Below the pieces are notes generated by a model. It searched no databases. It was given only the letters and a program-made list of their open reading frames with translations, and was not told where the DNA came from. A program made the translations under genes and the position numbers. DNA of 64,000 bases from Plantibacter sp. VKM Ac-2880 (GTDB taxonomy: Bacteria > Actinomycetota > Actinomycetes > Actinomycetales > Microbacteriaceae). Position 1 is the stretch's first letter. Each line of letters begins with the position of its first letter. Shown one piece after another: positions 1 through 64,000 of the stretch. The stretch spans positions 744,001 to 808,000 of the forward strand of contig NZ_JADKSJ010000001.1 in assembly GCF_015351235.1 (NCBI RefSeq). Reading direction: 5' to 3'.

Positions 1-2
1 GG

Positions 3-365
3 ATCGTGCTCGTGGTGCTCGCCGTCGTGGGGGCTCCGATGGAGGGGCGCCACCTCTACGGTCTCATGGCCGTCGATGCGCCGCTCGACCTCGTGCGCGG
101 GTGTATCGGTGGGGCGCTGCTCGTCATCACCCTCGGCAGGACCGATCGCGAGCGACGCGACCGATGGATCGTCGCCGCAGGGATCCTCCTGCTGATGGTG
201 GCGGTGAGCGGCCTCGTCGACCGTCAGCTGTTCGGGCTCGTGCCCAGCTCGTTCACGCCCGTCGACCTGCTCGTCACGACCGCTCTCGGGGTCCTGTTGC
301 TCCGGGCCGGGATCCGTGGAAGCAGACGCACGGCGGACCAGGAGGACCCCGCAGAGGCGGGCTGA
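3..365 (+). CDS. Hypothetical membrane protein (5' truncated by window edge)
   Basis: The reading frame is open to the left edge, so only the C-terminal ~120 residues are present. They contain about three hydrophobic stretches (around residues 1-10, 28-45 and 55-75 of the visible part, with a fourth near 85-100), separated by an Arg-rich cytoplasmic-looking loop. The protein ends in a charged tail. A GTG at position 6 could be an internal start, but no ribosome binding site can be seen upstream. I do not recognise the family. It converges with the ANTAR gene that follows; 47 nt separate the stops. Confidence 0.5.
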   Translation: MVLVVLAVVGAPMEGRHLYGLMAVDAPLDLVRGCIGGALLVITLGRTDRERRDRWIVAAGILLLMVAVSGLVDRQLFGLVPSSFTPVDLLVTTALGVLLLRAGIRGSRRTADQEDPAEAG

Positions 366-412
366 CCGCTGCGGCTGGGCTGGGCCGTTGCTCCGATTCG
401 CTGCAGTTCCAG

Positions 413-1144
413 CTACAGCGTCAGGCGCAGTTCGACGACGTCGCGCGCGACGTCCACGAGCGGCCGACGTGCACCGCGTGCGTGCTTCCGGAGCCGGTCG
501 AACGCGTCCTCGACGGAGATCGAGGCCGTGTAGGCGACGACGCCCTTCGCCTGCTCGATGATGACGCGGGACTGCAGGGCGCGCTCCAACTGGTCGCGAG
601 CGACATCGCTCGCCCGCAGCGTGCGCTCATGCAGGATGCCGATGGTCGCGACGTCGGCCATGGCCTGCGCGGCGCGCGTCTCGAGCTCGTCCAGATCCTC
701 GCCCGCCGTCCGGAAGAGGTTGAGGGTGCCGATGGTGGTGCGCCGCAGCCGGAGCGGCACCGCGTACACCGAGGTGAACCGGGCCTCGGCCGCAGCCTCG
801 GCGAACCGCGGCCATCGGGCGGAGACGGCGCCGATGTCCGGTACGGCGACGGCGGTCCCGCCGCGGAAGCTCTCGATGCACGGTCCCTCGTCGGCGCTCA
901 GCTGGATCAGCTCGACGAGCCGGCTCGACTCGCTCGTCGACGCGATGAGGTCGAGGTCGCCGTGCTGATCGGCGAGCAGGATGCCGGATGCGTCGACGTC
1001 GAGGAGGTCGACGCTCGCGTCCACGAGGGTCTGCAGGAGGTCGACGACGTCGTAGTCGTCGACGAGGGTGTCGGCGAGTGTCGCGAAGACCTCGAGCAGT
1101 TCGGCGCCGTGACCGAGCGCTGTGCCGCTGCCCTCCCCGCTCAT
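413..1144 (-). CDS. GAF and ANTAR domain-containing protein
   Basis: A predicted signal-responsive RNA-binding antiterminator of 243 aa. Residues ~15-170 form a GAF sensor domain (D-E-G-P-C-I around 85-90 is typical of this GAF subgroup). Residues ~183-238 match ANTAR, with the S-R-V-I-I-E-Q-A-K-G-V core at 192-202. In the ANTAR family this three-helix domain binds dual-hexaloop RNA to prevent transcription termination. The ATG overlaps the TGA of the upstream paralogue (ATGA), so the two are translationally coupled. A long upstream extension of the frame is rejected because it runs through the neighbouring gene. No RNA target could be identified. Confidence 0.9.
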   Translation of the reverse strand: MSGEGSGTALGHGAELLEVFATLADTLVDDYDVVDLLQTLVDASVDLLDVDASGILLADQHGDLDLIASTSESSRLVELIQLSADEGPCIESFRGGTAVAVPDIGAVSARWPRFAEAAAEARFTSVYAVPLRLRRTTIGTLNLFRTAGEDLDELETRAAQAMADVATIGILHERTLRASDVARDQLERALQSRVIIEQAKGVVAYTASISVEDAFDRLRKHARGARRPLVDVARDVVELRLTL

Positions 1145-1845
1145 CGATCGTCTTCGATCGTGTCGTCGCGCAGCAGGTAGCCGGTGCGCCGCTCGAGGAT
1201 GTCCTCGGCGACGTCGGCCATGGACCGGTTTTGGGCGAAGGCCTGGGCCTGGATGAACAGGTGGGCGTCGTCGGCACCGAGTCCGAGCTGGGCGATGACG
1301 AACCCCGTCGCCTGGTGGATCCGGCGTCGTGCGTGCGGCTTCAGCTGCTCCGTTTCGGGCTGGCTCGCGTGCTCGAGCGTGCGGCGGAGGACGTACCGGC
1401 TGAGCGGGCGCGTCAGCGACATCATCTCCTCGACCGCCTGCTCGCCGAGCGTGCGCTCCTCGGTGTCGTAGAGCTCGACGGCGCCCACCTGCAACGGGCC
1501 GACGCGCAGCGGGAAGGCGAAGACCGAGCCGACCGCGTGCCCGCGGATCGCCTCCGTGAACGATGGCCAGAAGGCGTAGCCGTTGCGCTGGATGGCGGCC
1601 TCGAGCACGGGGTGCCCGCTGCCGACCGCATCCCAGCAGGGTCCCTCGGTCAGGTCGAACTGGATCTCGTCGAGCAGGGCCACCTGGGAGTCGCTCGCCG
1701 CGATCGTCTCCGCGCTGAGGGCGTCGCCGAGGGTGGCGATGGAGACCCCGGAGAGCGGCAGCAGGCGCAGGATCGGCTCGACGAGTTGGTCGTCGTCGTC
1801 GACCCGTTCGAGCGCGCTGTACACGACGGCGAAGGTGTCGCTCAT
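1141..1845 (-). CDS. GAF and ANTAR domain-containing protein
   Basis: First gene of a two-gene ANTAR operon, 234 aa. An N-terminal GAF domain (~10-160, with L-T-E-G-P-C-W) is followed by a divergent ANTAR domain (~172-228; A-R-R-R-I-H-Q-A-T-G-F-V core). Start chosen at the ATG preceded by GGAAGGAG about 7 nt upstream; the frame is open further upstream but that part has no similarity to the family. It ends in a 4-bp overlap with the next GAF-ANTAR gene. Both read away from the stress operon beginning at 2079. That suggests but does not prove a shared stress-response role. Confidence 0.9.
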   Translation of the reverse strand: MSDTFAVVYSALERVDDDDQLVEPILRLLPLSGVSIATLGDALSAETIAASDSQVALLDEIQFDLTEGPCWDAVGSGHPVLEAAIQRNGYAFWPSFTEAIRGHAVGSVFAFPLRVGPLQVGAVELYDTEERTLGEQAVEEMMSLTRPLSRYVLRRTLEHASQPETEQLKPHARRRIHQATGFVIAQLGLGADDAHLFIQAQAFAQNRSMADVAEDILERRTGYLLRDDTIEDDR

Positions 1846-2078
1846 GACGCCGCTCCTTCCACGATCGACGAGGGTTCTGCCCACCATCGTAAAACGCATC
1901 GCCTCGTCCGTGCCGGGTTGATCCGATTTGCGAACGGTCGCGCGCGGGGACGCAGAGCATACGCCTGTCGGGTCCATGTGACCAGCTTCGATCGCCCTCC
2001 CGGAGGATTCCGCAGGCTGGATGGCATGGCCGCACACGCATCTCAGCGAAGCGGCCTCGATGAAGAAAGGGCTCACCC

Positions 2079-2885
2079 ATGACTGATATCGATTCGCCCT
2101 CCTCGGGGCACGGCGGAGCCGTCGACACGGCCAGGGAACAGGCGGGCGACCTCGCGGCCAGTGCGAAGGCGTCGGCCGGGGACGTCGCCGGAACCGCGAA
2201 GGACGCGGCCACCCAGGTCGCCGGCGAGGCCCGCCGACAGGCGAAGGATCTGCTGCACGAATCCCGCAGCGAACTCGTCGAGCAGGCCGGCCAGCAGCAG
2301 CAGCGCGTCGCGGCCGGACTGCGATCGCTCGGTGAGGAGCTCGGCGGCATGGCGCGTTCGAGCGATCAGCCGGGCATCGCCGCCGACCTCGTGTCGCAGG
2401 CCGCGAGCCGTGCCGACGCCGTCGCCTCCTGGCTCGACGCGCGTGATCCCGGGTCGCTCCTCGGCGAGGTCAAGGACTTCGCCCGCCGCAGCCCAGGCAC
2501 GTTCATCGGCCTCGCGGCGCTCGCAGGGATCGTCGCCGGTCGGCTGACGAAGAACCTGGCCGCCGAGGCGAAGGAGAGCTCGTCGGACACCGGGTCGTCG
2601 GGTCCGCGATCGACAGCGTCCTCGACGACCGTGCCACCGGCACCGGTCACCACCGATCCCACCGATGCCGACGTCGAGCTCGCCCCTGCGAGCGTGCCGG
2701 TCGTACCGTCGCCCTCTGCCGGTCCGAACGTCGGCGACCCCGTCTTCGACACGACGAGTCCCGTCGGCGACCCGACCGGCCGTGTCGGTGAGACCACGAA
2801 CCAGTTCGGCTCCGACGACCTCGCCGTCGGCGGGACGGGGGCCGGCGACGCGGGCGTGGGTGACACCGAGGGGACCAGACCATGA
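2079..2885 (+). CDS. Ala-rich amphipathic stress/envelope protein, hypothetical
   Basis: 268 aa. Residues ~15-100 are a charged, Ala/Gln/Glu-rich helical region with A-K-A-S-A-G-type repeats resembling LEA or apolipoprotein-like helices. A single hydrophobic segment lies near 143-160 (F-I-G-L-A-A-L-A-G-I-V-A-G), followed by a low-complexity Ser/Thr/Pro/Asp-rich tail. GAAAGGG lies ~9 nt upstream of the ATG. It heads an operon with a holin-X-like gene and a DUF3618 gene; the ATG of the next gene overlaps its stop (ATGA). No specific family is recognised. A surface or membrane-associated stress role is inferred from the context only. Confidence 0.75.
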   Translation: MTDIDSPSSGHGGAVDTAREQAGDLAASAKASAGDVAGTAKDAATQVAGEARRQAKDLLHESRSELVEQAGQQQQRVAAGLRSLGEELGGMARSSDQPGIAADLVSQAASRADAVASWLDARDPGSLLGEVKDFARRSPGTFIGLAALAGIVAGRLTKNLAAEAKESSSDTGSSGPRSTASSTTVPPAPVTTDPTDADVELAPASVPVVPSPSAGPNVGDPVFDTTSPVGDPTGRVGETTNQFGSDDLAVGGTGAGDAGVGDTEGTRP

Positions 2886-3298
2886 CCGATCATCCGACGC
2901 CCTCGGAGCAGCAGGCGGCGAACACCTCGCTCGGCGATCTGCTCGGCGAGGTCTCGCGCGACATCTCGACGCTCATGCGTCAGGAGGTCGAGCTCGCGAA
3001 GGCCGAGGTCCGGGAGTCCGCGAAGCGCGCGGGAACCGGTGCCGGCCTCATGGGCGGTGCCGGGTACGCCGCCCTCATGACGGTGTTCTTCCTCTCCATC
3101 GCCCTCTGGTGGGCGCTCGGCACCCTGGTCGGCAACGGCTGGTCCGCGCTGATCGTCGCCGGGGTGTGGGCGATCGTCGCGACGATCCTGTTCGTGGTCG
3201 GCAGGTCGGCGATGCAGAAGGTGAAGGGCATGCCGCAGACCATCGACACCGTGAAGCACATTCCAGACACGCTCAAGAAGAACGAGGAGAACCGATGA
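2882..3298 (+). CDS. Phage holin family protein (actinobacterial holin-X type)
   Basis: 138 aa small membrane protein. An N-terminal helix with L-M-R-Q-E-V-E-L-A-K-A-E-V is characteristic of the DUF1469/holin-X group, followed by two transmembrane segments (~55-80 and ~86-108) and a short basic tail. Despite the family name these are chromosomal proteins in actinobacteria, commonly beside DUF3618 genes as here; no phage genes are nearby. It overlaps both neighbours by 4 bp (ATGA junctions), so the three genes form a tightly coupled operon. Confidence 0.85.
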   Translation: MTDHPTPSEQQAANTSLGDLLGEVSRDISTLMRQEVELAKAEVRESAKRAGTGAGLMGGAGYAALMTVFFLSIALWWALGTLVGNGWSALIVAGVWAIVATILFVVGRSAMQKVKGMPQTIDTVKHIPDTLKKNEENR

Positions 3299-3927
3299 GC
3301 GACATCAGCAACACCACGGGTCCCGCGGGTGGCGCAGGACCGACCGACAGCAGCGACCCGGACCGGATCCGGGCCGACATCGAACGCACCAGGGCAGAAC
3401 TCGGCAGCGATGTCGACGCCCTGGCCGACAAGGTCACGCCGTCGAAGATCATGGATCGGGAGAAGGCCAAGGCGAAGGACGCCCTCGGCTCCGTCAAGGA
3501 CCGGGTCTTCGGCGTCGCCTCGGACCTCTCCGACACGGCTTCCGGCGCGGTGGGTTCTGCGGGCGGCTCCATCTCCGCAGCTCCGAAGCGGGCGGTGGAG
3601 AAGCTGGAGGGAGCGCCCATCGCCGTCGGGCTCATGGCCTTCGGCGCGGGACTCCTCGTCTCGGCCCTCCTCCCGTCCAGCACCAAGGAGCGCCACCTGG
3701 CGTCGTCCGTCAAGGACGCGGCGCAGCCGCTCGTGGACGACGTGACGGACGCGGCGAAGGAGGCCGCCGAGCACCTGCGTGAGCCGGCGATGGACGCGGT
3801 CGACGCCGTGAAGTCGGAGGCCACCGAGGCCGCTGGCCAGGTGCGCACCGAGGCCAGCGGAGCCGTCCAGGACGTCAAGGACGAGGCGAGCCAGGCGAAG
3901 CACGCCGTCCAGGACTCCAACCAGTAG
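3295..3927 (+). CDS. DUF3618 domain-containing protein
   Basis: 210 aa. Residues ~20-65 hold the DUF3618 signature (D-P-D-R-I-R-A-D-I-E-R-T-R-A-E-L then D-V-D-A-L-A-D-K-V). A hydrophobic segment follows at ~106-122, then a long Ala/Glu/Lys-rich helical tail (~130-210) with V-K-x-E-A repeats that look LEA-like. Start is the ATG overlapping the stop of the holin-like gene. The function of DUF3618 proteins is not established; they usually accompany holin-X and YihY proteins. A strong hairpin follows the stop. Confidence 0.85.
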   Translation: MSDISNTTGPAGGAGPTDSSDPDRIRADIERTRAELGSDVDALADKVTPSKIMDREKAKAKDALGSVKDRVFGVASDLSDTASGAVGSAGGSISAAPKRAVEKLEGAPIAVGLMAFGAGLLVSALLPSSTKERHLASSVKDAAQPLVDDVTDAAKEAAEHLREPAMDAVDAVKSEATEAAGQVRTEASGAVQDVKDEASQAKHAVQDSNQ

Positions 3928-3945
3928 CGACTGACGCCGCCGGCG

Positions 3946-3995
3946 ACACCACGGCCGGGCCACGACGCATCCGCGGAGTGGCCCGGCCGTGGTGT
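3946..3995 (+). terminator. Intrinsic-type terminator hairpin after DUF3618 gene
   Basis: A perfect 18-bp inverted repeat (3946-3963 and 3978-3995) with a 14-nt loop lies 19 nt downstream of the DUF3618 stop. The downstream side lacks a long T-run, as is common in actinobacteria. It probably separates the three-gene operon from the YihY gene. The DNA between it and the YihY start holds a short run of CAGCACCAGCCC-like repeats. Confidence 0.75.
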
Positions 3996-4081
3996 TCCCC
4001 CAGCACCAGCCCACCACCAGCACCAGCCCGCCCCCAGCACCAGCCCCAGTCCACCGCCCCGACCGGCCCGAAGGAGTCACC

Positions 4082-5140
4082 ATGGCCGAGACCGTCCGGA
4101 GTACCGATCGCACCGACGCACCCGACCCGGAGGACCGCCGCAAACCCGACGGGCCGACGGACCTCCGCAAGCCGTCCTGGTCGTTCGTCCTCAAGAAGAC
4201 CGTCCACGAGTTCACGTCCGACCAGTGCTTCGACATCGCTGCGGCGCTCACCTACTACGGTGTCCTCGCCCTGTTCCCCGGGCTCATCGCCGTCGTGTCG
4301 CTGCTCGGCGTGTTCGGGCAGAGCGAGGAGGCGCTCGAGCAGGTGCTCGGTATCGCGCAGAGCGTCGGCCCGGCCGAGGTGCTCGACACGCTCCGTGGGC
4401 CGCTCGAGTCGATCTCGTCGTCACCGGGGGCCGGCCTCGCCCTCCTCACCGGTGTCCTCGTCGCGCTCTGGTCCGCGTCCGGCTATGTCGGCGCGTTCAG
4501 CCGGGCCATGAACCGTATCTACGAGATCGACGAGGGACGGCCGTTCTGGAAGCTCCGACCGATGCAGCTGATCGTCACCGTGGTCGCGGTGGTGCTCATC
4601 CTCCTCGTCGCGTTGCTCCTCGTGGTCTCCGGTCCGGTCACGGAGGCCGTCGGCGACGCGCTCGGCCTCGGTGAGACGGTGCAGCTCGTGTGGTCGATCG
4701 CCAAGTGGCCGGTCATCGCCCTGGCGGTCGTCCTCATCATCGCCGTGCTGTACCACGCGACGCCGAACGCCAAACAGCCGAAGTTCCGCTGGCTGAGCCT
4801 CGGCGCGGTCATCGCGATCGTCGTGCTCGTGATCGCCTCGGGCGCGTTCGCCCTCTACCTCGCCACCTTCGCGAACTACGACAAGACCTACGGCTCCCTC
4901 GCCGGGGTGATCGTGTTCCTCCTGTGGTTGTGGATCGCGAACCTGGCACTGCTGTTCGGGGCCGAGTTCGACGCCGAACTCGAGCGGGGCCGAGAGTTGC
5001 AGGCCGGCATCCGGGCCGAGAAGCGGATCCAGTTGCCGCCGCGGGACACCCGGGCGAGCGACAAGGCCGAGCGGACCGAGTCGCGTGACGAAGCGGAGGG
5101 TCGCCGCATCCGGCAGCGTGCGGGGCGCGGAGGGGAGTAG
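4082..5140 (+). CDS. YihY/virulence factor BrkB family membrane protein
   Basis: 352 aa polytopic membrane protein. A cytoplasmic N-terminus is followed by the family signature A-A-A-L-T-Y-Y near residue 55 and about six transmembrane segments up to ~300; the tail is highly charged. The motif W-S-A-S-G-Y-V is typical. The start is the ATG preceded by AAGGAG; an earlier in-frame start would add a Pro-rich segment encoded by a low-complexity repeat and is less likely. Once annotated as RNase BN, the family is now regarded as membrane proteins of unknown role. A close paralogue lies at 34170-35249. Its stop lies in a hairpin shared with the convergent DUF6766 gene. Confidence 0.9.
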   Translation: MAETVRSTDRTDAPDPEDRRKPDGPTDLRKPSWSFVLKKTVHEFTSDQCFDIAAALTYYGVLALFPGLIAVVSLLGVFGQSEEALEQVLGIAQSVGPAEVLDTLRGPLESISSSPGAGLALLTGVLVALWSASGYVGAFSRAMNRIYEIDEGRPFWKLRPMQLIVTVVAVVLILLVALLLVVSGPVTEAVGDALGLGETVQLVWSIAKWPVIALAVVLIIAVLYHATPNAKQPKFRWLSLGAVIAIVVLVIASGAFALYLATFANYDKTYGSLAGVIVFLLWLWIANLALLFGAEFDAELERGRELQAGIRAEKRIQLPPRDTRASDKAERTESRDEAEGRRIRQRAGRGGE

Positions 5141-5158
5141 CCCGCTACTCCGCCTCCG
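5128..5158. terminator. Bidirectional terminator overlapping two stop codons
   Basis: Inverted repeat 5128-5140 / 5145-5158 (13-bp arms with one bulged base, 4-nt loop). The YihY stop codon lies in the left arm and the DUF6766 stop codon in the right arm, with only 4 nt between the two genes. It can serve as terminator on both strands. Confidence 0.65.
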
Positions 5159-5828
5159 TGCTCGTCTCGTCGTGCGGCGTCCCCACGGGCTTCGACTCCG
5201 ACGACCCCCGCTGACGCAGGTAGATCGAGAAGACCACCATGCACCCGACGGCGAGGAACTCCGACTGCCAGTTCTGCAGGGTCCGGTTCCAGAAGTCGGG
5301 GGAGGCGAGGTAGCCGAGGAGGTCGACCGGGGGTTGCCCGTGTTCCTGTTGCTCGGCGTTGTAGGTGACCCGTCCGGCGACCGCCTGGGCGGCCCATGAG
5401 GCGAGGAAGACGGCGCCCATGACGAGCAACAGCGAGTTCGAGTACAGCGTCCGCCGCCACCCGGCCACGCGCGCCCACTTCGGTGCGTCCGCTGGTGCGT
5501 GCTCACCGAGGAGTTGTTCCTCGTCGCTGCCGATTCCTTCGTCGCCAGGCTGTTTCGACTCGGGTGAGCCCCGCTGAACGAGCCACACGGTGGCGAGGAT
5601 GAAGAGGAAGAACTGCAGGAACTCCGACTGCCAGTTCTCGGCCACGTCGACGACGAACGCCGAGGACGTGACGAACTCGAGGAAGCCGACCGGCGCGAGT
5701 CCGTGGGAGCGCTGGTCGTCGTTGAACGCGGCGAGCCCGACGAGGGACTGGCCGAGGAGGGCGAGGGCGAAGATCGCGCCGAAGAAGATACTGAGGGCGT
5801 GGTCGCGGAGGTGTCGCATGGCGTTCAC
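5145..5828 (-). CDS. DUF6766 family membrane protein
   Basis: 227 aa with four hydrophobic segments (about 13-30, 70-87, 128-150 and 188-205). It is built as two similar halves: each has a G-Q-S/A-A-Q-x-V motif, then N-W-Q-S-E-F-L, a TM helix and Q-R-G-S-x-E-S-K. This internal duplication is typical of DUF6766; the function is unknown. The start is a GTG (5828), with an ATG three codons later. The GTG overlaps the TGA of a truncated copy of the same 5' end lying just upstream, so translation may depend on coupling. Confidence 0.85.
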   Translation of the reverse strand: MNAMRHLRDHALSIFFGAIFALALLGQSLVGLAAFNDDQRSHGLAPVGFLEFVTSSAFVVDVAENWQSEFLQFFLFILATVWLVQRGSPESKQPGDEGIGSDEEQLLGEHAPADAPKWARVAGWRRTLYSNSLLLVMGAVFLASWAAQAVAGRVTYNAEQQEHGQPPVDLLGYLASPDFWNRTLQNWQSEFLAVGCMVVFSIYLRQRGSSESKPVGTPHDETSTEAE

Positions 5829-5904
5829 CGATTCCAGATTCCTGTGGTGGACATGAGGGCGGTGCTCAGGGCGTGGTCGCGAAGGTGTCGCATGGCGTTC
5901 ACCG
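5791..5904 (-). repeat. Direct repeat duplicating the DUF6766 gene start
   Basis: Two 40-bp copies, 5791-5830 and 5865-5904, differ at only two positions and are offset by 74 bp. Each copy contains the GTG start and the first ~12 codons of the DUF6766 gene. The duplication probably arose by slippage or unequal exchange. Confidence 0.9.
5825..5902 (-). pseudogene. Truncated duplicate of the DUF6766 5' end (25-codon leader ORF)
   Basis: The frame starts with GTG (5902) and its first 13 residues (M-N-A-M-R-H-L-R-D-H-A-L-S) match the true gene. It then diverges and ends at TGA (5825-5827). That TGA overlaps the GTG of the intact gene (GTGA). Its own GTG overlaps the stop of the small membrane peptide upstream, again as GTGA. 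It may be a remnant, or it may now work as a translational-coupling leader. Confidence 0.7.
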
Positions 5905-5982
5905 GCCCGACAGCCCGATGGCGAACAGGTAGACCAGTCCGATCACGACGACGAATGCCCACGCGGTGAAGACGATTTTCAT
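5899..5982 (-). CDS. Small membrane peptide, 27 aa
   Basis: A 27-residue frame beginning M-K-I-V-F-T-A-W-A-F and made almost entirely of one transmembrane helix, ending L-S-G-R. It sits directly upstream of the DUF6766 leader duplicate, and its stop overlaps that GTG. Composition and coupling support a real small membrane protein. However, no good Shine-Dalgarno sequence precedes the ATG and no homologue is known to me. It could form one mRNA with the DUF6766 gene. Confidence 0.5.
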   Translation of the reverse strand: MKIVFTAWAFVVVIGLVYLFAIGLSGR

Positions 5983-6058
5983 GGCCGAGACACTACGCCG
6001 ATCCCCGGGCCGGTCGCCGCGCTTGCGATTCCCCTCGGAAGCGTGTGTGATTCGCCCT

Positions 6059-6085
6059 CCCTGGGAATGCCGACCCTGGGAATGC
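6059..6085 (+). repeat. 12-bp direct repeat upstream of SDR operon
   Basis: CCCTGGGAATGC occurs at 6059-6070 and 6074-6085, a 15-bp period. It lies 31 nt upstream of the putative -10 box of the SDR operon, a position suited to activator binding. No regulator is assigned. Confidence 0.5.
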
Positions 6086-6115
6086 AAGGGGCGGCGTCGA
6101 ACAGCCGACCTCCCC

Positions 6116-6202
6116 TAACGTGGCGTCATGCCCCAGACCATCGCAACCCCTCGAGTCCTCTCAGCTCCATGTTCCGCCGCCATCGAACGGTTCGTGCGAT
6201 GA
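6116..6202 (+). CDS. Leaderless upstream ORF (24 aa) coupled to SDR gene, with its -10 box
   Basis: TAACGT at 6116-6121 is followed after exactly 6 nt by ATG (6128), the leaderless spacing seen repeatedly in this window. The ORF runs 24 codons (M-P-Q-T-I-A-T-P-R-V...) and its TGA at 6200-6202 overlaps the ATG of the SDR gene (ATGA). It is probably a coupling leader that lets a leaderless transcript translate the SDR. The peptide has no recognisable function. The coding part is 6128-6202. Confidence 0.5.
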
Positions 6203-7197
6203 GCCGGGGTGTCGCAGTCGTCACGGGCGGTACGGCAGGGCTCGGCCGGGCGACGGTCCGTGAACTCGCGAAGCGTGGCTGGGACGTCGCCGTGCTGGCA
6301 CGCGGTGAGGACGGACTCGCGGCGACCGTCGCCGAGGTCGAGCAGGCCGGGCGACGAGCGCTGGCCGTGCCGACCGACGTGGCCGACCGTGAAGCGGTCG
6401 AACGTGCCGCCGATCGCGTCGAGACCGAGCTCGGACCCATCGAGCTGTGGGTCAACTGCGCCATGGTCGGCGTGTTCGGCGACTTCCTGACGACCGAGCC
6501 GAAGGACTTCGAACGCGCCGTCGCCGTCAACTTCTTCGGCTTCGTCAACGGCACGCGCGCAGCGCTCTCGCGCATGGTCCCGCGCGATCGCGGACACGTC
6601 ATCCAGGTGGGCTCGGCGCTCGCGCACCGCGGCATTCCGCTGCAGGCGGCGTACTGCGGGTCCAAGTTCGGTGCGCGCGGGTTCACCGAGTCCGTGACCG
6701 CGGAACTCATCCACGCCGGCAGTGCCGTCAAGCTCTCGACGGTCGACATGCCGGCGCTGAACACCATCCAGTTCAGCTGGGTGAAGTCGCAGCTGCCCGA
6801 GCACCCGCAGCCCGTGCCGCCGATCTACCAGCCCGAGGTGGGTGCCACCGCCATCGCCGACGTCGCCGACAAGCCGCGACGACGCACCTGGGTGGGGGAG
6901 TCCACCGTCGGTACCATCCTCGGCGACCGCTTCGCCGGTTCGTTCCTCGACTGGTTCCTCGCCAGGACGGGCTACTCGGGACAGCTCGCCCCCGACAAGG
7001 ACGACCCGCGCATGCCCGACAACGTCTACACGCCCGCCCCCGGCGACCACGGTGCTCGCGGGGTGTTCAGCGACAAGGCGCGCTCCTGGAGTCCGCAGAC
7101 CTGGGCGATCCGGCACCGTCCGGCCGTGTACGCGACCGCGGTGGGCGCCGTCGCAGCGGGTGTCGCCCTGGTGACCGGCGCGGCGAAGCGACGCTGA
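6199..7197 (+). CDS. SDR family oxidoreductase
   Basis: 332 aa classical short-chain dehydrogenase. The Rossmann motif T-G-G-T-A-G-L-G is near residues 8-15; the catalytic Y-C-G-S-K stands near 151-155, preceded by V-G-S-A-L. The C-terminal ~80 residues extend beyond a usual 250-aa SDR and end in a hydrophobic segment (A-V-G-A-V-A-A-G-V-A-L-V-T-G-A) and basic residues, so it is probably membrane-anchored. Start chosen at the ATG overlapping the upstream mini-ORF stop; earlier in-frame ATGs exist. It is followed within 17 nt by an FAD oxidoreductase and then an SRPBCC gene, probably one operon. Confidence 0.85.
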   Translation: MSRGVAVVTGGTAGLGRATVRELAKRGWDVAVLARGEDGLAATVAEVEQAGRRALAVPTDVADREAVERAADRVETELGPIELWVNCAMVGVFGDFLTTEPKDFERAVAVNFFGFVNGTRAALSRMVPRDRGHVIQVGSALAHRGIPLQAAYCGSKFGARGFTESVTAELIHAGSAVKLSTVDMPALNTIQFSWVKSQLPEHPQPVPPIYQPEVGATAIADVADKPRRRTWVGESTVGTILGDRFAGSFLDWFLARTGYSGQLAPDKDDPRMPDNVYTPAPGDHGARGVFSDKARSWSPQTWAIRHRPAVYATAVGAVAAGVALVTGAAKRR

Positions 7198-7214
7198 CCG
7201 TCGTGGGGGCAGGC

Positions 7215-8678
7215 ATGCGCAGGTCGACGGAGGAGTTCGATGCGGTGGTCGTCGGTGCCGGCCCGAACGGGCTCGCCGCGGCGGTGACCCTCGCGCGGGC
7301 CGGCCTGCACGTGCAGGTGGTGGAGCGGGGCGACACCATCGGCGGCGGGGCCAGGACCGCGGAACTCACCCTCCCGGGCTTCCACCACGACATCTGCTCG
7401 GCGGTCCACCCGATGGCGCTCGCTTCGGGGTTCTTCCGCTCCTTCGGCCTCGAACGCCGGATCGAGCTGATGGTGCCGGAGATCTCCTACGCGCACCCCC
7501 TCGACGACGGCCGCGCGGGTATCGCCTACCGCGACATCGACCGCACCGCCGAGGCGCTCGGCCGCGACGGACCGGCGTGGCGCTCGCTCATGGGGCCGCT
7601 CGCCGCGGACGCCGACCGCGTGTCGCAGTTCACCGGCGGCAAGCTGCTGCAGGTACCCCGTCACCCGGTCACGGTCGCCAGGTTCGGCCTGCGGGCGCTC
7701 GAGCAGGGGAGTCCCGCCTGGAACCTCCGGTTCCGCGAGGACACCGCCCCGGCGATGCTGAGCGGGGTGGCCGCGCACTCGATCCGGCCCATGCCGAGCC
7801 TCGCCACCTCGGCGGCGGCCCTGTCGCTCGGCGCCTACGCCCACGCCCGCGGCTGGCCGATCCCCATCGGCGGCAGCCAGGCGATCGTCGACGCGCTCGC
7901 CGCAGACCTCCTCGCCCACGGCGGCGAGATCGTCACCGGCACCGAGGTGCGCTCCATCGACGAGCTCCCGTCCGCGCGTGCGGTGCTGTTCGACACGACG
8001 CCGAAGGCGCTCGCCGAGATCGCCGGTTCCCGGCTCCCCGACACCTACCTCCGCCGCCTCTCCCGCTTCCGGTACGGCGACGGCGTCGCGAAGGTCGACT
8101 TCGCCCTGTCCGGTCCGGTCCCCTGGACGAACCCCGAACTCGCGAAGGCGGGGACCCTCCATCTGGGCGGGAGCCGGCCGGAGATCGCCGCGGCCGAGCG
8201 GGACGTCGCTCGTGGTCGGCACAGCGGATCGCCCTACGTCCTCATCTCGCAGCCCGCGGTCGGCGACCCGGGACGTGCGCCGGGCGATGCGCAGGTCCTC
8301 TGGGCGTACACGCACGTGCCGAGTGGCTCCGCGCTCGACCAGACGGAGGCGATCACCCGGCAGATCGAACGGTTCGCCCCGGGCTTCCGCGACGTGATCC
8401 TGACGTCCGCATCGATGACCGCTCGCGACATGGCGCGGTACAACCCGAACTACGTGCTCGGCGACATCGCCGCCGGTGCCGCGAGCTTCGCGCAGCTCGT
8501 CGCGAGACCGGTGCTGTCGAACGACCCGTGGCGGACGCCGACGCCCGGCATCTTCCTCTGCTCGTCCTCGACGCCACCCGGCCCAGGCGTCCACGGGCTG
8601 GCCGGGTGGCACGCCGCCCGCAGCGCGCTCCGCTCCGTCTTCGGGCGCGACCGGATGCCCTCGCTCGCTCCGGATTGA
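7215..8678 (+). CDS. NAD(P)/FAD-dependent oxidoreductase, phytoene-desaturase type
   Basis: 487 aa. The N-terminal dinucleotide-binding motif V-V-G-A-G-P-N-G-L-A-A-A (13-24) and V-E-R-G-D-T-I-G-G-G-A-R-T are typical of the amine oxidase/carotenoid desaturase superfamily. The C-terminal motif (S-S-T-P-P-G-P-G-V-H-G-L-A-G-W-H-A-A) is the second FAD contact of the CrtI-like NAD(P)/FAD group. No carotenoid genes lie beside it, so the substrate is unknown. Start ATG follows GGGGGCAGG; other upstream sequence in frame belongs to the SDR gene. Likely second gene of the SDR-FAD-SRPBCC operon. Confidence 0.85.
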   Translation: MRRSTEEFDAVVVGAGPNGLAAAVTLARAGLHVQVVERGDTIGGGARTAELTLPGFHHDICSAVHPMALASGFFRSFGLERRIELMVPEISYAHPLDDGRAGIAYRDIDRTAEALGRDGPAWRSLMGPLAADADRVSQFTGGKLLQVPRHPVTVARFGLRALEQGSPAWNLRFREDTAPAMLSGVAAHSIRPMPSLATSAAALSLGAYAHARGWPIPIGGSQAIVDALAADLLAHGGEIVTGTEVRSIDELPSARAVLFDTTPKALAEIAGSRLPDTYLRRLSRFRYGDGVAKVDFALSGPVPWTNPELAKAGTLHLGGSRPEIAAAERDVARGRHSGSPYVLISQPAVGDPGRAPGDAQVLWAYTHVPSGSALDQTEAITRQIERFAPGFRDVILTSASMTARDMARYNPNYVLGDIAAGAASFAQLVARPVLSNDPWRTPTPGIFLCSSSTPPGPGVHGLAGWHAARSALRSVFGRDRMPSLAPD

Positions 8679-8734
8679 GCACCACCCCGCCGATCACCGA
8701 CCGCCGCCACCTGTCCACCGAAAGGAACCTCATC

Positions 8735-9322
8735 GTGTCCCACACCACCCGCATCCTCGATTGCCCGCCCGATCGGGTGTTCGCCGTCTTCGCCGACGGG
8801 TGGCTCTTCCCGTCGTGGGTGGTCGGTGCGTCCCGCATGCGTGCCGTCGGCGACCGCTGGCCGCATGTCGGCGGCAAGCTGCACCATTCCTTCGGCGTCT
8901 GGCCGGCCGTGTTGAACGACGAGACGACCGTGTTGCAGTGGGATCCGCCGCACCGCTTCGTCATCCAGCCGAAGGGCTGGCCGATCGGCGAGGCGCGGGT
9001 CGCGGTCGAGGTCGAACCACACGAGCGAGGCTGCGTCGTCCACCTCCACGAGCAGGCCGTCACCGGGCCGGGTGCCCTGATCCCCGTCTGGCTGCTCGAC
9101 ATCGGCCTGCACCTCCGGAACATCGAGACCCTGCGTCGGCTCGCGCACCTCGCGGAGGGCGGCGCGGGCGGGACGCACCCGGTGGACGCGGCCGAACCGA
9201 CGGAGGCGGACCGTGCGCCGGCCGAGTTCCCGAAGCGGTCGTTCGCTGCGAGGACGGCGTCACTCGTGGTGGTCGCCGCGCCCCTGCTCTTCCTGGCGGG
9301 TCGGCTCCAGCGCCGCCTGTAG
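8735..9322 (+). CDS. SRPBCC family protein with C-terminal membrane anchor
   Basis: 195 aa. Residues 1-140 form a START/Bet v1-like hydrophobic-ligand fold (C-P-P-D-R-V-F-A-V-F-A-D-G-W; helix L-L-D-I-G-L-H-L-R-N-I-E-T-L-R-R-L at ~125-140). A variable linker leads to a short hydrophobic segment near the C-terminus (~175-188). The start is a GTG 8 nt after AAAGGA. It follows the FAD oxidoreductase by 56 nt; together with the membrane-anchored SDR this may be a lipid- or polyketide-modifying set, which is inference. Confidence 0.8.
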   Translation: MSHTTRILDCPPDRVFAVFADGWLFPSWVVGASRMRAVGDRWPHVGGKLHHSFGVWPAVLNDETTVLQWDPPHRFVIQPKGWPIGEARVAVEVEPHERGCVVHLHEQAVTGPGALIPVWLLDIGLHLRNIETLRRLAHLAEGGAGGTHPVDAAEPTEADRAPAEFPKRSFAARTASLVVVAAPLLFLAGRLQRRL

Positions 9323-9373
9323 CGCATGAGCGGCGGCCGGTGCAAGGTCCGCCGCCGCTCTTCGCCGCTCCCA

Positions 9374-9379
9374 TACCGT
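9374..9379 (+). promoter_or_regulatory. -10 box of leaderless permease gene
   Basis: TACCGT ends 6 nt before the ATG at 9386, and no Shine-Dalgarno is present. This spacing supports the chosen start of the permease. Confidence 0.5.
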
Positions 9380-9385
9380 GTCAGC

Positions 9386-10729
9386 ATGAGCACCACTGAA
9401 CCTGCGACGAAGGAATCACCGGCCGGCCTGAAACGGGACATCTCGGGGAAGATGCTCTACCTCTTCATCCTCGGCGATGTGCTGGGTGCCGGGATCTACG
9501 CCCTCATCGGTCAGATCGCCGGTGAGGTCGGCGGGGTCACCTGGGTTCCCATGATCGTGGCGCTCCTGCTGGCGCTGCTCACGGCGGCGTCGTACGCCGA
9601 ACTCGTCACGAAGTACCCGAGGGCGGGCGGCTCGGCCGTGTTCGCGGAGCGGGCGTACAAGCGGCCGGTGGTCTCCTTCCTCGTCGGCTACTGCATGCTG
9701 GCGGCGGGCGTCGTGAGTGCCTCCGGGCTGGCGTTGGCGTTCGCCGGCGACTACCTCGCGACCTTCGTCGAGCTCCCGCCGGTGCTCGGCGCCGTGCTGT
9801 TCCTCATCGTCATCGCCCTCATCAACGCCCGGGGCATCAAGGAGTCCGTGCGGACGAATCTCGTGATGACGATGATCGAGACCACCGGCCTCGTCCTCGT
9901 GGTGGTCGCCGTCGCGATCATGCTCGGTGGTGGCAACGGCGACCTCGGCCGCGCGACGCAGTTCCCCGAGGGTGCCAGCCCCGTCATCGCGGTGTTCGGC
10001 GCGGCTCTGCTCGCGTACTACTCCTTCGTCGGCTTCGAGACGAGTGCGAACGTCATCGAGGAGGTGCGCGACCCGTCGCGGGTGTACCCGAAGGCGCTGT
10101 TCGGTGCGCTCGCGACGGCCGGTGTCCTCTACGTCCTCGTGGGCACCGCGGCGTCGATCGCCGTGCCGGCAGACGAACTCGGTGAGTCGACCGGCCCGCT
10201 GCTGACGGTCATCCAGGCGACCGGCGTGGGCATCCCGGCGTGGCTGTTCAGCCTCATCGCGCTCGTGGCCGTCGCGAACGGCGCATTGCTCACGATGATC
10301 ATGTCGAGCCGCCTCGCCTACGGCATGGGGTCGCAGGGGCTGCTTCCGAGCGCGTTCACGAAGGTGCTGCCAAAGCGTGGGACGCCGTGGGTCGCGATCC
10401 TCGTCACCACCGGTGTCGCGATGGTCCTCACCGCGACGGGCAGCATCGCCACCCTCGCCGAAACCGTCGTCCTGCTCCTCCTCATCGTGTTCCTGAGCAC
10501 GAACATCGCGGTGCTCGTGTTGCGACGCGAGCGGGTCGAGCACCAGCACTTCCGTGCCTGGACGGTGCTGCCGGTGCTCGCCGTCCTGTCGTGCCTCATC
10601 CTCCTCACGCAGCAGAGCGGCGAGGTGTGGTTGCGCGGTGGCATCATCGTCGCGGTGGGTGTGGTCCTGTACGTGATCACGCGGGTGGTCCGTCGTCGGA
10701 AGAGCGGTTCGGACGTCACCGCACAGTGA
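9386..10729 (+). CDS. APC family amino acid permease
   Basis: 447 aa with about 12 transmembrane segments. The first helix carries G-D-V-L-G-A-G-I-Y-A-L-I-G, the substrate-binding unwound-helix motif of APC transporters. The helix-6 region (A-L-L-A-Y-Y-S-F-V-G-F-E) and the loop E-E-V-R-D-P-S-R-V-Y-P-K-A also match. It would import amino acids or related amines by cation symport; the substrate cannot be assigned. Start at the ATG 6 nt after a TACCGT box. It is transcribed independently of the upstream SRPBCC gene. Confidence 0.9.
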   Translation: MSTTEPATKESPAGLKRDISGKMLYLFILGDVLGAGIYALIGQIAGEVGGVTWVPMIVALLLALLTAASYAELVTKYPRAGGSAVFAERAYKRPVVSFLVGYCMLAAGVVSASGLALAFAGDYLATFVELPPVLGAVLFLIVIALINARGIKESVRTNLVMTMIETTGLVLVVVAVAIMLGGGNGDLGRATQFPEGASPVIAVFGAALLAYYSFVGFETSANVIEEVRDPSRVYPKALFGALATAGVLYVLVGTAASIAVPADELGESTGPLLTVIQATGVGIPAWLFSLIALVAVANGALLTMIMSSRLAYGMGSQGLLPSAFTKVLPKRGTPWVAILVTTGVAMVLTATGSIATLAETVVLLLLIVFLSTNIAVLVLRRERVEHQHFRAWTVLPVLAVLSCLILLTQQSGEVWLRGGIIVAVGVVLYVITRVVRRRKSGSDVTAQ

Positions 10730-10765
10730 CCCTGTGCCCGCTTGGCCCGCTCGCGGCTTCGGCGG

Positions 10766-10819
10766 TAGCATCCCTCCATGCGAACAGGACGACGTGTGTC
10801 GGGTGACGGGATCGGCTGA
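10766..10819 (+). CDS. Leaderless 13-aa upstream ORF coupled to DUF6328 gene, with its -10 box
   Basis: TAGCAT (10766-10771) is followed after 6 nt by ATG (10778). The ORF encodes M-R-T-G-R-R-V-S-G-D-G-I-G and stops with TGA at 10817-10819, overlapping the next ATG by one base (TGATG). The DUF6328 gene itself lacks a clear ribosome binding site, so termination-reinitiation is likely. The coding part is 10778-10819. Confidence 0.5.
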
Positions 10820-11325
10820 TGTCCGCCGCCCGTGACACCGCCGCCGCCCGGCCTGAGGACGGTCGCGACGAGACGCTCAATGAGCGTTCCGACCGCAACT
10901 GGTCGGAGCTGCTGCAGGAGTTCCGGGTGCTCCAGACGGGCACCCAGATCCTCGCGGGGTTCCTCCTCACGCTGCCGTTCCAGCCGCGGTTCGGGGAGTT
11001 GAACGCCTTCGACCACGTGCTCTACCTGATCCTCGTCGTGCTCGCCGTGACGGTGACGCTGCTCGCGTTGGCGCCGGTCACCATGCACCGGCTCGTGTTC
11101 CGGCAGGGGGCGAAGCCGCAGCTCGTGCAGGTGTCGAGCAGGATCCTCATGGTGTGTCTGGCGGCGGCGTCCCTGTTGTTCGCCGGGATCGTGATGTTCG
11201 TGTTCGACTTCGTCACCTCGCCCGCCGTCGGGGCGTGGGCCGGTGGGGCTGTCGTGGTGCTCATCGGTCTGGTGTGGATCGTCGGCCCGCGGTGGATCCG
11301 GGCGGCTCGCGACCGCGCGGCCTGA
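10819..11325 (+). CDS. DUF6328 family membrane protein
   Basis: 168 aa. A charged N-terminus is followed by W-S-E-L-L-Q-E-F-R-V-L-Q-T-G-T-Q-I-L-A-G-F-L-L-T-L-P-F, a signature shared by actinobacterial DUF6328 proteins. Four transmembrane segments lie at about 45-60, 68-90, 110-130 and 135-155. Function unknown. Translation is probably coupled to the 13-codon upstream ORF. It is followed 54 nt later by an independently promoted HIT gene. Confidence 0.8.
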   Translation: MSAARDTAAARPEDGRDETLNERSDRNWSELLQEFRVLQTGTQILAGFLLTLPFQPRFGELNAFDHVLYLILVVLAVTVTLLALAPVTMHRLVFRQGAKPQLVQVSSRILMVCLAAASLLFAGIVMFVFDFVTSPAVGAWAGGAVVVLIGLVWIVGPRWIRAARDRAA

Positions 11326-11379
11326 GTCGTCGACGCGTGTTGGGCGACTGTGCCTGGTGACCGACCGGACAATGGGGTG

Positions 11380-11802
11380 ATGTCCGACACCTGTATCTTC
11401 TGCCAGCTCATACGCGACGAGCCCGCCGACGTCGTCTGGGTGGAGCGCGAAGACGAGGCCGTCGCGTTCCGGCCGTTGCCCGAGTCGGCGCTCGCACCGG
11501 GGCACACGCTCGTCGTGCCGCGGGCGCACAGTGTCGGCCTGCTCGACGCTGACCCGCGGGCGTTGCAGGCGACGACGGCGCTGGTGCAGCGGGTGGGTCG
11601 CGCGATGCGGGCGGCGCTCGGTGCGAACGGGGTCGTCGTGTTGAGTGCGTCGGGTGCCGATGCCGGCCAGAGCGTCCCGCACTACCACCTGCATGTCGTG
11701 CCCTGCTGGGACGACGACGGGGTCACCTTCTGGCCCGATGGGCTGTCGCAGCATCGGGTCGACGGTGACCCGTACGAGCTCCTGGCGGAGATGTTCGAGT
11801 AG
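11380..11802 (+). CDS. HIT family nucleotide hydrolase/transferase
   Basis: 140 aa cytosolic protein. The histidine triad is H-Y-H-L-H-V-V-P at ~105-112; an N-terminal C-x-F-C pair is present but the usual second zinc pair is not evident. HIT proteins hydrolyse nucleoside phosphoramidates or dinucleotides. The ATG (11380) is preceded by GACAAT with a 6-nt gap, consistent with a leaderless transcript; a further upstream start would add residues not found in the family. Confidence 0.88.
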   Translation: MSDTCIFCQLIRDEPADVVWVEREDEAVAFRPLPESALAPGHTLVVPRAHSVGLLDADPRALQATTALVQRVGRAMRAALGANGVVVLSASGADAGQSVPHYHLHVVPCWDDDGVTFWPDGLSQHRVDGDPYELLAEMFE

Positions 11803-11824
11803 CTGGAACTCGCTGCGCCTTGGG

Positions 11825-11855
11825 TTGACCTCAAGGCCGATTGAGGTTCTACGGT
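11825..11855 (+). promoter_or_regulatory. SoxR/MerR-type promoter and operator
   Basis: TTGACC (11825-11830) and TACGGT (11850-11855) are separated by 19 bp, the over-long spacing typical of MerR-family promoters. The spacer holds a 20-bp inverted repeat, ACCTCAA-N6-TTGAGGT (11828-11847), which closely resembles known SoxR boxes (CCTCAA-N6-TTGAGG). The ATG of the flavin reductase follows the -10 by 6 nt. No merR/soxR gene is in the window. Confidence 0.8.
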
Positions 11856-11861
11856 TGAAGC

Positions 11862-12401
11862 ATGACCATTCCCACCACGCCGTCCACCGATCCCGACGCC
11901 CTCGCCCGTGCCGCGACCGTCGACGGGTTCAAGACGGCGTTCCGCGACCACCCGGCCGGCGTCGCGCTCATCAGTGCCGCAACCGATCGAGGCGACGTCG
12001 GCCTGACGGCGTCATCCGTCGCGTCCGTCGCCGTCGACCCGCCCATGCTGTCGTTCTCCGTCACCCGCGCGACGGGTTCCGCCGGCGGGCTCCTCAGTGC
12101 GGGGACCGTCGTCGTGCACCTCCTGGCGGATCACCACCTGGAGGTCGCGAAGGCGTTCGCGAAGACCGGCGAACCGCGGTTCACGCCGGAGCAGCACTGG
12201 GAACGGCTCCCGACCGGTGAGCCCTACCTGCCGAGCGCCCGTGCCGCGTTGCGCTGCCGGATCGTCCAGAGCGTGCCGGCCGGCAGCTCGATGCTCGTCA
12301 TCGCCGAGGTGCTCGAGGTCATCCCGCCCGGGACGGACGCGCCGGCACTCGTCTACCAGAACCGCAACTTCCACCGTCTGGAGTCCGACCCGCTCGGTTG
12401 A
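11862..12401 (+). CDS. Flavin reductase family protein
   Basis: 179 aa, the usual length. The flavin-binding fold is recognisable from F-R-D-H-P-A-G-V-A-L-I-S-A near residue 30, the conserved G-L-T-A-S-S-V-A-S-V-A-V-D-P-P-M-L-S-F (~48-65), and the C-terminal P-A-L-V-Y-Q-N-R-N-F-H-R-L. Such proteins reduce FMN/FAD with NAD(P)H, often for a partner monooxygenase; none is adjacent. The leaderless start lies directly behind a SoxR/MerR-like promoter, which points to induction by redox-cycling compounds or metals. Confidence 0.88.
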   Translation: MTIPTTPSTDPDALARAATVDGFKTAFRDHPAGVALISAATDRGDVGLTASSVASVAVDPPMLSFSVTRATGSAGGLLSAGTVVVHLLADHHLEVAKAFAKTGEPRFTPEQHWERLPTGEPYLPSARAALRCRIVQSVPAGSSMLVIAEVLEVIPPGTDAPALVYQNRNFHRLESDPLG

Positions 12402-12499
12402 GCGTCGGCCGGGCGGGATGAGCCTCAGACGCGCTCAGCTGACAGTCGGAGCCGCCGGCGCGGGTCTCCCGAAACCGTGACTCCCGATCCGGCTGAGCC

Positions 12500-13462
12500 T
12501 CAGACGCTCGCCGCGACCGCGCCGATGTCCGCGATCGCTTCGATGACCCGCTCGGGGTGCTCTGCGATCCGGTTGAGGACGTAGAGCCACCACTCGGGTC
12601 CGTAGACGAGGTACTCGCGTGTGGTGAAGCCGCGGCGGCGGAGATCGTCGAGCAACGCCGTGCCGAGTCCCTGGAGCATCTCGAACTCCACGTGCGGCTG
12701 GCGCAGCTCATCACCGAGTGCGGCCTCGAGCGCCGCGATCAGGTGCGGGTCGTGTGTGGCGATGTTGACGCGGTGGCCGGCCCGGACGAGACGCGTGATC
12801 ATCGCGATGTACGCCGCCGTCATCGGTGCGGCGTCGCGCGGGTGAGCCACCTCGGTCGATTCGAGGAAGGCGCCCTTCACGACGCGCACCGGCCCTGGAC
12901 GGGTGAGCACGCGCTCGAGATCGGCTGGGGTGCGGTGGAGTCTCGCCTGCAGGGTGATGCCAGTCTCCGGGAACCGGTCGGCGATCTGCTCGAAGATCGA
13001 GAGGACGAGATCGGTGCGGTCCGAGCCCTCCGCGGAGATCATGATCGAGGTGTCGGCGTCTCTGGCCGCCTGCGCGAGCGTCAGACCGTTCCGGAGACCG
13101 AGCTCGGCGGAGACCACCGAGCCGATGTGCGAGAGGTCCAGGGAGATCGTGGCGGTCTGCTCTGCCGCGCCGATGCGTCGCGCGAGGTCGACGAACTCGA
13201 CCGTCTGTTCGTCGGCGATGCAGGCGTCGCGGATGGACTCGCCGACGAGTTCGATGCTGCCGAGGTGCCCGCGGTCGGAGTTCGCGGCGAGGAGTCGCAA
13301 CGCCGAAGCGGCATCGTCTCCGGCGATGTACCGGACGGCGACCCGTCGGGCGATGGCGGCGGCCTCCGGGTGGGCGAGGACCCGTGCTTTGAGGTCCTCG
13401 TCGAGGGCCCAGGCGCGCAGGGTGTCGGCGGCGCGTGAAAGGGTCTCGTCGTTCATCAGCAT
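12500..13462 (-). CDS. Proline dehydrogenase family protein
   Basis: 320 aa monofunctional enzyme of the PRODH (PutA barrel) superfamily, which oxidises L-proline to pyrroline-5-carboxylate with FAD. Visible motifs include V-R-V-V-K-G-A-F-L-E (~190-200), N-I-A-T-H-D-P-H-L-I (~232-241), E-F-E-M-L-Q-G-L (~258-265) and Y-V-L-N-R-I-A-E (~297-304). The ATG at 13462 follows TAGGGT by 6 nt on the minus strand, so the transcript is probably leaderless; a second ATG lies two codons inside. No P5C dehydrogenase gene is adjacent. The 98-nt gap to the flavin reductase stop shows nothing recognisable. Confidence 0.88.
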   Translation of the reverse strand: MLMNDETLSRAADTLRAWALDEDLKARVLAHPEAAAIARRVAVRYIAGDDAASALRLLAANSDRGHLGSIELVGESIRDACIADEQTVEFVDLARRIGAAEQTATISLDLSHIGSVVSAELGLRNGLTLAQAARDADTSIMISAEGSDRTDLVLSIFEQIADRFPETGITLQARLHRTPADLERVLTRPGPVRVVKGAFLESTEVAHPRDAAPMTAAYIAMITRLVRAGHRVNIATHDPHLIAALEAALGDELRQPHVEFEMLQGLGTALLDDLRRRGFTTREYLVYGPEWWLYVLNRIAEHPERVIEAIADIGAVAASV

Positions 13463-13564
13463 GGTCCGACCCTATCTAGTCCGTCTGCGTGCCCATCTCG
13501 TCTGCGTGCCCGGCTCGGTAGGAGCACCTGTGCGGTGTGGGCGGTGCGCGCTACGCTCGCTGAC

Positions 13565-14137
13565 GTGGCGAGCTTCGAGGAGAAACCGATCCTGGACCTC
13601 ACGCTCGAGGAGTGGGAGGCCTACCTCGTCGGTGCGCCGAGCGATGCGGGGGTGCGGCTGAAGCTGCGCAAGAAGACCTCGAAGGCACCGGGTATCACCT
13701 GGTCGGAGGCGCTCGACGTGGCGCTCTGTCATGGCTGGATCGACGGGCAGAGCAAGCGCCTCGACGACGACTACACCTTGCAGGCGTTCACTCCGCGACG
13801 GAAGAACAGTCCGTGGTCGCAGATCAACCGGGAGCACGTCGCCCGGCTCATCGACGAGGGGCGGATGCGTCCGGGTGGGCTCGCCGAGGTCGACCGGGCG
13901 AAGGCAGACGGTCGGTGGGACGCCGCCTACCGGCAGAAGGATGCGGTCATGCCGGCCGACCTCCAGGCCGCACTCGATGCCGATCCGGCTGCGGCGGCGT
14001 ACTTCGCCACCCTCGGTCGTACCGAACGGTTCCGGGTCTTCTTCCGATTGAACGGCATCAAGACGCCCGCCGTCCGGGCCGCTCGTATCGTCGACGTCGT
14101 CACGAAGGCGGCGCTCGGCGAGCAGCACTATCGGTGA
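13565..14137 (+). CDS. YdeI/OmpD-associated family protein
   Basis: 190 aa. The sequence L-T-L-E-E-W-E-A-Y-L, W-S-E-A-L-D-V-A-L-C-H-G-W-I-D-G-Q and F-T-P-R-R-K-N-S-P-W-S-Q-I-N matches the YdeI family (bacteriocin-protection/OmpD-associated), whose biochemical role is unclear. The GTG start is placed 7 nt after a TACGCT box; an in-frame ATG at 13535 would lie upstream of that promoter. It is followed 15 nt later by a mycothiol-dependent enzyme gene, likely co-transcribed. Confidence 0.85.
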   Translation: MASFEEKPILDLTLEEWEAYLVGAPSDAGVRLKLRKKTSKAPGITWSEALDVALCHGWIDGQSKRLDDDYTLQAFTPRRKNSPWSQINREHVARLIDEGRMRPGGLAEVDRAKADGRWDAAYRQKDAVMPADLQAALDADPAAAAYFATLGRTERFRVFFRLNGIKTPAVRAARIVDVVTKAALGEQHYR

Positions 14138-14152
14138 CGGGGAGGAGCACGG

Positions 14153-14758
14153 ATGACGGTTTCACCGAGGATGGTGTGGACGGTGGTCCATGCCGAGCGT
14201 CGGAAGCTCGTCGCCGACCTGGCCGGACTCAGCGAGGCACAGTGGGCCACCCCGTCGCTCTGCGCGGGATGGGATGTGCACGACGTCGTGGCGCACCTCG
14301 TCGATTCGGCGAAGACGACACGTCTGGGATTCGCTCGACGGCTCATCTCCGCCCGGTTCGACTTCGACCTCGACAACGAACGCGGCATCGAGCGGGAGCG
14401 GCGCGGCCGTCCATCGGAGACGCTTGCAGCCCTGGCCGCTGCCGCCGAGCTGAGCCACACGCCGCCGGCGCGCCTCACGACCAGGCTCGTCGAAGCCGTC
14501 GTGCACGGCGAGGACATCCGCCGGCCGCTCCGTCTTCGCTCGAGCTACCCGACGACGGCTGTCGTACAGGCGTTGGAGTATCAGCTTCGGACGCGCGTCT
14601 CGATGGGCGGCGGCAAGGAACGCTGGCAGGGTGTCCGACTCGTCGCTGACGACACCAGCATGAGCTGGGGTGGCGGGCCCGAGGTCCGCGGTTCTGCGCT
14701 GGACCTCCTGCTTGCGGTCTCGGGCCGCCCAACCGGGGTCACCCTGCCGGGATTCTGA
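14153..14758 (+). CDS. Maleylpyruvate isomerase family mycothiol-dependent enzyme
   Basis: 201 aa. An N-terminal DinB/MDMPI four-helix domain has L-C-A-G-W-D-V-H-D-V-V-A-H-L-V-D (38-53), including the metal-binding His, and E-A-V-V-H-G-E-D-I-R-R-P (~113-124) as the second histidine region. Members transfer or remove mycothiol, the actinobacterial thiol. Good Shine-Dalgarno (GGGGAGGAG) upstream of the ATG. It is the last gene before the repeat-rich region at 14.78 kb. Confidence 0.85.
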   Translation: MTVSPRMVWTVVHAERRKLVADLAGLSEAQWATPSLCAGWDVHDVVAHLVDSAKTTRLGFARRLISARFDFDLDNERGIERERRGRPSETLAALAAAAELSHTPPARLTTRLVEAVVHGEDIRRPLRLRSSYPTTAVVQALEYQLRTRVSMGGGKERWQGVRLVADDTSMSWGGGPEVRGSALDLLLAVSGRPTGVTLPGF

Positions 14759-14779
14759 GGGGGAGAAGCGGGCATGTGC

Positions 14780-15019
14780 CCTTCGACAAGCTCAGGGATC
14801 GAGAGTCTGCGGGACCGGGAGTGCTACGGCGGGGGACAGGGTGGCGCCCTTCGACAAGCTCGGGGATCAGCGTGTTCCGGGCGCACCTGGGCCGGTCACT
14901 GAGCCTGTCGAAGTGCGCACGACAACCCCTTCGGAAAGCTCAGGGGCCGAATCGTTCCCGACGGACCACGCCCGGTCACTGAGTTTGTCGAAGCGCGCAC
15001 GAGGAACCCTTCGACAGGG
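14780..15019. repeat. Cluster of palindromic REP-like elements
   Basis: At least five degenerate copies of a CTTCGACAAGCTCAGGGATC-type element in both orientations: about 14780-14800, 14847-14868, 14894-14913 (inverted), 14927-14946 and 14974-14993 (inverted), plus a partial copy at ~15007. Opposed copies can form cruciform or REP-type hairpins. This and the array at 16371 flank the DUF222-HNH gene. The 272 nt between the genes holds nothing else. Confidence 0.85.
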
Positions 15020-15030
15020 AACGGAAGTGC

Positions 15031-16299
15031 TTAGAACGGCGCGGGGTCTGGCGCTGTGCGGTGGTGTTTGCCGTCGGGTGTGGTCCAGTCGAGCACGCCG
15101 CCGGGGCCATGGTCGAGGTTCCAGCCCGGCAGGTGCTTCATCCGGTGGTGATGGCGGCAGAGGCAGGCGAGATTCCCGATGTCTGTCGTTCCGCCGTCTT
15201 GCCAGGCGACCGAGTGATCGAGGTCGCATGCTCTGGCGCGTCTCCCGCAGCCGGGTGCGCGACAGGTGCCGTCTCGGAGGCGCACCGCCCGCTGCAGGTC
15301 GGCGGGAACGCGATACTGGCCGCGGCCAACGGAGAGGACAGCGCCGGTTTCCGGTTGGACGAGGATCCGGGTCAGGCTGGGCGCGTTGACCGCGATGCGG
15401 GCTGCGGTCTCGGGATCGATCGGCCCGTACCCGTCGAGCGTTGCGGGTGCGTCGGAGACGCCGGCCATGCTGAGCGCGGGGACGGTGATCTGCACGGTCG
15501 GCTTAATGTGCTCCTGGACCTCGATCGGGTGCGGGAGGACGGGGTTCGAGGCAACGTCATCTGGGGTGACACCGGCGAGGGCCAGTGCCGCGAGGGCGTC
15601 GGCTTGGAGCTGGCCGCACGTGCGGGCGTCGCCGGCTTTGCGTGATTCGGCCGCCGCGGCCTCGAGGCGCTCGACGATGCCCTGCGCGATGGGCGCGGTG
15701 GTGAAGAGGTGGACCCATGCCATACCGTCCGAGGCGGGCTCGAACTCGACGCGGCGGTCCGCTTCGGAACGGACCGCGCGGGCGGTGATGGACTCCGGGT
15801 GGAGTCGCTCGCGGAGGTCTTTCGCGCGCTTCTTCAGGCGGGCGGCGGTCGATCGCTCGGCAAGGGGGAGCACCTCGGCGAGGAACGAAGCGCGACCGGC
15901 GGTGGGCACCTCGCGGAGTTGGTCGGTGATCGTGCGCGCGTGCCGGCCCGAGATGCGGCCAGTCTCGAGCGCGGCCAGGACGGTGGGCGCCTCGCTCACC
16001 AGCCGCTCGGCATCGTCCGTCGCCTGCAGGACCGTCCGCTCCGAAGAACGCGTCGCCATCGCGAGCATCGCGCACGTCGAGCGGCGCGACAGCGCGCGCC
16101 GCTCGGCTGGTGGATAGATCGCCGGGACGACGGCGTCCGCGAGCGCATCCGCATACGCGGCCGAGCGGGCGAGCAATCGCGCTTCACGCGCGTCGAGCAC
16201 GGCGCGCAGTCGACTGATCTCCGCGTACTCATCCGAGAACTCGGCGAGGCGCGCGGCGTATTCGTCGCTCGCGCGGGCCGCGGTGGGGGTCTCGGTCAT
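15031..16299 (-). CDS. DUF222 and HNH endonuclease domain protein
   Basis: 422 aa. An N-terminal DUF222 region (~20-320) includes R-S-S-E-R-T-V and G-R-I-S-G-R-H-A-R-T-I-T. A C-terminal HNH nuclease (~350-410) shows C-R-A-P-G-C, D-L-D-H-S-V-A-W, G-N-L-A-C-L-C-R-H-H-H and K-H. Such genes are repeated in Microbacteriaceae genomes and the substrate is unknown. The start (M-T-E-T-P) follows a TGGAG motif; the frame stays open further upstream only because it runs into REP repeats. The gene is isolated and flanked on both sides by REP-like elements. Confidence 0.88.
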   Translation of the reverse strand: MTETPTAARASDEYAARLAEFSDEYAEISRLRAVLDAREARLLARSAAYADALADAVVPAIYPPAERRALSRRSTCAMLAMATRSSERTVLQATDDAERLVSEAPTVLAALETGRISGRHARTITDQLREVPTAGRASFLAEVLPLAERSTAARLKKRAKDLRERLHPESITARAVRSEADRRVEFEPASDGMAWVHLFTTAPIAQGIVERLEAAAAESRKAGDARTCGQLQADALAALALAGVTPDDVASNPVLPHPIEVQEHIKPTVQITVPALSMAGVSDAPATLDGYGPIDPETAARIAVNAPSLTRILVQPETGAVLSVGRGQYRVPADLQRAVRLRDGTCRAPGCGRRARACDLDHSVAWQDGGTTDIGNLACLCRHHHRMKHLPGWNLDHGPGGVLDWTTPDGKHHRTAPDPAPF

Positions 16300-16370
16300 G
16301 ACTCCAGTCCACCATGGACCACTGACATTCCAGATGCTGAGCGGGGGCGGATGTGGAGGCATCTCTGTGA

Positions 16371-16640
16371 GCACTTCGACAAGCTCAGTGACCGGGGCTG
16401 GTTGGCGGGGTTTTGTCGGGTCCGGGGCTTGTCGTGCGGCGCACTTCGACAAGCTCAGTGACCGGGGCTGGTTGGCGGGGTTTTGTCGGGTCCGGGGCCT
16501 GTCGCGCGGAGCACTTCGACAAGCTCAGTGACCGGGGCTGGTCGGCGGGGTTCTGTCGGGTGGCGAGCCTGCCGCTCGGCGCACTTCGACAGGCTCAGTG
16601 ACCAGATGGGGCTCAGTGACCGGGGCTGGTTGGTGGGACT
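16371..16640. repeat. 70-bp tandem repeat array of REP-like units
   Basis: Units begin GCACTTCGACAAGCTCAGTG at 16371, 16441, 16511 and 16581, an exact 70-bp period. The first three are nearly complete, the fourth is truncated, and a further fragment follows at about 16611-16635. Each unit carries the palindromic CTTCGACAAGCTCAG core plus a G/T-rich arm (GGGGCTGGTTGGCGGGG). With flanks, the intergenic region 16300-16682 contains no gene. Confidence 0.92.
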
Positions 16641-16682
16641 CGTCGACGGTGCGACAGGCCCTGAAGCCGCCACCGCCTCCGA

Positions 16683-17114
16683 TCAGACGGCTCGAGCCAG
16701 CAGCTCCGTGACCCGCTTCGCGACGGCGTCGTTCCAGGCGGTGATGCCGAACGCGGTCGGCCACATCTCGCCGTCGTCGAGCTTCGCCGAGTCGTTGAAC
16801 CCGAGGGTCGCGTAGCGCGCCTTGAATTTCGCCGCGGCCTGGAAGAACACGACCGCCTTACCGTCGGCGCCGACGTAGGCGGGCATGCCGTACCAGGTCT
16901 TCGCAGCGAGACCGTAGTCGCCACCCATGATCAGCTCGTGCAGCGGCTCGGCGATCGCCCGGTCGGCGTCCTCCATGTCCGCGATCGCGTCGACGACACC
17001 CTGCAGCGCCTCCTCGCGGTTCGCCGCCGCCTTGAGCTCCTTCGCCCGCTCCTTCATCGCCGCACGCTCTTCAGCGCTGAATCCACTCTTCGTGCTCGAC
17101 TGCCGCTCGGCCAT
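16683..17114 (-). CDS. DUF1801 domain protein (iron chaperone-like)
   Basis: 143 aa. The first ~55 residues are a charged helix; residues ~55-140 match DUF1801/YdhG, with G-M-P-A-Y-V-G, V-V-F-F-Q-A-A-A-K-F-K-A-R-Y-A-T-L-G-F and the C-terminal helix. The fold is related to frataxin-like iron-binding proteins; the function in actinobacteria is unproven. The start has GGAAGGA about 9 nt upstream. It is the first gene beyond the 70-bp repeat array. Confidence 0.82.
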   Translation of the reverse strand: MAERQSSTKSGFSAEERAAMKERAKELKAAANREEALQGVVDAIADMEDADRAIAEPLHELIMGGDYGLAAKTWYGMPAYVGADGKAVVFFQAAAKFKARYATLGFNDSAKLDDGEMWPTAFGITAWNDAVAKRVTELLARAV

Positions 17115-17193
17115 CTCGACGTCCTTCCGCTCTGGGTTGTGGTCCGCCTCTCACGGTAGCCCGGCGAGCCCCACGGCGCTGCTCGAATCCCGC

Positions 17194-17841
17194 TCAGTCG
17201 TCCAGCGCCCCCGGGCCGAGCACCGACTCCACGATGACACGGATGGCGTAGGCACTCGTCTCGGCGAGGTCGACGTCGGCGGGGTCGATGAGCCACTGCA
17301 CCTGCAGGCCGTCCATGACCGCCAGGATCGACGCCGCAGCACGATGGATCGTCTCGGGCGCGTCGACGCCGCGCTCAGCACACACCGCCTGGAACGCCTC
17401 GGCGATCTCACGCCGCAGGGTCCGATAGCGGTCGTCGAAGTAGTGTCTGGCCGGGTGGTCCTCCGTCACCGACTCCGCGGACAGGACGACGAACGCCTGC
17501 ACGATCCCCGCCCGCTGCGCGTTCGTCGCCGCCGTACGGATGAGGTGCTTGAACAGTTCGATGCCGCCCGGGATGTGCTGGTCGTCGAGGTTCTCGACGT
17601 CGGTCGCATCGCGGTAGCTGAGCACCTCGAGGAGCAACTGGTCCTTCGAGCCGAAGTGGTGCAGGATGCCGGCCGGCGTCATGTCGACGAGTTCCGCGAT
17701 GTCGATGAGCGTGCCGTTCGCGTACCCCTTCGCACCGAAGACGTCGAGCGCCGACCGCACGACCTCCGCCCGTCGCGCGACCGTCGCGGGACGCGGCTGC
17801 GGTTGTCGCTTCACCGTGCTGGGTCGTTTCACAGTGGTCAT
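17194..17841 (-). CDS. TetR/AcrR family transcriptional regulator of the ABC-GH3 operon
   Basis: 215 aa. A basic N-terminal tail precedes the TetR helix-turn-helix (~25-70; G-Y-A-N-G-T-L-I-D-I-A-E-L-V-D-M-T-P-A-G-I-L-H-H-F-G-S-K-D-Q, here with hyphens to show spacing). The remainder is the ligand-binding dimerisation domain. It is transcribed divergently from the transporter operon at 17974, and a perfect palindrome in the shared region is its probable operator. The ligand is likely a transported sugar or aglycone. Only a weak Shine-Dalgarno precedes the ATG. Confidence 0.88.
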   Translation of the reverse strand: MTTVKRPSTVKRQPQPRPATVARRAEVVRSALDVFGAKGYANGTLIDIAELVDMTPAGILHHFGSKDQLLLEVLSYRDATDVENLDDQHIPGGIELFKHLIRTAATNAQRAGIVQAFVVLSAESVTEDHPARHYFDDRYRTLRREIAEAFQAVCAERGVDAPETIHRAAASILAVMDGLQVQWLIDPADVDLAETSAYAIRVIVESVLGPGALDD

Positions 17842-17886
17842 GCCGTCCGTTCCGCGATGAGCCTCGATGCGGAGAGGATACCGCGC

Positions 17887-17915
17887 TTGCCAACTTACTG
17901 AATGGTCAGTAAGTT
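17887..17915 (+). promoter_or_regulatory. Promoter and TetR operator for the ABC-GH3 operon
   Basis: TTGCCA (17887-17892), a 17-nt spacer and TAAGTT (17910-17915) make a good promoter toward 17974. A perfect inverted repeat, AACTTACTGA-N4-TCAGTAAGTT (17892-17915), covers the entire spacer and the -10. TetR binding here would occlude RNA polymerase and also block the divergent tetR gene. Confidence 0.85.
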
Positions 17916-17973
17916 ATCACCGAATCCCGACTTGCGCCGCACTGCCGCAGCGCACACCCAAGAGGAGAAAGCG

Positions 17974-19632
17974 ATGAAGCTGAGAACCCCACTGCTGGCC
18001 GCGTTCGCGGCCACAGCCCTGCTGCTCACCGGATGCACCGGTGGCGGCGGGTCGAGCGACGGCCCCGAGAAGGGTGCCGCACTGACGATCGCGAAGCCCG
18101 ACGGCTCGATCGCCACCGAGTCCAACAACCCCTACGTCGGCGACTCGTCCGCCATGAAACTCGGGTACATCAACGCGATCCTCGAGCCGCTCGCGATCAT
18201 CAACCTCGTCGACCCGAGCGCCGAGGCCAAGCCGTGGCTCGCGTCCGAGATCGCCTGGACCGACGACTACACCTCCGTCGCCCTGACCGCTCGCGACGGC
18301 GTCACCTGGAACGACGGCGAGGCGTTCAGCGCCGACGACATCGCCTTCACCTTCCAGCAGTTCATCGACCACCCCGAGCTCGACAACTCGGCCCTCGGAC
18401 TCACCGGCGTCGCGACCGAGGGCGACACCGTCACCCTGTCGTTCACGAACCCGATGTTCGTGAAGCAGGACAAGGTCCTCCTCAAGCAGATCGTCCCGAA
18501 GCACATCTGGGAGTCCGTCGACGACCCGGCCACCTTCGAGAACCCCGAGCCCGTCGGCACCGGCCCGTACACGCTGACGAGCTTCAGCACGGAGAGCGTC
18601 GAACTCTCCGCCCGCGACGACTACTGGGGCGAGCAGCCGGCCGTGCCGACGCTGTACTACGTCTCGTACAACGACAACACGGCCCTCACCACGGCCCTCG
18701 CGAACGGCGACGCCGACTGGGCGCAGGCCTTCATCCCGAACGTGCAGTCCGCATACCTCGACAAGGACAAGGAGCACAACGTCTACTGGGCGGCCGCCGG
18801 TCTCGCCGTCGACGCGATGTTCGTGAACACGCAGACGAAGCCCTTCAACGACCCCGCGTTCCGGCAGGCCGTCAACCTCGTCATCGACCGCGAACAGCAC
18901 CAGCAGATCGCCCGCGAGGGCGGCGTCCCGGAGCTCAGCTCGGTCACCGGACTGCCGACACCGGCCGGCGACGCGTTCATCCCCGCCGAGTTCCAGGGCG
19001 AGGACTACACCGTCGACGCGAAGGCCGCGAAGCAGGTCCTGACCGACGCCGGGTACACCTGGAACGACGACGTGCTCACCGACCCCTCGGGCGAGGTCGT
19101 CACCTTCACCCTGTCCGTCCCGCAGGGGTGGAACGACTACGTCACCGGCATCAGCCTCATCGCCGACTCGGTGAAGTCGCTCGGGGTCACCGCCACCGTC
19201 GACACCCCCGACCAGGACACCTGGTGGGCGGCGAAGTCGGACGGCGACTTCCAGGCGATCCTCCACTGGACCGACACCGGCTCGACGCCGTACGACCTGT
19301 ACTCCGACATCATGGACGGCCGCTGGCTCGTCGCCGAGGGTGAGGCCGCCGACTTCAACTTCGGCCGCTACGACAGCCCCGAGGCCACCGCGGCGCTCTC
19401 GGCCTACGCCAACGCGACGGACGACGCCACGCGGGCCGCAGCGCTCGAGACGGTCCAGAAGCTGTTCGTCTCCGACGTCCCCGCGATGCCGATCGGCACG
19501 CGCCCGTTCATCGGTTCGTACAACACCCGCAACTACACCGGGTGGCCGAGCGAGGACGACCCGTACGCCCCGGCCGACCCGACGCAGCCGACCGCCGTGT
19601 ACATCCTCACGCAGCTCAAGGCCGCGAAGTAG
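17974..19632 (+). CDS. ABC transporter substrate-binding lipoprotein (SBP family 5)
   Basis: 552 aa. A lipoprotein signal ends in L-L-L-T-G-C with lipid-anchored Cys21. The mature part belongs to the DppA/OppA (SBP_bac_5) family: W-L-A-S-E-I-A-W-T-D-D-Y near 70, D-G-V-T-W-N-D-G-E-A-F-S-A-D-D-I, and G-T-G-P-Y-T-L near 200. Family members bind peptides, nickel or oligosaccharides. The beta-glucosidase in the same operon favours an oligosaccharide or glycoside ligand, by inference. Strong Shine-Dalgarno (AGAGGAG) before the ATG; the leader starts at the TetR-controlled promoter. A stem-loop follows the stop. Confidence 0.93.
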   Translation: MKLRTPLLAAFAATALLLTGCTGGGGSSDGPEKGAALTIAKPDGSIATESNNPYVGDSSAMKLGYINAILEPLAIINLVDPSAEAKPWLASEIAWTDDYTSVALTARDGVTWNDGEAFSADDIAFTFQQFIDHPELDNSALGLTGVATEGDTVTLSFTNPMFVKQDKVLLKQIVPKHIWESVDDPATFENPEPVGTGPYTLTSFSTESVELSARDDYWGEQPAVPTLYYVSYNDNTALTTALANGDADWAQAFIPNVQSAYLDKDKEHNVYWAAAGLAVDAMFVNTQTKPFNDPAFRQAVNLVIDREQHQQIAREGGVPELSSVTGLPTPAGDAFIPAEFQGEDYTVDAKAAKQVLTDAGYTWNDDVLTDPSGEVVTFTLSVPQGWNDYVTGISLIADSVKSLGVTATVDTPDQDTWWAAKSDGDFQAILHWTDTGSTPYDLYSDIMDGRWLVAEGEAADFNFGRYDSPEATAALSAYANATDDATRAAALETVQKLFVSDVPAMPIGTRPFIGSYNTRNYTGWPSEDDPYAPADPTQPTAVYILTQLKAAK

Positions 19633-19647
19633 GGGTACCCACACACC

Positions 19648-19679
19648 GACGGGCGGGGCGCTCATCCGCCCCGCCCGTC
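19648..19679 (+). terminator. Intercistronic stem-loop after the binding-protein gene
   Basis: 13-bp perfect stem (19648-19660 / 19667-19679) with a 6-nt loop, between the substrate-binding gene and the ATPase gene. In ABC operons such hairpins usually cause partial termination or protect the upstream mRNA, giving more binding protein than membrane components. Confidence 0.7.
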
Positions 19680-19717
19680 ACCTCCCGCATCTCATCAGCA
19701 CAGAACGGACTCACGCA

Positions 19718-20569
19718 GTGACCAACGACGACCTGCTGACAGTGTCCAACTTCAGCGTCACCTACGACGTCGAACCCCCGGTCGAAGCCGTGCGCGACGT
19801 CTCGCTCACCCTTCGTCGCGGCGAGATCCTCGGCCTGGCCGGTGAATCCGGTTGTGGCAAGACGACCCTCGCCTATGGCCTGCAACGGCTCCTCAAACCA
19901 CCGGCCGTCATCACGGGTGGCAGCGCCGTCTTCCACGACGAATCGGGCGAGGACGTCGACCTCGGCACGCTCGGCGAGGAGGAGATGCGCGCGTTCCGCT
20001 GGGACAAGGCCTCCATGGTGTTCCAGGGCGCGATGAACGCCCTGAACCCGGTGACCTCGATCGGCCGCCAGTTGGACGACGTCTTCACCACCCACCGCCG
20101 AGGGATGACCCGGCCCGAGCGCCGGGAGGAGACCGGCAAGCTGCTCGACATCGTCGGCGTCGGCCGCGACCGGCTGAAGTCCTACCCGCACGAACTCTCC
20201 GGCGGCATGCGCCAGCGCGTCATGATCGCGATGGCACTCGCCCTGAAGCCGCAGCTCATGATCATGGACGAGCCGACCACCGCGCTCGACGTGCTCGTGC
20301 AGCGCGAGATCCTCCAGCAGATCTCCGAGCTGCGCACCGAGTTCGGCTTCTCCGTCATCTTCATCACCCACGACCTGCCGTTGCTCCTCGAGATCTCCGA
20401 CCGCATCGCCGTCATGCGCGCCGGCCGCCTCGTCGAGATCGACACGGCCGAGCGCATCTACCGTCAGGCGAAGGACCCGTACACCCGGAAGCTCCTCGCC
20501 TCCTTCCCGAGCCTCACCGGCGAACGCGGCGACTTCGTCCGCGGCGCACAGACCGGAGTGACCGCATGA
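19718..20569 (+). CDS. ABC transporter ATP-binding protein (DppD/OppD-like)
   Basis: 283 aa. Walker [10 protein letters not shown] (~44-52), signature L-S-G-G-M-R-Q-R-V (~155), Walker [13 protein letters not shown], and H-loop I-T-H-D are present. It is shorter than typical DppD: the C-terminal oligopeptide-transporter extension with the usual Cys-rich cluster is missing and only [10 protein letters not shown] remains. GTG start; the frame extends upstream but without similarity. It overlaps the next ATPase gene by 4 bp (ATGA). Confidence 0.92.
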
Positions 20570-21381
20570 CCACCCTCGAGTTCTCCCACGTCTCCAAGCG
20601 CTACCGGGTGCGCGGCTCCGGCCACATGCTCGCACTCGACGACGTGAGCTTCACCCTGCGCTCCGGCCAGACCCTCGCGCTCGTCGGGCAGTCCGGCAGC
20701 GGCAAGTCCACGATCGCGAAGATCCTCACCCAGTTGGAACGGGCGACGAGCGGCGACATCCTGCTCGACGGGAAGGCCATCCCACGGCGAGGTCGCGCAC
20801 TCCGCCGCTACCGGCAGCAGGTCCGCATGGTCTTCCAGGACCCGTTCGCCTCGCTGAACCCCTCGCACACGATCCGGCATCACCTGGAGCGTCCGCTGCG
20901 CCTCGACCACGTCGTGCCGGAGGCGGAGGTCGAAGACGAGGTGCACCGGCTCCTCGAGCGCGTGCAGCTCGACCCCGCCGGCACCATCGACCGGCGCCCA
21001 CACGAGCTGTCGGGCGGTCAGCGGCAGCGGGTCGCCATCGCCCGCGCGCTCGCCTCGCGACCCTCCCTGCTCATCGCCGACGAACCCGTCTCGATGCTCG
21101 ACGTCTCCATCCGACTCGGGGTCCTCAACCTGCTCGCCGAGTTGCAGCGCGAGTCGCAGCTGGGGGTCCTGTACATCACGCACGACCTCGCGACCGCGCG
21201 CCACTTCAGCGACGAGATCATGGTCCTGCACCACGGCGAGGTGGTCGAGCGCGGTCCCGCCGACGACGTCATCCTCCGCCCCCAGCACCCCTACACGCTC
21301 GCGCTGCGCAACGCGTCACCAGACCCGGACCGCCACTTCGCCGGCGAGCAGCTCTCCGAATCGGCAGGGAGCCGACCATGA
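20566..21381 (+). CDS. ABC transporter ATP-binding protein (DppF/OppF-like)
   Basis: 271 aa. Walker A G-Q-S-G-S-G-K-S-T (~41-49), Q-loop Q-D-P-F-A-S-L-N-P, signature L-S-G-G-Q-R-Q-R-V, Walker B L-L-I-A-D-E-P-V-S-M-L-D and I-T-H-D. It forms the ATPase heterodimer with the preceding gene. It is coupled at both ends by ATGA overlaps, with the upstream ATPase gene and with the permease gene at 21378. Confidence 0.93.
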   Translation: MTTLEFSHVSKRYRVRGSGHMLALDDVSFTLRSGQTLALVGQSGSGKSTIAKILTQLERATSGDILLDGKAIPRRGRALRRYRQQVRMVFQDPFASLNPSHTIRHHLERPLRLDHVVPEAEVEDEVHRLLERVQLDPAGTIDRRPHELSGGQRQRVAIARALASRPSLLIADEPVSMLDVSIRLGVLNLLAELQRESQLGVLYITHDLATARHFSDEIMVLHHGEVVERGPADDVILRPQHPYTLALRNASPDPDRHFAGEQLSESAGSRP

Positions 21382-22361
21382 CCTTCTTCCTCCGCCGCGC
21401 CGCCTTCTACGCGTTCACCGCCTGGGCCGCGATCACGATCAACTTCTTCCTGCCACGCATGCTCAAGGGCGACCCGGTGTCGGCGTACATCGCGAAGAAC
21501 CAGGGCCGCATCAGCCCCGAGGCCGCCGACTCGCTCCGCACCCTGTTCGGCCTCGACGCCGACAAGTCGCTGCTCGAGCAGTACCTCGACTACTGGCGGC
21601 TGCTCTTCTCGGGCGACCTCGGTCGGTCCTTCTCGAAGGGCCTCGCACCCGTCACCGACGTGATCGCGGCGGCGCTGCCCTGGACGGTCGGCCTCGTCGG
21701 CATCGCGACGATCCTCTCCTTCGTCCTCGGCACGTCCATCGGCGCCCTCATCGGCTGGCGGCGGGGGAGCAAGGCGGACTTCATCGTCCCGCTCTCCACC
21801 TTCTTCTCCACCGTGCCGTACTTCTGGATGGGACTCATCGCGATCGCGGTGTTCTCCACCCTCCTCGGCTGGTTCCCCGCCTCCCACGCCTACGGCAAGG
21901 GGTCGAGACCGGAGTTCACGCTCGACTTCATCGGGCAGGTGATCGCGCACGGCTTCCTCCCGGCGGCGACGATCGTGCTCGCCTCGCTCGGCGGGTGGAT
22001 CCTCGGCATGCGCAACATGATGGTGACCGTCCTCGACGAGGACTACGTCACGGTCGCGCAGGCGAAGGGCCTCCCCACCCGCCGGGTGCTCGTGGACTAC
22101 GCCGCCCGCAACGCGATGCTGCCGCAGCTGTCGAGCTTCGCGCTCTCGCTCGGCTTCATCGTCGGCGGCACGATCGTCATGGAGATGGTCTTCTCCTACC
22201 CGGGCGTCGGCAAACTCCTGCTCGACGCCACGACGGCGAAGGACTACCCGCTCATGCAGGGCCTGTTCCTCGTCATCACGCTCACCGTCCTCGTCGCGAA
22301 CATCCTGGCCGACGTCGCCTACGCGGTGCTCGACCCCCGCACCCGCCAGATGGAGTCCTGA
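21378..22361 (+). CDS. ABC transporter permease (DppB/OppB-like)
   Basis: 327 aa integral membrane protein with six predicted helices: one near residues 10-25, then a ~75-residue extracytoplasmic loop, then five between ~100 and 320. The EAA loop (V-A-Q-A-K-G-L-P-T-R-R-V-L-V-D-Y-A-A-R-N-A-M-L-P) at ~220-245 contacts the ATPases. Partner of the DppC-like permease that starts one base after its stop. Confidence 0.92.
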   Translation: MTFFLRRAAFYAFTAWAAITINFFLPRMLKGDPVSAYIAKNQGRISPEAADSLRTLFGLDADKSLLEQYLDYWRLLFSGDLGRSFSKGLAPVTDVIAAALPWTVGLVGIATILSFVLGTSIGALIGWRRGSKADFIVPLSTFFSTVPYFWMGLIAIAVFSTLLGWFPASHAYGKGSRPEFTLDFIGQVIAHGFLPAATIVLASLGGWILGMRNMMVTVLDEDYVTVAQAKGLPTRRVLVDYAARNAMLPQLSSFALSLGFIVGGTIVMEMVFSYPGVGKLLLDATTAKDYPLMQGLFLVITLTVLVANILADVAYAVLDPRTRQMES

Positions 22362-22362
22362 C

Positions 22363-23460
22363 ATGACCATCCCCACCACCCAGGCCGTCACTGCAGACGC
22401 CCGCGCCACGACCGAGGCCCTCGCCACCGCTCCGAAGCCGAACCCGCGAGGTCGCTCGTTGGGCGCCCGGTTCGGTGCGTCGTTCGCGATGTTCCGCAAC
22501 GGCAAGTCGATCACCGGCCTGTGCATCCTCGGGTTCTTCGTCCTCGTCGCGGTCTTCGGCGACCTGCTCGCCCCGTACGGACCGCTGGAGAAGGACTTCA
22601 CCGCGCTCCGGCAGGCGCCGTCGGCCGCGCATCTCCTCGGGACGACCCACATGGGCGAGGACGTCCTCAGCCAGCTCATCTACGGCACCCGCGGCGTTCT
22701 GGTCGTCGGGTTCCTGGCCGGGGTCTTCGCGACGATCATCGCGGTCGCCATCGGCGTCACCGCCGGGTACGTGTCCGGGTTCACGAGCGAGTCCTTGTCG
22801 GCCCTGACGAACGTGTTCCTCGTCATCCCCGGCCTGCCGCTCATGATCATCGTGGCGTCGCAGTACGACGACCCGAGCCTGTTCCTCATCGCCGGCGTGC
22901 TCGCCCTCACCGGGTGGGCGTGGGGCGGCCGGGTCCTCCGCGCGCAGACGATGTCTCTGCGGAACCGGGACTTCGTCCAGGCGGCGAAGGCGAACGGCGA
23001 GTCCCTCTTCCGGATCATCACCGTCGAGATGCTGCCGAACCTCACCGCCATCATCGCGTCGAGCTTCGTCGGCACGGTCACCGCGGCGGTCCTCGGCCTC
23101 ACCACGCTCGCCTTCATCGGTGTCATCCCCATCACGAACCTCAACTGGGGAACCATCCTGTTCTGGGCGCAGCAGAACGGCGCGTTCCCCGACTTCTGGT
23201 GGTGGTACGTGCCAGCCGGTGTGTGCATCGCGCTCCTCGGCGTCGCGCTGTCGCTCATCAACTTCGGCATCGACGAGTACGTCAACCCGCGGCTGCGGTC
23301 GGCGGGCGAGCGCGCCAGGGCGCTGCGGAAGCGCGGCATCAAGCCGGGGGCGAGCGTCACCGCCGTCCGTACCGAAGCGGTCACACGAGCCCGCACGACC
23401 CCGACGACCGACCGACCCGACACGACCGACCCCGAACGCGCTGGAGCGACCGAACGATGA
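22363..23460 (+). CDS. ABC transporter permease (DppC/OppC-like)
   Basis: 365 aa. A basic N-terminal region and first helix (~48-66) are followed by the permease core with the EAA loop (F-V-Q-A-A-K-A-N-G-E-S-L-F-R-I-I-T-V-E-M-L-P-N) near 205-227. The last ~45 residues are a long charged Thr/Arg/Asp-rich tail that seems dispensable. Its stop overlaps the ATG of the beta-glucosidase gene (ATGA), tying hydrolase and transporter expression together. Confidence 0.92.
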   Translation: MTIPTTQAVTADARATTEALATAPKPNPRGRSLGARFGASFAMFRNGKSITGLCILGFFVLVAVFGDLLAPYGPLEKDFTALRQAPSAAHLLGTTHMGEDVLSQLIYGTRGVLVVGFLAGVFATIIAVAIGVTAGYVSGFTSESLSALTNVFLVIPGLPLMIIVASQYDDPSLFLIAGVLALTGWAWGGRVLRAQTMSLRNRDFVQAAKANGESLFRIITVEMLPNLTAIIASSFVGTVTAAVLGLTTLAFIGVIPITNLNWGTILFWAQQNGAFPDFWWWYVPAGVCIALLGVALSLINFGIDEYVNPRLRSAGERARALRKRGIKPGASVTAVRTEAVTRARTTPTTDRPDTTDPERAGATER

Positions 23461-25751
23461 AGACCGAGACCGCCCGCTACCTCGACGCCACCCTGCCGAT
23501 CGCCGCGCGGGTCGACGACCTCGTCGGTCGCATGACCGTGCGCGAGAAGGTCGGGCAGATGATGCAGCTCGACGCGCGCGACGACATCGAGGCACACGTC
23601 CTCGAGACCCAGGTGGGCTCGATCCTGCACGCGTCGCCCGAGCGGCTCGCGACGGCCCATGCGTTGACCAGGCGCACACGACTCCAGATCCCGCTGATCG
23701 TGGGGGAGGACTGCATCCACGGCCACTCCTTCCACCTCGGTGCGACGATCTTCCCGACGCAGTTGGCCATGGCCGCCAGCTGGGACGCCGGGCTGCTCGA
23801 ACGTGTTGCGAGGGCCACAGCCGTCGAGGTCGCCGCGACCGGCGTGCACTGGACGTTCTCGCCCGTGCTCTGCATCGCCCGCGACCTCCGCTGGGGACGC
23901 GTGGGGGAGACCTTCGGCGAGGACCCGTTCCTCATCGGCGAGCTCGCCTCGGCGATGGTCCGCGGCTACCAGGGCGACGGCCTCACGGACCCGACCGCCA
24001 TCCTCGCCACCGCGAAGCACTTCGCCGGGTACTCCGAGACGCAGGGCGGCCGGGACGCGAGCGAAGCCGACATCTCGCCGCGCAAGCTTCGGTCCTGGTT
24101 CCTGCCGCCCTTCGAGCGCGTCGCCCGCGAGGGGTGCGCCAGCTTCATGCTCGGCTACCAGTCGATCGACGGCGTCCCGATCACGGTCAACGAATGGTTG
24201 CTGAACGACGTCCTCCGCGACGAGTGGGGCTACGAGGGGACCCTCATCACCGACTGGGACAACGTCGGGCGCATGGTGTGGGAGCAGCAGGTGAGCCCCG
24301 ACCGCGTCCACGCCTCCGCCGCAGCGATCCGCGCCGGCAACGACATGGTGATGAACACGCCCGGCTTCTTCGACGGAGCCCTCGAAGCACTCGACCGCGG
24401 CATGCTCGAGGAGTCCGACCTCGACCGCGCCGTCCGTCGCATCCTCACGTTGAAGTTCGCCCTCGGGCTCTTCGAACACCCACGGCACCCGGACCCGGCC
24501 GAGCAACTCGCGGTGATCGGTTCGCCGGCACACACCGACCTCAACCTCGAGACCGCTCGTCGCTCGCTCGTCCTGCTCCGCAACGAGGGCGTCCTGCCGA
24601 TCAGTGGCGGCTACCGTGCCGACGAGACCGGCCGTGCGGTCGCACCGTCCGCGGTCGGACCGGTGCGCGTCGCCGTCGTCGGCCCACTCGCCGACGACGC
24701 GCAGATGCAGTTGGGCGACTGGGCGGGCAACTCCGGTCAGGCGGGGTGGCTGCCCGACGGCCAGCCGCGCGAGCTGATCACGACCGTGCTGGACGGCCTG
24801 CGGGCGATGACACCGGCGGGCAGCACGGTCACGACCGCGTTCGGGGCCGGCATCCTCACGCTCTCGCCGGATCCGACCGGAGCGACCTTCCCCGACGGAC
24901 AACCTCGTCCACCGCTCGTCACCCCGGCCGAGCCGGACGCGGCACTCATCGCGGAAGCCGTCGCCCAGGCCGAGCAGGCCGACGTGGTGGTCGCCGTGGT
25001 CGGCGACCGGATCGAACTCGTGGGCGAAGGCCGCTCCACCGCGACCCTCGAACTCGTCGGTGGTCAGATCGCCCTCCTCGACGCCCTGGCGGCCACCGGT
25101 ACCCCGCTCGTGGTGGTACTGCTCGCCTCGAAGCCGCTCGTCCTCCCGCCGTCCGCGCTCGCGGCGGACGCGATCGTGTGGGCGGCGAGCCCCGGCATGC
25201 AGGGCGGTCGAGCGATCGCCGAACTCCTGCTCGGCCTCATCGAGCCGACCGGACGCCTCCCGATCTCGTTCGCCCGGCACGCCGGCCAGCAGCCGACGTA
25301 CTACAACCAGATCCGCGGCCAGCACGGCGATCGCTACGCCGACCTCACCCAGGACCCGGCGTTCGCGTTCGGCGACGGCCTGTCGTACTCGACCGTCGAG
25401 TATGGGGAGCCCCGCCTCGACCAGGTCGTCCACGAGCGCACGGACACCGTGCGTGCGGAGATCGAGGTGCGGAACACCGGGACCCGTCCTGTGCTCGAGA
25501 CGGTGCAGGTGTACGTCAGCGACCTGGTCACGTCGGTCAGCTGGGCGGACCAGGAACTGAAGACGTTCCGTCAGGTCGCCATCCAGCCGGGCGAGACCGC
25601 GGTGGTCACGATCGAGCTGCCGGTCGCCGAGTGCACGATCGTCGACACTCGCGGGCGCCGCGTGGTCGAGGCCGGGGACTTCGAGCTGCGTGTAGGCGGC
25701 TCATCACGGGCCGAGGCGCTGCACGCGGTCCGCTTCACCGTCGTGGACTGA
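23457..25751 (+). CDS. Glycoside hydrolase family 3 beta-glucosidase/xylosidase
   Basis: 764 aa, the full three-domain GH3 architecture: an N-terminal TIM barrel (~15-340), an alpha/beta sandwich (~380-640) and a C-terminal fibronectin III-like domain (~670-760). The catalytic nucleophile is Asp266 in L-I-T-D-W-D; the substrate-binding A-K-H-F-A-G-Y is at 186-192. No signal peptide is seen, so it works in the cytoplasm on imported oligosaccharide or glycoside. Coupled to the permease gene by ATGA. Co-expression with a Dpp-type importer under TetR control suggests scavenging of plant-derived beta-glycosides. Substrate specificity cannot be read from the sequence. Confidence 0.93.
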   Translation: MKTETARYLDATLPIAARVDDLVGRMTVREKVGQMMQLDARDDIEAHVLETQVGSILHASPERLATAHALTRRTRLQIPLIVGEDCIHGHSFHLGATIFPTQLAMAASWDAGLLERVARATAVEVAATGVHWTFSPVLCIARDLRWGRVGETFGEDPFLIGELASAMVRGYQGDGLTDPTAILATAKHFAGYSETQGGRDASEADISPRKLRSWFLPPFERVAREGCASFMLGYQSIDGVPITVNEWLLNDVLRDEWGYEGTLITDWDNVGRMVWEQQVSPDRVHASAAAIRAGNDMVMNTPGFFDGALEALDRGMLEESDLDRAVRRILTLKFALGLFEHPRHPDPAEQLAVIGSPAHTDLNLETARRSLVLLRNEGVLPISGGYRADETGRAVAPSAVGPVRVAVVGPLADDAQMQLGDWAGNSGQAGWLPDGQPRELITTVLDGLRAMTPAGSTVTTAFGAGILTLSPDPTGATFPDGQPRPPLVTPAEPDAALIAEAVAQAEQADVVVAVVGDRIELVGEGRSTATLELVGGQIALLDALAATGTPLVVVLLASKPLVLPPSALAADAIVWAASPGMQGGRAIAELLLGLIEPTGRLPISFARHAGQQPTYYNQIRGQHGDRYADLTQDPAFAFGDGLSYSTVEYGEPRLDQVVHERTDTVRAEIEVRNTGTRPVLETVQVYVSDLVTSVSWADQELKTFRQVAIQPGETAVVTIELPVAECTIVDTRGRRVVEAGDFELRVGGSSRAEALHAVRFTVVD

Positions 25752-25803
25752 GGCGCTGCCGCACCGGGGCGCCGCAGCACTGCATCCACTCGCTCGGACG
25801 GCG

Positions 25804-25868
25804 TGAAGCCGCTCCGATGGGCCACACGAAGCCCCTCCTGGTTCGTGCGGCCCATCGGAGCGGCTTCA
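25804..25868. terminator. Large bidirectional hairpin between GH3 and DUF7882 genes
   Basis: 27-bp arms (25804-25830 / 25842-25868) with one mismatch and an 11-nt loop. It lies between convergent genes, 52 nt after the GH3 stop and 19 nt from the DUF7882 stop. It could end transcription from both sides, and is longer than usual terminators, so a REP-like origin is possible. Confidence 0.8.
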
Positions 25869-25886
25869 TGCCGCGTGCACGGTCCG

Positions 25887-26189
25887 TCAGGCCAGTTCTT
25901 CGACGTCCGAGCGGACGGTGACTTCGCCGCCGTTGGCGCCGTGCATGAGGTCTTCCAACAACGGGCGGTCCATCTCGAACGTCTCATCCGACTCGAAGCT
26001 GAACTGCAACGGGATCGACGGGTGCAACCAGAGCGTGACCCGACCGCGCTCCGTCGAGGTGTCGCGCAGCGTCACCGAGAACGACTCGTTCCGGCGGAGC
26101 TTCATGAGGGTGATGGTCTTCACATGAGCCAACATCCGGTCTTCGAGGTGGAAACGGTTCTCGCCCGTTCCGTAGACGATCGCGCCCAT
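25887..26189 (-). CDS. DUF7882 family protein
   Basis: 100 aa. Starts M-G-A-I-V-Y-G and has E-D-R-M-L-A-H-V-K, K-L-R-R-N-E-S-F and L-W-L-H-P-S-I-P-L-Q-F, matching the paralogue at 26632-26952 through most of its length. Families of this type are small, mainly Microbacteriaceae proteins; some were once mislabelled DNA ligase. Function unknown. Start preceded by GAAGGGCAG. The 179 nt upstream (26190-26368) has no gene and should contain the promoter; nothing decisive is visible. Confidence 0.8.
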   Translation of the reverse strand: MGAIVYGTGENRFHLEDRMLAHVKTITLMKLRRNESFSVTLRDTSTERGRVTLWLHPSIPLQFSFESDETFEMDRPLLEDLMHGANGGEVTVRSDVEELA

Positions 26190-26368
26190 GGTGTCTGCCC
26201 TTCTCCGGACCTCCGTCGATCGACGCGACGAGATGCGTCGGTGTCGAGCGGCCAGCCTGGAGACCCACTTCAATGTCCGCCGGACAAGTCTAGGAAGCTT
26301 GAAATCGTCGATCGAAACTGTTGCCTTCGACGGGTCATCTGCGCTATGCGCGGTGGGGCTCAGTGGGG

Positions 26369-26635
26369 TCAGGAGAGGAGGTCGGAATCCGCCGTCAGGG
26401 GCATCGTCGCTGCCGGGGTGTCTTGTGACTCACCGTCGGGCGTCCCCATGGCGATGCCGATACCCGGGCCGATGAGCAGGTTGATGGGCTCGAGCTGCCC
26501 CTCCCCGCGATCGACTTGCAACCACCGGAACGTTCCGGAGGCGATGCTGTCGAGGACCTCGGCGCGGAACGCGTCCGGGTCGGTGACGGCGATGGAATAC
26601 GGGAGGCCCTGGTAGACGATCTCCATACGGCTCAT
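26369..26635 (-). CDS. Hypothetical partner of DUF7882 protein
   Basis: 88 aa. It begins M-S-R-M-E-I-V-Y-Q-G-L-P-Y-S-I-A-V and contains G-T-F-R-W-L-Q-V and P-I-N-L-L-I-G-P-G-I-G-I-A-M; the last ~20 residues are polar and variable. Its ATG overlaps the TGA of the DUF7882 gene upstream, so it is translationally coupled to it and probably works with it. A second start three codons in is possible. No family recognised with confidence. Confidence 0.75.
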   Translation of the reverse strand: MSRMEIVYQGLPYSIAVTDPDAFRAEVLDSIASGTFRWLQVDRGEGQLEPINLLIGPGIGIAMGTPDGESQDTPAATMPLTADSDLLS

Positions 26636-26952
26636 GCGTTCTGTCCTGTCCGGTTCGGAGCGGGCTCGGCGATGACCGACAGGCCGTGCGCCGAGTTCGC
26701 CGTGACGTTCAACGCGTCGATCCACGCGCGATTGAGGTCGATCGGGACGCTGCCCGAGTACTTGAAGCGCAACGGCACCGAGGGGTGGATCCAGATCACG
26801 CTGCGTCCGTCGCCGGCCCGCGGGTCGTCCTTCCACCCGAAGTAGAACGCCTCGTTCCGTCGGAGCTTGCCTCCGATGACGAACTGCAGGTGAGCCAGCA
26901 GCCGATCCTCGAACGTGATCGAGACCTCGGAACCGTAGATCAGTTTTCCCAT
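26632..26952 (-). CDS. DUF7882 family protein
   Basis: 106 aa. M-G-K-L-I-Y-G-S-E-V, E-D-R-L-L-A-H-L-Q, K-L-R-R-N-E-A-F and I-W-I-H-P-S-V-P-L-R-F define the family. Paralogue of the gene at 25887-26189. GAGGAG lies ~14 nt upstream of the start, a little far. It is divergent from dps across a 237-nt intergenic region, and is coupled to the 88-aa gene at its 3' end. Context suggests a stress-related role; this is inference. Confidence 0.82.
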   Translation of the reverse strand: MGKLIYGSEVSITFEDRLLAHLQFVIGGKLRRNEAFYFGWKDDPRAGDGRSVIWIHPSVPLRFKYSGSVPIDLNRAWIDALNVTANSAHGLSVIAEPAPNRTGQNA

Positions 26953-27189
26953 GGCGGGTCGTGCTCTCCTCATCGTGCGTCGCGCGGAGTCTCGCGCGAT
27001 GTGATGCTTCACCATAAGACTCCAGGCCGTGAATTCCCAGCCAGTGCACATTCGGCACGCGCGTGATGCACAATCAGGGCCCACCCGCTGCCCACGCCCG
27101 AGCGCGAGTGGAACGATCCGGAGGTCGTGTCAAGGGGCCCGGAATCCTCACCCGAGGTGCGTACCCTCCCGTGGAGGAGGTGCCAAACC

Positions 27190-27741
27190 ATGGCAACAGC
27201 AGAGAAGACCAGCACGACCCGATCGGCTGCCGGAGGAACCGGTGCGAAGCCCACCCGCCGTCAGAACGCGGAGAAGGGCTTCGTCGCGTCGAAGGCCCTC
27301 GACGAGAACATGCAGGCGGTCCTCGTCGACCTGATCGAATTGTCGATCCAGGGCAAGCAGGCCCACTGGAACGTCGTCGGACGCAACTTCCGCGACACCC
27401 ACCTGCAGCTCGACGAGATCATCGACGCAGCCCGCGAGTTCAGCGACACCGTCGCCGAGCGGATGCGGGCCCTGCACGCCGTGCCGGACGGCCGCAGCGA
27501 CATCGTCGCCGAGACGACCACGCTGCCCGAGTACCCGCAGGGCGAGATCGACACGACCGAGACGATCGACCTGATCACCGTCCGACTGGAAGCGACCGTC
27601 GGCACGATGCGTCGGGTCCACGACGACGTCGACGAAGAGGACCCGACGAGCGCGGACGTCCTCCACGCGATCATCCAGCAGCTGGAACAGTTCGCGTGGA
27701 TGATCAGCGCGGAGAACCGGACGGCGACCCGCAGTCGATGA
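27190..27741 (+). CDS. dps: Dps family DNA-protection ferritin
   Basis: 183 aa. A basic Lys/Arg/Thr-rich N-terminal tail (~1-30), of the type used for DNA binding, precedes the ferritin-like helix bundle. The inter-subunit ferroxidase residues are visible in K-Q-A-H-W-N-V-V-G (His) and H-L-Q-L-D-E-I-I-D (Asp and Glu). It oxidises Fe(II) with peroxide and shields DNA in stationary phase or oxidative stress. Excellent Shine-Dalgarno (GGAGGAGG) upstream of the chosen ATG; a longer frame exists upstream but lacks this signal. Confidence 0.93.
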   Translation: MATAEKTSTTRSAAGGTGAKPTRRQNAEKGFVASKALDENMQAVLVDLIELSIQGKQAHWNVVGRNFRDTHLQLDEIIDAAREFSDTVAERMRALHAVPDGRSDIVAETTTLPEYPQGEIDTTETIDLITVRLEATVGTMRRVHDDVDEEDPTSADVLHAIIQQLEQFAWMISAENRTATRSR

Positions 27742-27766
27742 CCAGGGGCGGCGTCCGGAGACGATC

Positions 27767-27850
27767 ACTCGTCTTCGTACGCCGCCACCCGAGGTCGTGC
27801 GCCCAGGTTCAGCGACTACTCGTCTTCGGCGCCGCCACCCGAGGCCGTGT
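27767..27850. repeat. Imperfect direct repeat of the small acidic gene's 3' end
   Basis: About 33 bp at 27767-27800 and 27818-27850 share ACTCGTCTTCG and GCCGCCACCCGAGG blocks. The second copy encodes the C-terminus of the 42-aa protein; the first lies just beyond its stop. Confidence 0.7.
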
Positions 27851-27944
27851 CCTCACCATCGGTGGATTCGGAGCCGTCCGAGCTCGAACCGTCGGGGATC
27901 TCCTCCGCGTCGGGACGTGAGGATGATGCAGATGCGTTCGTCAT
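27816..27944 (-). CDS. Small acidic Ser/Asp/Glu-rich protein, 42 aa
   Basis: Begins M-T-N-A-S-A-S-S-S-R-P-D-A-E-E and ends A-E-D-E; over a third of the residues are Asp, Glu or Ser, and no hydrophobic segment is present, so it is probably disordered. An AGGAAGGA Shine-Dalgarno is ideally placed before the ATG, the main evidence that it is real. It converges with dps and diverges from the FUSC gene. Function unknown; the length and context resemble small stress proteins. Confidence 0.65.
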   Translation of the reverse strand: MTNASASSSRPDAEEIPDGSSSDGSESTDGEDTASGGGAEDE

Positions 27945-28020
27945 GTTCGCTTCCTTCCTGGTTGTCGCCATCGGAGATGACGACACCAACGCTAGGCCGC
28001 AGAGCTGATCGGCGGGTGGG

Positions 28021-28043
28021 GGTTGACGCCCTGACAGGGCGAG
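28021..28043. promoter_or_regulatory. Conserved 23-bp motif in divergent promoter region (copy 1)
   Basis: GGTTGACGCCC followed by TGACAGGGCGAG; the core CGCCCTG-A-CAGGGCG (28027-28041) is a perfect palindrome. It lies between the 42-aa gene and the FUSC gene. A near-identical copy stands at 30241-30263. On the minus strand a TAGCGT box (27989-27994) lies 27 nt beyond the GTTGAC core. Confidence 0.55.
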
Positions 28044-28049
28044 ACCAGC

Positions 28050-29258
28050 ATGGCGGCTGTGATGAGCGATGATCCGGTGAAGGCCCGCGAGACGAGCACG
28101 GGGAGCATCCGCACACCCCGGCAGCGGCTCCGTGCCTGGATCACGCCTGCGCTTCGCCCGTGGCGGCTGATGCTCGCGCTGAAGACCGCCATCGCCGCGA
28201 CGGCCGCCTGGTTCCTCGGCGGCTTCATCCCCGGCGAGCTGGGAGAGTTCTCCTACTACGCACCGCTCGGCGCGCTCGTGAGTCTCACGCCGACGCTCAT
28301 GGACTCCGTGCGGTCGAGCTTCCAGACCCTCATCGGGCTGGGACTCGGCATCGGCCTCGCCTGGGCGCTCATCGTCTCACCGGCACCGGGCTGGGTGTCC
28401 GTCGCCCTCTCCGTCGGGCTCGGCACGATCCTCGCCGGTCTGCCCGGCCTCGGACAGGGACGCGACTACGTGCCCATCGCCGCCCTCTTCGTCATCATCA
28501 TCGGCGGTGCCAACGCGAACGAGTTCTCGCTCGGCTACCTCGTGCAGATGGCGCTCGGCGTGCTCGTCGGATTGCTCGTGAACCTGCTCATCATGCCGCC
28601 ACTGTTCGTCCGGGAATCGGCCGCGGGCATCACCGCGGCGCGCGCCCGCATGGTCGACGCCCTCCGCACCATGTCGACGACCCTGTCGTCCGAGACGGAG
28701 CCGGCGCCCGACGACCCGCCACCGTGGGAGGGATCCGTGACGTCGCTGCGGCACGACATCGACGCCGCACGGGGACTCGTGCGCGACGCGGCGGAGAGCC
28801 GTCGTGCCAACCCGCGGACCAGATGGAACAAGCACGACTTCCGTGGCGACCAGGGTGCGCTGGAGGCGCTCGAGCGGATCGCCCCAGCGGTCGTGGAACT
28901 CGGCGACGCGCTCCGCGCTGCCCTCTGGGGGATCCCCGTGCCCGTGCGGCTCGGGACGGAGGTTCGCGGGACGCTGGCCGACGCCTTGGACGCCGCGGCC
29001 AATCTCGTCGACGCCGCGATCGACGACGAACGGCTCCCGGAGGCCCTCGAGACCTCGGATCGGACGCTCGTCGCGCTTCGGCGTGCGGTCAGGTCGGCCC
29101 ACGTCGACGCGGTGAACCGAGCAGGACCAGACGGTGGATCGGCCAGTGGATCGGCCGACGACCCGGCCGACGACCCTGGCGGGGAGAACCTGCTCTTCGC
29201 ACTCCGACGCATCTACGCCGAGGTCGAGAGCTCGAAGCGGACCGACCAGGCGGAGTGA
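28050..29258 (+). CDS. FUSC family membrane protein (aromatic acid exporter-like)
   Basis: 402 aa. Six hydrophobic segments lie between ~35 and ~185 (L-K-T-A-I-A-A-T-A-A-W-F-L-G-G near 45), followed by a long cytoplasmic helical domain (~190-370) and an acidic Ser/Asp/Pro tail. This layout matches half-size FUSC proteins related to p-hydroxybenzoate efflux (AaeB) and aluminium-activated malate transporter families. The substrate is unknown. Start at ATG 28050; an ATG four codons later (28062) would suit better if the motif at 28023 is its -35. Confidence 0.85.
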   Translation: MAAVMSDDPVKARETSTGSIRTPRQRLRAWITPALRPWRLMLALKTAIAATAAWFLGGFIPGELGEFSYYAPLGALVSLTPTLMDSVRSSFQTLIGLGLGIGLAWALIVSPAPGWVSVALSVGLGTILAGLPGLGQGRDYVPIAALFVIIIGGANANEFSLGYLVQMALGVLVGLLVNLLIMPPLFVRESAAGITAARARMVDALRTMSTTLSSETEPAPDDPPPWEGSVTSLRHDIDAARGLVRDAAESRRANPRTRWNKHDFRGDQGALEALERIAPAVVELGDALRAALWGIPVPVRLGTEVRGTLADALDAAANLVDAAIDDERLPEALETSDRTLVALRRAVRSAHVDAVNRAGPDGGSASGSADDPADDPGGENLLFALRRIYAEVESSKRTDQAE

Positions 29259-29264
29259 CGGGAG

Positions 29265-29303
29265 GGGCCGACGGAACGCCCATCTGGGACGTCCCGTCGG
29301 CCC
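29265..29303. terminator. Bidirectional terminator between FUSC and SDR genes
   Basis: 14-bp arms (29265-29278 / 29290-29303) with one mismatch, 11-nt loop, placed between convergent stops at 29258 and 29313. Confidence 0.7.
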
Positions 29304-29312
29304 GGTCGCCGG

Positions 29313-30152
29313 TCAGAGGATCGGCTTGCCGCCCGTGACCGCGATCACGGCACCCGAGATGTAGCTGCCCTCGTCCGAGGCGAGCAGCACGTACGGTGGC
29401 GCGACCTCGGCGGGCTGTCCCGGGCGCCCGAGCGGGGTGTCCGTCCCGAACGACTCGACCTTCTCCGGCGGCATCGTGGACGGGATGAGCGGCGTCCAGA
29501 TGGGGCCGGGGGCGACGGCGTTCACCCGGATACCGTCGCCGCCCAGCATCTGCGCGAGCGACGAGGTCATGCTCGCGAGACCGGCCTTCGTCATGGCGTA
29601 CGGCATGAGCTGCGGCGTCGGCGCATCGGCCTGCACCGAGCTGGTGGCGATGATCGACGATCCCGGTGCCATGTGCGGGACGGCCGCCTTGCTCAGGTGG
29701 AAGAAGGCGCTCAGGTTCGTGGCGAGCGTGTGGTCCCACTCCTCGTCCGGGATCTCGGCGAGGCTCTCGCGGGTCATCTGGTACGCCGCATTGCTCACGA
29801 GGATGTCGACCTTGCCGAAGCGCTCGACGGTCGCGCGGACGATCTCGCGGCAGTGCTCGGGGCTCGTCAGGTCGCCGCCGATGCTGAGCGCGGTCCGCCC
29901 GGCCTCCTCGACCCAGCGAACCGTGTCGGCCGCATCCTCGTCCTCGTCGAGGTAGCTGACGACGACGTCGGCGCCCTCCCGCGCGTAGGCGATGGCGACG
30001 GCCTTCCCGATGCCGCTGTCACCACCCGTGATGATGGCGACCTTGCCCTCGAGCTTGCCGGAGCCCTGATAGCTGGTCTCGCCGTGGTCGGCCTCCGGAG
30101 TGAGCGCTCCTTCGGTTCCGGGCGGCTGCTGCTGCTGAGCGGGCTGATTCAT
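29313..30152 (-). CDS. SDR family oxidoreductase, stress-type (YhxC/YghA-like)
   Basis: 279 aa. A Gln/Pro-rich N-terminal extension (~1-40, with E-T-S-Y-Q-G-S-G-K-L) precedes the Rossmann motif T-G-G-D-S-G-I-G. The conserved N-A-A, a catalytic Ser, and Y-A-M-T-K are present, then P-G-P-I-W-T-P-L. This extended subgroup is common in general-stress regulons. It is a paralogue of the gene at 33191. Good downstream context: ends in a shared terminator. Divergent from GH15 across a 187-nt region holding the conserved 23-bp motif. Confidence 0.88.
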   Translation of the reverse strand: MNQPAQQQQPPGTEGALTPEADHGETSYQGSGKLEGKVAIITGGDSGIGKAVAIAYAREGADVVVSYLDEDEDAADTVRWVEEAGRTALSIGGDLTSPEHCREIVRATVERFGKVDILVSNAAYQMTRESLAEIPDEEWDHTLATNLSAFFHLSKAAVPHMAPGSSIIATSSVQADAPTPQLMPYAMTKAGLASMTSSLAQMLGGDGIRVNAVAPGPIWTPLIPSTMPPEKVESFGTDTPLGRPGQPAEVAPPYVLLASDEGSYISGAVIAVTGGKPIL

Positions 30153-30240
30153 GGTGTTCCTCCCTGTGCTGCTGTGGATGTGGGCATGCTGCGGTGTGCG
30201 GTCCTTCCACCCAAGCCGATCCGAGAGATCCGCCTCCAGG

Positions 30241-30263
30241 GGTTGACGCCCGGCCAGGGCGAG
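30241..30263. promoter_or_regulatory. Conserved 23-bp motif in divergent promoter region (copy 2)
   Basis: GGTTGACGCCC followed by GGCCAGGGCGAG, differing from the copy at 28021 at only two positions. It lies between the divergent SDR and GH15 genes. On the minus strand a TTGGGT box (30209-30214) is 27 nt from the GTTGAC core, the same spacing as in copy 1. On the plus strand TTGACG-N18-GACAGT could act as a promoter toward GH15. Confidence 0.5.
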
Positions 30264-30339
30264 GTGGACAGTGCTAGCAGTCGGGTGGGGACCCCGCCAG
30301 CCCCGATGGATCCGGGATGCGGCTCGTAGGGTGAATCGC

Positions 30340-32124
30340 ATGACCGCAGCTGGCGAAGACCTCCGTTCGTACGCACCGATCGGCGACGGGCGCACCGTCG
30401 CCCTCATCGGCATGCGAGGTCAGGTCGACTGGCTGCCGATCCCCGACCTGAGTTCGATGCCCGTGTTCGCGAGGCTCCTCGACGACGACACCGGCGGGTG
30501 CATCGAACTCGAGCCGGTGGGCGAGTACACCGTGAAGCGGCGCTATGTCGCCAACACGAACGTGCTGCGGACGACGTTCACCACCGAGCGCGGGCGTGCG
30601 TCCATCACCGACGCCCTCGTCACCGGCATCGCGGGGCGCCTCCCGTGGGCCGAGCTCGCCCGCCGCATCGACGGCATCTCCGGCAGCGTCGAGTTCCGGT
30701 GGCGGGTGCGACCGGGGACCGCGCTCGGCACGGCGTCCCCGTGGATCGAGGACAGCACCCGCGGTCCGATCATCCGCTCCGGGGCCACGACGATCGCGGT
30801 CGTCGGCGACGAGCACGGCCCGGCACCGGTCGACGGCGACGGATCCGGCGCCACGGAGCTCACCGGCCGGTTCACCACGAGCGAGGACTCCCGTCATCTC
30901 CTGATCGTCGTCGCCACCCACGGCGAGCCCATCCACCTGCCGGTGCCCGCCAACGTCGACGCCGGCATCGACCGGACGATCGAGAACTGGCGTGCGTGGT
31001 CGCGGGCGTTCTCCTACGACGGCCCGTGGGGCGAGCAGGTGCAGCGCAGCGCACTCGCCCTCAAGCTGCTGATCTTCAGCCCGACGGGCGCGATCGCCGC
31101 CGCGGCGACGACGTCCCTGCCGGAGAACCCTCGTGGGGCGAAGAACTGGGACTATCGGTTCGCCTGGGTGCGCGACCTCGCGTACACCGCGCACGCGCTC
31201 GTCCGCTTCGGCCTCCGCGAGGAGACGCACGCCGCGGTCTCGTGGCTGCTCAGGACCATCCGCGAGAACGGGCCGGAGCTGCACATCTTCTACGGCCTCG
31301 AGGGCGGTGTACCCGACGGGGTGGTCGAGCACGACGTCGCCGGGTGGCGCGGCATCGGCCCGGTGGTCAGCGGGAACCCGGCCCAGGGGCAGCTGCAACT
31401 CGGCGTCTACGGGGACCTGATCGCGATCTGCCGCACCTACGTCGACGCCGGCAACGTACTCGACGTCGAGACGGGTCGGTTGCTGGCCGAGGTCGCGGAC
31501 CGCACCTGCGACCTGTGGCGCAACCGCGACGCCGGCATGTGGGAGCTGCCGGACGACGAGCACTACGTCTCGTCCAAGATGGGCTGCTGGCAGGCGCTCG
31601 GCGACGCCGTGCACCTGGCGGAGCTCGGGCAGGTGGCGGGTAGCGCCGACCGTTGGCGGGCCGAGCAGGCGAGGATCCGCGAGTGGATCGACGAGCACGG
31701 CTGGTCGGAGGAGCGCGGCGCGTACGTCATGCACCCGGGCAGCGACGACCTCGACGCCTCGGTGCTCCTCCACGCCATGAGCGGCTTCGACCAGGGCGAG
31801 CGCATGTCCTCGACGATCGACGCGCTGACGGCCGAGCTGGGCGACGGCGCACTGCTGTACCGCTACTCCGGGGTGCAGCAGGAGGAGTTCACCTTCGTCG
31901 CGTGCGCGTTCTGGCGAGCCTCCGCCCTCGCCTGCGTCGGCCGCCACGAGGAGGCGATCGACGCCATGGACGAACTCGTCGGCATGACGAACGATGTCGG
32001 CATCCTCGCGGAGATGATCGACCCGGCGAACGGCGCGCACTGGGGCAACCTGCCGCAGGCGCTCAGCCACCTCGCGCTCATCAACACGGCGCTCACGATC
32101 GCGGAGGTCACCGATCGGCGCTGA
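30340..32124 (+). CDS. Glycoside hydrolase family 15 protein (glucoamylase/trehalase-like)
   Basis: 594 aa, with an N-terminal beta-sandwich (~1-210) and a C-terminal (alpha/alpha)6 barrel (~220-590). N-W-D-Y-R-F-A-W-V-R-D (~269-279) carries the general-acid region of GH15, and Q-Q-E-E-F-T-F-V-A-C-A-F-W (~512-524) the catalytic base Glu. No signal peptide, so it is cytoplasmic. In actinobacteria such proteins hydrolyse trehalose or maltooligosaccharides, which fits a stress island. The ATG lies 7 nt after TAGGGT, consistent with a leaderless transcript. Confidence 0.9.
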   Translation: MTAAGEDLRSYAPIGDGRTVALIGMRGQVDWLPIPDLSSMPVFARLLDDDTGGCIELEPVGEYTVKRRYVANTNVLRTTFTTERGRASITDALVTGIAGRLPWAELARRIDGISGSVEFRWRVRPGTALGTASPWIEDSTRGPIIRSGATTIAVVGDEHGPAPVDGDGSGATELTGRFTTSEDSRHLLIVVATHGEPIHLPVPANVDAGIDRTIENWRAWSRAFSYDGPWGEQVQRSALALKLLIFSPTGAIAAAATTSLPENPRGAKNWDYRFAWVRDLAYTAHALVRFGLREETHAAVSWLLRTIRENGPELHIFYGLEGGVPDGVVEHDVAGWRGIGPVVSGNPAQGQLQLGVYGDLIAICRTYVDAGNVLDVETGRLLAEVADRTCDLWRNRDAGMWELPDDEHYVSSKMGCWQALGDAVHLAELGQVAGSADRWRAEQARIREWIDEHGWSEERGAYVMHPGSDDLDASVLLHAMSGFDQGERMSSTIDALTAELGDGALLYRYSGVQQEEFTFVACAFWRASALACVGRHEEAIDAMDELVGMTNDVGILAEMIDPANGAHWGNLPQALSHLALINTALTIAEVTDRR

Positions 32125-32232
32125 CCGGTGCTGACCAGCGCCGAGCGGCACGGTCGCGCACGGGAGTAACCCCTCGGCCTCGGGATTGCAAGCCCCGGGG
32201 TCGGAGCCCGAGGAATCCGTACCGTTGCAGCG

Positions 32233-33141
32233 ATGGATGTTCAACCGCAGGTCTTCCGAGACACACCCGCCATCCTCGTCGAGAGCATCTGGTGGGACGA
32301 CCGCACAGACGAGCTCGTGTGGGTCGACATCGCTGCCGGCACGCTCCACCGCGGCCCGATCGACGGGGCCGTCGACGGGAGCGACGACCGCGTCACGGAG
32401 CTCCCTCCACCCCTGAGCGCCGTGCAGCCACGTGTCGGGAGCGGGTACATCGCCGCGCTCGGTGACCGCATCGCCACCCTCGATGAGGACGGACGCATCG
32501 ACGAGACCCTCGCCTGGCTCGACCACGCCCACGCCGGCATGCGGAGCAACGAGGCGAAGGTCGATCCGTTCGGACGGTTCCTCGTCGGGTCGATGAACGC
32601 GACCACCGGCGAGCCCGACGCGGCGCTGTACCTCCTCGACGACACCGGGCTCCGCACGCTCCTCGGCGGTTTCGGGGTCGCCAACGGCTTCGAATGGTCC
32701 GACGACGGGCGCACGGTCTACCTCACCGACACCGCCGTCAAGACGGTCTACCGTGCCGCCTACGGCGAGGACGGTCGCCTGGGACCGCTCGAGCCCTTCC
32801 TCGTCGACTACGACTCCGACGGGCTCGCCCTGGACACCGAGGGCCGGTTCTGGAACGGCGTCTCCGGAGCCGGAACGGTTCTCCGTTGGGGCCCGGACGG
32901 CGCCGTCGAGGACCGCCTCGCGGTCCCGGTGCCCGGCGTCACCTCCGTCGCCTTCGGCGGGCCTGACCTCTCGACGCTCTTCGTCGGCACGTCCCGCGAC
33001 GGCCTCTCCGAGGACGAGCTCGAGCGCGCCCCGCTGAGCGGTGCCATCTTCCGATTCGACGGACTGGCGACCGGCCGACCCGTCAACACCTACGGACGTC
33101 GGTCGACCTCGGCAGCCGCCCCCGCCGGCACCCCGACCTGA
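32233..33141 (+). CDS. SMP-30/gluconolactonase family protein
   Basis: 302 aa six-bladed beta-propeller. Metal-binding residues of the family are visible: E of L-V-E-S-I-W-W-D (~17), N of M-R-S-N-E-A-K-V-D-P-F-G-R-F (~103), N of G-V-A-N-G-F-E-W-S (~148-156) and D of Y-D-S-D-G-L-A-L-D (~195-203). Members hydrolyse sugar lactones. Start at the ATG 7 nt after TACCGT (leaderless); the 108 nt upstream has no gene. The SDR gene follows 49 nt later, so lactone hydrolysis and a sugar dehydrogenase may be linked. Confidence 0.87.
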   Translation: MDVQPQVFRDTPAILVESIWWDDRTDELVWVDIAAGTLHRGPIDGAVDGSDDRVTELPPPLSAVQPRVGSGYIAALGDRIATLDEDGRIDETLAWLDHAHAGMRSNEAKVDPFGRFLVGSMNATTGEPDAALYLLDDTGLRTLLGGFGVANGFEWSDDGRTVYLTDTAVKTVYRAAYGEDGRLGPLEPFLVDYDSDGLALDTEGRFWNGVSGAGTVLRWGPDGAVEDRLAVPVPGVTSVAFGGPDLSTLFVGTSRDGLSEDELERAPLSGAIFRFDGLATGRPVNTYGRRSTSAAAPAGTPT

Positions 33142-33190
33142 CCCACCCCGACCACCCACCGACCGCACACTGAACGAGAGGACCATCACC

Positions 33191-34087
33191 ATGGCCGACG
33201 ACCAGTACACCTTCACCGACCCGGCGAAGCTCTATGCCCACATCTCCGCCGAGCAGCAGCACCAGCCCGAGCCGGGGCTCGACGCGGAGCTCGACCCCAA
33301 GGCCGACCTCGGTGAGGAGAGCTACCGGGGCACCGGGCGGCTCACCGGCCGCAAGGCGCTCATCACCGGCGGCGACTCCGGCATCGGTGCCGCCACCGCG
33401 ATCGCCTTCGCCCGCGAGGGTGCCTCCGTGGCGCTCTCCTACCTCCCCGAGGAGGAGGAGGACGCGCAGCGCATCGCCGGTATCCTCCAGGACGCCGGCG
33501 CGACAGTCCTCACCCTTCCTGGCGACCTGCGCGACCCCGCCTACTGCCGCGACCTCGTCGCCAAGACGGTCGAGGGCCTCGGCGGCCTCGACATCCTCGT
33601 GAACAACGGCGGCAAGCAGAAGTTCAACGAGGACCTCACCACCCTCACCGACGAGCAGTTCGACGACACCTTCAAGACCAACGTCTACGCGATGTTCTGG
33701 ATCACGAAGGCCGCCCTGCCGCACCTGCCGGCCGGTTCGTCGATCATCAACACCACATCGATCCAGGCGTACTCGCCCTCGGACATCCTCGTGGACTACG
33801 CGTCTACGAAGGCGACCATCAACGCCTTCACGAAGGCGCTCGCCCAGCAGCTCGCGCCGAAGGGCATCCGCGTCAACGCGGTCGCTCCGGGGCCCATCTG
33901 GACCCCGCTGCAGGTCTCCGACGGTCAGCCGCAGGAGAAGATCGCGGAGTTCGGCGAGGACACCCCGCTCGGTCGCATGGGCCAGCCGGCCGAGCTCGCC
34001 CCGGCGTACGTCTTCCTCGCCTCCCCGGAGTCGAGCTACGTGCTCGGCGAGACGCTCAACGTCAACGGCGGCATGCCGACGCCGTAA
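33191..34087 (+). CDS. SDR family oxidoreductase, stress-type
   Basis: 298 aa. The N-terminal extension (D-D-Q-Y-T-F-T-D-P-A-K-L-Y) and L-G-E-E-S-Y-R-G-T-G-R-L mark the YghA/YhxC-like group. T-G-G-D-S-G-I-G cofactor loop, N-N-G-G, N-T-T-S catalytic Ser and Y-A-S-T-K are present. Paralogue of 29313-30152. Shine-Dalgarno GAGAGGA upstream of the ATG. Probably co-transcribed with the SMP-30 gene. Substrate is unknown (glucose or aldehydes are guesses from family names). Confidence 0.88.
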   Translation: MADDQYTFTDPAKLYAHISAEQQHQPEPGLDAELDPKADLGEESYRGTGRLTGRKALITGGDSGIGAATAIAFAREGASVALSYLPEEEEDAQRIAGILQDAGATVLTLPGDLRDPAYCRDLVAKTVEGLGGLDILVNNGGKQKFNEDLTTLTDEQFDDTFKTNVYAMFWITKAALPHLPAGSSIINTTSIQAYSPSDILVDYASTKATINAFTKALAQQLAPKGIRVNAVAPGPIWTPLQVSDGQPQEKIAEFGEDTPLGRMGQPAELAPAYVFLASPESSYVLGETLNVNGGMPTP

Positions 34088-34098
34088 CCGTCGGCGAT

Positions 34099-34140
34099 AC
34101 GACGAAGCGCACGGTCCCTCGGGGCCGTGCGCTTCGTCGT
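34099..34140. terminator. Bidirectional terminator between SDR and YihY genes
   Basis: Perfect 16-bp stem (34099-34114 / 34125-34140) with a 10-nt loop, between convergent stops at 34087 and 34170. Confidence 0.85.
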
Positions 34141-34169
34141 GTGTGTTGTGCGTGTCGTGCAGCTCGTCG

Positions 34170-35249
34170 TCAGTCGGCGCGGTCTGCGGCGCGGCGGACC
34201 CGACGTCCCTCGAGGACGTCCTTGGCGTCGCGCTCGGCGACGGCCTTGATGGCGGCGTCCGACCGCAGGGGGAGCTGCAACTCCGTCTCCGCCGCGACCC
34301 CCGCCGCCAGCTGGCGACCACGCTGGATCTCGATGTCGAGCTGGGCGCCGAACAGCAGCGCCAGGTTCGCGATCCAGATCCACAACAGGAAGATCACGAT
34401 GCCGGCGAGCGAACCGTAGGTGGCGTCGTAGTTGCCGAAGTTCGCGATGTAGAACCCGAAGCCGAGCGAGGCGACGAGCAGGATCACGAGGGCGACGAGC
34501 GCGCCGATGCTGATCCAACGGAACTTGGCGGGCTTCACGTTCGGCGTGGCCGAATACAGCACGGCGAGGACGAAGACGAGCGCCACGGCCATGACGGGCC
34601 ACTTCGCGATCGACCAGACGGTGAGGCCGGTCTCGCCGAGACCGACCGCCTGCCCGATGGCCTGGGCGACCGGGCCGGAGACGATGAGGGCGATCGCGAT
34701 CAGCGACACGACGAGCAGGACCACGAGGGTCACGATGAGCTGCGTGGGCCGCAGGGTCCAGATCGTGCGGCCCTCCTCCACGCCGTACATCCGGTTGAGC
34801 GCGCGTCCGAACCCGCCGACGTAGCCGGAGGCCGACCAGATGGCACCGGCGATACCGGCGATCAGGGCGAAGCCGATGGCGGGCGACTCGACGAACTGGT
34901 TCACCGCGTCCGTCAGGAATCCGAGGCTGTCGCCGGGTGCGAGGTTGCCGACGATCTCGAGGAGGGCGTCGGTGCCGCTGCGGCTCTGCCCGAACAGGCC
35001 GAGGATCGAGACGAGCGCGAGGACCGCCGGGAAGAGCGACAGGATCGCGAAGTAGGTGAGTCCTGCGGCCAGGTCGGTGCACTGGTTGGAGAGGAAGGAG
35101 TGCAGCGTGCGCTTCAGCACGTAGCCCTTCGGGACAGGGATGCGCTGCGGCCGCATCGTCTCCTCGCCGTCGTCCGCGTTCCGGTTCTCCGGGTCGTCCG
35201 GCTGGCTCGCGTCGCTGCGCTCACGGCCCTGCTTGGTGCTCTCAGACAC
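34170..35249 (-). CDS. YihY/virulence factor BrkB family membrane protein
   Basis: 359 aa, close paralogue of 4082-5140: shares the A-A-G-L-T-Y-F signature, W-S-A-S-G-Y-V-G-G-F, the L-R-P-T-Q-L-I-V-T-L helix and Y-G-S-L-A-G-I-V-I-F-L-L-W-I-W-I-A-N-L-A-L-L. Six transmembrane segments and a charged tail. GTG start at 35249, overlapping the upstream DUF3618 gene by 8 bp; upstream extension of the frame has no similarity. Last gene of a three-gene operon. Confidence 0.9.
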   Translation of the reverse strand: MSESTKQGRERSDASQPDDPENRNADDGEETMRPQRIPVPKGYVLKRTLHSFLSNQCTDLAAGLTYFAILSLFPAVLALVSILGLFGQSRSGTDALLEIVGNLAPGDSLGFLTDAVNQFVESPAIGFALIAGIAGAIWSASGYVGGFGRALNRMYGVEEGRTIWTLRPTQLIVTLVVLLVVSLIAIALIVSGPVAQAIGQAVGLGETGLTVWSIAKWPVMAVALVFVLAVLYSATPNVKPAKFRWISIGALVALVILLVASLGFGFYIANFGNYDATYGSLAGIVIFLLWIWIANLALLFGAQLDIEIQRGRQLAAGVAAETELQLPLRSDAAIKAVAERDAKDVLEGRRVRRAADRAD

Positions 35250-35484
35250 GGTGCCCCCGGTTCGCGCGCCAGAGCAGCACGCCGGCACCGACGACGGCCA
35301 CCGAGGCGACGACGATCGCCGTGGTCCGGAGGTGGTAGGCGACCGCGGTGCGGACGTCGAACTTGCGGAACAGGAGGTCGAGCGTCTGCGCGAGGTGCTC
35401 CCGTGTCTCCTCGACCTCGAGCTGGAGGCTGTTCAGACCGGCGCCCTCGGGCGGGGTGGGGCGGGTGAGGTCCTGGTCGCTCAT
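35242..35484 (-). CDS. DUF3618-type small membrane protein
   Basis: 80 aa. The N-terminal half has L-Q-L-E-V-E-E-T-R-E-H-L-A-Q-T-L-D-L-L-F-R-K-F-D-V, the DUF3618 pattern, followed by one transmembrane helix (~52-70) and a basic end. Short counterpart of the 210-aa protein at 3295. Coupled at both ends: ATGA with the holin-like gene and an 8-bp overlap with yihY. Confidence 0.8.
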   Translation of the reverse strand: MSDQDLTRPTPPEGAGLNSLQLEVEETREHLAQTLDLLFRKFDVRTAVAYHLRTTAIVVASVAVVGAGVLLWRANRGHRV

Positions 35485-35936
35485 GCTGCGGCCTCCTTGC
35501 GGTCGTGCTTCGAGTCGTGGTGCGGCTGGTCGGCGACGTGGTCGCCGGTGAGGGCTTCGACGCTGCGCTCCGGGACGGGCTTGGCACCGGCCTTGAGCTT
35601 CTTGACGCCCACGAGGGCGAGGATGACGGCGACGAGGATCAGGACGACGCCGACGATCAGTGCGGCCAGCCACGCCGGGAGGACCGTCGCGAGGCCGAGG
35701 ACGGCCGCGGCGATCAGGGTCCCGAATCCGAAGAGGACGAGCACGAGGGCTGCGACGAGCAGGCCGGCCCCGATCCCGAGGTCCTTCGCCTTCTTCGTCA
35801 TCTCGGCCTTGAAGAGGGCGATCTCGCCCGTGACGAGGCGGACGACGTCCTCGCGGAGATCGGTGAGGAGGGTCTTCATCGGGGGAAGTCCGCGGCGACT
35901 CCGTCTGCGGTCGGCCGCGCTTCTGGCATCGGTCAT
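35481..35936 (-). CDS. Phage holin family protein (holin-X type)
   Basis: 151 aa. After a basic N-terminus, L-R-E-D-V-V-R-L-V-T-G-E-I-A-L-F-K-A-E-M-T is the holin-X helix, then two transmembrane segments (~50-75 and ~82-105) and a His/Lys-rich C-terminal tail. First gene of the reverse module, coupled by ATGA to the DUF3618 gene. A later ATG (M-K-T-L-L-T) is a possible alternative start. Confidence 0.82.
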   Translation of the reverse strand: MTDARSAADRRRSRRGLPPMKTLLTDLREDVVRLVTGEIALFKAEMTKKAKDLGIGAGLLVAALVLVLFGFGTLIAAAVLGLATVLPAWLAALIVGVVLILVAVILALVGVKKLKAGAKPVPERSVEALTGDHVADQPHHDSKHDRKEAAA

Positions 35937-35974
35937 GTCAGCACTCTTCTCGTTGTGGTCCTCCAGCCCACACC

Positions 35975-36060
35975 CCTCGCGCGCGCGAGGCAAGGGCTTG
36001 ACAGGCGTGTCCGGTGATCCGGAATACCGTGCCCCCGAAATGGTTATAGCTACAAGTAAT
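35975..36060. promoter_or_regulatory. Divergent promoter region of holin and VOC operons
   Basis: Contains a 16-bp perfect palindrome CCTCGCGC-GCGCGAGG (35975-35990), a TTGACA (35998-36003) with GAATAC 18 nt later as a candidate promoter for the VOC gene, the inverted repeat TCCGG-N4-CCGGA (36010-36023), and an unusually A/T-rich patch GGTTATAGCTACAAGTAATA (36042-36061) of the kind bound by MarR regulators. Confidence 0.4.
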
Positions 36061-36102
36061 ATCGACCCCGTGCGCATCGCCGCACCACCGAACGGAGACC
36101 GC

Positions 36103-37017
36103 ATGTCCACTGTGCTCGACGAGCGACTGCTCGCCCCGGAGACGACCATGGGCGCGGTCACGCTGCGCGTCGGCGATCTGGACCTCATGTCCGGGTACTA
36201 CGCCAACGCGTTCGCGATGGAGCCGCTGGAGGAGCGGAGCCGTGCCCGCGAGGTGCACCGGGTCCTCGGGCGCGGCGACACCCCGCTCGTGCGTCTCGTG
36301 CACACACCGGACCTGCCGGCCGTGGACCGCCGCCAGGCCGGTCTCTTCCACACCGCGTTCCTCTTCGAGGACGAGGCGAGTCTCTCGGCGACCGTGTACC
36401 GCGCCGCGCAGGACCCCCGCGGCCAGTTCGTCGGGTCGAGCGACCACTTCGTGAGCGAGGCGTTCTACTTCACCGACCCCGAGGGCAACGGCGTCGAGCT
36501 GTACACGGACCGCCCGCGCAGCACCTGGGTGCGGTCCGGCGACCAGATCGCCATGACGACGACGTACCTCGATCCCAACGCCTACCTGCAGCGGCACCTC
36601 ACCGAGGACGCCCTCGGCGCCGGCCCCTCCCGCGCCGGCGCCGTCGGGCACGTGCACCTGCAGGTCGGCGACCTCGCGACGGCCCGCGCGTTCTACGTCG
36701 ACGCCCTCGGCTTCGAGACGACGCAGACCGAATATCCCGGAGCGGTCTTCGCCTCCGCCGGCGGCTACCACCACCACGTCGCGATGAACGTGTGGAACAG
36801 CCAGGGCGCCGGCCCGCGGGCGGCCGCGCTCGGCCTCGGGGACGTCGCCATCACCGTCCCCGACCTCGCGAACCTCGATACGCTGACCGCACGACTGCGT
36901 TCGCACGCGATCCCGTTCGACGCGGACGGCCGGTCCGTGAGCGTGTCCGACCCGTGGGGCACGCGCGTCACCGTCGCCCTGCCCGACCTCTCGACCGAGG
37001 AGCTGCTGTCCCGATGA
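36103..37017 (+). CDS. VOC family ring-cleaving dioxygenase-like protein (MhqO/CatE-like)
   Basis: 304 aa with two vicinal-oxygen-chelate modules (~12-130 and ~180-300). Metal-ligand regions seen are F-H-T-A-F near 85, N-G-V-E-L-Y-T near 128, and G-H-V-H-L-Q-V near 184. Related proteins in Bacillus (MhqO, MhqA) protect against quinones and catechols. GGAGACC precedes the ATG; an in-frame ATG at 36040 would add 21 residues encoded by the A/T-rich patch and is less likely. Overlaps the hydrolase gene by 4 bp. Confidence 0.85.
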   Translation: MSTVLDERLLAPETTMGAVTLRVGDLDLMSGYYANAFAMEPLEERSRAREVHRVLGRGDTPLVRLVHTPDLPAVDRRQAGLFHTAFLFEDEASLSATVYRAAQDPRGQFVGSSDHFVSEAFYFTDPEGNGVELYTDRPRSTWVRSGDQIAMTTTYLDPNAYLQRHLTEDALGAGPSRAGAVGHVHLQVGDLATARAFYVDALGFETTQTEYPGAVFASAGGYHHHVAMNVWNSQGAGPRAAALGLGDVAITVPDLANLDTLTARLRSHAIPFDADGRSVSVSDPWGTRVTVALPDLSTEELLSR

Positions 37018-37646
37018 CCACCACCCTGCGCGACGTCCGATCCGCCGACTGGTCGGACACCGCCGCCTCCGCGCCGACCGTCGCCGTGCTCCTCCACGGC
37101 TACGGCTCCCACGAACACGACCTGACGGGGCTCGTCGAGCCGCTCGCGCTCGGGATGCCGTGGGCGTCGCTGCGTGCGCCGCTCGAAATGGGCCACGGCG
37201 GTGCCGCGTGGTTCGAGATCACGACGCCGGGCAACCCCGACCCTGAGCCGATCGCCCGCGCCACGGACGAGGTCTGGGCCTGGATCGACGAGCACGTCCC
37301 CGCTGAGGCGCGCATCGTGCCGATCGGCTTCTCGCAGGGCGGCTTCATGGCCTCGCAGCTGCTGCGTACACGCCCTGAGCGGGTCGTGGCTCCGGTGATC
37401 CTCGCCGGGTTCGTGCTGAGCGCCCCGCAGCCCGGCGACGAGGTGCTCGCCGCCGCGAAGCCCGCGGTGTTCTGGGGACGTGGTCTCGAGGACCGCGTCA
37501 TCGCCGCGCCGGCCGTCGCGCGCACCGCAGCCTGGTTGCCGCTGCACACCACGCTCACCGAACGGACCTATCCCGGGCTCGCGCACGGCATCGATCAGGC
37601 CGAGATCACCGACGTCCGGGCTTTCCTCGACGAGCACGCGCGCTAG
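37014..37646 (+). CDS. Alpha/beta hydrolase, phospholipase/carboxylesterase type (MhqD-like)
   Basis: 210 aa. L-L-H-G-Y-G-S near 28-34 forms the oxyanion region, G-F-S-Q-G-G near 103-108 the nucleophile elbow, and G-L-A-H-G-I-D the catalytic His near 188-194. Cytoplasmic carboxylesterase of the YpfH/MhqD group. Coupled to the VOC dioxygenase gene by ATGA, the same pairing as mhqO-mhqD in Bacillus, which suggests a quinone or catechol detoxification operon. Confidence 0.88.
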   Translation: MTTTLRDVRSADWSDTAASAPTVAVLLHGYGSHEHDLTGLVEPLALGMPWASLRAPLEMGHGGAAWFEITTPGNPDPEPIARATDEVWAWIDEHVPAEARIVPIGFSQGGFMASQLLRTRPERVVAPVILAGFVLSAPQPGDEVLAAAKPAVFWGRGLEDRVIAAPAVARTAAWLPLHTTLTERTYPGLAHGIDQAEITDVRAFLDEHAR

Positions 37647-37665
37647 CGGTTTACGGAGCGCTTCC

Positions 37666-38130
37666 TCAGTCGGACGGCTGGGCCGGCGACACCACCTGGG
37701 GCCGGACGTGTTCGTACACGACACTCGTCCGGACGTCGGCCACCTCCTCGCGCTCCGTGAGCTTGTCGATCACGAACGCGTAGAGCGCGTCGTTGTCGGC
37801 CACGGCGACCTGGAGCAGGAAGTCCTCGTTCCCGGACACGACGAAGACCCCGATCGTCTCAGGGAGGGTGATCGCCCAGCTCCGGAACGCGTCGATGTTG
37901 ACCCGCGACGGCGGGCGGATCCGGATCGCGATGAGCGCTTCGACCGAGCGACCGATGGACGGCAGGTCGACGTCGAGTCGTGCACCGCGGATGACGCCTC
38001 GGCGGAAGAGGCCGCGGGTCCGGTCGAGTGCCGTGGTGGGGGAGACGCCGACTGCCGCCGCGATGTCGCGATTGGTGCGCCGCGCATCGCGTTGCAGTTC
38101 GCGCAGGATCGCCGTATCAAGTTCGTCCAT
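37666..38130 (-). CDS. Lrp/AsnC family transcriptional regulator
   Basis: 154 aa. N-terminal helix-turn-helix (L-D-T-A-I-L-R-E-L-Q-R-D-A-R, then I-A-A-A-V-G-V-S-P-T-T-A-L-D-R, residues 3-50) and a C-terminal RAM effector domain (~65-140, with F-V-V-S-G-N-E-D-F-L-L-Q-V-A-V). Its ATG has GAGAAT 7 nt upstream, possibly leaderless. Divergent from a DUF2000 gene; a candidate operator lies between them. Confidence 0.9.
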   Translation of the reverse strand: MDELDTAILRELQRDARRTNRDIAAAVGVSPTTALDRTRGLFRRGVIRGARLDVDLPSIGRSVEALIAIRIRPPSRVNIDAFRSWAITLPETIGVFVVSGNEDFLLQVAVADNDALYAFVIDKLTEREEVADVRTSVVYEHVRPQVVSPAQPSD

Positions 38131-38151
38131 GTGGTCGATTCTCGCAGCATC

Positions 38152-38168
38152 CCCGTATGACGTACGGG
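38152..38168. promoter_or_regulatory. Candidate Lrp operator
   Basis: Perfect inverted repeat CCCGTA-N5-TACGGG between the divergent lrp and DUF2000 genes, a size and shape suited to Lrp/AsnC regulators. Confidence 0.55.
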
Positions 38169-38236
38169 CAGAGTTCGGAGCCGGTGCCGATCGACATAGC
38201 CTGATGGCCGTTCCACGCACGACATCAGGGAGAGAC

Positions 38237-38710
38237 ATGACAGAAGAGCAGCTCGTCGGCTTCGCGCCGGAGGAGATCGACACGGCCGCACCCACCCGGT
38301 CCGCGCGCCTGAAGTGGGTCGTCGTCGTCCAGGAGGATCTGCCCGCCGGTCGGGCGGTGAACGCTGCTGCCTGCGTCTCCGCCGCGATCGGTGCCCGGGT
38401 GCGCGGCCTCCTCGGCCCGGATGCCGTCGATGCCGACGGATCCAGCCATGCCGGCCTGCCCTGGGCGGGATGCAGTGTGCTCGCTGCATCGGTCGAGCAG
38501 CTGACGGCGATCCGGGGCAAAGCGGCCGGCTCCGACGGGGTGCTCGTCGTCGACATGCCGGAGGTGGCTCAGCTGACCCGGGTCTACGACGAGTACCGGC
38601 AGGCGGTCGCCGAGACGCCGTCCGCGGCCCTCGCCCCGCTGGCGGTCGCGCTCGTCGGCCCCCGCAACCGGGTGGACCGCATCGTCGGCAGGTTGCCGTT
38701 GCTCGCCTGA
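38237..38710 (+). CDS. DUF2000 family protein
   Basis: 157 aa. W-V-V-V-V-Q-E-D-L-P-A-G-R-A-V-N-A-A-A-C near 20-38 and G-V-L-V-V-D-M-P near 100 match DUF2000, a small alpha/beta family related to peptidyl-tRNA hydrolase-like folds. The role is unknown. Genes of this family often stand beside Lrp regulators, as here. ATG preceded by GGGAGAG. Confidence 0.82.
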   Translation: MTEEQLVGFAPEEIDTAAPTRSARLKWVVVVQEDLPAGRAVNAAACVSAAIGARVRGLLGPDAVDADGSSHAGLPWAGCSVLAASVEQLTAIRGKAAGSDGVLVVDMPEVAQLTRVYDEYRQAVAETPSAALAPLAVALVGPRNRVDRIVGRLPLLA

Positions 38711-38766
38711 GCGCAAGCCCAGTCGCTACGGAGGAACGGGTGCCAGGCGCTGGTTAGGGTTGTCGG

Positions 38767-39483
38767 GTGCGTTCCCCTGTCCAGTCTGCCGAGCGCGCGC
38801 CGTCCGCCGCGGCCATCGCCACGAGTCGCGTGGTGTACCTGCTGATCGCCGTCATCATCGCGATCTCACTCGTCATCCAGATCGTCCTCGTCATCACCGG
38901 CGGAGCCGACGCACGCTCGGGCGGCGTGGACATGTCCGTCGGCCTGGCAACCCGCTTCGCCCGGATCTTCAGTGCCTTCACGATCCTGAGCAACCTCATC
39001 GTGCTCACGGTCTCCGTCCTCCTCGCCATCGATCCCCTCCGCGACGGACGACTGTGGCGGGTCGCGCGACTCGACGCCCTGCTCAGCATCGTCATCACCG
39101 GCATCGTCTACGCCGTGGTGCTCGCGCCGCAGGTGGACCTCACCGGCTGGGCGCTCGTCATCACGATCGGGTTCCACTACCTCTCGCCCTGGCTGACGCT
39201 CGGTGCGTGGCTCGTGTTCGGCCCACGCCCGCGGTTCACCTGGGGCACGGTCGCCTGGGCGTTCATCTGGCCGCTCACCTGGGTGGTCTTCACCTTCGTC
39301 CGCGGCGGGATCACCGGCTGGTACCCGTACCCCTTCCTCGACGTGACCCAGCTCGGTCTCCCGGGGGCCGTGCGGAACGCACTGCTGGTGCTCGTCGTCG
39401 CGATCGTGTTCGCCGTGCTCCTCAAGCTCGTCGACCGCGTGCTGCCGGCGATCCTCAAGGGTGCAGCACGACCTTGCCGTTGA
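38767..39483 (+). CDS. Pr6Pr family membrane protein
   Basis: 238 aa with six transmembrane segments. F-S-A-F-T-I-L-S-N-L-I-V near 74-85 and W-P-L-T-W-V-V-F-T-F-V-R-G-G-I-T-G-W-Y-P-Y-P-F-L-D near 165-190 are signatures of the Pr6Pr (FAR-17a/AIG1-like) family. Function unknown. GTG start 6 nt after TAGGGT, consistent with a leaderless transcript. The 3' end overlaps that of the convergent dehydrogenase gene by 29 bp. Confidence 0.85.
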   Translation: MRSPVQSAERAPSAAAIATSRVVYLLIAVIIAISLVIQIVLVITGGADARSGGVDMSVGLATRFARIFSAFTILSNLIVLTVSVLLAIDPLRDGRLWRVARLDALLSIVITGIVYAVVLAPQVDLTGWALVITIGFHYLSPWLTLGAWLVFGPRPRFTWGTVAWAFIWPLTWVVFTFVRGGITGWYPYPFLDVTQLGLPGAVRNALLVLVVAIVFAVLLKLVDRVLPAILKGAARPCR

Positions 39484-40507
39484 GCGTCCGGGACTCGGCG
39501 AGCTCCATTGCGGGGACGATGTCGCTGAGCGGGAACCGGGCCGCGATGTTCGCTGTGAGGTCGCCGCGCTCGAGGAGCCGGAAGAGCTCGCCGAGGTCCG
39601 CCTCGAGGTGGCGGCGGAAGCGGGCCGGGCGGAGTCGGTGGCCCGCCCATAGGTCGTAGAACGTCGCACTGCGGCCGTTCGGAAGGGCGGACCACAGCAC
39701 CGCCTGCCCGATGGCCTTGAGGAACGGCGTCATCAGGGCACCGGAACCGCCCATCACGGAGATGATCGAGTAGGTCACGAGTGAACCACCACGGGCGAGG
39801 AGCCGGAACGCCATCCGGGTGGTCGCCCCGCCGACGTTGTCGAACACGGCGTCGACGCCGTCAGGAGCCAGTTCGCGCACGCGGTCGGCGAGTGCCGGGT
39901 CCGCGTAGTCGACGGGGATGACGCCCGCGGCGCGCAGGGCCTCGTGGTGTCGTGGTGAGGCGGCGCCGATGATCCGCACGCCGTGGAGTCGAGCCAGCTG
40001 GATGAGGATGCCGCCGACGCCGCCGTTCGCGCCGAAGAGGAGGATCGTCTGGCCCGGCCGCACCCGCGCGGTGCGGTGGAGCATCTGCCAGGCGGTGACG
40101 CCGTTCACGACGACCGTCTCGGCGTCCTCCGAGCTGACGCCGTCGGGCACGAGGATGCTGTCGCGGGCGGCGACGAGGGCGTGGGTCGCCCAGGCGCCCG
40201 TCTTGGTCAGGGTGGCGACGCGCTTGCCGAGCAGGTTCCGGTCGCCACCGTCGCCGACGGCGAGCACGCGTCCGACGAGGTCGTATCCGGGGACGAAGGG
40301 GAAGGCCGGCTGGCCGAGGTAGCGGCCCTTCCGCATGGACTGCTCCGCGAAGGAGATGCCGGTCGCCTCCATCTCGACGAGGATCTGTCCGCGGCCGGGC
40401 GACGGCGCGGTGCCCGTCGTGACGACGAGTCCGGACGGTTCGACGAGGCCGGGGAGGACGACCTGGGTGGTGGCGAGCTCGGATGCGGGGGTCGGTGTGG
40501 TGTTCAT
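39455..40507 (-). CDS. Medium-chain dehydrogenase/reductase, quinone oxidoreductase-like
   Basis: 350 aa. The GroES-like domain (~15-130) lacks the zinc ligands of alcohol dehydrogenases. The NADPH-binding A-N-G-G-V-G-G-I (~159-166) follows G-V-T-A-W-Q-M-L. Similar to the zeta-crystallin/VAT-1 quinone reductase group. Start taken at the ATG after a purine-rich AAAGAAAG stretch; the frame is open well upstream but that is noncoding. Controlled probably by the TetR gene upstream, in the same orientation. Confidence 0.88.
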   Translation of the reverse strand: MNTTPTPASELATTQVVLPGLVEPSGLVVTTGTAPSPGRGQILVEMEATGISFAEQSMRKGRYLGQPAFPFVPGYDLVGRVLAVGDGGDRNLLGKRVATLTKTGAWATHALVAARDSILVPDGVSSEDAETVVVNGVTAWQMLHRTARVRPGQTILLFGANGGVGGILIQLARLHGVRIIGAASPRHHEALRAAGVIPVDYADPALADRVRELAPDGVDAVFDNVGGATTRMAFRLLARGGSLVTYSIISVMGGSGALMTPFLKAIGQAVLWSALPNGRSATFYDLWAGHRLRPARFRRHLEADLGELFRLLERGDLTANIAARFPLSDIVPAMELAESRTLNGKVVLHP

Positions 40508-40529
40508 GATGGGCTGCTTTCTTTTGTGT

Positions 40530-40545
40530 GTGACTGGACAGTCAC
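40530..40545. promoter_or_regulatory. TetR operator in front of the MDR gene
   Basis: GTGACTG-GA-CAGTCAC, a perfect inverted repeat 23 nt upstream of the dehydrogenase start. A related half-site GTGACTG occurs again at ~41134-41140, just upstream of the tetR start, suggesting control of both genes. Confidence 0.65.
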
Positions 40546-40587
40546 TTCGATGGGTATGGAACGATGACGACCGGCGGTCGTCGTGGG

Positions 40588-41133
40588 TCAGTCGTGTCGG
40601 ATGCCGTGGTCCACGACGCGAGCCCAGTCGGCGTCGACGTCGCCGAGCCCCGCCTGGACCACGAGGTGGCAGAGCTGGCCGTAGGCGAGACTGCGCTGCA
40701 CGGAGACCGCGTCCGCCCCCGAGTCGCGGGACATCACGCGGACGACGAGTGCGAGGCCGGCGCGGACGGCCTCCTGGATCTCTGGGACGTCGCACGCGCT
40801 CTGAGCGTGCACCTGGAGGGCGATGAGGCTGCGATCGCCGATGAGTTCGATGTACGCCTGGGTCATCGCGTCGAGCCTGTCCGTCGGGCTCCACTCGGGG
40901 TGGTCGGCCACGGCGCCCGACATGGCGGCCGCCACCTGCTCGTAGCAGTGCTCGACGGCGGCGACGAAGAGGCCGAGCTTGCCGTCGAAGAGGCGGAAGA
41001 CGTAGGCGGGGGAGATCTTGGCCGCCTTGGCCACGTCCGTGACGGGGGTGGCCCGGTAGCCCGCGATCGCGAAGACCTCGACAGCGCTCGCGATGGTGCG
41101 CACGCGCTGGTCTTCTGCGGTCGATCGGCTCAT
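40588..41133 (-). CDS. TetR/AcrR family transcriptional regulator
   Basis: 181 aa. Helix-turn-helix ~10-55 (A-G-Y-R-A-T-P-V-T-D-V-A-K-A-A-K-I-S-P-A-Y-V-F-R-L-F); the remainder is a helical ligand-binding domain. It lies 80 nt upstream of the quinone-reductase-like gene on the same strand. Start at M-S-R-S; an upstream start would run through the promoter. A TTCAAT box 7 nt before the ATG suggests a leaderless start. Confidence 0.88.
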   Translation of the reverse strand: MSRSTAEDQRVRTIASAVEVFAIAGYRATPVTDVAKAAKISPAYVFRLFDGKLGLFVAAVEHCYEQVAAAMSGAVADHPEWSPTDRLDAMTQAYIELIGDRSLIALQVHAQSACDVPEIQEAVRAGLALVVRVMSRDSGADAVSVQRSLAYGQLCHLVVQAGLGDVDADWARVVDHGIRHD

Positions 41134-41190
41134 GTGACTGATTGAACACAAACAAGCGATGGATGTCAAGCACCCGTGTCAGGATGGGGC

Positions 41191-41676
41191 ATGCCCGTCG
41201 TCGAATCCCGCTGCACCGTGCCCGTCACCCCGGACGTCGCCTTCGCGATCTCCCAGACCACCGGCGCGACCAGGCTGCGCTGGGACCCGTTCATCCGGCG
41301 CCAGTACTTCCTCGACGGCGCGACGGCCGCGGCGAAGGGCGTGCGCACCTTCACCGTGCAGCGCTTCGGGTTCCGCATGGTCAGCGAGTACGTGTCGTAC
41401 CACCCGCCCACCAACGTCGGCATGAAGATGACGAAGGGCTCGTGGTTCTTCGAGCGGCTCGCCGGCGGTTGGCGGTTCAGCGCGGTCGAGGGCGACGAGG
41501 GGAGCACGCTCGCCGTGTGGCGGTACAACTTCACCTGCCAGCCACGCTGGTTGGCTCCCATCGCCGAACGCATCGGTGCGTTCGTCCTCCAGCGCGACAT
41601 CGACCGTCGGATCCGCGGGTTCGCGCGCGGGTGCGAGGACCCGGTGGTCGTCGCCGCGGTCACCACCACCGACTGA
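41191..41676 (+). CDS. SRPBCC family protein
   Basis: 161 aa. V-E-S-R-C-T-V-P-V-T-P-D-V-A-F-A-I-S-Q, G-S-W-F-F-E-R-L-A-G-G-W-R-F and a long C-terminal helix fit the polyketide cyclase/START-like fold. The ligand is unknown. ATG 41191 is preceded by CAGGAT with a 5-nt gap; a GTG at 41176 is an alternative. It converges with the DUF2071 gene, 6 nt between stops. Confidence 0.75.
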   Translation: MPVVESRCTVPVTPDVAFAISQTTGATRLRWDPFIRRQYFLDGATAAAKGVRTFTVQRFGFRMVSEYVSYHPPTNVGMKMTKGSWFFERLAGGWRFSAVEGDEGSTLAVWRYNFTCQPRWLAPIAERIGAFVLQRDIDRRIRGFARGCEDPVVVAAVTTTD

Positions 41677-41682
41677 CCGGGT

Positions 41683-42447
41683 TCACGGGCGCAGGAACGA
41701 CCCGATCCCGAAGCGGGCGTTGACGCCCGGGCTGAACAGGACGGAGTCGGGCTCCCGTGTCACGATCCCGGGGAGGCCCGCCGCCGCCGTCAGCTCGTCG
41801 CGCACGGCGGTCACCCGCGCCGGGTGGAGCACCCACGGCTCATGCTCGTTCGGCAACCACTGCGTCCGTCCGAAGCGGCTCTGGAACAGACCCCAGCGCG
41901 CGGTGAGGAACTGCGACAGCTCGTCGTCGACGGTCGTGGTGCCGTCCACGTCGACCCCGAGCCGGAACCCGGGACCGCGCTTCGTCGGTGACGCGGTGAT
42001 CCGGCGGGACGCGTACTCCCAGCCGTTCGTCGTCGGCCGCTGCGCGGTCCGCGCCCACTCGTAGGGCAGACCGAACATCGCGCGGGCCGCGAGGACCGCC
42101 GGCAGGCTCGACGCCTCGAGCGAGCGGAACACGACCCCGCGGCGCCCCTCGGCGTCGACCCCGTACAGCCGCACGTTCACCTCCGTGAACGACCCGCCGA
42201 TCGGCGACGGCGGCAGTGGTCCGATACGGGCGTCGCCCAGCTCGAACGCGATCAGCCCGACCCAGGTGGAGCCGTCGAAGACGTCAGGGACGACACCAGG
42301 CGGAAGGAGCGGAGCGACGGCGCTCGCCGGGACCCGCCAGTGCACGAAGGCGAGGTGTCGCCACTCCTGGGCCGCCACGACGGGACCTGCGAGCGCCGTC
42401 GCCGTGGGGGAGATGGTGGCGAGGCGGACGCCGGGTGCGTCGGTCAC
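41683..42447 (-). CDS. DUF2071 (YqjF) family protein
   Basis: 254 aa. E-W-R-H-L-A-F-V-H-W-R-V-P-A near 27-40, L-L-P-P-G-V-V-P-D-V-F-D-G-S-T-W-V-G, and F-T-E-V-N-V-R-L-Y-G are characteristic of DUF2071, an acetoacetate-decarboxylase-like fold of unknown function. The GTG start overlaps the TGA of the monooxygenase gene (GTGA), so it is coupled to it. Confidence 0.85.
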   Translation of the reverse strand: MTDAPGVRLATISPTATALAGPVVAAQEWRHLAFVHWRVPASAVAPLLPPGVVPDVFDGSTWVGLIAFELGDARIGPLPPSPIGGSFTEVNVRLYGVDAEGRRGVVFRSLEASSLPAVLAARAMFGLPYEWARTAQRPTTNGWEYASRRITASPTKRGPGFRLGVDVDGTTTVDDELSQFLTARWGLFQSRFGRTQWLPNEHEPWVLHPARVTAVRDELTAAAGLPGIVTREPDSVLFSPGVNARFGIGSFLRP

Positions 42448-43673
42448 GCGCGGTCCCGGAGGGGTTCGAGGTGCTCGTACTCCGGCAGACCGATCGTGTC
42501 GGCCGGCGGCGAGAAGAGCTGTGCGCCGACGAACTTCGCCGGCTTCGAGCCGGCCACTCGCAGCGCCGTGCGGAAGGCGGTGACACCGGCCTTCGAGGTC
42601 GGGTTGGCGAGCTGCGGCGTGCCCGGCGGGAGCGTCTGCGCCTGTTCGACGTACGGACGCATGATCCGCTCGTACCCGCGGAACGCGTCCCGGTGGTGCA
42701 CGTGCGCGGCCAGCTCGCCGGCGAGGACGTAGGCGCCCACGATCGACAGGCTCGTCCCCATGCCGCTCACCGGCGACGCGCACCAGGCGGCGTCACCGAG
42801 CAGGGCGACCCGGCCGGACGCCCAGCGCGGCGTCCGGACCTGACCGATGGACTCGTAGTAGACGTCGTCGGCGTGGTCCAGGGCGTCGAGGACCCGGTTC
42901 GCCTGCCACGGGAGCCCGGCGAACCGATTGCGCAGGTGCCGTCGCTGCGCCTCGAGGTCGCGGCGTGCCGGCATGACGCCGTCGCCGCGATCGGAGGTCA
43001 CCTCCGTCAGGACGGCCCGGGTGGTGCCGTGCCGGTCCGGACGCAGGGTGACACTCCGGCCGCCGATGCCCGAGTACCACTGCCACCAGGGGACGTCCGC
43101 GTCGTCGCGGGGGATGGTGAGGTACGTCATCTCGAGCCCGAGGGACCTGATGACCGCTTCGCCAGGGAACGCCACCTCGCGCGTCGAGGAGCGGACGCCG
43201 TCCGCAGCGACGACGAGGTCGAAGTCCTCCTCGTCGCCGTGCGCGAACGACACGCGCACCCGCTCGCCGTCGTCGTCGAGCCCGGTGATGTGGTCGCCGT
43301 ACCGGTAGGTGGTCGCGCCCTCGGTCGCGTCGACGAAGATGCGCGCCAGGTCGCCGCGGAGGATCTCGACCTCGGCCGTCGCGCCGTCGGTCTCCGAGGA
43401 CTCGGACACCGGGAACTCGGCGATCGTCTCGCCGGCGTCGCCCACGAACCGGGTGCCGCGTTCACCGGTCGTCGCCTCCTTCGCGGCGTCCTCGAGGCGG
43501 GCACGTCGCAGGACTTCGCGGGCCGCCCCGCGCACGTCGATGTTCTGGCCGCCGTCGCGGAACGCGGGAGCCCGCTCGATGACGGTGGTGTCCCAGCCGT
43601 AGCGGTTCAGCCAGAAGGCGAGGGAGGGGCCGGCGATGCTGGCTCCGGAGATGAGGACGCGGGGGACGGTCAT
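42444..43673 (-). CDS. FAD-dependent monooxygenase (PHBH-fold aromatic hydroxylase type)
   Basis: 409 aa. FAD motif V-L-I-S-G-A-S-I-A-G-P (6-16), D-G motif V-V-A-A-D-G-V-R-S (~155-163), and G-D motif G-R-V-A-L-L-G-D-A-A (~286-295) are all present. Class A flavoprotein hydroxylases of this type use NADPH and oxygen on aromatic or polyketide substrates. It overlaps DUF2071 by 4 bp. No pathway neighbours indicate the substrate; tetracycline-type inactivation enzymes share this fold. Confidence 0.88.
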   Translation of the reverse strand: MTVPRVLISGASIAGPSLAFWLNRYGWDTTVIERAPAFRDGGQNIDVRGAAREVLRRARLEDAAKEATTGERGTRFVGDAGETIAEFPVSESSETDGATAEVEILRGDLARIFVDATEGATTYRYGDHITGLDDDGERVRVSFAHGDEEDFDLVVAADGVRSSTREVAFPGEAVIRSLGLEMTYLTIPRDDADVPWWQWYSGIGGRSVTLRPDRHGTTRAVLTEVTSDRGDGVMPARRDLEAQRRHLRNRFAGLPWQANRVLDALDHADDVYYESIGQVRTPRWASGRVALLGDAAWCASPVSGMGTSLSIVGAYVLAGELAAHVHHRDAFRGYERIMRPYVEQAQTLPPGTPQLANPTSKAGVTAFRTALRVAGSKPAKFVGAQLFSPPADTIGLPEYEHLEPLRDRA

Positions 43674-43789
43674 GATGGTGCACCTCTCGAGGAGCGAGGG
43701 ATGGCCGCTCCGGTCACTCCCATCTTCGCGCCCGCCTGGCCGGATCCCGCACGGTTGACAGCTCCGGTCATCCGGGTGCCCACCACTTG

Positions 43790-43795
43790 TACGCT
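43790..43795 (+). promoter_or_regulatory. -10 box of leaderless hydrolase gene
   Basis: TACGCT, 6 nt upstream of the ATG at 43802, with no Shine-Dalgarno. A TTGACA at 43755-43760 is too far away (29 nt) to be its -35. Confidence 0.5.
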
Positions 43796-43801
43796 TGGGG
43801 C

Positions 43802-44785
43802 ATGTCGAGGATCGAGCGCAAGCGTCGCAAGCGGAGTGTGCGGGTCGATCGCGTGTACGACGGCGACGTCTACGTCCGCGTCAACTCCGTGGGCTCCAGC
43901 GGCGACCGCTCCTTCATCCTCATCCCCGGCATCGGTGTCTCCTCGACCTACTTCGAGCGGCTCGCCCCGCACCTCAACGAGTTCGGTCCCGTGCACGCCC
44001 TCGACCTGCCCGGTTTCGGTGGCGTCCCGCACCCGACGTCGACGCTCACGATCCGCGAGTACGCCGACCTCGTCGGCCGGGTCATCGACGAGCTCGACCT
44101 GAAGGATCCGATCATCGTCGGTCACTCGATGGGCAGCCAGGTCGTCAGCGACCTCGTCTCGCGTCGTCCCGAGCTGTCGACGCTCATCCTCATCGGCCCG
44201 GTGGTCGTGCCCGGCCAGCGGCGCGTGTTCACCCAGGCGGTGCGGTTCCTGCAGTCGAGTTGGCACGAGCCGTTCACCGTCAAGGTGCTCGCCATCAGCG
44301 CCTACGTCTTCTGCGGCTTCAAGTGGTTCTCGCGGGTCCTCCCGGAGATGCTCAGCTACCCCATCGAGGAGGCGCTGCCGAAGGTCGAAGCGCACACGCT
44401 CGTGATCCGTGGCGAGTACGACGCGGTCGCTCCACGCGAATGGGTGGAGCGGGTCGGTGAACTGCTCCCCTCCTCACGGCTCTGGGAGATCCCGGGCGCG
44501 GCGCACTCCGTCATGTACGCGCACGCGGAGGAGGTCGCCAAACTCTGCGTCGATCACGCCAGGCGCACGGTGGCGGACGGCGACGACGACCGCCTCCAGG
44601 TCTTCCCGGAGGACGAGGACCGGAGCGACGACCATGAGCCGGAGGCGCCGCAGCCCGCCGCGGTCCTCCAGGCCGTGCAGGGGCGGATCGTGGAGACCAT
44701 CGGCATCGTCACGGACGACGACGACCGCGTGGCGGAAGGCAAATCGCAGGTGGCCGACGCGGTCGCCTCGATCGACCACGACTGA
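43802..44785 (+). CDS. Alpha/beta hydrolase with C-terminal CsbD-like domain
   Basis: 327 aa. Residues ~40-260 are an alpha/beta hydrolase: I-L-I-P-G-I-G near 43, G-H-S-M-G-S nucleophile elbow near 110-115, and catalytic His in G-A-A-H-S-V near 235. After an acidic linker (D-D-D-D-R, E-D-E-D), residues ~287-320 read V-Q-G-R-I-V-E-T-I-G-I-V-T-D-D-D-D-R-V-A-E-G-K, which matches the CsbD stress-protein consensus (G-K-x-K-E-x-x-G-x-x-T-x-D-x-x-x-x-x-E-G-K). This fusion is unusual. Leaderless start. Confidence 0.85.
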   Translation: MSRIERKRRKRSVRVDRVYDGDVYVRVNSVGSSGDRSFILIPGIGVSSTYFERLAPHLNEFGPVHALDLPGFGGVPHPTSTLTIREYADLVGRVIDELDLKDPIIVGHSMGSQVVSDLVSRRPELSTLILIGPVVVPGQRRVFTQAVRFLQSSWHEPFTVKVLAISAYVFCGFKWFSRVLPEMLSYPIEEALPKVEAHTLVIRGEYDAVAPREWVERVGELLPSSRLWEIPGAAHSVMYAHAEEVAKLCVDHARRTVADGDDDRLQVFPEDEDRSDDHEPEAPQPAAVLQAVQGRIVETIGIVTDDDDRVAEGKSQVADAVASIDHD

Positions 44786-44802
44786 GCCTTTGCCGCGGTG
44801 CG

Positions 44803-44824
44803 CCGGGCGGGGTGATCCGCCCGG
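44803..44824. terminator. Terminator hairpin between hydrolase and methyltransferase genes
   Basis: CCGGGCGG-N6-CCGCCCGG, a perfect 8-bp stem between convergent stops at 44785 and 44826. Confidence 0.7.
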
Positions 44825-44825
44825 T

Positions 44826-45419
44826 TCAGAGGCGCCTGGCGAGGATCGCGCCGTGGGGGCGGTGATCCAGCGTCGTCCGCGTGTGGGTCTCCACGACCTC
44901 GAAGCCAGCGTCCCGCATTCGTTCGCCCAGCTCTGCGAGCGGCCACCGATAGGCGGTGACGACGGCGTGGTCGAACGCCTCGACCGTCGGCCCCTCGAAG
45001 CAGCCGATGAGCAGCTCGCCGCCCGGCCGGAGGACGCGCGCGAACTCCGCGAGCGGCGTTCCGATCGTCTCGGGATCGTGGTGGATCAGCGAGTACCACG
45101 CGAGCACCCCACCCATCGAGTCGGTCTCGGCGTCGAGGGCGTCGACACTGCCGAGGTCGAACCGGGTCTCCGGGTGGTGGGTGCGGGCAAACTCGACGAA
45201 GTCGGGGACCAGGTCGACCCCGCGGATGTCGAGTCCACGTGCGGCGAGGTGCGCCGTCCAGTGACCCGGCCCACAGCCGGCGTCGATCGCGGGACCGGTG
45301 ATCCGATCGGCCCAGGAGGTCACGAGTTGCACGTCCGACGGGTGCACCGAGGCCATCGATCCGAGGACGTCCGCGTACTCGGCGGCGCGGTCCGCATAGG
45401 CGTCTCGGACGGTGCTCAT
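44826..45419 (-). CDS. Class I SAM-dependent methyltransferase
   Basis: 197 aa. Motif I is A-I-D-A-G-C-G-P-G-H-W-T (~47-58), followed by G-V-D-L-V-P at the second strand and L-R-P-G-G-E-L-L-I-G (~133-142). Substrate unknown. The ATG is preceded by TACGGT with a 6-nt gap on the minus strand, consistent with leaderless transcription. It follows an MFS gene on the same strand 61 nt away. Confidence 0.85.
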   Translation of the reverse strand: MSTVRDAYADRAAEYADVLGSMASVHPSDVQLVTSWADRITGPAIDAGCGPGHWTAHLAARGLDIRGVDLVPDFVEFARTHHPETRFDLGSVDALDAETDSMGGVLAWYSLIHHDPETIGTPLAEFARVLRPGGELLIGCFEGPTVEAFDHAVVTAYRWPLAELGERMRDAGFEVVETHTRTTLDHRPHGAILARRL

Positions 45420-45480
45420 CCGGCCACCGTAACGCGTGCCGGCCAGAGCCCCGCGACGGCGAGCTCTGACCGGCACCAGA

Positions 45481-46716
45481 TCACGAGGCTGCTGATCCGT
45501 CCGCGGCGCTCACCCGACGCGGGGCGAGCCGGGAGAGCGCTGCCGCGACGACGACGAGGGCGACCGCGGCCGCGCAGATGCCGACGACCGCGGTGGGTGC
45601 CCCAGCCGCTTGGATGAGGACACCGGCGAGCGCGCTCCCCGTCGCCGCACCGATGTTGTGACCCGTGTTCACCCAGGTCGTCGCGGCGTTCTGCTGGTAC
45701 CGCCCGCCGGCCGCGTGCGCGGCGACATAGGACACGATCATGATGGGCGAGAAGAACAGACCGGCGACCGCCAGCACGATGCTGACGGCGAGGAACCCGG
45801 TCACCGCGGCGATGAGCGACGCCGCGACGAGAAGGGCCCCCGCGAGCGTGACCAGCTGGCGGATGGCGGACCCCGGCACTGAGAGCGCGCCGTAGAGCAA
45901 TCCGCCGAGGGCGCTCCCGCCGGCGAAGAGGCCGAGGGCGATGCCGGCGGCCGCCGCACCGCCGTGCTCCGCGAGGACGACCGGCACGGCGACGCTGATC
46001 GTGCCGGAGACCGCGCCCGCGACCAGCACCGGCAGGAGCACGGCGATGAACCGTGCATCGAGGAGGAGCGATCGCCCTCGGTCCTTCCGGGGGACGCAGC
46101 GATCCTGCGGTGCCATACCACCGACGGTCGACGTGCTCACGAAGAGGAGCCCACCGATGAGGACGAATGCGGCTGGCACGAGGAGCGCCGTCCCCGGGGC
46201 GATGACGGCGAGGGCCAACCCGGCTGCCGCGGGTCCTGCGAGGTAGAGGAGCTCCTCGACGACCGCATCCAGGCTGAGCGCTTTCCGGAGGAGGGCGCCG
46301 TCCGGGGTGAGTCGACCCCACGCGACGCGCATCGTCGGCCCGAGCGGCGGAGCGAAGGCCCCCGCGAGCCCGGCGAGCGCGATCAACGACGCTCCGGGGG
46401 CTGCGGTGAGTGAGGCGATGGCCAGGGCCGCGATGGCGGCACCGAAGACAAGGATCAGGACGGTCAGGACGCGACGTGCGCCGAAGCGGTCGATGAACCA
46501 GGCCCGGACCGGGGCGAGGAAGCTCGCCGTGGCGCCGTAGACGGCCACCGCACCACCGGCGAGGGCGATCGAACCGGTCGCATCGGACACGGCGTAGAGC
46601 AGGGGGAGCAGGACCAGCGTGTACGCGGATCTGCCGACGAGTGCCGACCCGAAGGTCAGCCGGACATGGGGGAGAGCGAGCACGTCGAGATACCGTGCTG
46701 TCGGGGTCGCAGACAA
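45481..46716 (-). CDS. MFS transporter
   Basis: 411 aa with about 12 transmembrane helices. A charged loop R-F-G-A-R-R-V (~70-76) after helix 2 matches the MFS loop 2-3 motif; a long cytoplasmic loop (~195-225) lies between helices 6 and 7. Probable drug or metabolite efflux. The start is uncertain: I place it at TTG 46716, which has CTGGAG 10 nt upstream. An ATG at 46809 would add 31 residues that do not resemble MFS proteins. The 154-nt gap upstream contains no gene. Confidence 0.8.
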   Translation of the reverse strand: MSATPTARYLDVLALPHVRLTFGSALVGRSAYTLVLLPLLYAVSDATGSIALAGGAVAVYGATASFLAPVRAWFIDRFGARRVLTVLILVFGAAIAALAIASLTAAPGASLIALAGLAGAFAPPLGPTMRVAWGRLTPDGALLRKALSLDAVVEELLYLAGPAAAGLALAVIAPGTALLVPAAFVLIGGLLFVSTSTVGGMAPQDRCVPRKDRGRSLLLDARFIAVLLPVLVAGAVSGTISVAVPVVLAEHGGAAAAGIALGLFAGGSALGGLLYGALSVPGSAIRQLVTLAGALLVAASLIAAVTGFLAVSIVLAVAGLFFSPIMIVSYVAAHAAGGRYQQNAATTWVNTGHNIGAATGSALAGVLIQAAGAPTAVVGICAAAVALVVVAAALSRLAPRRVSAADGSAAS

Positions 46717-46870
46717 GTGGAAAGACTCCAGGAAAAGGGCACGCCGAACGGCGCGCGGGTGATCAGGATCGGTACGACGGGCGTCGGGAACGACGCACGG
46801 GCCGATCAATCACGAACTGGAGACATGTGGGGCAGCCTACCGGTGACAGCGCCTGTCGCACCTTCGTGCG

Positions 46871-48268
46871 CTACAGCGTCGCCAGGAACGCCCGGATGTC
46901 GTCCGCGAGGAGCTCGGGCTCTTCATGGGGCGCGAAGTGACCGCCGCGGGGCAGGACCGTGTACCGACGCACGTCGTAGCTCCGCTCTGCCCAGCTGCGC
47001 GGCGGGCTCGCCAGATCGTGCGGGAAGAGCGCGACCGCGGTCGGCACGTCCACCCGGTCGATACGCGTCGTGGTCCCGGTCGCGAACTCGTAGTACGGGC
47101 GGAGCGAGGTACCGATCGCGTTCGTGAACCAGTAGACGGAGGCGAGCGTCGCGAGGTAGTCGTCGCTGAAGCGGGACGAGACGTCGCCGTCGCAGTCGCT
47201 CCAGGCCCGGTGCTTCTCGAGGATCCACGAGAGCAGGCCGACGGGGGAGTCGGACAGCGCCGGGGCCAGGGTGAGCGGACGCGTGTGGTGCTGATGCTCG
47301 TACGCACCCTCCTCGGCGTCCCAGACCTCCACCCGGGCGACGTGTGCCCGCTCCTCCGCGGTGAGGGTCTCGGCATCGACCTCGCGCGGTGCGGCGACCG
47401 CGAGGAGGTGGATGCCGGCGACGGCCTCGGGGTGGGCCTGCCCGAGACGCGAGGTGATCCCCGCCCCGAGGTCACCGCCGTGCGCCGCGTACCGGGCGAA
47501 ACCGAGGTGCTCCGTCATCAGGGTGTGCCACAGCTCATGAGTCTGCTGGCCGAAGGTCGGCCGCTGCGGCGAGAACGGCAGCCCGGGCAGAGCGGGGACG
47601 ATGACGGTCACGGCGCTCGCCGGATCGCCGCCGAAGTGGGACGGCGTCGCGAGGCGCCTGGCGAGTTCGACGAGTTCGAGGGCGGTGCTCGGCCATCCGT
47701 TCGTGAGGACGATGGGGATCCCACCCGGAGCCTCGGCGTCGAACCGGAGGTAGCTGATGTCCGCCCCGTCGATCTCGACCCGGTGCCACGGCAGGGCGTT
47801 GATCGCCGCCTGCTGTGCCGTCCAGTCGAAGCCGTCCGCCCAGTAGGTGACGAGCCGCCGCAGCTCGTCCTGGTCGGTGCCGGCCTCCCAGCCCTCCGTC
47901 GGCCACCGTTCGGGCCAGCGGGTGTCGCGGAGTCGGCGGCGGAGGTCGGCGAGCTCGTCGGCGCTGACGTCAATGACGCTCTGACCCGCTGGCGACCGCG
48001 TCACCTGGTAGCGGCGCTCGATGCCGGCGGTCGCGCGGCCCCACTCGCTCGACGCGACGCGCGTCTGGTGCGCTTCGAACGCCTGGTCGCCGTCGAAGAC
48101 CTCGGCGACGTCCCAGACGAGCGGGTCGTGCGACCGCGTCACCTCGAACGACACGCAGCCCGGTTCGGCACGAGTGAGCGCGAGGTGCTGCGCGAGATGC
48201 GCTTCGACGGTCGCCGCCTCGGTCGGTGTCGCGCAGATCAACTGGCCGGTCAGGTGCACGGTGGTCAT
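46871..48268 (-). CDS. Fusion of ABM monooxygenase domain and epoxide hydrolase
   Basis: 465 aa. Residues ~1-88 form an antibiotic-biosynthesis-monooxygenase (ABM) dimeric alpha-beta barrel (E-P-G-C-V-S-F-E-V, F-E-A-H-Q). Residues ~92-200 match the epoxide hydrolase N-terminal domain (L-R-R-R-L-R-D-T-R-W-P), and the rest the alpha/beta hydrolase core: L-T-N-G-W-P oxyanion region, H-G-G-D-L-G nucleophile (~262-267), and catalytic His in G-G-H-F-A-P-H-E-E-P near the C-terminus. The two domains are normally separate proteins. TACGGT 6 nt before the ATG suggests a leaderless transcript. Confidence 0.85.
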   Translation of the reverse strand: MTTVHLTGQLICATPTEAATVEAHLAQHLALTRAEPGCVSFEVTRSHDPLVWDVAEVFDGDQAFEAHQTRVASSEWGRATAGIERRYQVTRSPAGQSVIDVSADELADLRRRLRDTRWPERWPTEGWEAGTDQDELRRLVTYWADGFDWTAQQAAINALPWHRVEIDGADISYLRFDAEAPGGIPIVLTNGWPSTALELVELARRLATPSHFGGDPASAVTVIVPALPGLPFSPQRPTFGQQTHELWHTLMTEHLGFARYAAHGGDLGAGITSRLGQAHPEAVAGIHLLAVAAPREVDAETLTAEERAHVARVEVWDAEEGAYEHQHHTRPLTLAPALSDSPVGLLSWILEKHRAWSDCDGDVSSRFSDDYLATLASVYWFTNAIGTSLRPYYEFATGTTTRIDRVDVPTAVALFPHDLASPPRSWAERSYDVRRYTVLPRGGHFAPHEEPELLADDIRAFLATL

Positions 48269-48272
48269 GGTC

Positions 48273-49469
48273 TCACCGTAGCGAGGGTCGGTCGCCCGAG
48301 CGTTTCGTTCCGAGCTCGGCGCCGCGTTTCCAGAGCCACTCGACGGGGCCGAGGGCGAAGCGACGGAGCCAGAGGTGGGCGAAGCCGGTCACGAGGGCGG
48401 CGACCACGACGAACGCGGCGACCGTGACCGGGACCCGCCACTCGGCCGTGAACTCGGCGAGGCCGAAGCCCCAGCCATAGAAGACCGCACCACCGAGGAG
48501 GTTCTGCAGGAGGTACGCACTCAGGGCGACCTTGCCGAGTTCCTGGAGGCGTCGTGCGACCCATCCGTCCGTGCCGAAGCGCCGGCACAGCTCGACGGTC
48601 GCCCCGAGGACACCGAGGGCGACGAGTGGAGCGGCGAGGTAGCGCTCGGCGAGAAGCCCAGCGGTGCCTCCGGCGATGCCGAGCACGAGGTCGACCGGCA
48701 GGGCGCAGGCGCCGATGATCATGAGTCGGCGTCGGAGCGGACCACCGGTCTCACCGAAGACGCCGGCGCGGAAGAGGTGCGCGCCGGCGAGGAACATCGC
48801 CAGGGTGAGGAAGCCGATGAGGACCGGTTCCGCACGGAACACGGCGAGGTTGTCGAGGCGGAAAGCCGCCAATCCGAGGAAGGAGTCGGTGGCGTACGGG
48901 CTCGGCCCCGCTGGGAGCTCGAGATCACCGGACGCCGACGGTGTCGTGGCGATGAACGCGACGATCGCGGTGATGAGGAGGACGTGGAGCGTGCCGAAGA
49001 CGACGATCATGACCCGCTGCGTCCTCGGTCTCGTGAGGAGGAGCCAGGCGACGATCGCGCCGGTGATCGCGTAGCCCATGAGGACGTCGAACTCCGCGAT
49101 GAGGACGTAGTTCACCGCACCGTCGATGAGCAGCAGGGTCGCCCGCCAGAGGTAGCGGCCGGGCCAACGGCGTTCGCGGCGCCGGGCGGCGTCGTGCTGG
49201 ATGACGAGACCGACGCCGAACATGAGGGTGAGCAGGGCGAGGAACTTGCCCTGGGTGAGCGCCATCAGCGCGAGCTGGGTCACCTCGGCGGCGGGCCCGG
49301 TCTCCGGTGTGACCGGGGCGGCGAGCATGCCGAGCAGGCCCCAGGGGTGCGAGAAGACCCAGATGTTCGTCCCGAGCGTGCCGAGGATCGCGAGTCCGCG
49401 GACGACGTCGAGGGCAGCGATGCGTCCGGAGGGTCGGGACGACGGCGGCAATACGCTCGTATTGGTCAC
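48273..49469 (-). CDS. DUF418 domain-containing membrane protein
   Basis: 398 aa with about ten transmembrane segments. N-terminal R-I-A-A-L-D-V-V-R-G-L-A-I-L-G-T-L and C-terminal G-K-V-A-L-S-A-Y-L-L-Q-N near 320-331 are hallmarks of DUF418, an acyltransferase-3-like family of unknown role. GTG start, 6 nt after TACGGT on the minus strand. Divergent from a TetR gene with a shared operator. Its stop is 4 nt from the ABM-hydrolase start. Confidence 0.85.
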   Translation of the reverse strand: MTNTSVLPPSSRPSGRIAALDVVRGLAILGTLGTNIWVFSHPWGLLGMLAAPVTPETGPAAEVTQLALMALTQGKFLALLTLMFGVGLVIQHDAARRRERRWPGRYLWRATLLLIDGAVNYVLIAEFDVLMGYAITGAIVAWLLLTRPRTQRVMIVVFGTLHVLLITAIVAFIATTPSASGDLELPAGPSPYATDSFLGLAAFRLDNLAVFRAEPVLIGFLTLAMFLAGAHLFRAGVFGETGGPLRRRLMIIGACALPVDLVLGIAGGTAGLLAERYLAAPLVALGVLGATVELCRRFGTDGWVARRLQELGKVALSAYLLQNLLGGAVFYGWGFGLAEFTAEWRVPVTVAAFVVVAALVTGFAHLWLRRFALGPVEWLWKRGAELGTKRSGDRPSLR

Positions 49470-49479
49470 GGGAAGACCG

Positions 49480-49496
49480 TACCCTGTCCAGTGGAC
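49480..49496. promoter_or_regulatory. Overlapping promoters and TetR operator
   Basis: GTCCA-G-TGGAC (49486-49496) is an inverted repeat between the divergent DUF418 and tetR genes. TACCCT (49480-49485) is a -10 toward tetR, and the opposing TACGGT (minus strand, 49476-49481) a -10 toward DUF418; the palindrome abuts both. Confidence 0.55.
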
Positions 49497-50093
49497 CAAG
49501 TGAAGGCGGAGACGGTGGCGGACGAGGGTGGCAGTCGGGCTCGGATCGTCGACGCCCTCCTCCGGATCATGTCGTCGCAAGGCGCCGACGCGCTGACGAT
49601 CCGCACCGTCGCGAGCGAGGCCGGTGTCTCCGTGGGTGCCGTCCAGCATCATTTCGCGACGAAGGACCGCCTGCTCGTCGCGGCGATGACCGAGGTGAAC
49701 GAGCGGTTCCGGGCCCGGGTAGCCGGGCGTCTCGAGGCCGTCACCTCGGACGAGGAGCGGCTCCGCGTCTTCTGCCGTGAGATCGCGTGCATCGAGGGCG
49801 CGGACCTCACGGACGGGATCGTGTGGGTGGCGTTCGCGTCGCGCGCGAGCACCGATGCCGACATCCGGGCGATCCACACCGAGGACTGGGCGCGCACCGA
49901 AGACGTGCTGCTGCGCCTCCTCGTCGCTGCCTTCCCCGACGCTGTCCTCACCGACGACGACGCGGCACTTCTCCTGGCCGTCCTCGACGGCATCGCCGTG
50001 GCGCGTGCCGCGGAGCAGTCCGACCGGATGACGCCGTCACGAGCCGAGCGCCTGATCGATGCGACGCTGCGCAGCCTCGGGCGCGCGGGCTGA
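49491..50093 (+). CDS. TetR/AcrR family transcriptional regulator
   Basis: 200 aa. Helix-turn-helix ~15-60 with A-L-T-I-R-T-V-A-S-E-A-G-V-S-V-G-A-V-Q-H-H-F (residues ~34-55), typical of TetR proteins with a TetR_C_6-like domain. Start placed at GTG 49491, 5 nt after TACCCT; GTG codons at 49500 and 49515 are alternatives. Likely represses the divergent DUF418 gene. Confidence 0.85.
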   Translation: MDQVKAETVADEGGSRARIVDALLRIMSSQGADALTIRTVASEAGVSVGAVQHHFATKDRLLVAAMTEVNERFRARVAGRLEAVTSDEERLRVFCREIACIEGADLTDGIVWVAFASRASTDADIRAIHTEDWARTEDVLLRLLVAAFPDAVLTDDDAALLLAVLDGIAVARAAEQSDRMTPSRAERLIDATLRSLGRAG

Positions 50094-50110
50094 AGCGCGC
50101 GGGCCAGGTT

Positions 50111-50131
50111 CGCGGAAGCGCTAGCTTCGCG
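50111..50131. terminator. Weak hairpin between TetR and DUF6578 genes
   Basis: CGCGGAAGC-GCTA-GCTTCGCG with one bulged base, between convergent stops at 50093 and 50138. Confidence 0.4.
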
Positions 50132-50137
50132 CCAGCG

Positions 50138-50752
50138 TCAGACTTCGTCGACGTCGAGCTCGACGAGATAGCCGACCAGTCGGGGCTCGACCTCACCCGG
50201 TGGTGGGACGGTCCCGCGCGCTGCATGTGCTTCGGCTTCCGCGTCCGCGGCCGCGTGTGCCGCTGCTCGTGCTGCTGACCGGGCGCGTGATGCCGACCGG
50301 GCGTCGGCGCGGTCGGCCCCGCGCCCGGGTGGGATCCGCGGCGTCTCCTGCACGACGGGCGGCCCTGGCACGGTCTCGTGGTGCGTCACGAACGGGGAGT
50401 GCGGTACGCCGATGTATTCGCCGCTGCCCGGAGGCCCCACGAGGCGTCTCGCCGCAGGCAGAGCTCCGAGTGGCAGCGGAGGGCGTTCGCTGTGGATGAG
50501 GCGCGAGAGCACGGACACCGTCGACAGCCTCGACAGCGTGCCCGTCAAGCGCTCCGGAGCGGGTTCCTCCTCGTGGTGCCTCTCGACACCGTCGATCCGC
50601 GCCGCGAGATCGGCCCCGATCTCATCGATCAGCCAGGTCCGCTGTCCGTCGTCGACGGGCCAGACGGACAGGGTCGCCTGCTGCCCGGTCGCCAGGGGGC
50701 CGCCGCAGCAGCCCCACTCCCAGCGGGTGAGCCAGAGGGTCCGCCGGGTCAT
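50138..50752 (-). CDS. DUF6578-like hypothetical protein
   Basis: 204 aa. The N-terminus T-L-W-L-T-R-W-E-W-G-C-C-G-G-P-L near 5-20 resembles DUF6578. The middle is Pro/Gly-rich and the C-terminal third an Ala-rich charged helix (A-A-A-H-A-A-A-D-A-E-A-E-A), then V-G-Y-L-V-E-L-D-V. Function unknown. ATG overlaps the TGA of the GNAT gene, so it is coupled to it. Confidence 0.7.
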   Translation of the reverse strand: MTRRTLWLTRWEWGCCGGPLATGQQATLSVWPVDDGQRTWLIDEIGADLAARIDGVERHHEEEPAPERLTGTLSRLSTVSVLSRLIHSERPPLPLGALPAARRLVGPPGSGEYIGVPHSPFVTHHETVPGPPVVQETPRIPPGRGADRADARSASRARSAARAAAHAAADAEAEAHAARGTVPPPGEVEPRLVGYLVELDVDEV

Positions 50753-51351
50753 CCGCCCACCTCCGGGTCCGGAACGCTGAGCTCCGCCGCCAACTCGGCG
50801 GTGGGCGCCGTGAGGACCCGGAGCGCGATCGCATCGCCGGGCATCGGCACCCGACCGATCTCATCGAGTCCCCAGTGGCGGTACATCGCGGCGACCGCGG
50901 TCGCGCGCTCGTAGACGCCGATGAAGGTCTGTGACTCCGTGCGATCCTGCAGCAGCGCGGCGAGGCAGGTGCGCCCGATGCCGCGTCCGCGTTCGGACGC
51001 CGTGACAGCGAGCTCGTGGACGACGACCGCGTCGTCAGGCTGGGCGAGCGCTGCGCCCGCAGCATCGCTTCCCTCGGCGAGCTGCGCGAGGATGCCGAGC
51101 CAGGCAGGGTCGGCGTCGAGCCCGTGTGCGAGCGCGAAGCCCACGAGGCGTCCATCGGTGGACGCGGTGACGAGCCGCCCACCACGGTGCCCGAGGTGTT
51201 CGGGACCCCACTGGCGGATGGTCCCGAGGTCGAGCGCGTCCTCGAGGTAGGGCTCGGCCGTGAACGCCTCCACGAACAGTGCGGTGACGTCGTCCCACAC
51301 GGCATCGGGTGCGGATCCCGTGAAACTCTCCAAGGCGACCGGGTTCGTCAT
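50749..51351 (-). CDS. GNAT family N-acetyltransferase
   Basis: 200 aa. The acetyl-CoA-binding motif R-G-R-G-I-G-R near 121-127 follows V-V-H-E-L-A-V-T; Y-R-H-W-G-L-D-E-I-G near 158-167 is the usual C-terminal strand-loop. Acceptor unknown. The ATG lies 6 nt after TATGCT on the minus strand (leaderless). It overlaps the DUF6578-like gene by 4 bp. Confidence 0.85.
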   Translation of the reverse strand: MTNPVALESFTGSAPDAVWDDVTALFVEAFTAEPYLEDALDLGTIRQWGPEHLGHRGGRLVTASTDGRLVGFALAHGLDADPAWLGILAQLAEGSDAAGAALAQPDDAVVVHELAVTASERGRGIGRTCLAALLQDRTESQTFIGVYERATAVAAMYRHWGLDEIGRVPMPGDAIALRVLTAPTAELAAELSVPDPEVGG

Positions 51352-51384
51352 CAGGCCAGCATAGGGAGGGGAAGTCCCCGTTCA

Positions 51385-51434
51385 TTCGCCCATCTTTGGG
51401 CGAAGCGGCGTTCGTTCGCCCAAAGATGGGCGAA
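51385..51434. terminator. Terminator hairpin after hpaD
   Basis: Perfect 20-bp inverted repeat (51385-51404 / 51415-51434) with a 10-nt loop. Each arm is itself palindromic (CGCCCA-N4-TGGGCG), so alternative small hairpins are possible. It ends the hpa operon on the minus strand and insulates the GNAT gene. Confidence 0.85.
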
Positions 51435-51445
51435 CGAAACGCGCC

Positions 51446-52585
51446 CTAGAGCGTGTTGCCGAGCTTGAAGCCCTGCGCCTCGTCGCCCTTGCGGGTGTAG
51501 GAGAAGCCGTCGGCACCGATGGTGACCTCGAGCTCAGAGTCGTCGGTGCGGGAGAGGACCGGCTTCGGCTCACCGTCGAGGTCGAGCACGAGCGAGGCGT
51601 CCGTGTACCAGCTCGGCACGACGGCGTTGCCCCACCAGTCGCGACGCTGGTTGTCGTGCACGTCCCACGTGACCACCGGGTTGTCAGGGTCGCCCGTGTA
51701 GTAGTCCTGCGTGTAGATCTCGATGCGGTGGCCGTCGGGGTCGCGGATGTACAGGTAGAACGCATTCGACACCCCATGACGACCAGGCCCACGCTCGATG
51801 ACGTCCGACATGCGCAGGGCGCCGAGCTTGTCGCAGATCGCGATGATGTTGTGCTTCTCGTGCGTCGCGAACGCCACGTGGTGCATGCGCGGGCCGTCGC
51901 CACCCGTCATCGCCGTGTCGTGCACGGTCGGCTTCCGCCGCATCCACGCGGCGTACGTGGTGCCGGCCTCGTCCTGGATGTCCTCCGTCACCCGGAACCC
52001 GAGGTCCTCCATGTGGGCGACCGCGCGGGGCACGTCCGGCGTCACCTGGTTGAAGTGGTCGAGCCGCACGAGTGCACCCGGCGTGTACAGCTCGTACCGC
52101 CATGCCAGACGCTCGACGTGCTCGACGTCGTAGAAGAACTCGATGGGGAACCCGAGCGGATCCTCGACCCGCACCGAGTCGCCGATCCCCCTCACGTACC
52201 CCTCCGCACGACGCTCCACGCGGCAGCCGAGCTCCGTGTAGAACGCGACCGCGCGATCGAGGTCCTCCGGGCTCCGCAACCGGTAGCTGAAGGCCGCGAC
52301 GGCCGCCACCGGACCCTGCCGCAGCACGAGGTTGTGGTGGATGAACTCCTCGAAACTCCGCAGGTAGACCGTGTGCTCGTCCTCCTCCGTCACCACGAGG
52401 TCGAGGACCTCGACGTAGAACTTCCGGCTCGCCGCGAGGTCCGTCACGACGATCTCCATGTACGCGCACCGCAGGATGTCCGGTGGCGTGGCGGTGGGCG
52501 TCGGGATCCGGTTCCCGGGCGCGGGGATCGGGTCGGTGTCGGTCACGACGGGCTCGGGGCCGGCAGGGGTGATGGGGTTCGACAT
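51446..52585 (-). CDS. hpaD: 3,4-dihydroxyphenylacetate 2,3-dioxygenase
   Basis: 379 aa extradiol dioxygenase of the two-domain VOC class, the type known from Brevibacterium (HPCD) and Arthrobacter (MndD). With a 22-residue offset, the HPCD metal ligands map to His177, His236 and Glu289, the acid-base His200 to His222, and Tyr257 to Tyr279; all are conserved. It opens the ring of homoprotocatechuate to 5-carboxymethyl-2-hydroxymuconate semialdehyde using Fe(II) or Mn(II). Last gene of the operon; a terminator follows. Confidence 0.93.
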   Translation of the reverse strand: MSNPITPAGPEPVVTDTDPIPAPGNRIPTPTATPPDILRCAYMEIVVTDLAASRKFYVEVLDLVVTEEDEHTVYLRSFEEFIHHNLVLRQGPVAAVAAFSYRLRSPEDLDRAVAFYTELGCRVERRAEGYVRGIGDSVRVEDPLGFPIEFFYDVEHVERLAWRYELYTPGALVRLDHFNQVTPDVPRAVAHMEDLGFRVTEDIQDEAGTTYAAWMRRKPTVHDTAMTGGDGPRMHHVAFATHEKHNIIAICDKLGALRMSDVIERGPGRHGVSNAFYLYIRDPDGHRIEIYTQDYYTGDPDNPVVTWDVHDNQRRDWWGNAVVPSWYTDASLVLDLDGEPKPVLSRTDDSELEVTIGADGFSYTRKGDEAQGFKLGNTL

Positions 52586-52637
52586 GGATGCGTCCTTGCG
52601 TGATGTCTGATGGGAGAGGGGTGTCGCGGGTGGCGCG

Positions 52638-54152
52638 TCAGTGCGCGGGCTGCAGCGGCCCGCCCGTGCCGAAGCGCGGGGAGTGCGCCTGGTTGAGGGT
52701 GATGTGGACCGCCTGCTGGTCGGTGTAGAAGTCGATGGAGCGGTAGCCGCCCTCGTGCCCCAGCCCCGACGCCTTCACGCCGCCGAACGGGGTCCGCAGG
52801 TCGCGGACGTTGTTCGAGTTCAGCCACACCATCCCGGCCTGCACGTTCTGCGAGAAGGTGTGCGCACGCTTCAGGTCGTTCGTCCAGATGTAGGCCGCCA
52901 GCCCGTACTTCGTGTCGTTCGCGAGCGTGAGCGCCTCCTCGTCGGAGTCGAACGGCGTGATCGCCACGACCGGGCCGAAGATCTCCTCCTGGAAGATCCG
53001 TGCGGTGGGGGCGACGTCGGCGAACACGGTGGGTGCGACGTAGTTGCCGGTCGGGAAGCCCTCCGGCCGCCCGCCACCGGCGACGAGGCGGGCCTCGCCC
53101 TTGCCGATCTCCACGTAGCCCATGACCTTCTCGTAGTGCTCCGGGTGCACGAGGGCACCGACCTCGGTGGCTGGGTCGTTCGGGTGTCCGACGACGATGT
53201 TGCGAGCCCGCTCCGCGTAGCGCTCGACGAAGTCGTCGTACACACTGCGCTCGACGAGGATGCGGCTGCCCGCCGTGCAGCGCTCGCCGTTCAGGGAGAA
53301 GACGCCGAACACGGTCGCGTCGATCGCGTCGTCGAGGTCCGCGTCGGCGAACACGACCGCCGGCGACTTGCCGCCGAGCTCCATCGACAGCCCCTTCAGG
53401 AAGGGTGCGGCGTTCGCGAAGATGAGCTGACCGGTGCTGCTCTCGCCGGTGAAGGAGATGAGCGGCACGTCCGGGTGCTTCACGAGTGCGTCGCCCGCGT
53501 CCTCACCGAGGCCGTTCACCAGATTGAACACGCCGTCGGGCACGCCGGCTCCACGGAAGATGTCCGCCCAGAGGCTGGCCGACAGCGGCGTGAACTCGGC
53601 CGGCTTCAGCACGACCGTGTTGCCCGTCGCGAGCGCAGGGGCGAGTTTCCAGCTCTCGAGCATGAACGGCGTGTTCCACGGGGTGATGAGCCCGGCGACG
53701 CCGATCGGCTTGCGGTTCACGTAGTTCACCTGGCGACCGGGCACCTTGTAGGTGTCGTCGTGCTGGGCGACGATCAGGTCCGCGAAGAACCGGAAGTTCT
53801 CGGCGGCCCGCTTCGCCTGCCCGAGTGCCTGCGTGATCGGCAGGCCGGTGTCGAAGCTCTCCAGCTCCGCGAGTCGGGCGTCCTGGGCTTCGACGGCGTC
53901 GGCGACGCGGTGCAGGATGCGGCTCCGCTCGCGGGGGAGGAGCTTCGGCCATGGGCCTTCGTCGAAGGCGCGCTTGGCGGCCGCGACGGCGAGGTCGATG
54001 TCGGCCTGCTTGCCCGCAGCGGCCTGCACGTAGGTCTCGTTCGACACCGGGTCGAGGACGTCGAAGGTGTCGCCGTCGACCGAGTCGACGAACTCGCCGT
54101 CGATGAAGTGCCGGATACGGTCGGGCAGCGCTGCCGGAACGTGCTGGGTCAT
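52638..54152 (-). CDS. hpaE: 5-carboxymethyl-2-hydroxymuconate semialdehyde dehydrogenase
   Basis: 504 aa aldehyde dehydrogenase. P-W-N-T-P-F (~158-163), L-S-M-E-L-G-G-K-S-P with the general-base Glu near 257, and catalytic Cys in G-E-R-C-T-A-G-S near 291 are visible. The family plus position beside hpaD identify it as HpaE, which oxidises the ring-cleavage aldehyde with NAD+. Its ATG overlaps the TGA of the GntR gene (coupled). 52 nt separate it from hpaD. Confidence 0.92.
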   Translation of the reverse strand: MTQHVPAALPDRIRHFIDGEFVDSVDGDTFDVLDPVSNETYVQAAAGKQADIDLAVAAAKRAFDEGPWPKLLPRERSRILHRVADAVEAQDARLAELESFDTGLPITQALGQAKRAAENFRFFADLIVAQHDDTYKVPGRQVNYVNRKPIGVAGLITPWNTPFMLESWKLAPALATGNTVVLKPAEFTPLSASLWADIFRGAGVPDGVFNLVNGLGEDAGDALVKHPDVPLISFTGESSTGQLIFANAAPFLKGLSMELGGKSPAVVFADADLDDAIDATVFGVFSLNGERCTAGSRILVERSVYDDFVERYAERARNIVVGHPNDPATEVGALVHPEHYEKVMGYVEIGKGEARLVAGGGRPEGFPTGNYVAPTVFADVAPTARIFQEEIFGPVVAITPFDSDEEALTLANDTKYGLAAYIWTNDLKRAHTFSQNVQAGMVWLNSNNVRDLRTPFGGVKASGLGHEGGYRSIDFYTDQQAVHITLNQAHSPRFGTGGPLQPAH

Positions 54153-54877
54153 GAGTGGTTCCTCCGGTGGGTGGTGGATGACGACGATGACGACAACGGT
54201 GCCGCGCTCGGCGGCTTGTGGTCGGCCTGGTAGGCGAGCATCGCGTCGAGGGTCGCCGTGCGGTGGTCGCGCGCGGCGATCTCGATCTCGAGCGGCTGCG
54301 CTCCCGCGACGATGAGCTCGAGGATGCCGTCGTGTTCCGCGACGGACTCCCGCGCGCGGCCGGGCACGAAGCTGAACGTCGAATCGCGGAGCGCGTTGAG
54401 ACGGCTCCAACCGCGGTGCACGAGGTCGAGCACGTGGGGGTTCGGGCACTCCTCGAAGAGCACGGCGTGGAACTCGAGGTTGAGTGCGGTGAACGCGTGC
54501 GGGTCGAAGTCTTCGAGGGTGCGGCGCATGCGCTCGTTGATCTCGTGGGCGCGGGCCAGGTGGTCCTCGGTGAGGTAGGCGGCACTCATCGACGTCGCCG
54601 CGCCCTCGACGAGCGCGAGTGTCTGCATGGTGAAGAGGTACTCGGTCTCCTGCAGCAGCGCGACCTGCGCGCCGACGTTCCGCTCGAAGGTGACGAGCCC
54701 CTCCGCCTCGAGGCGGCGGATCGCCTCGCGCACGGGGACGACGCTGATGTCGAGCTCGCCGGCGATCTGCCCGAGCACCAAACGGTACCCGGGGACGAAC
54801 CGACCCTCGTCGATGCCCTCGCGGATGAAGCGGTAGGCCCGCTCGGACTTGCTCAGGGTGGGTCGCTCGGCGGTCAT
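54149..54877 (-). CDS. GntR family regulator (FCD type) of the hpa cluster
   Basis: 242 aa. Winged helix ~8-75 (L-D-I-S-V-V-P-V-R-E-A-I-R-R-L-E-A-E-G-L-V, residues ~43-63) and an FCD effector domain (~85-220, including E-F-H-A-V-L-F-E and E-H-D-G-I-L-E-L-I with metal-binding positions). A Ser-rich tail ends the protein. It is embedded in the operon with ATGA overlaps on both sides. It probably binds the ATNGTATACGAT palindromes at 56439 and 58136. In enterobacteria the hpa regulator is instead MarR-type HpaR. Confidence 0.9.
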   Translation of the reverse strand: MTAERPTLSKSERAYRFIREGIDEGRFVPGYRLVLGQIAGELDISVVPVREAIRRLEAEGLVTFERNVGAQVALLQETEYLFTMQTLALVEGAATSMSAAYLTEDHLARAHEINERMRRTLEDFDPHAFTALNLEFHAVLFEECPNPHVLDLVHRGWSRLNALRDSTFSFVPGRARESVAEHDGILELIVAGAQPLEIEIAARDHRTATLDAMLAYQADHKPPSAAPLSSSSSSTTHRRNHS

Positions 54878-56412
54878 CGGCCCTGCTCGCTCTCATATCG
54901 TGCGCGCCACTCGGCGTTCAGGGGGAAGAGGCCGTCGACCGCGGCGCCCTGGAGGACCTGCTCGGCGATCCAGGCGTCCTCGGCCTCCTGCGTGACGGCC
55001 TCGGCGGCGACCTCGGCGGCGAGCGCCCGGGGGATCGCGATGACCCCGTCACCGTCGCCGACGATCACGTCGCCCGGCAGGACGGTCGCGCCGCCGCAGG
55101 TGATGGCGACGTCGATCTCCCACGGCACGTGCCGACGCCCGAGGACGGAGGGGTGCGGGCCCTGCGAGAAGGTCGGGAGCGTGAAGCCTGCGACCTGTTC
55201 GGCGTCGCGGATCCCGCCGTCGGTGACCACCCCGGCCGCACCGCGCTGCTGGGCGCGCAGGGCGAGGACGTCGCCGACGGTGCCGGTCCCGCGTTCGCCT
55301 CGTGCCTCGATGACGATGACCTCGCCCGACTCGACCGTGTCGAAGAGGCGCTTCTGCGCGTTGAAGCCGTTGCCGCGTTCGGCGAAGAGGTCGGGCCGGT
55401 GGGCGACGAAGCGGAGCGTGCGGGCGACACCGACCATGCGCGTCCCGGGACGTGAGGCGTGCACGCCCTCCACGAAGACCTCGGTGTAGCCGCGTGCGCG
55501 GAGCTTGGCGCTGAGCGTCGCGGTCGAGACCGAGGCGAGCTGCTCGGCTACCGCAGGGTCGAGCGGTTCGGCCACCCGGGAGGTGGCCCCCTGGTCCCCG
55601 AGCGCTCCCTGGTCCCCGAGCGCGTTCTGGTCCCTGAGCTTGTCGAAGGGCCCGCCCGCCAGCTCGGCGTCGCCCCAGGCCTCGACGCGCTGCCGGTCGT
55701 CGACGGCCGGCTTCGAGCCGACGTCGCCGAAGGGCACGGTGCCTTCGACGACGGTGGTCACGAGTCGGCCGCTCGTCGGCGCGCCGGGAGCGGTCGGGGC
55801 ATCGACCTCGACCTCGACGACGTCGCCGGGGACGACGACGGAGGAACCGGCCGGCGTGCCCGTGAGGATCACGTCGCCGGGTTCGAGCGTCGTCAACTGC
55901 GAGAGGTCGGCGATGAGCTGGGCGAAGGGGAAGAGGAGGGTGCTGCTCGTGTCCTCTTGGACGAGCGCGCCGTTGACCCAGGTGCGGACGCGGAGGGCCG
56001 CGGGGTCGATGCGGTCGGCGGGGATGACGGCCGGGCCGAGGGGCGTGTAGCCGTCGCCGCCCTTGGACCGGAGGTTCGAGCCCTTGTCGGCGGTGCGTAG
56101 GTCGTAGAGGCCGAAGTCGTCGGCAGCGGTCACGCCGGACACGTGCTGCCAGGCGTCGTCGACCGTGACGCGCCGGGCCGCGGTGCCGATGATGATCGCG
56201 ATCTCACCCTCGAAGGCGAGGAGTTCCGCGCCGGCCGGCCGCTCGATGGTGGCGCCACTGCGGGCGACGGAGGACCAGGGCTTGAGGAAGTACGAGGGGT
56301 GCGCGGGGGTGCGTCCGCGTTGGGCGGCCCGCGAGGGGTAGTTGAGGTGCACGGCGATGATCTTGCCGCCCGCAGCGATCCGGAGATCGCCCTCGTCATC
56401 GTGGTTCGTCAT
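54874..56412 (-). CDS. FAH-family hydrolase/decarboxylase fused to an RraA-like domain
   Basis: 512 aa. Residues ~15-228 are a fumarylacetoacetate-hydrolase fold: metal ligands Glu68 and Glu70 (F-E-G-E) and Asp98/99 (A-A-D-D-F), then L-R-S-K-G-G-D-G and G-D-V-I-L-T-G-T-P-A-G. Residues ~285-500 are RraA-like, with G-D near 380, V-T-D-G-G-I-R-D (397-403) and G-D-V-I-V-G-D-G-D-G-V. The linker (254-277) is translated REP DNA. By position it should replace HpaG (OPET decarboxylase / isomerase); the RraA half may act as decarboxylase or aldolase. GAGGACAG precedes the ATG. ATGA overlap with gntR. Confidence 0.88.
   Translation of the reverse strand: MTNHDDEGDLRIAAGGKIIAVHLNYPSRAAQRGRTPAHPSYFLKPWSSVARSGATIERPAGAELLAFEGEIAIIIGTAARRVTVDDAWQHVSGVTAADDFGLYDLRTADKGSNLRSKGGDGYTPLGPAVIPADRIDPAALRVRTWVNGALVQEDTSSTLLFPFAQLIADLSQLTTLEPGDVILTGTPAGSSVVVPGDVVEVEVDAPTAPGAPTSGRLVTTVVEGTVPFGDVGSKPAVDDRQRVEAWGDAELAGGPFDKLRDQNALGDQGALGDQGATSRVAEPLDPAVAEQLASVSTATLSAKLRARGYTEVFVEGVHASRPGTRMVGVARTLRFVAHRPDLFAERGNGFNAQKRLFDTVESGEVIVIEARGERGTGTVGDVLALRAQQRGAAGVVTDGGIRDAEQVAGFTLPTFSQGPHPSVLGRRHVPWEIDVAITCGGATVLPGDVIVGDGDGVIAIPRALAAEVAAEAVTQEAEDAWIAEQVLQGAAVDGLFPLNAEWRARYESEQGR
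55591..55650. repeat. REP-like element and 18-bp tandem repeats inside FAH-RraA gene
   Basis: CCCTGAGCTTGTCGAAGGG (55632-55650) is the same element as in the 14.8-16.6 kb clusters. It is preceded by three 18-bp units starting CTGGTCCC at 55591, 55609 and 55627. Being a multiple of three, the array stays in frame and encodes six-residue repeats of the D-Q-x-A-L-G type. Confidence 0.85.
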
Positions 56413-56438
56413 CGTCTGTCCTCAGCTTGGTATATGTA

Positions 56439-56450
56439 ATCGTATACGAT
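56439..56450. promoter_or_regulatory. GntR operator upstream of FAH-RraA
   Basis: ATCGTATACGAT, a perfect 12-bp palindrome in the 58-nt gap between hpaI and the FAH-RraA gene. On the minus strand TATACC (56428-56433) just downstream could be the -10, so binding would repress the FAH-gntR-hpaE-hpaD operon. Confidence 0.7.
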
Positions 56451-56470
56451 CCGCTTGGATTGCGGAAGGG

Positions 56471-57283
56471 TCAGTAACCGTCGCTGCGAGGAGTGGCACG
56501 ACGGCCGTCGATGAAGCGCTCAGCCAGGCCCTCTGAGGCCCGCGCGAGCAGCGAGACGTCGGCCCCGACGAGGACGAACGACGCACCGTGATCGAGGTAG
56601 TGCTCTGCCACGGCGGGGTCGAAGGCGTTCACGCCGGCCGGCTTCCCCGCGGCGGCAGCGGCGTCGAGCACTCGCTCGACGGCCGCGATCACCGTCGGGT
56701 GGCCCTGCTGGCCGAGGAGGCCCATCGAGGCCGAGAGGTCTGCCGGCCCGACGAACACCGCGTCGACACCATCCACCGCGAGGATCTCGTCCGCGTGCTC
56801 GACGGCGTCCACCGACTCGATCTGCACCGTCAGCGACACCGAACCGTTCGCCAGCGACAGGTAGTCGTCCACCCGGTTCCAGCGGGACGATCGGGCCAGG
56901 GCGCTGCCGACCCCGCGGACACCCTGTGGCGGGTAGCGCACCGCCCGGACGAGCTCGGCGGCCTGAGCGGCGGACTCGACCATGGGCACGATGAGGTTCT
57001 GGGCTCCGAGGTCGAGGACCTGCTTGATCACGACGGGATCGCCGAACGGCACCCGCACGAGCGGGCACACCGGGAACGCCGCGACGAGCTGCAGCTGCAG
57101 CTGGATGCTCTCGAGCGTGTTCGCGGAGTGCTCGCCGTCGATGAGGAGCAGGTCGAGGCCGCTGCCCGCGGCGATCTCCGCGGCGACCGGACTCCCCGAC
57201 ACCACCCACATGCCCACCAGGGGGCGGTCGGCGGTGCGCAGGCGCTCGCCGAACGTCGGCGGCAAGGTCATTCGAATCGGCAT
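56471..57283 (-). CDS. hpaI: HpcH/HpaI family aldolase (4-hydroxy-2-oxoheptanedioate aldolase)
   Basis: 270 aa. L-L-I-D-G-E-H-S-A-N near 45-54, conserved Arg in V-R-V-P near 73, E of V-Q-I-E-S near 150, and F-V-G-P-A-D-L-S near 172-179 are diagnostic of class II HpaI aldolases, which split 4-hydroxy-2-oxoheptanedioate into pyruvate and succinic semialdehyde with a divalent metal. Start 57283 has GGGAG 9 nt upstream and overlaps hpaH by 16 bp; ATG 57271 would give a 4-bp overlap instead. Confidence 0.92.
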   Translation of the reverse strand: MPIRMTLPPTFGERLRTADRPLVGMWVVSGSPVAAEIAAGSGLDLLLIDGEHSANTLESIQLQLQLVAAFPVCPLVRVPFGDPVVIKQVLDLGAQNLIVPMVESAAQAAELVRAVRYPPQGVRGVGSALARSSRWNRVDDYLSLANGSVSLTVQIESVDAVEHADEILAVDGVDAVFVGPADLSASMGLLGQQGHPTVIAAVERVLDAAAAAGKPAGVNAFDPAVAEHYLDHGASFVLVGADVSLLARASEGLAERFIDGRRATPRSDGY

Positions 57284-58050
57284 GTCACGGCTCCCAGTCC
57301 CTGGTACTCGGCGTGCACGGTGTCGCCGCGCTCGACCCACATCGGTCTCGTGAAGGACCCGGCGAGGATGATCTCCCCGGCTGCGAGGCTGCCGCCGTGC
57401 TGGGCGAGCTTGCCCACCAGCCACGAGACGCCGAGCGCAGGGTGCCCCAGGACGGCTCCAGCGACACCCGACTCCTCGATCGTCTGGTTGCGATAGAGGA
57501 GCGCGGACACCCAGCGGGGGTCGATCGCGTCGGGTCGGACGGGAGTGCCCCCGAGCACCATCGCCCCGAGTGCCGCGTTGTCGGCGATCGTGTCGACGAT
57601 CGTGCGGCCTTCCAATTCGATGTGGGAGTTGAGGACCTCGAGCGCCGGCACGACGTAGTCGGTCGCGTCGAGCACCTCGAAGATGGAGCAGCCGGGGCCC
57701 TGGAGTGGGCGGCCGAGGATGAAGGCGAGTTCGACCTCCACCCGCACGTTCGAGTAGGCGTCGAAGTCGAGGGTGGCGCCGGAGTCGAACACCTGGTCGT
57801 CGAAGATCACGCCGTAGTCGGGCTCGGTGATCCCGGTGGCCTGCTGCATCGCCTTGGAAGTGAGGCCGATCTTGTGGCCGACGACGTGGTGTCCCGCGGC
57901 GATCCGGCTCTCGGCCCAGAGTGCCTGGACGGCGTAGGAGTCCTCGATCCCCATGTCGGGGTGGCGGGCGGTGAGGAGCGGGATGATGCTCCGCTCGTCG
58001 TGGGCGGTAGCCAGCTCGGCGGCGATCGCCCGGCGTTCGTGATCGTGCAT
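57268..58050 (-). CDS. hpaH: 2-oxohept-4-ene-1,7-dioate hydratase
   Basis: 260 aa, usual HpaH/MhpD length. G-H-K-I-G-L-T-S-K-A-M near 58-68, V-R-V-E-V-E-L-A-F-I-L near 102-112 with the metal-binding Glu pair, and D-N-A-A-L-G-A-M-V-L-G-G near 159-170. It adds water to the dienoate before the HpaI aldolase step. First gene of the leftward hpa transcription. GAGGACGGG upstream of the ATG; an in-frame ATG five codons earlier is possible. Confidence 0.92.
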   Translation of the reverse strand: MHDHERRAIAAELATAHDERSIIPLLTARHPDMGIEDSYAVQALWAESRIAAGHHVVGHKIGLTSKAMQQATGITEPDYGVIFDDQVFDSGATLDFDAYSNVRVEVELAFILGRPLQGPGCSIFEVLDATDYVVPALEVLNSHIELEGRTIVDTIADNAALGAMVLGGTPVRPDAIDPRWVSALLYRNQTIEESGVAGAVLGHPALGVSWLVGKLAQHGGSLAAGEIILAGSFTRPMWVERGDTVHAEYQGLGAVTCRFE

Positions 58051-58135
58051 CGGTCCCGTCCTCATCTGCGTCGACTGCGGTCTGCGATCACGATACGGTG
58101 CGTCGTCATCGACTGCCTCTTGCGCGTTCCCCACG

Positions 58136-58158
58136 ATTGTATACGATGTGGTGTACAT
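58136..58158. promoter_or_regulatory. GntR operator between hpaH and the MFS gene
   Basis: ATTGTATACGAT (58136-58147) matches the palindrome at 56439 at 11 of 12 positions; a degenerate second site GTGTACAT (58151-58158) follows. A minus-strand TACAAT overlaps the first site (toward hpaH) and a plus-strand TACATT (58154-58159) the second (toward the MFS gene). The region 58051-58206 holds no gene. Confidence 0.7.
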
Positions 58159-58206
58159 TCTGGTGGCCCAACGGTGGGTCGCGACGGACAAAGGGGTCTC
58201 GAGACA

Positions 58207-59580
58207 ATGACAACCGCATCTCTGGCGCGGGCGACGACGCCCGCGGAACTCCGCCGGGTGGCCTTCGCCACCGTCATCGGCACCACGGTCGAGTGGTACG
58301 ACTTCTTCCTCTACGCGAGTGCCGCTGGACTCGTCTTCTCGCAGCTCTTCTTCCAACCGGCCGGTCCGCAGGCGGCGCTGCTGCTGTCGTTCGCGACCGT
58401 CGGCGTCAGCTTCCTGTTCCGCCCACTCGGGGCGTTCGTCGCCGGGCACTTCGGCGACCGCATCGGGCGCAAGCGCATGCTCGTCATCACGCTCTTCCTC
58501 ATGGGCGCGGCCACGACGCTGATCGGTCTGTTGCCCACCTACGACCAGATCGGCATCCTCGCGCCGGCACTGCTCGTCTTCCTCCGCATCCTCCAGGGGC
58601 TGTCCACCGGTGGCGAGTGGGGTGGCGCGGTCCTCATGGCCGTCGAGCACGCACCCACCGGCCGGCGTGGGCGGTTCGGCGCGTTCCCGCAGATCGGCGT
58701 GCCCATCGGGCTGCTGCTCGCCTCCGGCATGCTCGCGCTCATGACCGGTGTGATCTCGCCCGGTGCCGCGTTCCTCGAGTGGGGCTGGCGGATCCCGTTC
58801 CTGCTGAGCTTCGTGCTGATCATCGTCGGCTACGTCGTGCGTCGCAAGGTCGACGAGAGCCCCGTCTTCGTCGCCCTCGCGCGGAACAAGGAGCGCCGCC
58901 GCGTCCCGATCGTCGAGCTGTTCCGTCACCACTGGCTGCTCGTCCTGCTCGCCGCCCTCACCTTCGCGGGCAACAACGCCGCCGGGTACATGACCACCGG
59001 CGGGTACATCCAGAACTACGCGACCACGCCCCTCGCCGACGGCGGACTCGTCGGGATGGAACGCACCCCGGTCCTCCTCGCGGTCACCGGCTCGGCGGTG
59101 GTCTGGCTGATCGTCACCTGGTTCGCCGGCTCGCTGTCCGACCGCATCGGGCGGCGCAACACGTACATCATCGGCTGGATCGCCTTCCTCGCCACCGTGT
59201 TCGTCCTCTTCCCCCTGGTGAACACGGGCAACCCGGTCCTCCTGTTCCTCGGACTGGCGCTGTTCACGATCGGCAACGGCTTCACCTACGGGCCCCAGGC
59301 GGCGTACTTCGCCGAACTGTTCCCAGCGTCAATCCGGTACACCGGCGTCTCGGTCACGTACGCGATCGGTGCGATCCTCGGCGGTGCGTTCGCGCCCACG
59401 ATCGCGACCTGGCTCGTGCAGCTCACCGGCTCGGCGACGAGCGTCGCGTTCTACATCGCGGGCATGATCGTCATCGCATTCGCGGCGACACTGCTCCTCC
59501 GCGACCGCACCGGCATCCCGCTCGGTGGCGAGGCCGAGGAGCAGCAGGGTCGCGGACAGGTGTACGGCACGCGGATGTAG
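58207..59580 (+). CDS. MFS metabolite:H+ symporter (MHS type), probable hydroxyphenylacetate transporter
   Basis: 457 aa, 12 transmembrane helices. T-V-E-W-Y-D-F-F-L-Y (~28-37), G-D-R-I-G-R-K-R loop 2-3 (~84-91), G-E-W-G-G-A near 140 and D-R-I-G-R-R near 315 mark the MHS family that takes up aromatic and dicarboxylic acids. Divergent from hpaH across a GntR operator, so the substrate is probably 4-hydroxyphenylacetate or homoprotocatechuate. AAAGGGG precedes the ATG. Confidence 0.9.
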   Translation: MTTASLARATTPAELRRVAFATVIGTTVEWYDFFLYASAAGLVFSQLFFQPAGPQAALLLSFATVGVSFLFRPLGAFVAGHFGDRIGRKRMLVITLFLMGAATTLIGLLPTYDQIGILAPALLVFLRILQGLSTGGEWGGAVLMAVEHAPTGRRGRFGAFPQIGVPIGLLLASGMLALMTGVISPGAAFLEWGWRIPFLLSFVLIIVGYVVRRKVDESPVFVALARNKERRRVPIVELFRHHWLLVLLAALTFAGNNAAGYMTTGGYIQNYATTPLADGGLVGMERTPVLLAVTGSAVVWLIVTWFAGSLSDRIGRRNTYIIGWIAFLATVFVLFPLVNTGNPVLLFLGLALFTIGNGFTYGPQAAYFAELFPASIRYTGVSVTYAIGAILGGAFAPTIATWLVQLTGSATSVAFYIAGMIVIAFAATLLLRDRTGIPLGGEAEEQQGRGQVYGTRM

Positions 59581-59586
59581 GCGGGC

Positions 59587-60285
59587 TCAGACCGACGACG
59601 CGATGGTCGCGGCCCCCTCGATGAGGCGGGCCGCGATCTCGTTCTCGGGGCGGCTGCTCGCGACGTAGACGACGGCGAGGGCCGCGGCCGGCGACCCGTG
59701 CACGGTGAGCGGCACGGCGACCGACCGTAGCCCCGTGATGACCTCGTCGTGGCTCGACGCCCAGCCCTGTTCGCCGGCCGCCGCCAGCTCGGCGCGATGT
59801 GCGTCGTCGAGGGTATGGGGCCACTGTGCGCGCGGCAGCCGGGACGCGATCGCCTTGCCCGGCGCACCCACGCCGATCGGGTGTCGGGTGCCCGGCCGCT
59901 GCGCGATCGACCCCATCGTGTGCCGCGGTTCGACGCTGACGAGCGTGACGATCTCGTCGCCGTCGAGCACCGCGAGGAAGCAGGTCATGCCGAGTTCGTT
60001 GGCGACGGCCGTCAGCTCCGGCAGGGCCGCCGCCTGCAGGTCGTGGGAGACGCCGGCGGCGAGGGCGGCCAGTCGGGAGCCGAGGGCGATTCGACCGGCG
60101 GTGTCGCGAACGACGAGTCGGTGGTCCTCCAGCGTGCGGAGGAGTCGGTAGGTGACGCTGCGGTGGAGGCCGAGCGCCGTGCTCAGCTCGTCGATCGTCA
60201 GCGGGCCCCGGGCGTCGGCGAGGACCTCGAGGATGCGGATGCCGCGCGAGAGCGTCTGCGAATGGGCGCTTCTGGCATCGGTCAC
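59587..60285 (-). CDS. IclR family transcriptional regulator
   Basis: 232 aa. Winged helix ~10-65 (I-D-E-L-S-T-A-L-G-L-H-R-S-V-T-Y-R-L-L-R-T-L, ~30-51) and an IclR effector domain (~80-230; G-K-A-I-A-S near 145, V-A-V-P-L-T-V near 190). Convergent with the MFS symporter. May be a second regulator of aromatic catabolism, but no site was found. GTG start 6 nt after TACTGT (leaderless). Confidence 0.88.
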   Translation of the reverse strand: MTDARSAHSQTLSRGIRILEVLADARGPLTIDELSTALGLHRSVTYRLLRTLEDHRLVVRDTAGRIALGSRLAALAAGVSHDLQAAALPELTAVANELGMTCFLAVLDGDEIVTLVSVEPRHTMGSIAQRPGTRHPIGVGAPGKAIASRLPRAQWPHTLDDAHRAELAAAGEQGWASSHDEVITGLRSVAVPLTVHGSPAAALAVVYVASSRPENEIAARLIEGAATIASSV

Positions 60286-60311
60286 CTCTCGACAGTACCC
60301 AGTGGCGACGG

Positions 60312-61196
60312 TCAGGGCGCGGTCGGGTAGGCGACGAACGCGAAGCGCGTGCTGTCGGGTGCCCAGCTGTTCACGTTGATCGTGCCCTGGCCGCCGAACA
60401 CCGGGTACCGGCGGAGCGGCGTCGCCCAGTCGTCGATCGAGACGAGCCGGACCTCGACGTCGAGGTCGGCCGGGTGTCCGATCGTCCCGGCGGGGAACGC
60501 GATGTAGGAGGCGAGGCGGGCGTCGGGGGAGAGGTGCGGGAACCAGTCGACGGTGTCGCTCGCCACGAGGTGTTCGAGGGTGCCCCCGCCGTCGGGGATC
60601 CGGGCGAGCTGTGCGTGACCGGGCTCCGTGCCGAAGTGCTCGGTGTTGCAGACCAGCCATCGGCCGTCGGGCGACCACTCCGGACCGTCGAGGTGCCCGT
60701 CGCCGGTGTCGAGGACCGTGACCGGGCCGCCACCCTCGACCGCTGGGGCGACCGCGAGCCGGCCGGGGTGCTCGAAGCCCTCGAGTTCGACGTAGGCGAT
60801 GCGCGCGCCGTCGGGCGAGACGCCGTGCAGGAAGTGCCAGCGGTCGTCGTCGGCGGTGAGCTTCGTGACGGAGCCGCCGGAGAGGGCCGCACGGTAGATG
60901 TGCCTGTCCATGGCCGAGAGGAGGATGTGGTCACCGTCGGGATCGAGCACGTGGTCGTTGTTGAGCTCCGGAAGACCCGTGAACTCGATCCGGGTCAGCC
61001 CCGCACCAGGGTCCTCCACGCTCAGCGACCACAGCTGGCCGTTCCCGTTCAGGTACAGGGTGCTTCCGTCGAGGGACCAGTTCGGCGCCTCGACGAGCAG
61101 TTCGTCCGTCTCGAACAGGACCTCAGGCTCCGCATCGGACGGGCTGCCGAGAAGGACCCGGGAACGCTGGCCGGGGGTGAGGGCGCGGAAGGTCAT
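60312..61196 (-). CDS. TolB-like beta-propeller protein
   Basis: 294 aa without signal peptide. Repeated W-S-P-D-G-R / W-S-L-D-G-S / L-S-P-D-A-R motifs (near 35, 140, 190, 235) and N-S-W-A-P-D-S near 278 indicate a WD40/TolB-type propeller, similar to proteins labelled TolB-like translocation protein; the role is unknown. ATG with GGAGGA 9 nt upstream. Divergent from a MarR gene, which may regulate it. Confidence 0.82.
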   Translation of the reverse strand: MTFRALTPGQRSRVLLGSPSDAEPEVLFETDELLVEAPNWSLDGSTLYLNGNGQLWSLSVEDPGAGLTRIEFTGLPELNNDHVLDPDGDHILLSAMDRHIYRAALSGGSVTKLTADDDRWHFLHGVSPDGARIAYVELEGFEHPGRLAVAPAVEGGGPVTVLDTGDGHLDGPEWSPDGRWLVCNTEHFGTEPGHAQLARIPDGGGTLEHLVASDTVDWFPHLSPDARLASYIAFPAGTIGHPADLDVEVRLVSIDDWATPLRRYPVFGGQGTINVNSWAPDSTRFAFVAYPTAP

Positions 61197-61278
61197 GGGT
61201 CCATCGTCCTCCTCCGAGACGGCGCCCGCACGGTCGGATCGCGGCCTTCGTTGTAGCGGCAAGCATTACGCTGGGACC

Positions 61279-61761
61279 ATGACGGACACCCGCTGGCTGA
61301 GCGACGCGGAGCAGCGGGACTGGGTGCGGTTCGCGGCCGTGCTCGAGCTCCTCCCTGCGGCCCTCGACCTGCAGCTGACGCGAGACGAGCACCTCACGCA
61401 CTTCGACTACTTCACCCTCGCGATGCTGTCCGAGGCCCCCGAGCGCACGCTCCGCACCTCCGCGTTGGCCGCCCGCACGAACGCGACGCTCCCACGACTG
61501 TCGCGGGTACTGACCCGTCTCGAGGGGGAGGGCTTCATTGCACGCTCACCGGTGGTGGAGGACCGACGCGCGACGAACGTGACGCTCACCGACGCCGGGT
61601 GGGACAAGGTCGTCCAGGCCGCGCCCGGGCACGTCGGGAACGTCCGGTCGCTCGTGCTCGACGCACTCAGCGCCGAGCAGGTCGAGCAGCTCGGCGCGAT
61701 CTCCGCGGCCCTCCTGACGCGACTCGACCCCGACGGGCGGATGTTCGCCAGCGAGACCTGA
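61279..61761 (+). CDS. MarR family transcriptional regulator
   Basis: 160 aa. Winged helix ~50-105: L-R-T-S-A-L-A-A-R-T-N-A-T-L-P-R-L-S-R-V-L (~60-80) is the recognition region, R-L-E-G-E-G-F-I follows, and E-D-R-R-A-T-N-V-T-L-T-D-A-G (~97-110) is the wing. ATG 6 nt after TACGCT (leaderless). Only 82 nt separate it from the divergent TolB-like gene. Confidence 0.9.
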   Translation: MTDTRWLSDAEQRDWVRFAAVLELLPAALDLQLTRDEHLTHFDYFTLAMLSEAPERTLRTSALAARTNATLPRLSRVLTRLEGEGFIARSPVVEDRRATNVTLTDAGWDKVVQAAPGHVGNVRSLVLDALSAEQVEQLGAISAALLTRLDPDGRMFASET

Positions 61762-61859
61762 TCTCCGTCGATTGGGGGATTCCGGCCCCGGAAGGCTCGG
61801 CGTAGCGTGGAGATCGTTGCCGCGCGCACCACCGACCGCGTGGCGGATCGGAGCGAACC

Positions 61860-62156
61860 ATGACCGGATCGACCGAGCCCGAGCCCGAGCCCGCACCGCA
61901 CGGCGACGGATCACCCCCGAACCCCGGCGCTGCCGAGCCGGCCGCAACGGACGCGGCTGCGACCGGCCCCGGATCCTCCACCGGCGGCACCACGGCCGTC
62001 TGGTTCTTCGTCGGCGCGACGTTCCTCTTCGCCGGACCCGTGATCTTCGGCTTCGGCGAGATGGGGTTCCTCCGCATCCTCACCCTCGTGCTCGGCGCCA
62101 TCGTCTTCGTGAGCGGCGTCATCGTGTGGCGTCGGGAGAACGTCAAGCGCTCCTGA
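61860..62156 (+). CDS. Small membrane protein with acidic Pro-rich N-terminus
   Basis: 98 aa. Residues 1-43 are a Pro/Glu/Ala/Gly-rich disordered region; two transmembrane helices follow (~46-64 and ~69-90), ending W-R-R-E-N-V-K-R-S. GGAGC lies ~8 nt upstream of the ATG; a TAGCGT at 61803 may be the promoter. No family recognised. Converges with the desulfurase-like gene. Confidence 0.7.
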   Translation: MTGSTEPEPEPAPHGDGSPPNPGAAEPAATDAAATGPGSSTGGTTAVWFFVGATFLFAGPVIFGFGEMGFLRILTLVLGAIVFVSGVIVWRRENVKRS

Positions 62157-62167
62157 GCCGAGGTGCG

Positions 62168-63376
62168 TCAGCTCGCGAGGAACGCGCGGAGACCGTCCAA
62201 CAGGCGGTCCACGTCCTCGTCCGAGGTGTACGGGGCGACGCCGACCCGCAGGCCACCGACGTCGTCGAGGCCCAGCGCCGCGAAGGGTTCGACCGCGTAG
62301 AACGAGCCCGACGGTGCGAGGACGTCGCGGGCCGCGAGGAACGCCGAGACGTCCGCCGAGCGGCGACCAGGGAAGGTCATGAACAGGGTCGCCGTGCGCT
62401 CCGCGGCCCGGGAGTGCAGCACGACGTCGGGGGCGAGGTCGGCGAGTTCCTCCTCGATGCGGGTCCGCAGTGCGAGCTCCCGCTCGTGGACGGACGCGGC
62501 GGAGGCGACCAGGCGGTCGCGTCGGGTCTCTGCGTCGCCGGGGTCGATGGTGGCGAGCACGCCGACAGCCGCGGTCACGCCGGCCATGAGCTCGTAGGGC
62601 AGGGTGCCGAACTCGAAGCGCTCCGGCACCACGTTGGTCGACGGCTGCAGTTTGTCGGGGTGGATCGATTCGAGGAGCGCCGGAGATGCGGCCAGGACGC
62701 CGCAATGCGGTCCGAAGAACTTGTAGGGCGAGCAGACGAAGAAGTCGGCGCCGAGCGCTTCGACGTCGACGACGTGGTGCGCCGTGTAGTGGACGCCGTC
62801 CACCCAGACGAGCGCGCCTGCCGCGTGCGCCCGGTCTGCGATGGTGCGGACCGGCGGGATCGTGCCGATGAGGTTCGACGCCGCCGTCACGGCGACGAGG
62901 CGGGTGCGCTCGCTGAGGGCCGCGTCGAGCGAGTCGAGGTCGAGCTCGCCCGTCGCGGCGTCGAGTTCGATCCACCGGACGGTCGCCCCGGTGTGTTCCG
63001 CGGCCTGGATCCAGGGCCGGACGTTCGCATCGTGGTCGAGGCGGGACACCACGACCTCGTCACCTGCCGACCAGTCGCGGGACAAGTGCTTCGCGAAGTC
63101 GTAGGTGAGCTGGGTCGCGCTGCGTCCGAAGACGATCCCGCGCGGGTCCGCGGCGAGCAGGTCGGCGCAGGCGGCTCGGAAGGCGGTGACCGCGTCGTCG
63201 GAGCGGCGCTCGGAGGCGACCGACGTGCCGCGGTTCGAGAGCGGGCCGGTGAGCGTGTCGAGGATCGCCTGCCCCACCGCGAGCGGTGTCTGCGTGCCGC
63301 CCGGGCCGTCGAAGTGGGCGATGCCCGAGGCGAGGGAGGGGAACGCGGTCCGGAGTCGTGCGACGTCGAGGGTCAT
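62168..63376 (-). CDS. Cysteine desulfurase-like PLP enzyme (VC1184 subfamily)
   Basis: 402 aa class V aminotransferase fold. The PLP Lys is in F-V-C-S-P-Y-K-F-F-G-P-H near 218-229; N-L-I-G-T near 167 and S-R-L-D-H-D-A-N near 113 also match. The subfamily resembles SufS/CsdA, but no suf genes are adjacent and the substrate is unproven. Start 6 nt after CAGGAT on the minus strand, probably leaderless. F-D-G-P-G-G-T-Q near the N-terminus is typical. Confidence 0.88.
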   Translation of the reverse strand: MTLDVARLRTAFPSLASGIAHFDGPGGTQTPLAVGQAILDTLTGPLSNRGTSVASERRSDDAVTAFRAACADLLAADPRGIVFGRSATQLTYDFAKHLSRDWSAGDEVVVSRLDHDANVRPWIQAAEHTGATVRWIELDAATGELDLDSLDAALSERTRLVAVTAASNLIGTIPPVRTIADRAHAAGALVWVDGVHYTAHHVVDVEALGADFFVCSPYKFFGPHCGVLAASPALLESIHPDKLQPSTNVVPERFEFGTLPYELMAGVTAAVGVLATIDPGDAETRRDRLVASAASVHERELALRTRIEEELADLAPDVVLHSRAAERTATLFMTFPGRRSADVSAFLAARDVLAPSGSFYAVEPFAALGLDDVGGLRVGVAPYTSDEDVDRLLDGLRAFLAS

Positions 63377-63445
63377 GCGTCCATCCTGCCGCGCGCTGAG
63401 CTTCGAGGGTGGGAACGACGGGGGAGCAGGCGCGCCGTCGCTTGA

Positions 63446-63568
63446 TACAGTGCCTGTGTGTCCCTGATCATCGCTCCGCCCCGTGTCGGGCGTCTGGAGG
63501 TCGTCGGCGTCTCCAACGCCGGCCCGAGAGCACAGTCCATCCGGTCGATCACCTCACCCACCAGGTGA
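63446..63568 (+). CDS. Candidate leader peptide of the FBP gene (36 aa), with its -10 box
   Basis: TACAGT (63446-63451) is followed after 6 nt by GTG (63458), the local leaderless pattern. The ORF starts M-S-L-I-I-A-P-P-R-V-G-R-L-E and ends S-I-T-S-P-T-R, stopping at 63566-63568. A CTCACC-N5-GGTGAG hairpin (63551-63567) overlaps its end. It precedes structured RNA and the FBP gene, so it may be a regulatory leader peptide. Coding part is 63458-63568. Confidence 0.5.
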   Translation, partial: YSACVSLIIAPPRVGRLEVVGVSNAGPRAQSIRSITSPTR

Positions 63569-63574
63569 GGACGT

Positions 63575-63681
63575 CGACCCCGTGCAGCGCGCTCATCCGA
63601 GCCGCCGACGGGGTCGCGCACCCGACGTACCCGCTGCGGCGCTCAAACGCCCGGAGGGTTCCTCCGCCGTCGCTCCGACGG
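63575..63681 (+). promoter_or_regulatory. Structured 5' leader of the FBP gene
   Basis: Three successive stems: CGACCCCGT / ACGGGGTCG (63575-63583 with 63608-63616), CGGAGG-N3-CCTCCG (63652-63666) and CCGTCG-N3-CGACGG (63667-63681). They lie between the leader ORF and the FBP start, an arrangement like ribosome-mediated attenuators. Confidence 0.5.
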
Positions 63682-63704
63682 CCCAGCCGAAACCGGTGAA
63701 CCAC

Positions 63705-64000
63705 ATGATCCCCCTGAACGACTCCCAGATCAGAGCTTCCTTCGTCAACGCCTCACGCAAAGAGGTGAGTGACGTGATGCTGCCCGCCGAGCTCGAGACG
63801 ATCGACTTCGAGGTCCGCGACTTCCTCGGGTGGCGCGACAAGAAACTGCCGCGGCGCGCCTATGTCGTGACGATCGTCGACGGAGCGCCCGTCGGCATCC
63901 TCCTCCGGCAGGCCGACGCCATGCCACGGACCCGGCCCCAGTGCGCCTGGTGCCAGGACGTGACCCTCAGCAACGACGTCGTCTTCTCCAGCGCCAAGCG
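63705..64000 (+). CDS. FBP domain protein (EF-G-binding, FusB-like), 3' truncated by window edge
   Basis: The first 98 codons are present; the frame is open at the right edge. M-I-P-L-N-D-S-Q-I-R-A-S-F-V-N-A, then F-L-G-W-R-D and P-Q-C-A-W-C-Q-D, the first Cys pair of the treble-clef zinc finger. This matches actinobacterial FBP proteins related to FusB, which binds EF-G and rescues translation from fusidic acid. The ATG has no strong ribosome binding site. A ~250-nt structured leader precedes it. Confidence 0.85.
   Translation, partial: MIPLNDSQIRASFVNASRKEVSDVMLPAELETIDFEVRDFLGWRDKKLPRRAYVVTIVDGAPVGILLRQADAMPRTRPQCAWCQDVTLSNDVVFSSAK

Follow-up and report, generated by a model that had tools for sequence, protein, structure and literature searches.

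Passages of PMC3733652 describe REPs that lie within genes, including RPE-4 and RPE-6 of Rickettsia, and stress genes of DNA synthesis and repair as their hosts. The same passages leave open what mobilises REPs that have no dedicated transposase. The enzymes and nucleases relevant to the present locus also have described counterparts. In the excerpts of PMC3053370 that we draw on, the hpa cluster of Burkholderia xenovorans carries separate hpaG1 and hpaG2 genes. According to excerpts of PMC5065237, an HMG/CHA aldolase with additional oxaloacetate decarboxylase activity is crippled by the substitution R123K. REP13E12, HNH and DUF222 are named as repetitive in mycobacteria in the part of PMC10589994 considered here.

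The window, a stretch of 64,000 nucleotides of a Plantibacter genome, contains a gene in which an FAH half and an RraA half are joined by a linker encoded in part by repeat DNA. This locus offers a clean natural case of intergenic repeat DNA turned into protein sequence, with both states present within one genus. The capture of a mobile-looking repeat by a linker that already existed is well supported. The same repeat family surrounds DUF222-HNH genes, and this link may matter more. A repeat family for which no RAYT was detected shares its places, and its presence or absence at one site, with a nuclease gene, which makes that gene a testable candidate.

The FAH-RraA gene and its hpa cluster

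The gene, its domains and its neighbours are as follows.

54874..56412, minus strand: FAH-RraA fusion gene, 512 aa, NF009399/PRK12764 family (open reading frame, domain and family profiles)
55750..56364, minus strand: FAH domain PF01557, residues 17-221 (profile match; alignment of 22 sequences)
55039..55524, minus strand: RraA domain PF03737, residues 297-458 (profile match; alignment of 22 sequences)
51446..52585, minus strand: HpaD, 3,4-dihydroxyphenylacetate 2,3-dioxygenase (TIGR02295, above cut-off)
52638..54152, minus strand: gene between the HpaD and GntR/FCD genes
54149..54877, minus strand: GntR/FCD regulator adjoining the fusion gene (domain match)
56471..57283, minus strand: HpaI-like aldolase (TIGR02311 best match, 302.9 bits, below the cut-off of 368.8)
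57268..58050, minus strand: HpaH-like hydratase (TIGR02312 best match, 329.1 bits, below the cut-off of 351.5)

The FAH-RraA fusion is an already named NCBIfam equivalog family. The protein scores 793.9 bits with the NF009399 profile, whose cut-off is 444, and residues 11-509 correspond to model positions 17-493 of 501. An alignment of 22 sequences, made up of the window protein and 21 relatives from the 32 named loci, revealed invariant residues in both halves. E68, E70, D99 and K117 are invariant in the FAH half; we take the first three to be its metal site. In the RraA half, G380, D381, R402 and D403 are invariant. We equate R402 with Arg-123 of HMG/CHA aldolase on the strength of the motif and general knowledge of these enzymes, not of a structure, and the role of the neighbouring Asp is assumed in the same way. 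The catalytic Arg with an adjacent Asp, the mark of an RraA of the HMG/CHA aldolase type, is present as R402 D403 in all 22 sequences.

The fusion gene belongs to a cluster with HpaD, HpaE, the GntR regulator and the HpaI- and HpaH-like genes. Among the 32 named loci, some of which end at contig ends, the RraA half was found in 32, HpaD and HpaE each in 31, GntR in 29, and HpaI and HpaH each in 28. The largest gap between neighbouring cluster matches is 324 bases, except in L061, L062, L064, L084, L085 and L089, a group with gaps of 773-980 bases; such gaps in L061, L062, L064 and L084 are the site of the FAH half. The clusters leave little room for HpaF. A search for PF02962 (HpaF) is a weak test of its absence, since the profile matched 0/14 control genomes. 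With the FAH half as query (E 1e-3, up to 6 kb of flank, some flanks cut by contig ends), none of the 32 loci showed a second FAH-type match outside the fusion.

Among solved structures, E. coli HpaG (1gtt) gave the best alignment to the FAH half, through its C-terminal half. The HpaG profiles stay below their cut-offs (TIGR02303, 147.7 against 276.4; TIGR02305, 108.5 against 228.65; NF011750, 131.9 against 811). It is plausible that the RraA half supplies one HpaG activity, as the first-pass annotation had proposed. The idea fits the cluster because no further FAH match was found there and because the FAH half is nearest to the C-terminal half of HpaG. The FAH half would perform one HpaG step and the RraA half, a predicted metal-dependent 2-oxo-acid enzyme, another. 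A literature search, mostly of journals outside subscription, returned nothing on RraA together with hydroxyphenylacetate.

One locus departs from the common arrangement. In Demequina gelatinilytica (L091, positions 4911-8266), RraA neighbours HpaH and HpaI and an FAH half was not found, indicating that the halves can live apart.

Repeat DNA in the linker

The linker DNA reads CCC TTC GAC AAG CTC AGG GAC CAG AAC GCG CTC GGG GAC CAG GGA GCG CTC GGG GAC CAG GGG GCC. Within it, CTTCGACAAGCTCAGKGACC occurs without a mismatch, and 18-bp units come after it.

55629..55648, minus strand: REP-like repeat core CTTCGACAAGCTCAGGGACC, exact 20-mer, in frame within PFDKLRDQ (genome copies and shuffles)
55589..55639, minus strand: 18-bp tandem units, 2.8 copies, 87% matches, consisting of the repeat end and trailing half-units CTCGGGGACCAG

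Between shared anchors the linker has 47 codons (141 nt), compared with 33 (99 nt) in the Plantibacter genomes that lack the repeat, so that the repeat form brings a net gain of 14 residues. The first-pass annotation had read the gene as one open reading frame whose linker contained about 24 residues encoded by a repeat and three in-frame 18-bp units, the frame remaining unbroken. This description holds. The frame from 54874 to 56412 is intact, and both domains are found in it. Residues ~256-280, about 25 in all, are unlike the repeat-free form, and the count of three units is correct provided that the end of the repeat itself is taken as the first of the 2.8 copies measured. The linker is open in 7/7 Plantibacter genomes, which rules out a frame break or an assembly error at the repeat, and its DNA is that of a mostly intergenic family.

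At up to two mismatches, this family has 415 copies in the present genome, and the reversed pattern has none. The repeat origin of the linker rests on the match to this family. The number of copies ranges from 213 to 656 per genome in 7/7 Plantibacter. A wider search of 199 genomes from the bacterial family gave any match in 50, mostly with few copies each. High copy numbers are confined to a few genera (629, 391 and 505 copies in genomes of g92; 37, 396 and 84 in g98; 117 and 0 in g22).

The positions of the copies were analysed in a sample of 464 kb, comprising the window and 20 stretches of 20 kb from two contigs. Some stretches were chosen at known repeats, which biases the density of copies and should change the split between genes and gaps little. 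Genes were called with a simple hexamer scorer and occupy ~91% of the sampled bases. Of the 69 copies in this sample, 61 are intergenic, four are at gene edges and four are within predicted genes. Of the last four, two fall within the 3' tail of a DUF222 gene; a third lies within 14 codons of a doubtful predicted start that has an alternative start downstream. The fourth, in the FAH-RraA linker, is the only one clearly within a gene. In the window itself, all eight other copies found are intergenic, in line with the earlier description of the family as otherwise intergenic here.

The family has the properties of REPs, being an imperfect palindrome of 20-40 bp with a high copy number and a mostly intergenic location. 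Base -1 covaries with base 16 (C:G in 47 copies, A:T in 18, other pairs in 4; n=69), which is the mark of a palindrome. Folding of four single-copy stretches gave none better than shuffles. Trailing half-units follow 12/69 copies at a spacing of 18-22 bases, and only 3/12, the linker's own included, are spaced at 18, so the family as a whole does not keep to 18 bases. The covarying arms and the intergenic arrays make 'REP' a reasonable working name. Visual inspection of the majority consensus from the 69 copies showed no GTAG/CGTC tag. RAYT (Y1_Tnp, PF01797) was found in 0/20 genomes, including 0/7 Plantibacter, with a search that matched 5/14 known genomes as a control. Rfam gave no match above the gathering score over the repeat arrays of the window. 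A text search of the literature, mostly of journals outside subscription, returned nothing for a 15-mer of the repeat and, for a 12-mer, matches unrelated by title. Elsewhere in the window, an inverted repeat at 25799-25873, with 32-base arms that are 94% complementary and 11 bases apart, is perhaps a terminator-like hairpin.

The fusion is widespread and the repeat in its linker is not. Some match to the fusion exists in 59/60 related genomes, mostly to single domains. Near full-length matches occur at 15 places in the 60 genomes, seven in Plantibacter and eight outside the genus. The repeat is present in the linker of 4/7 Plantibacter, at the same codon position and in the same orientation, followed by two trailing units in G000 and G002, three in G003 and one in G004. 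In G001, G005 and G006 the linker is PAPAEPPTAASPAE or a one-residue variant of it, shorter and free of the repeat. Outside the genus, 16 rows of the comparison (L008-L023) have both halves in one frame, and all lack the repeat. Among the named non-Plantibacter loci, 28/29 are fusions without the repeat; the 29th, L091, is the one without an FAH half. Fusions free of the repeat occur in Nocardia, Microbispora, Sphaerimonospora and Microbacterium, and in the hpa clusters of other actinobacteria the linkers are likewise repeat-free and variable in length. The repeat peptide was absent from the linker position in all examined relatives outside the genus. The DKLR of L088 belongs to a stretch immediately ahead of the RraA domain that most relatives share (xKL or similar), and not to the repeat's place. 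With a repeat in frame that the gene's relatives do not have, the window gene represents the Rickettsia RPE kind.

The linker appears to be under loose constraint. Between G000 and G002, 7/34 of its residues differ, compared with 6% over the whole protein. In the compared segments, the spacer ranges from 35 to 127 residues, with the maximum in Microbacterium. The Microbacterium linkers of L092, L077 and L078 are enlarged by other sequence; in L092 this is clearly a tandem duplication, and the repeat is not part of it.

We consider it very probable that FAH-RraA is an old fusion into whose spacer a REP-like repeat landed. The spacer between the halves would accept nearly any sequence. A high-copy repeat with its trailing half-unit would then have entered this spacer in the Plantibacter lineage, presumably as a single and neutral insertion, and would have been retained because it added whole codons and no stop. 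The number of trailing half-units would subsequently have shifted in 18-bp (6-codon) steps. The protein would have kept working throughout, both halves together performing the HpaF/HpaG steps of homoprotocatechuate breakdown. The observations that carry this history are the identity of the repeat, the open frame, the relatives that lack it, the variation in unit number and the rarity of copies inside genes.

The alternative is two separate entries of the repeat into the linker, one in the line of G000 and G002 and the other in that of G003 and G004. The group of G001 and G003-G006 has 3/5 genomes without the repeat, and its gene tree is poorly resolved (sequences 95.7-96.7% identical here; supports 46, 56 and 73), so that the tree does not distinguish one gain followed by loss from two gains at one place. 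A family this abundant across the genus would also offer many chances of entry. However, the two lines share the codon position, the orientation and the kind of trailing 18-bp units, and a parallel hit is improbable when one of the 69 sampled copies is clearly in a gene. The shared place, orientation and trailing units favour one insertion into an existing spacer with later loss, and double entry is unlikely.

It is more doubtful still that the repeat DNA was kept for work in the transcript or the protein, for example by forming an RNA hairpin at which ribosomes slow down between the two domains. The genome-wide covariation of the arms would suit such a role, but the linker copy folds no better than shuffles on either strand (z 0.58 and 0.21). 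The unit is also absent from 3/7 congeners and from the outside relatives examined, and its residues change fast.

A chance resemblance arising from a GC-rich codon string is highly improbable. The match often survives synonymous shuffles that preserve the peptide (165 matches at up to two mismatches, four of them exact, in 300), and codon choice is not evidence for a repeat origin because the peptide itself dictates most of the DNA. Shuffling the codons of the gene, however, gave one match at up to two mismatches in 300, where the real gene holds an exact copy; moreover, the family pattern extends to the base preceding the core and to the trailing half-unit, and the outside relatives lack the peptide at the linker position. 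The first-pass annotation had also suggested that the repeat may have taken part in joining two genes and that alignment with related hpa clusters would tell; the repeat lies exactly between the two halves, but the alignment, with the repeat-free fusion in three Plantibacter genomes, in the 16 outside rows and in all but one of the named outside loci, contradicts such a role so consistently that, unless all of those fusions arose independently, it deserves almost no credence; the repeat did not create the fusion.

DUF222-HNH genes beside the repeat

Most copies of the repeat in the window flank another gene.

15031..16299, minus strand: DUF222-HNH gene (PF02720 and PF01844), candidate companion of the repeat family
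14781..14993, both strands: repeat copies on one flank of the gene, at 14781 (plus), 14849 (plus), 14894 (minus) and 14974 (minus)
16374..16603, plus strand: repeat copies on the other flank, four at 70-bp spacing

We take this gene to be of the '13E12' type. Searches of the window protein against NCBIfam and PADLOC gave no match at E 0.01. Units like that at 14781-16603 are dispersed through Plantibacter genomes, and the likeness between them often stops at the repeats (in the window, at 14847 and 16395). The seven genomes contain 111 DUF222 matches, 13-20 per genome, and 30 were taken as loci. A repeat lies within 1.5 kb of the DUF222 match in 29/30. Leaving aside L132, which is at a contig end, 28/29 loci have the repeat, 26/29 have it on both sides, and together they have 229 copies, a mean of 7.9. 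Of 152 control genes, 32 have any repeat and six have it on both sides (four of these six are themselves DUF222 genes), with a mean of 0.59; all the controls were drawn from G000, and the DUF222 loci represent seven genomes that differ in repeat density. In the 464-kb sample, 31/69 copies lie within 1.5 kb of 4/5 DUF222 genes, a zone that covers ~4% of the bases; the majority, 38/69, are not near a DUF222 gene. The fifth sampled gene, L097, has no repeat within 1.5 kb.

The association extends to some other genera. In G027, 8/9 DUF222 loci have copies, four of them on both sides, with 25 copies observed against 0.9 expected. Across seven further repeat-bearing genomes, copies are present at 17/30 loci taken from 163 matches. 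All 14 loci of genus g92 have copies, 12 of them on both sides, and in g98 and g59 together only 3/16 do (G167 2/4, G218 0/4, G195 1/4, G066 0/4). An association in every repeat-bearing genus can therefore be rejected on the counts from g98 and g59.

The nearest copy mostly points outward from the gene. In Plantibacter, the left one is on the minus strand in 22/27 cases and the right one on the plus strand in 19/27; the corresponding counts are 13/14 and 12/12 in g92, and 5/6 and 6/6 in G027. In this respect the copies resemble terminal inverted repeats. The flanks were also compared with each other. The comparison does not support shared flanking repeats around DUF222-HNH genes in every genus, as the flanks of 23/24 loci from other genera share no exact match of at least 16 bases. 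This flank test is crude, since in Plantibacter 20/29 loci gave a direct and 6/29 an inverted match, and among mismatched pairs the figures were 126 and 186 out of 400. The flanks of L165, a DUF222 gene from another family, share a 75-base direct match, unlike those of the other 23 loci.

The gene and the repeats are also present or absent together. At an intergenic site, G000:C1:983.9-986.1 kb, both occur in G000, G002, G004 and G005 (L190-L193), and the same site is empty of both in G001, G003 and G006 (L187-L189), in a search of 901 bases at up to three mismatches. Two other sites appear occupied in 7/7 genomes, one of them across contig ends in G006. In the L099 region of G001, G003 and G006, the DUF222 gene is absent and about 3.4 kb lie between query positions 987 and 1056.

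These data amount to association and joint presence and are not proof of movement, as a joint deletion would look alike. The DUF222-HNH element is a candidate source of the repeat. The repeat may be the end sequence of a mobile element of the '13E12' type, a reading that we offer tentatively. In several genera of Microbacteriaceae, the nuclease would then serve this REP family as RAYT serves classical REPs, spreading copies between genes and rarely into proteins such as FAH-RraA. Among the titles, abstract openings and passages searched, mostly from journals outside subscription, we found no report of DUF222-HNH genes amid short-repeat arrays.

Comparison with known systems

The capture of a repeat within a gene is a kind of event already known from the passages of PMC3733652 cited above. 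Like RPE-4 and RPE-6 of Rickettsia as presented there, the Plantibacter repeat is short, palindromic and mostly intergenic, and lies in frame in a protein gene. Unlike the cases in those passages, it is actinobacterial and resides in a catabolic gene, its genomes yielded no RAYT and its consensus no visible GTAG/CGTC. A further difference from them is that the trailing units vary by 18-bp steps between Plantibacter species.

The fusion protein matches NF009399/PRK12764 over its full length and differs by the residues that repeat DNA encodes in the linker of the window protein. It resembles E. coli HpaG/HpcE (1gtt, 1i7o) in that its FAH half aligns best to the C-terminal half of that protein, residues 223-414, with a score of 190.8 bits over the chain, and in having the same pathway neighbours. 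Unlike HpaG/HpcE, its other half is RraA-like and not a second FAH, and it scores below the HpaG cut-offs. Finally, a DUF222-HNH gene as a repeated element recalls REP13E12 of Mycobacterium. In contrast to REP13E12, as far as the part of PMC10589994 considered here describes it, the Plantibacter genes stand amid arrays of a short repeat, of which hundreds more copies exist elsewhere.
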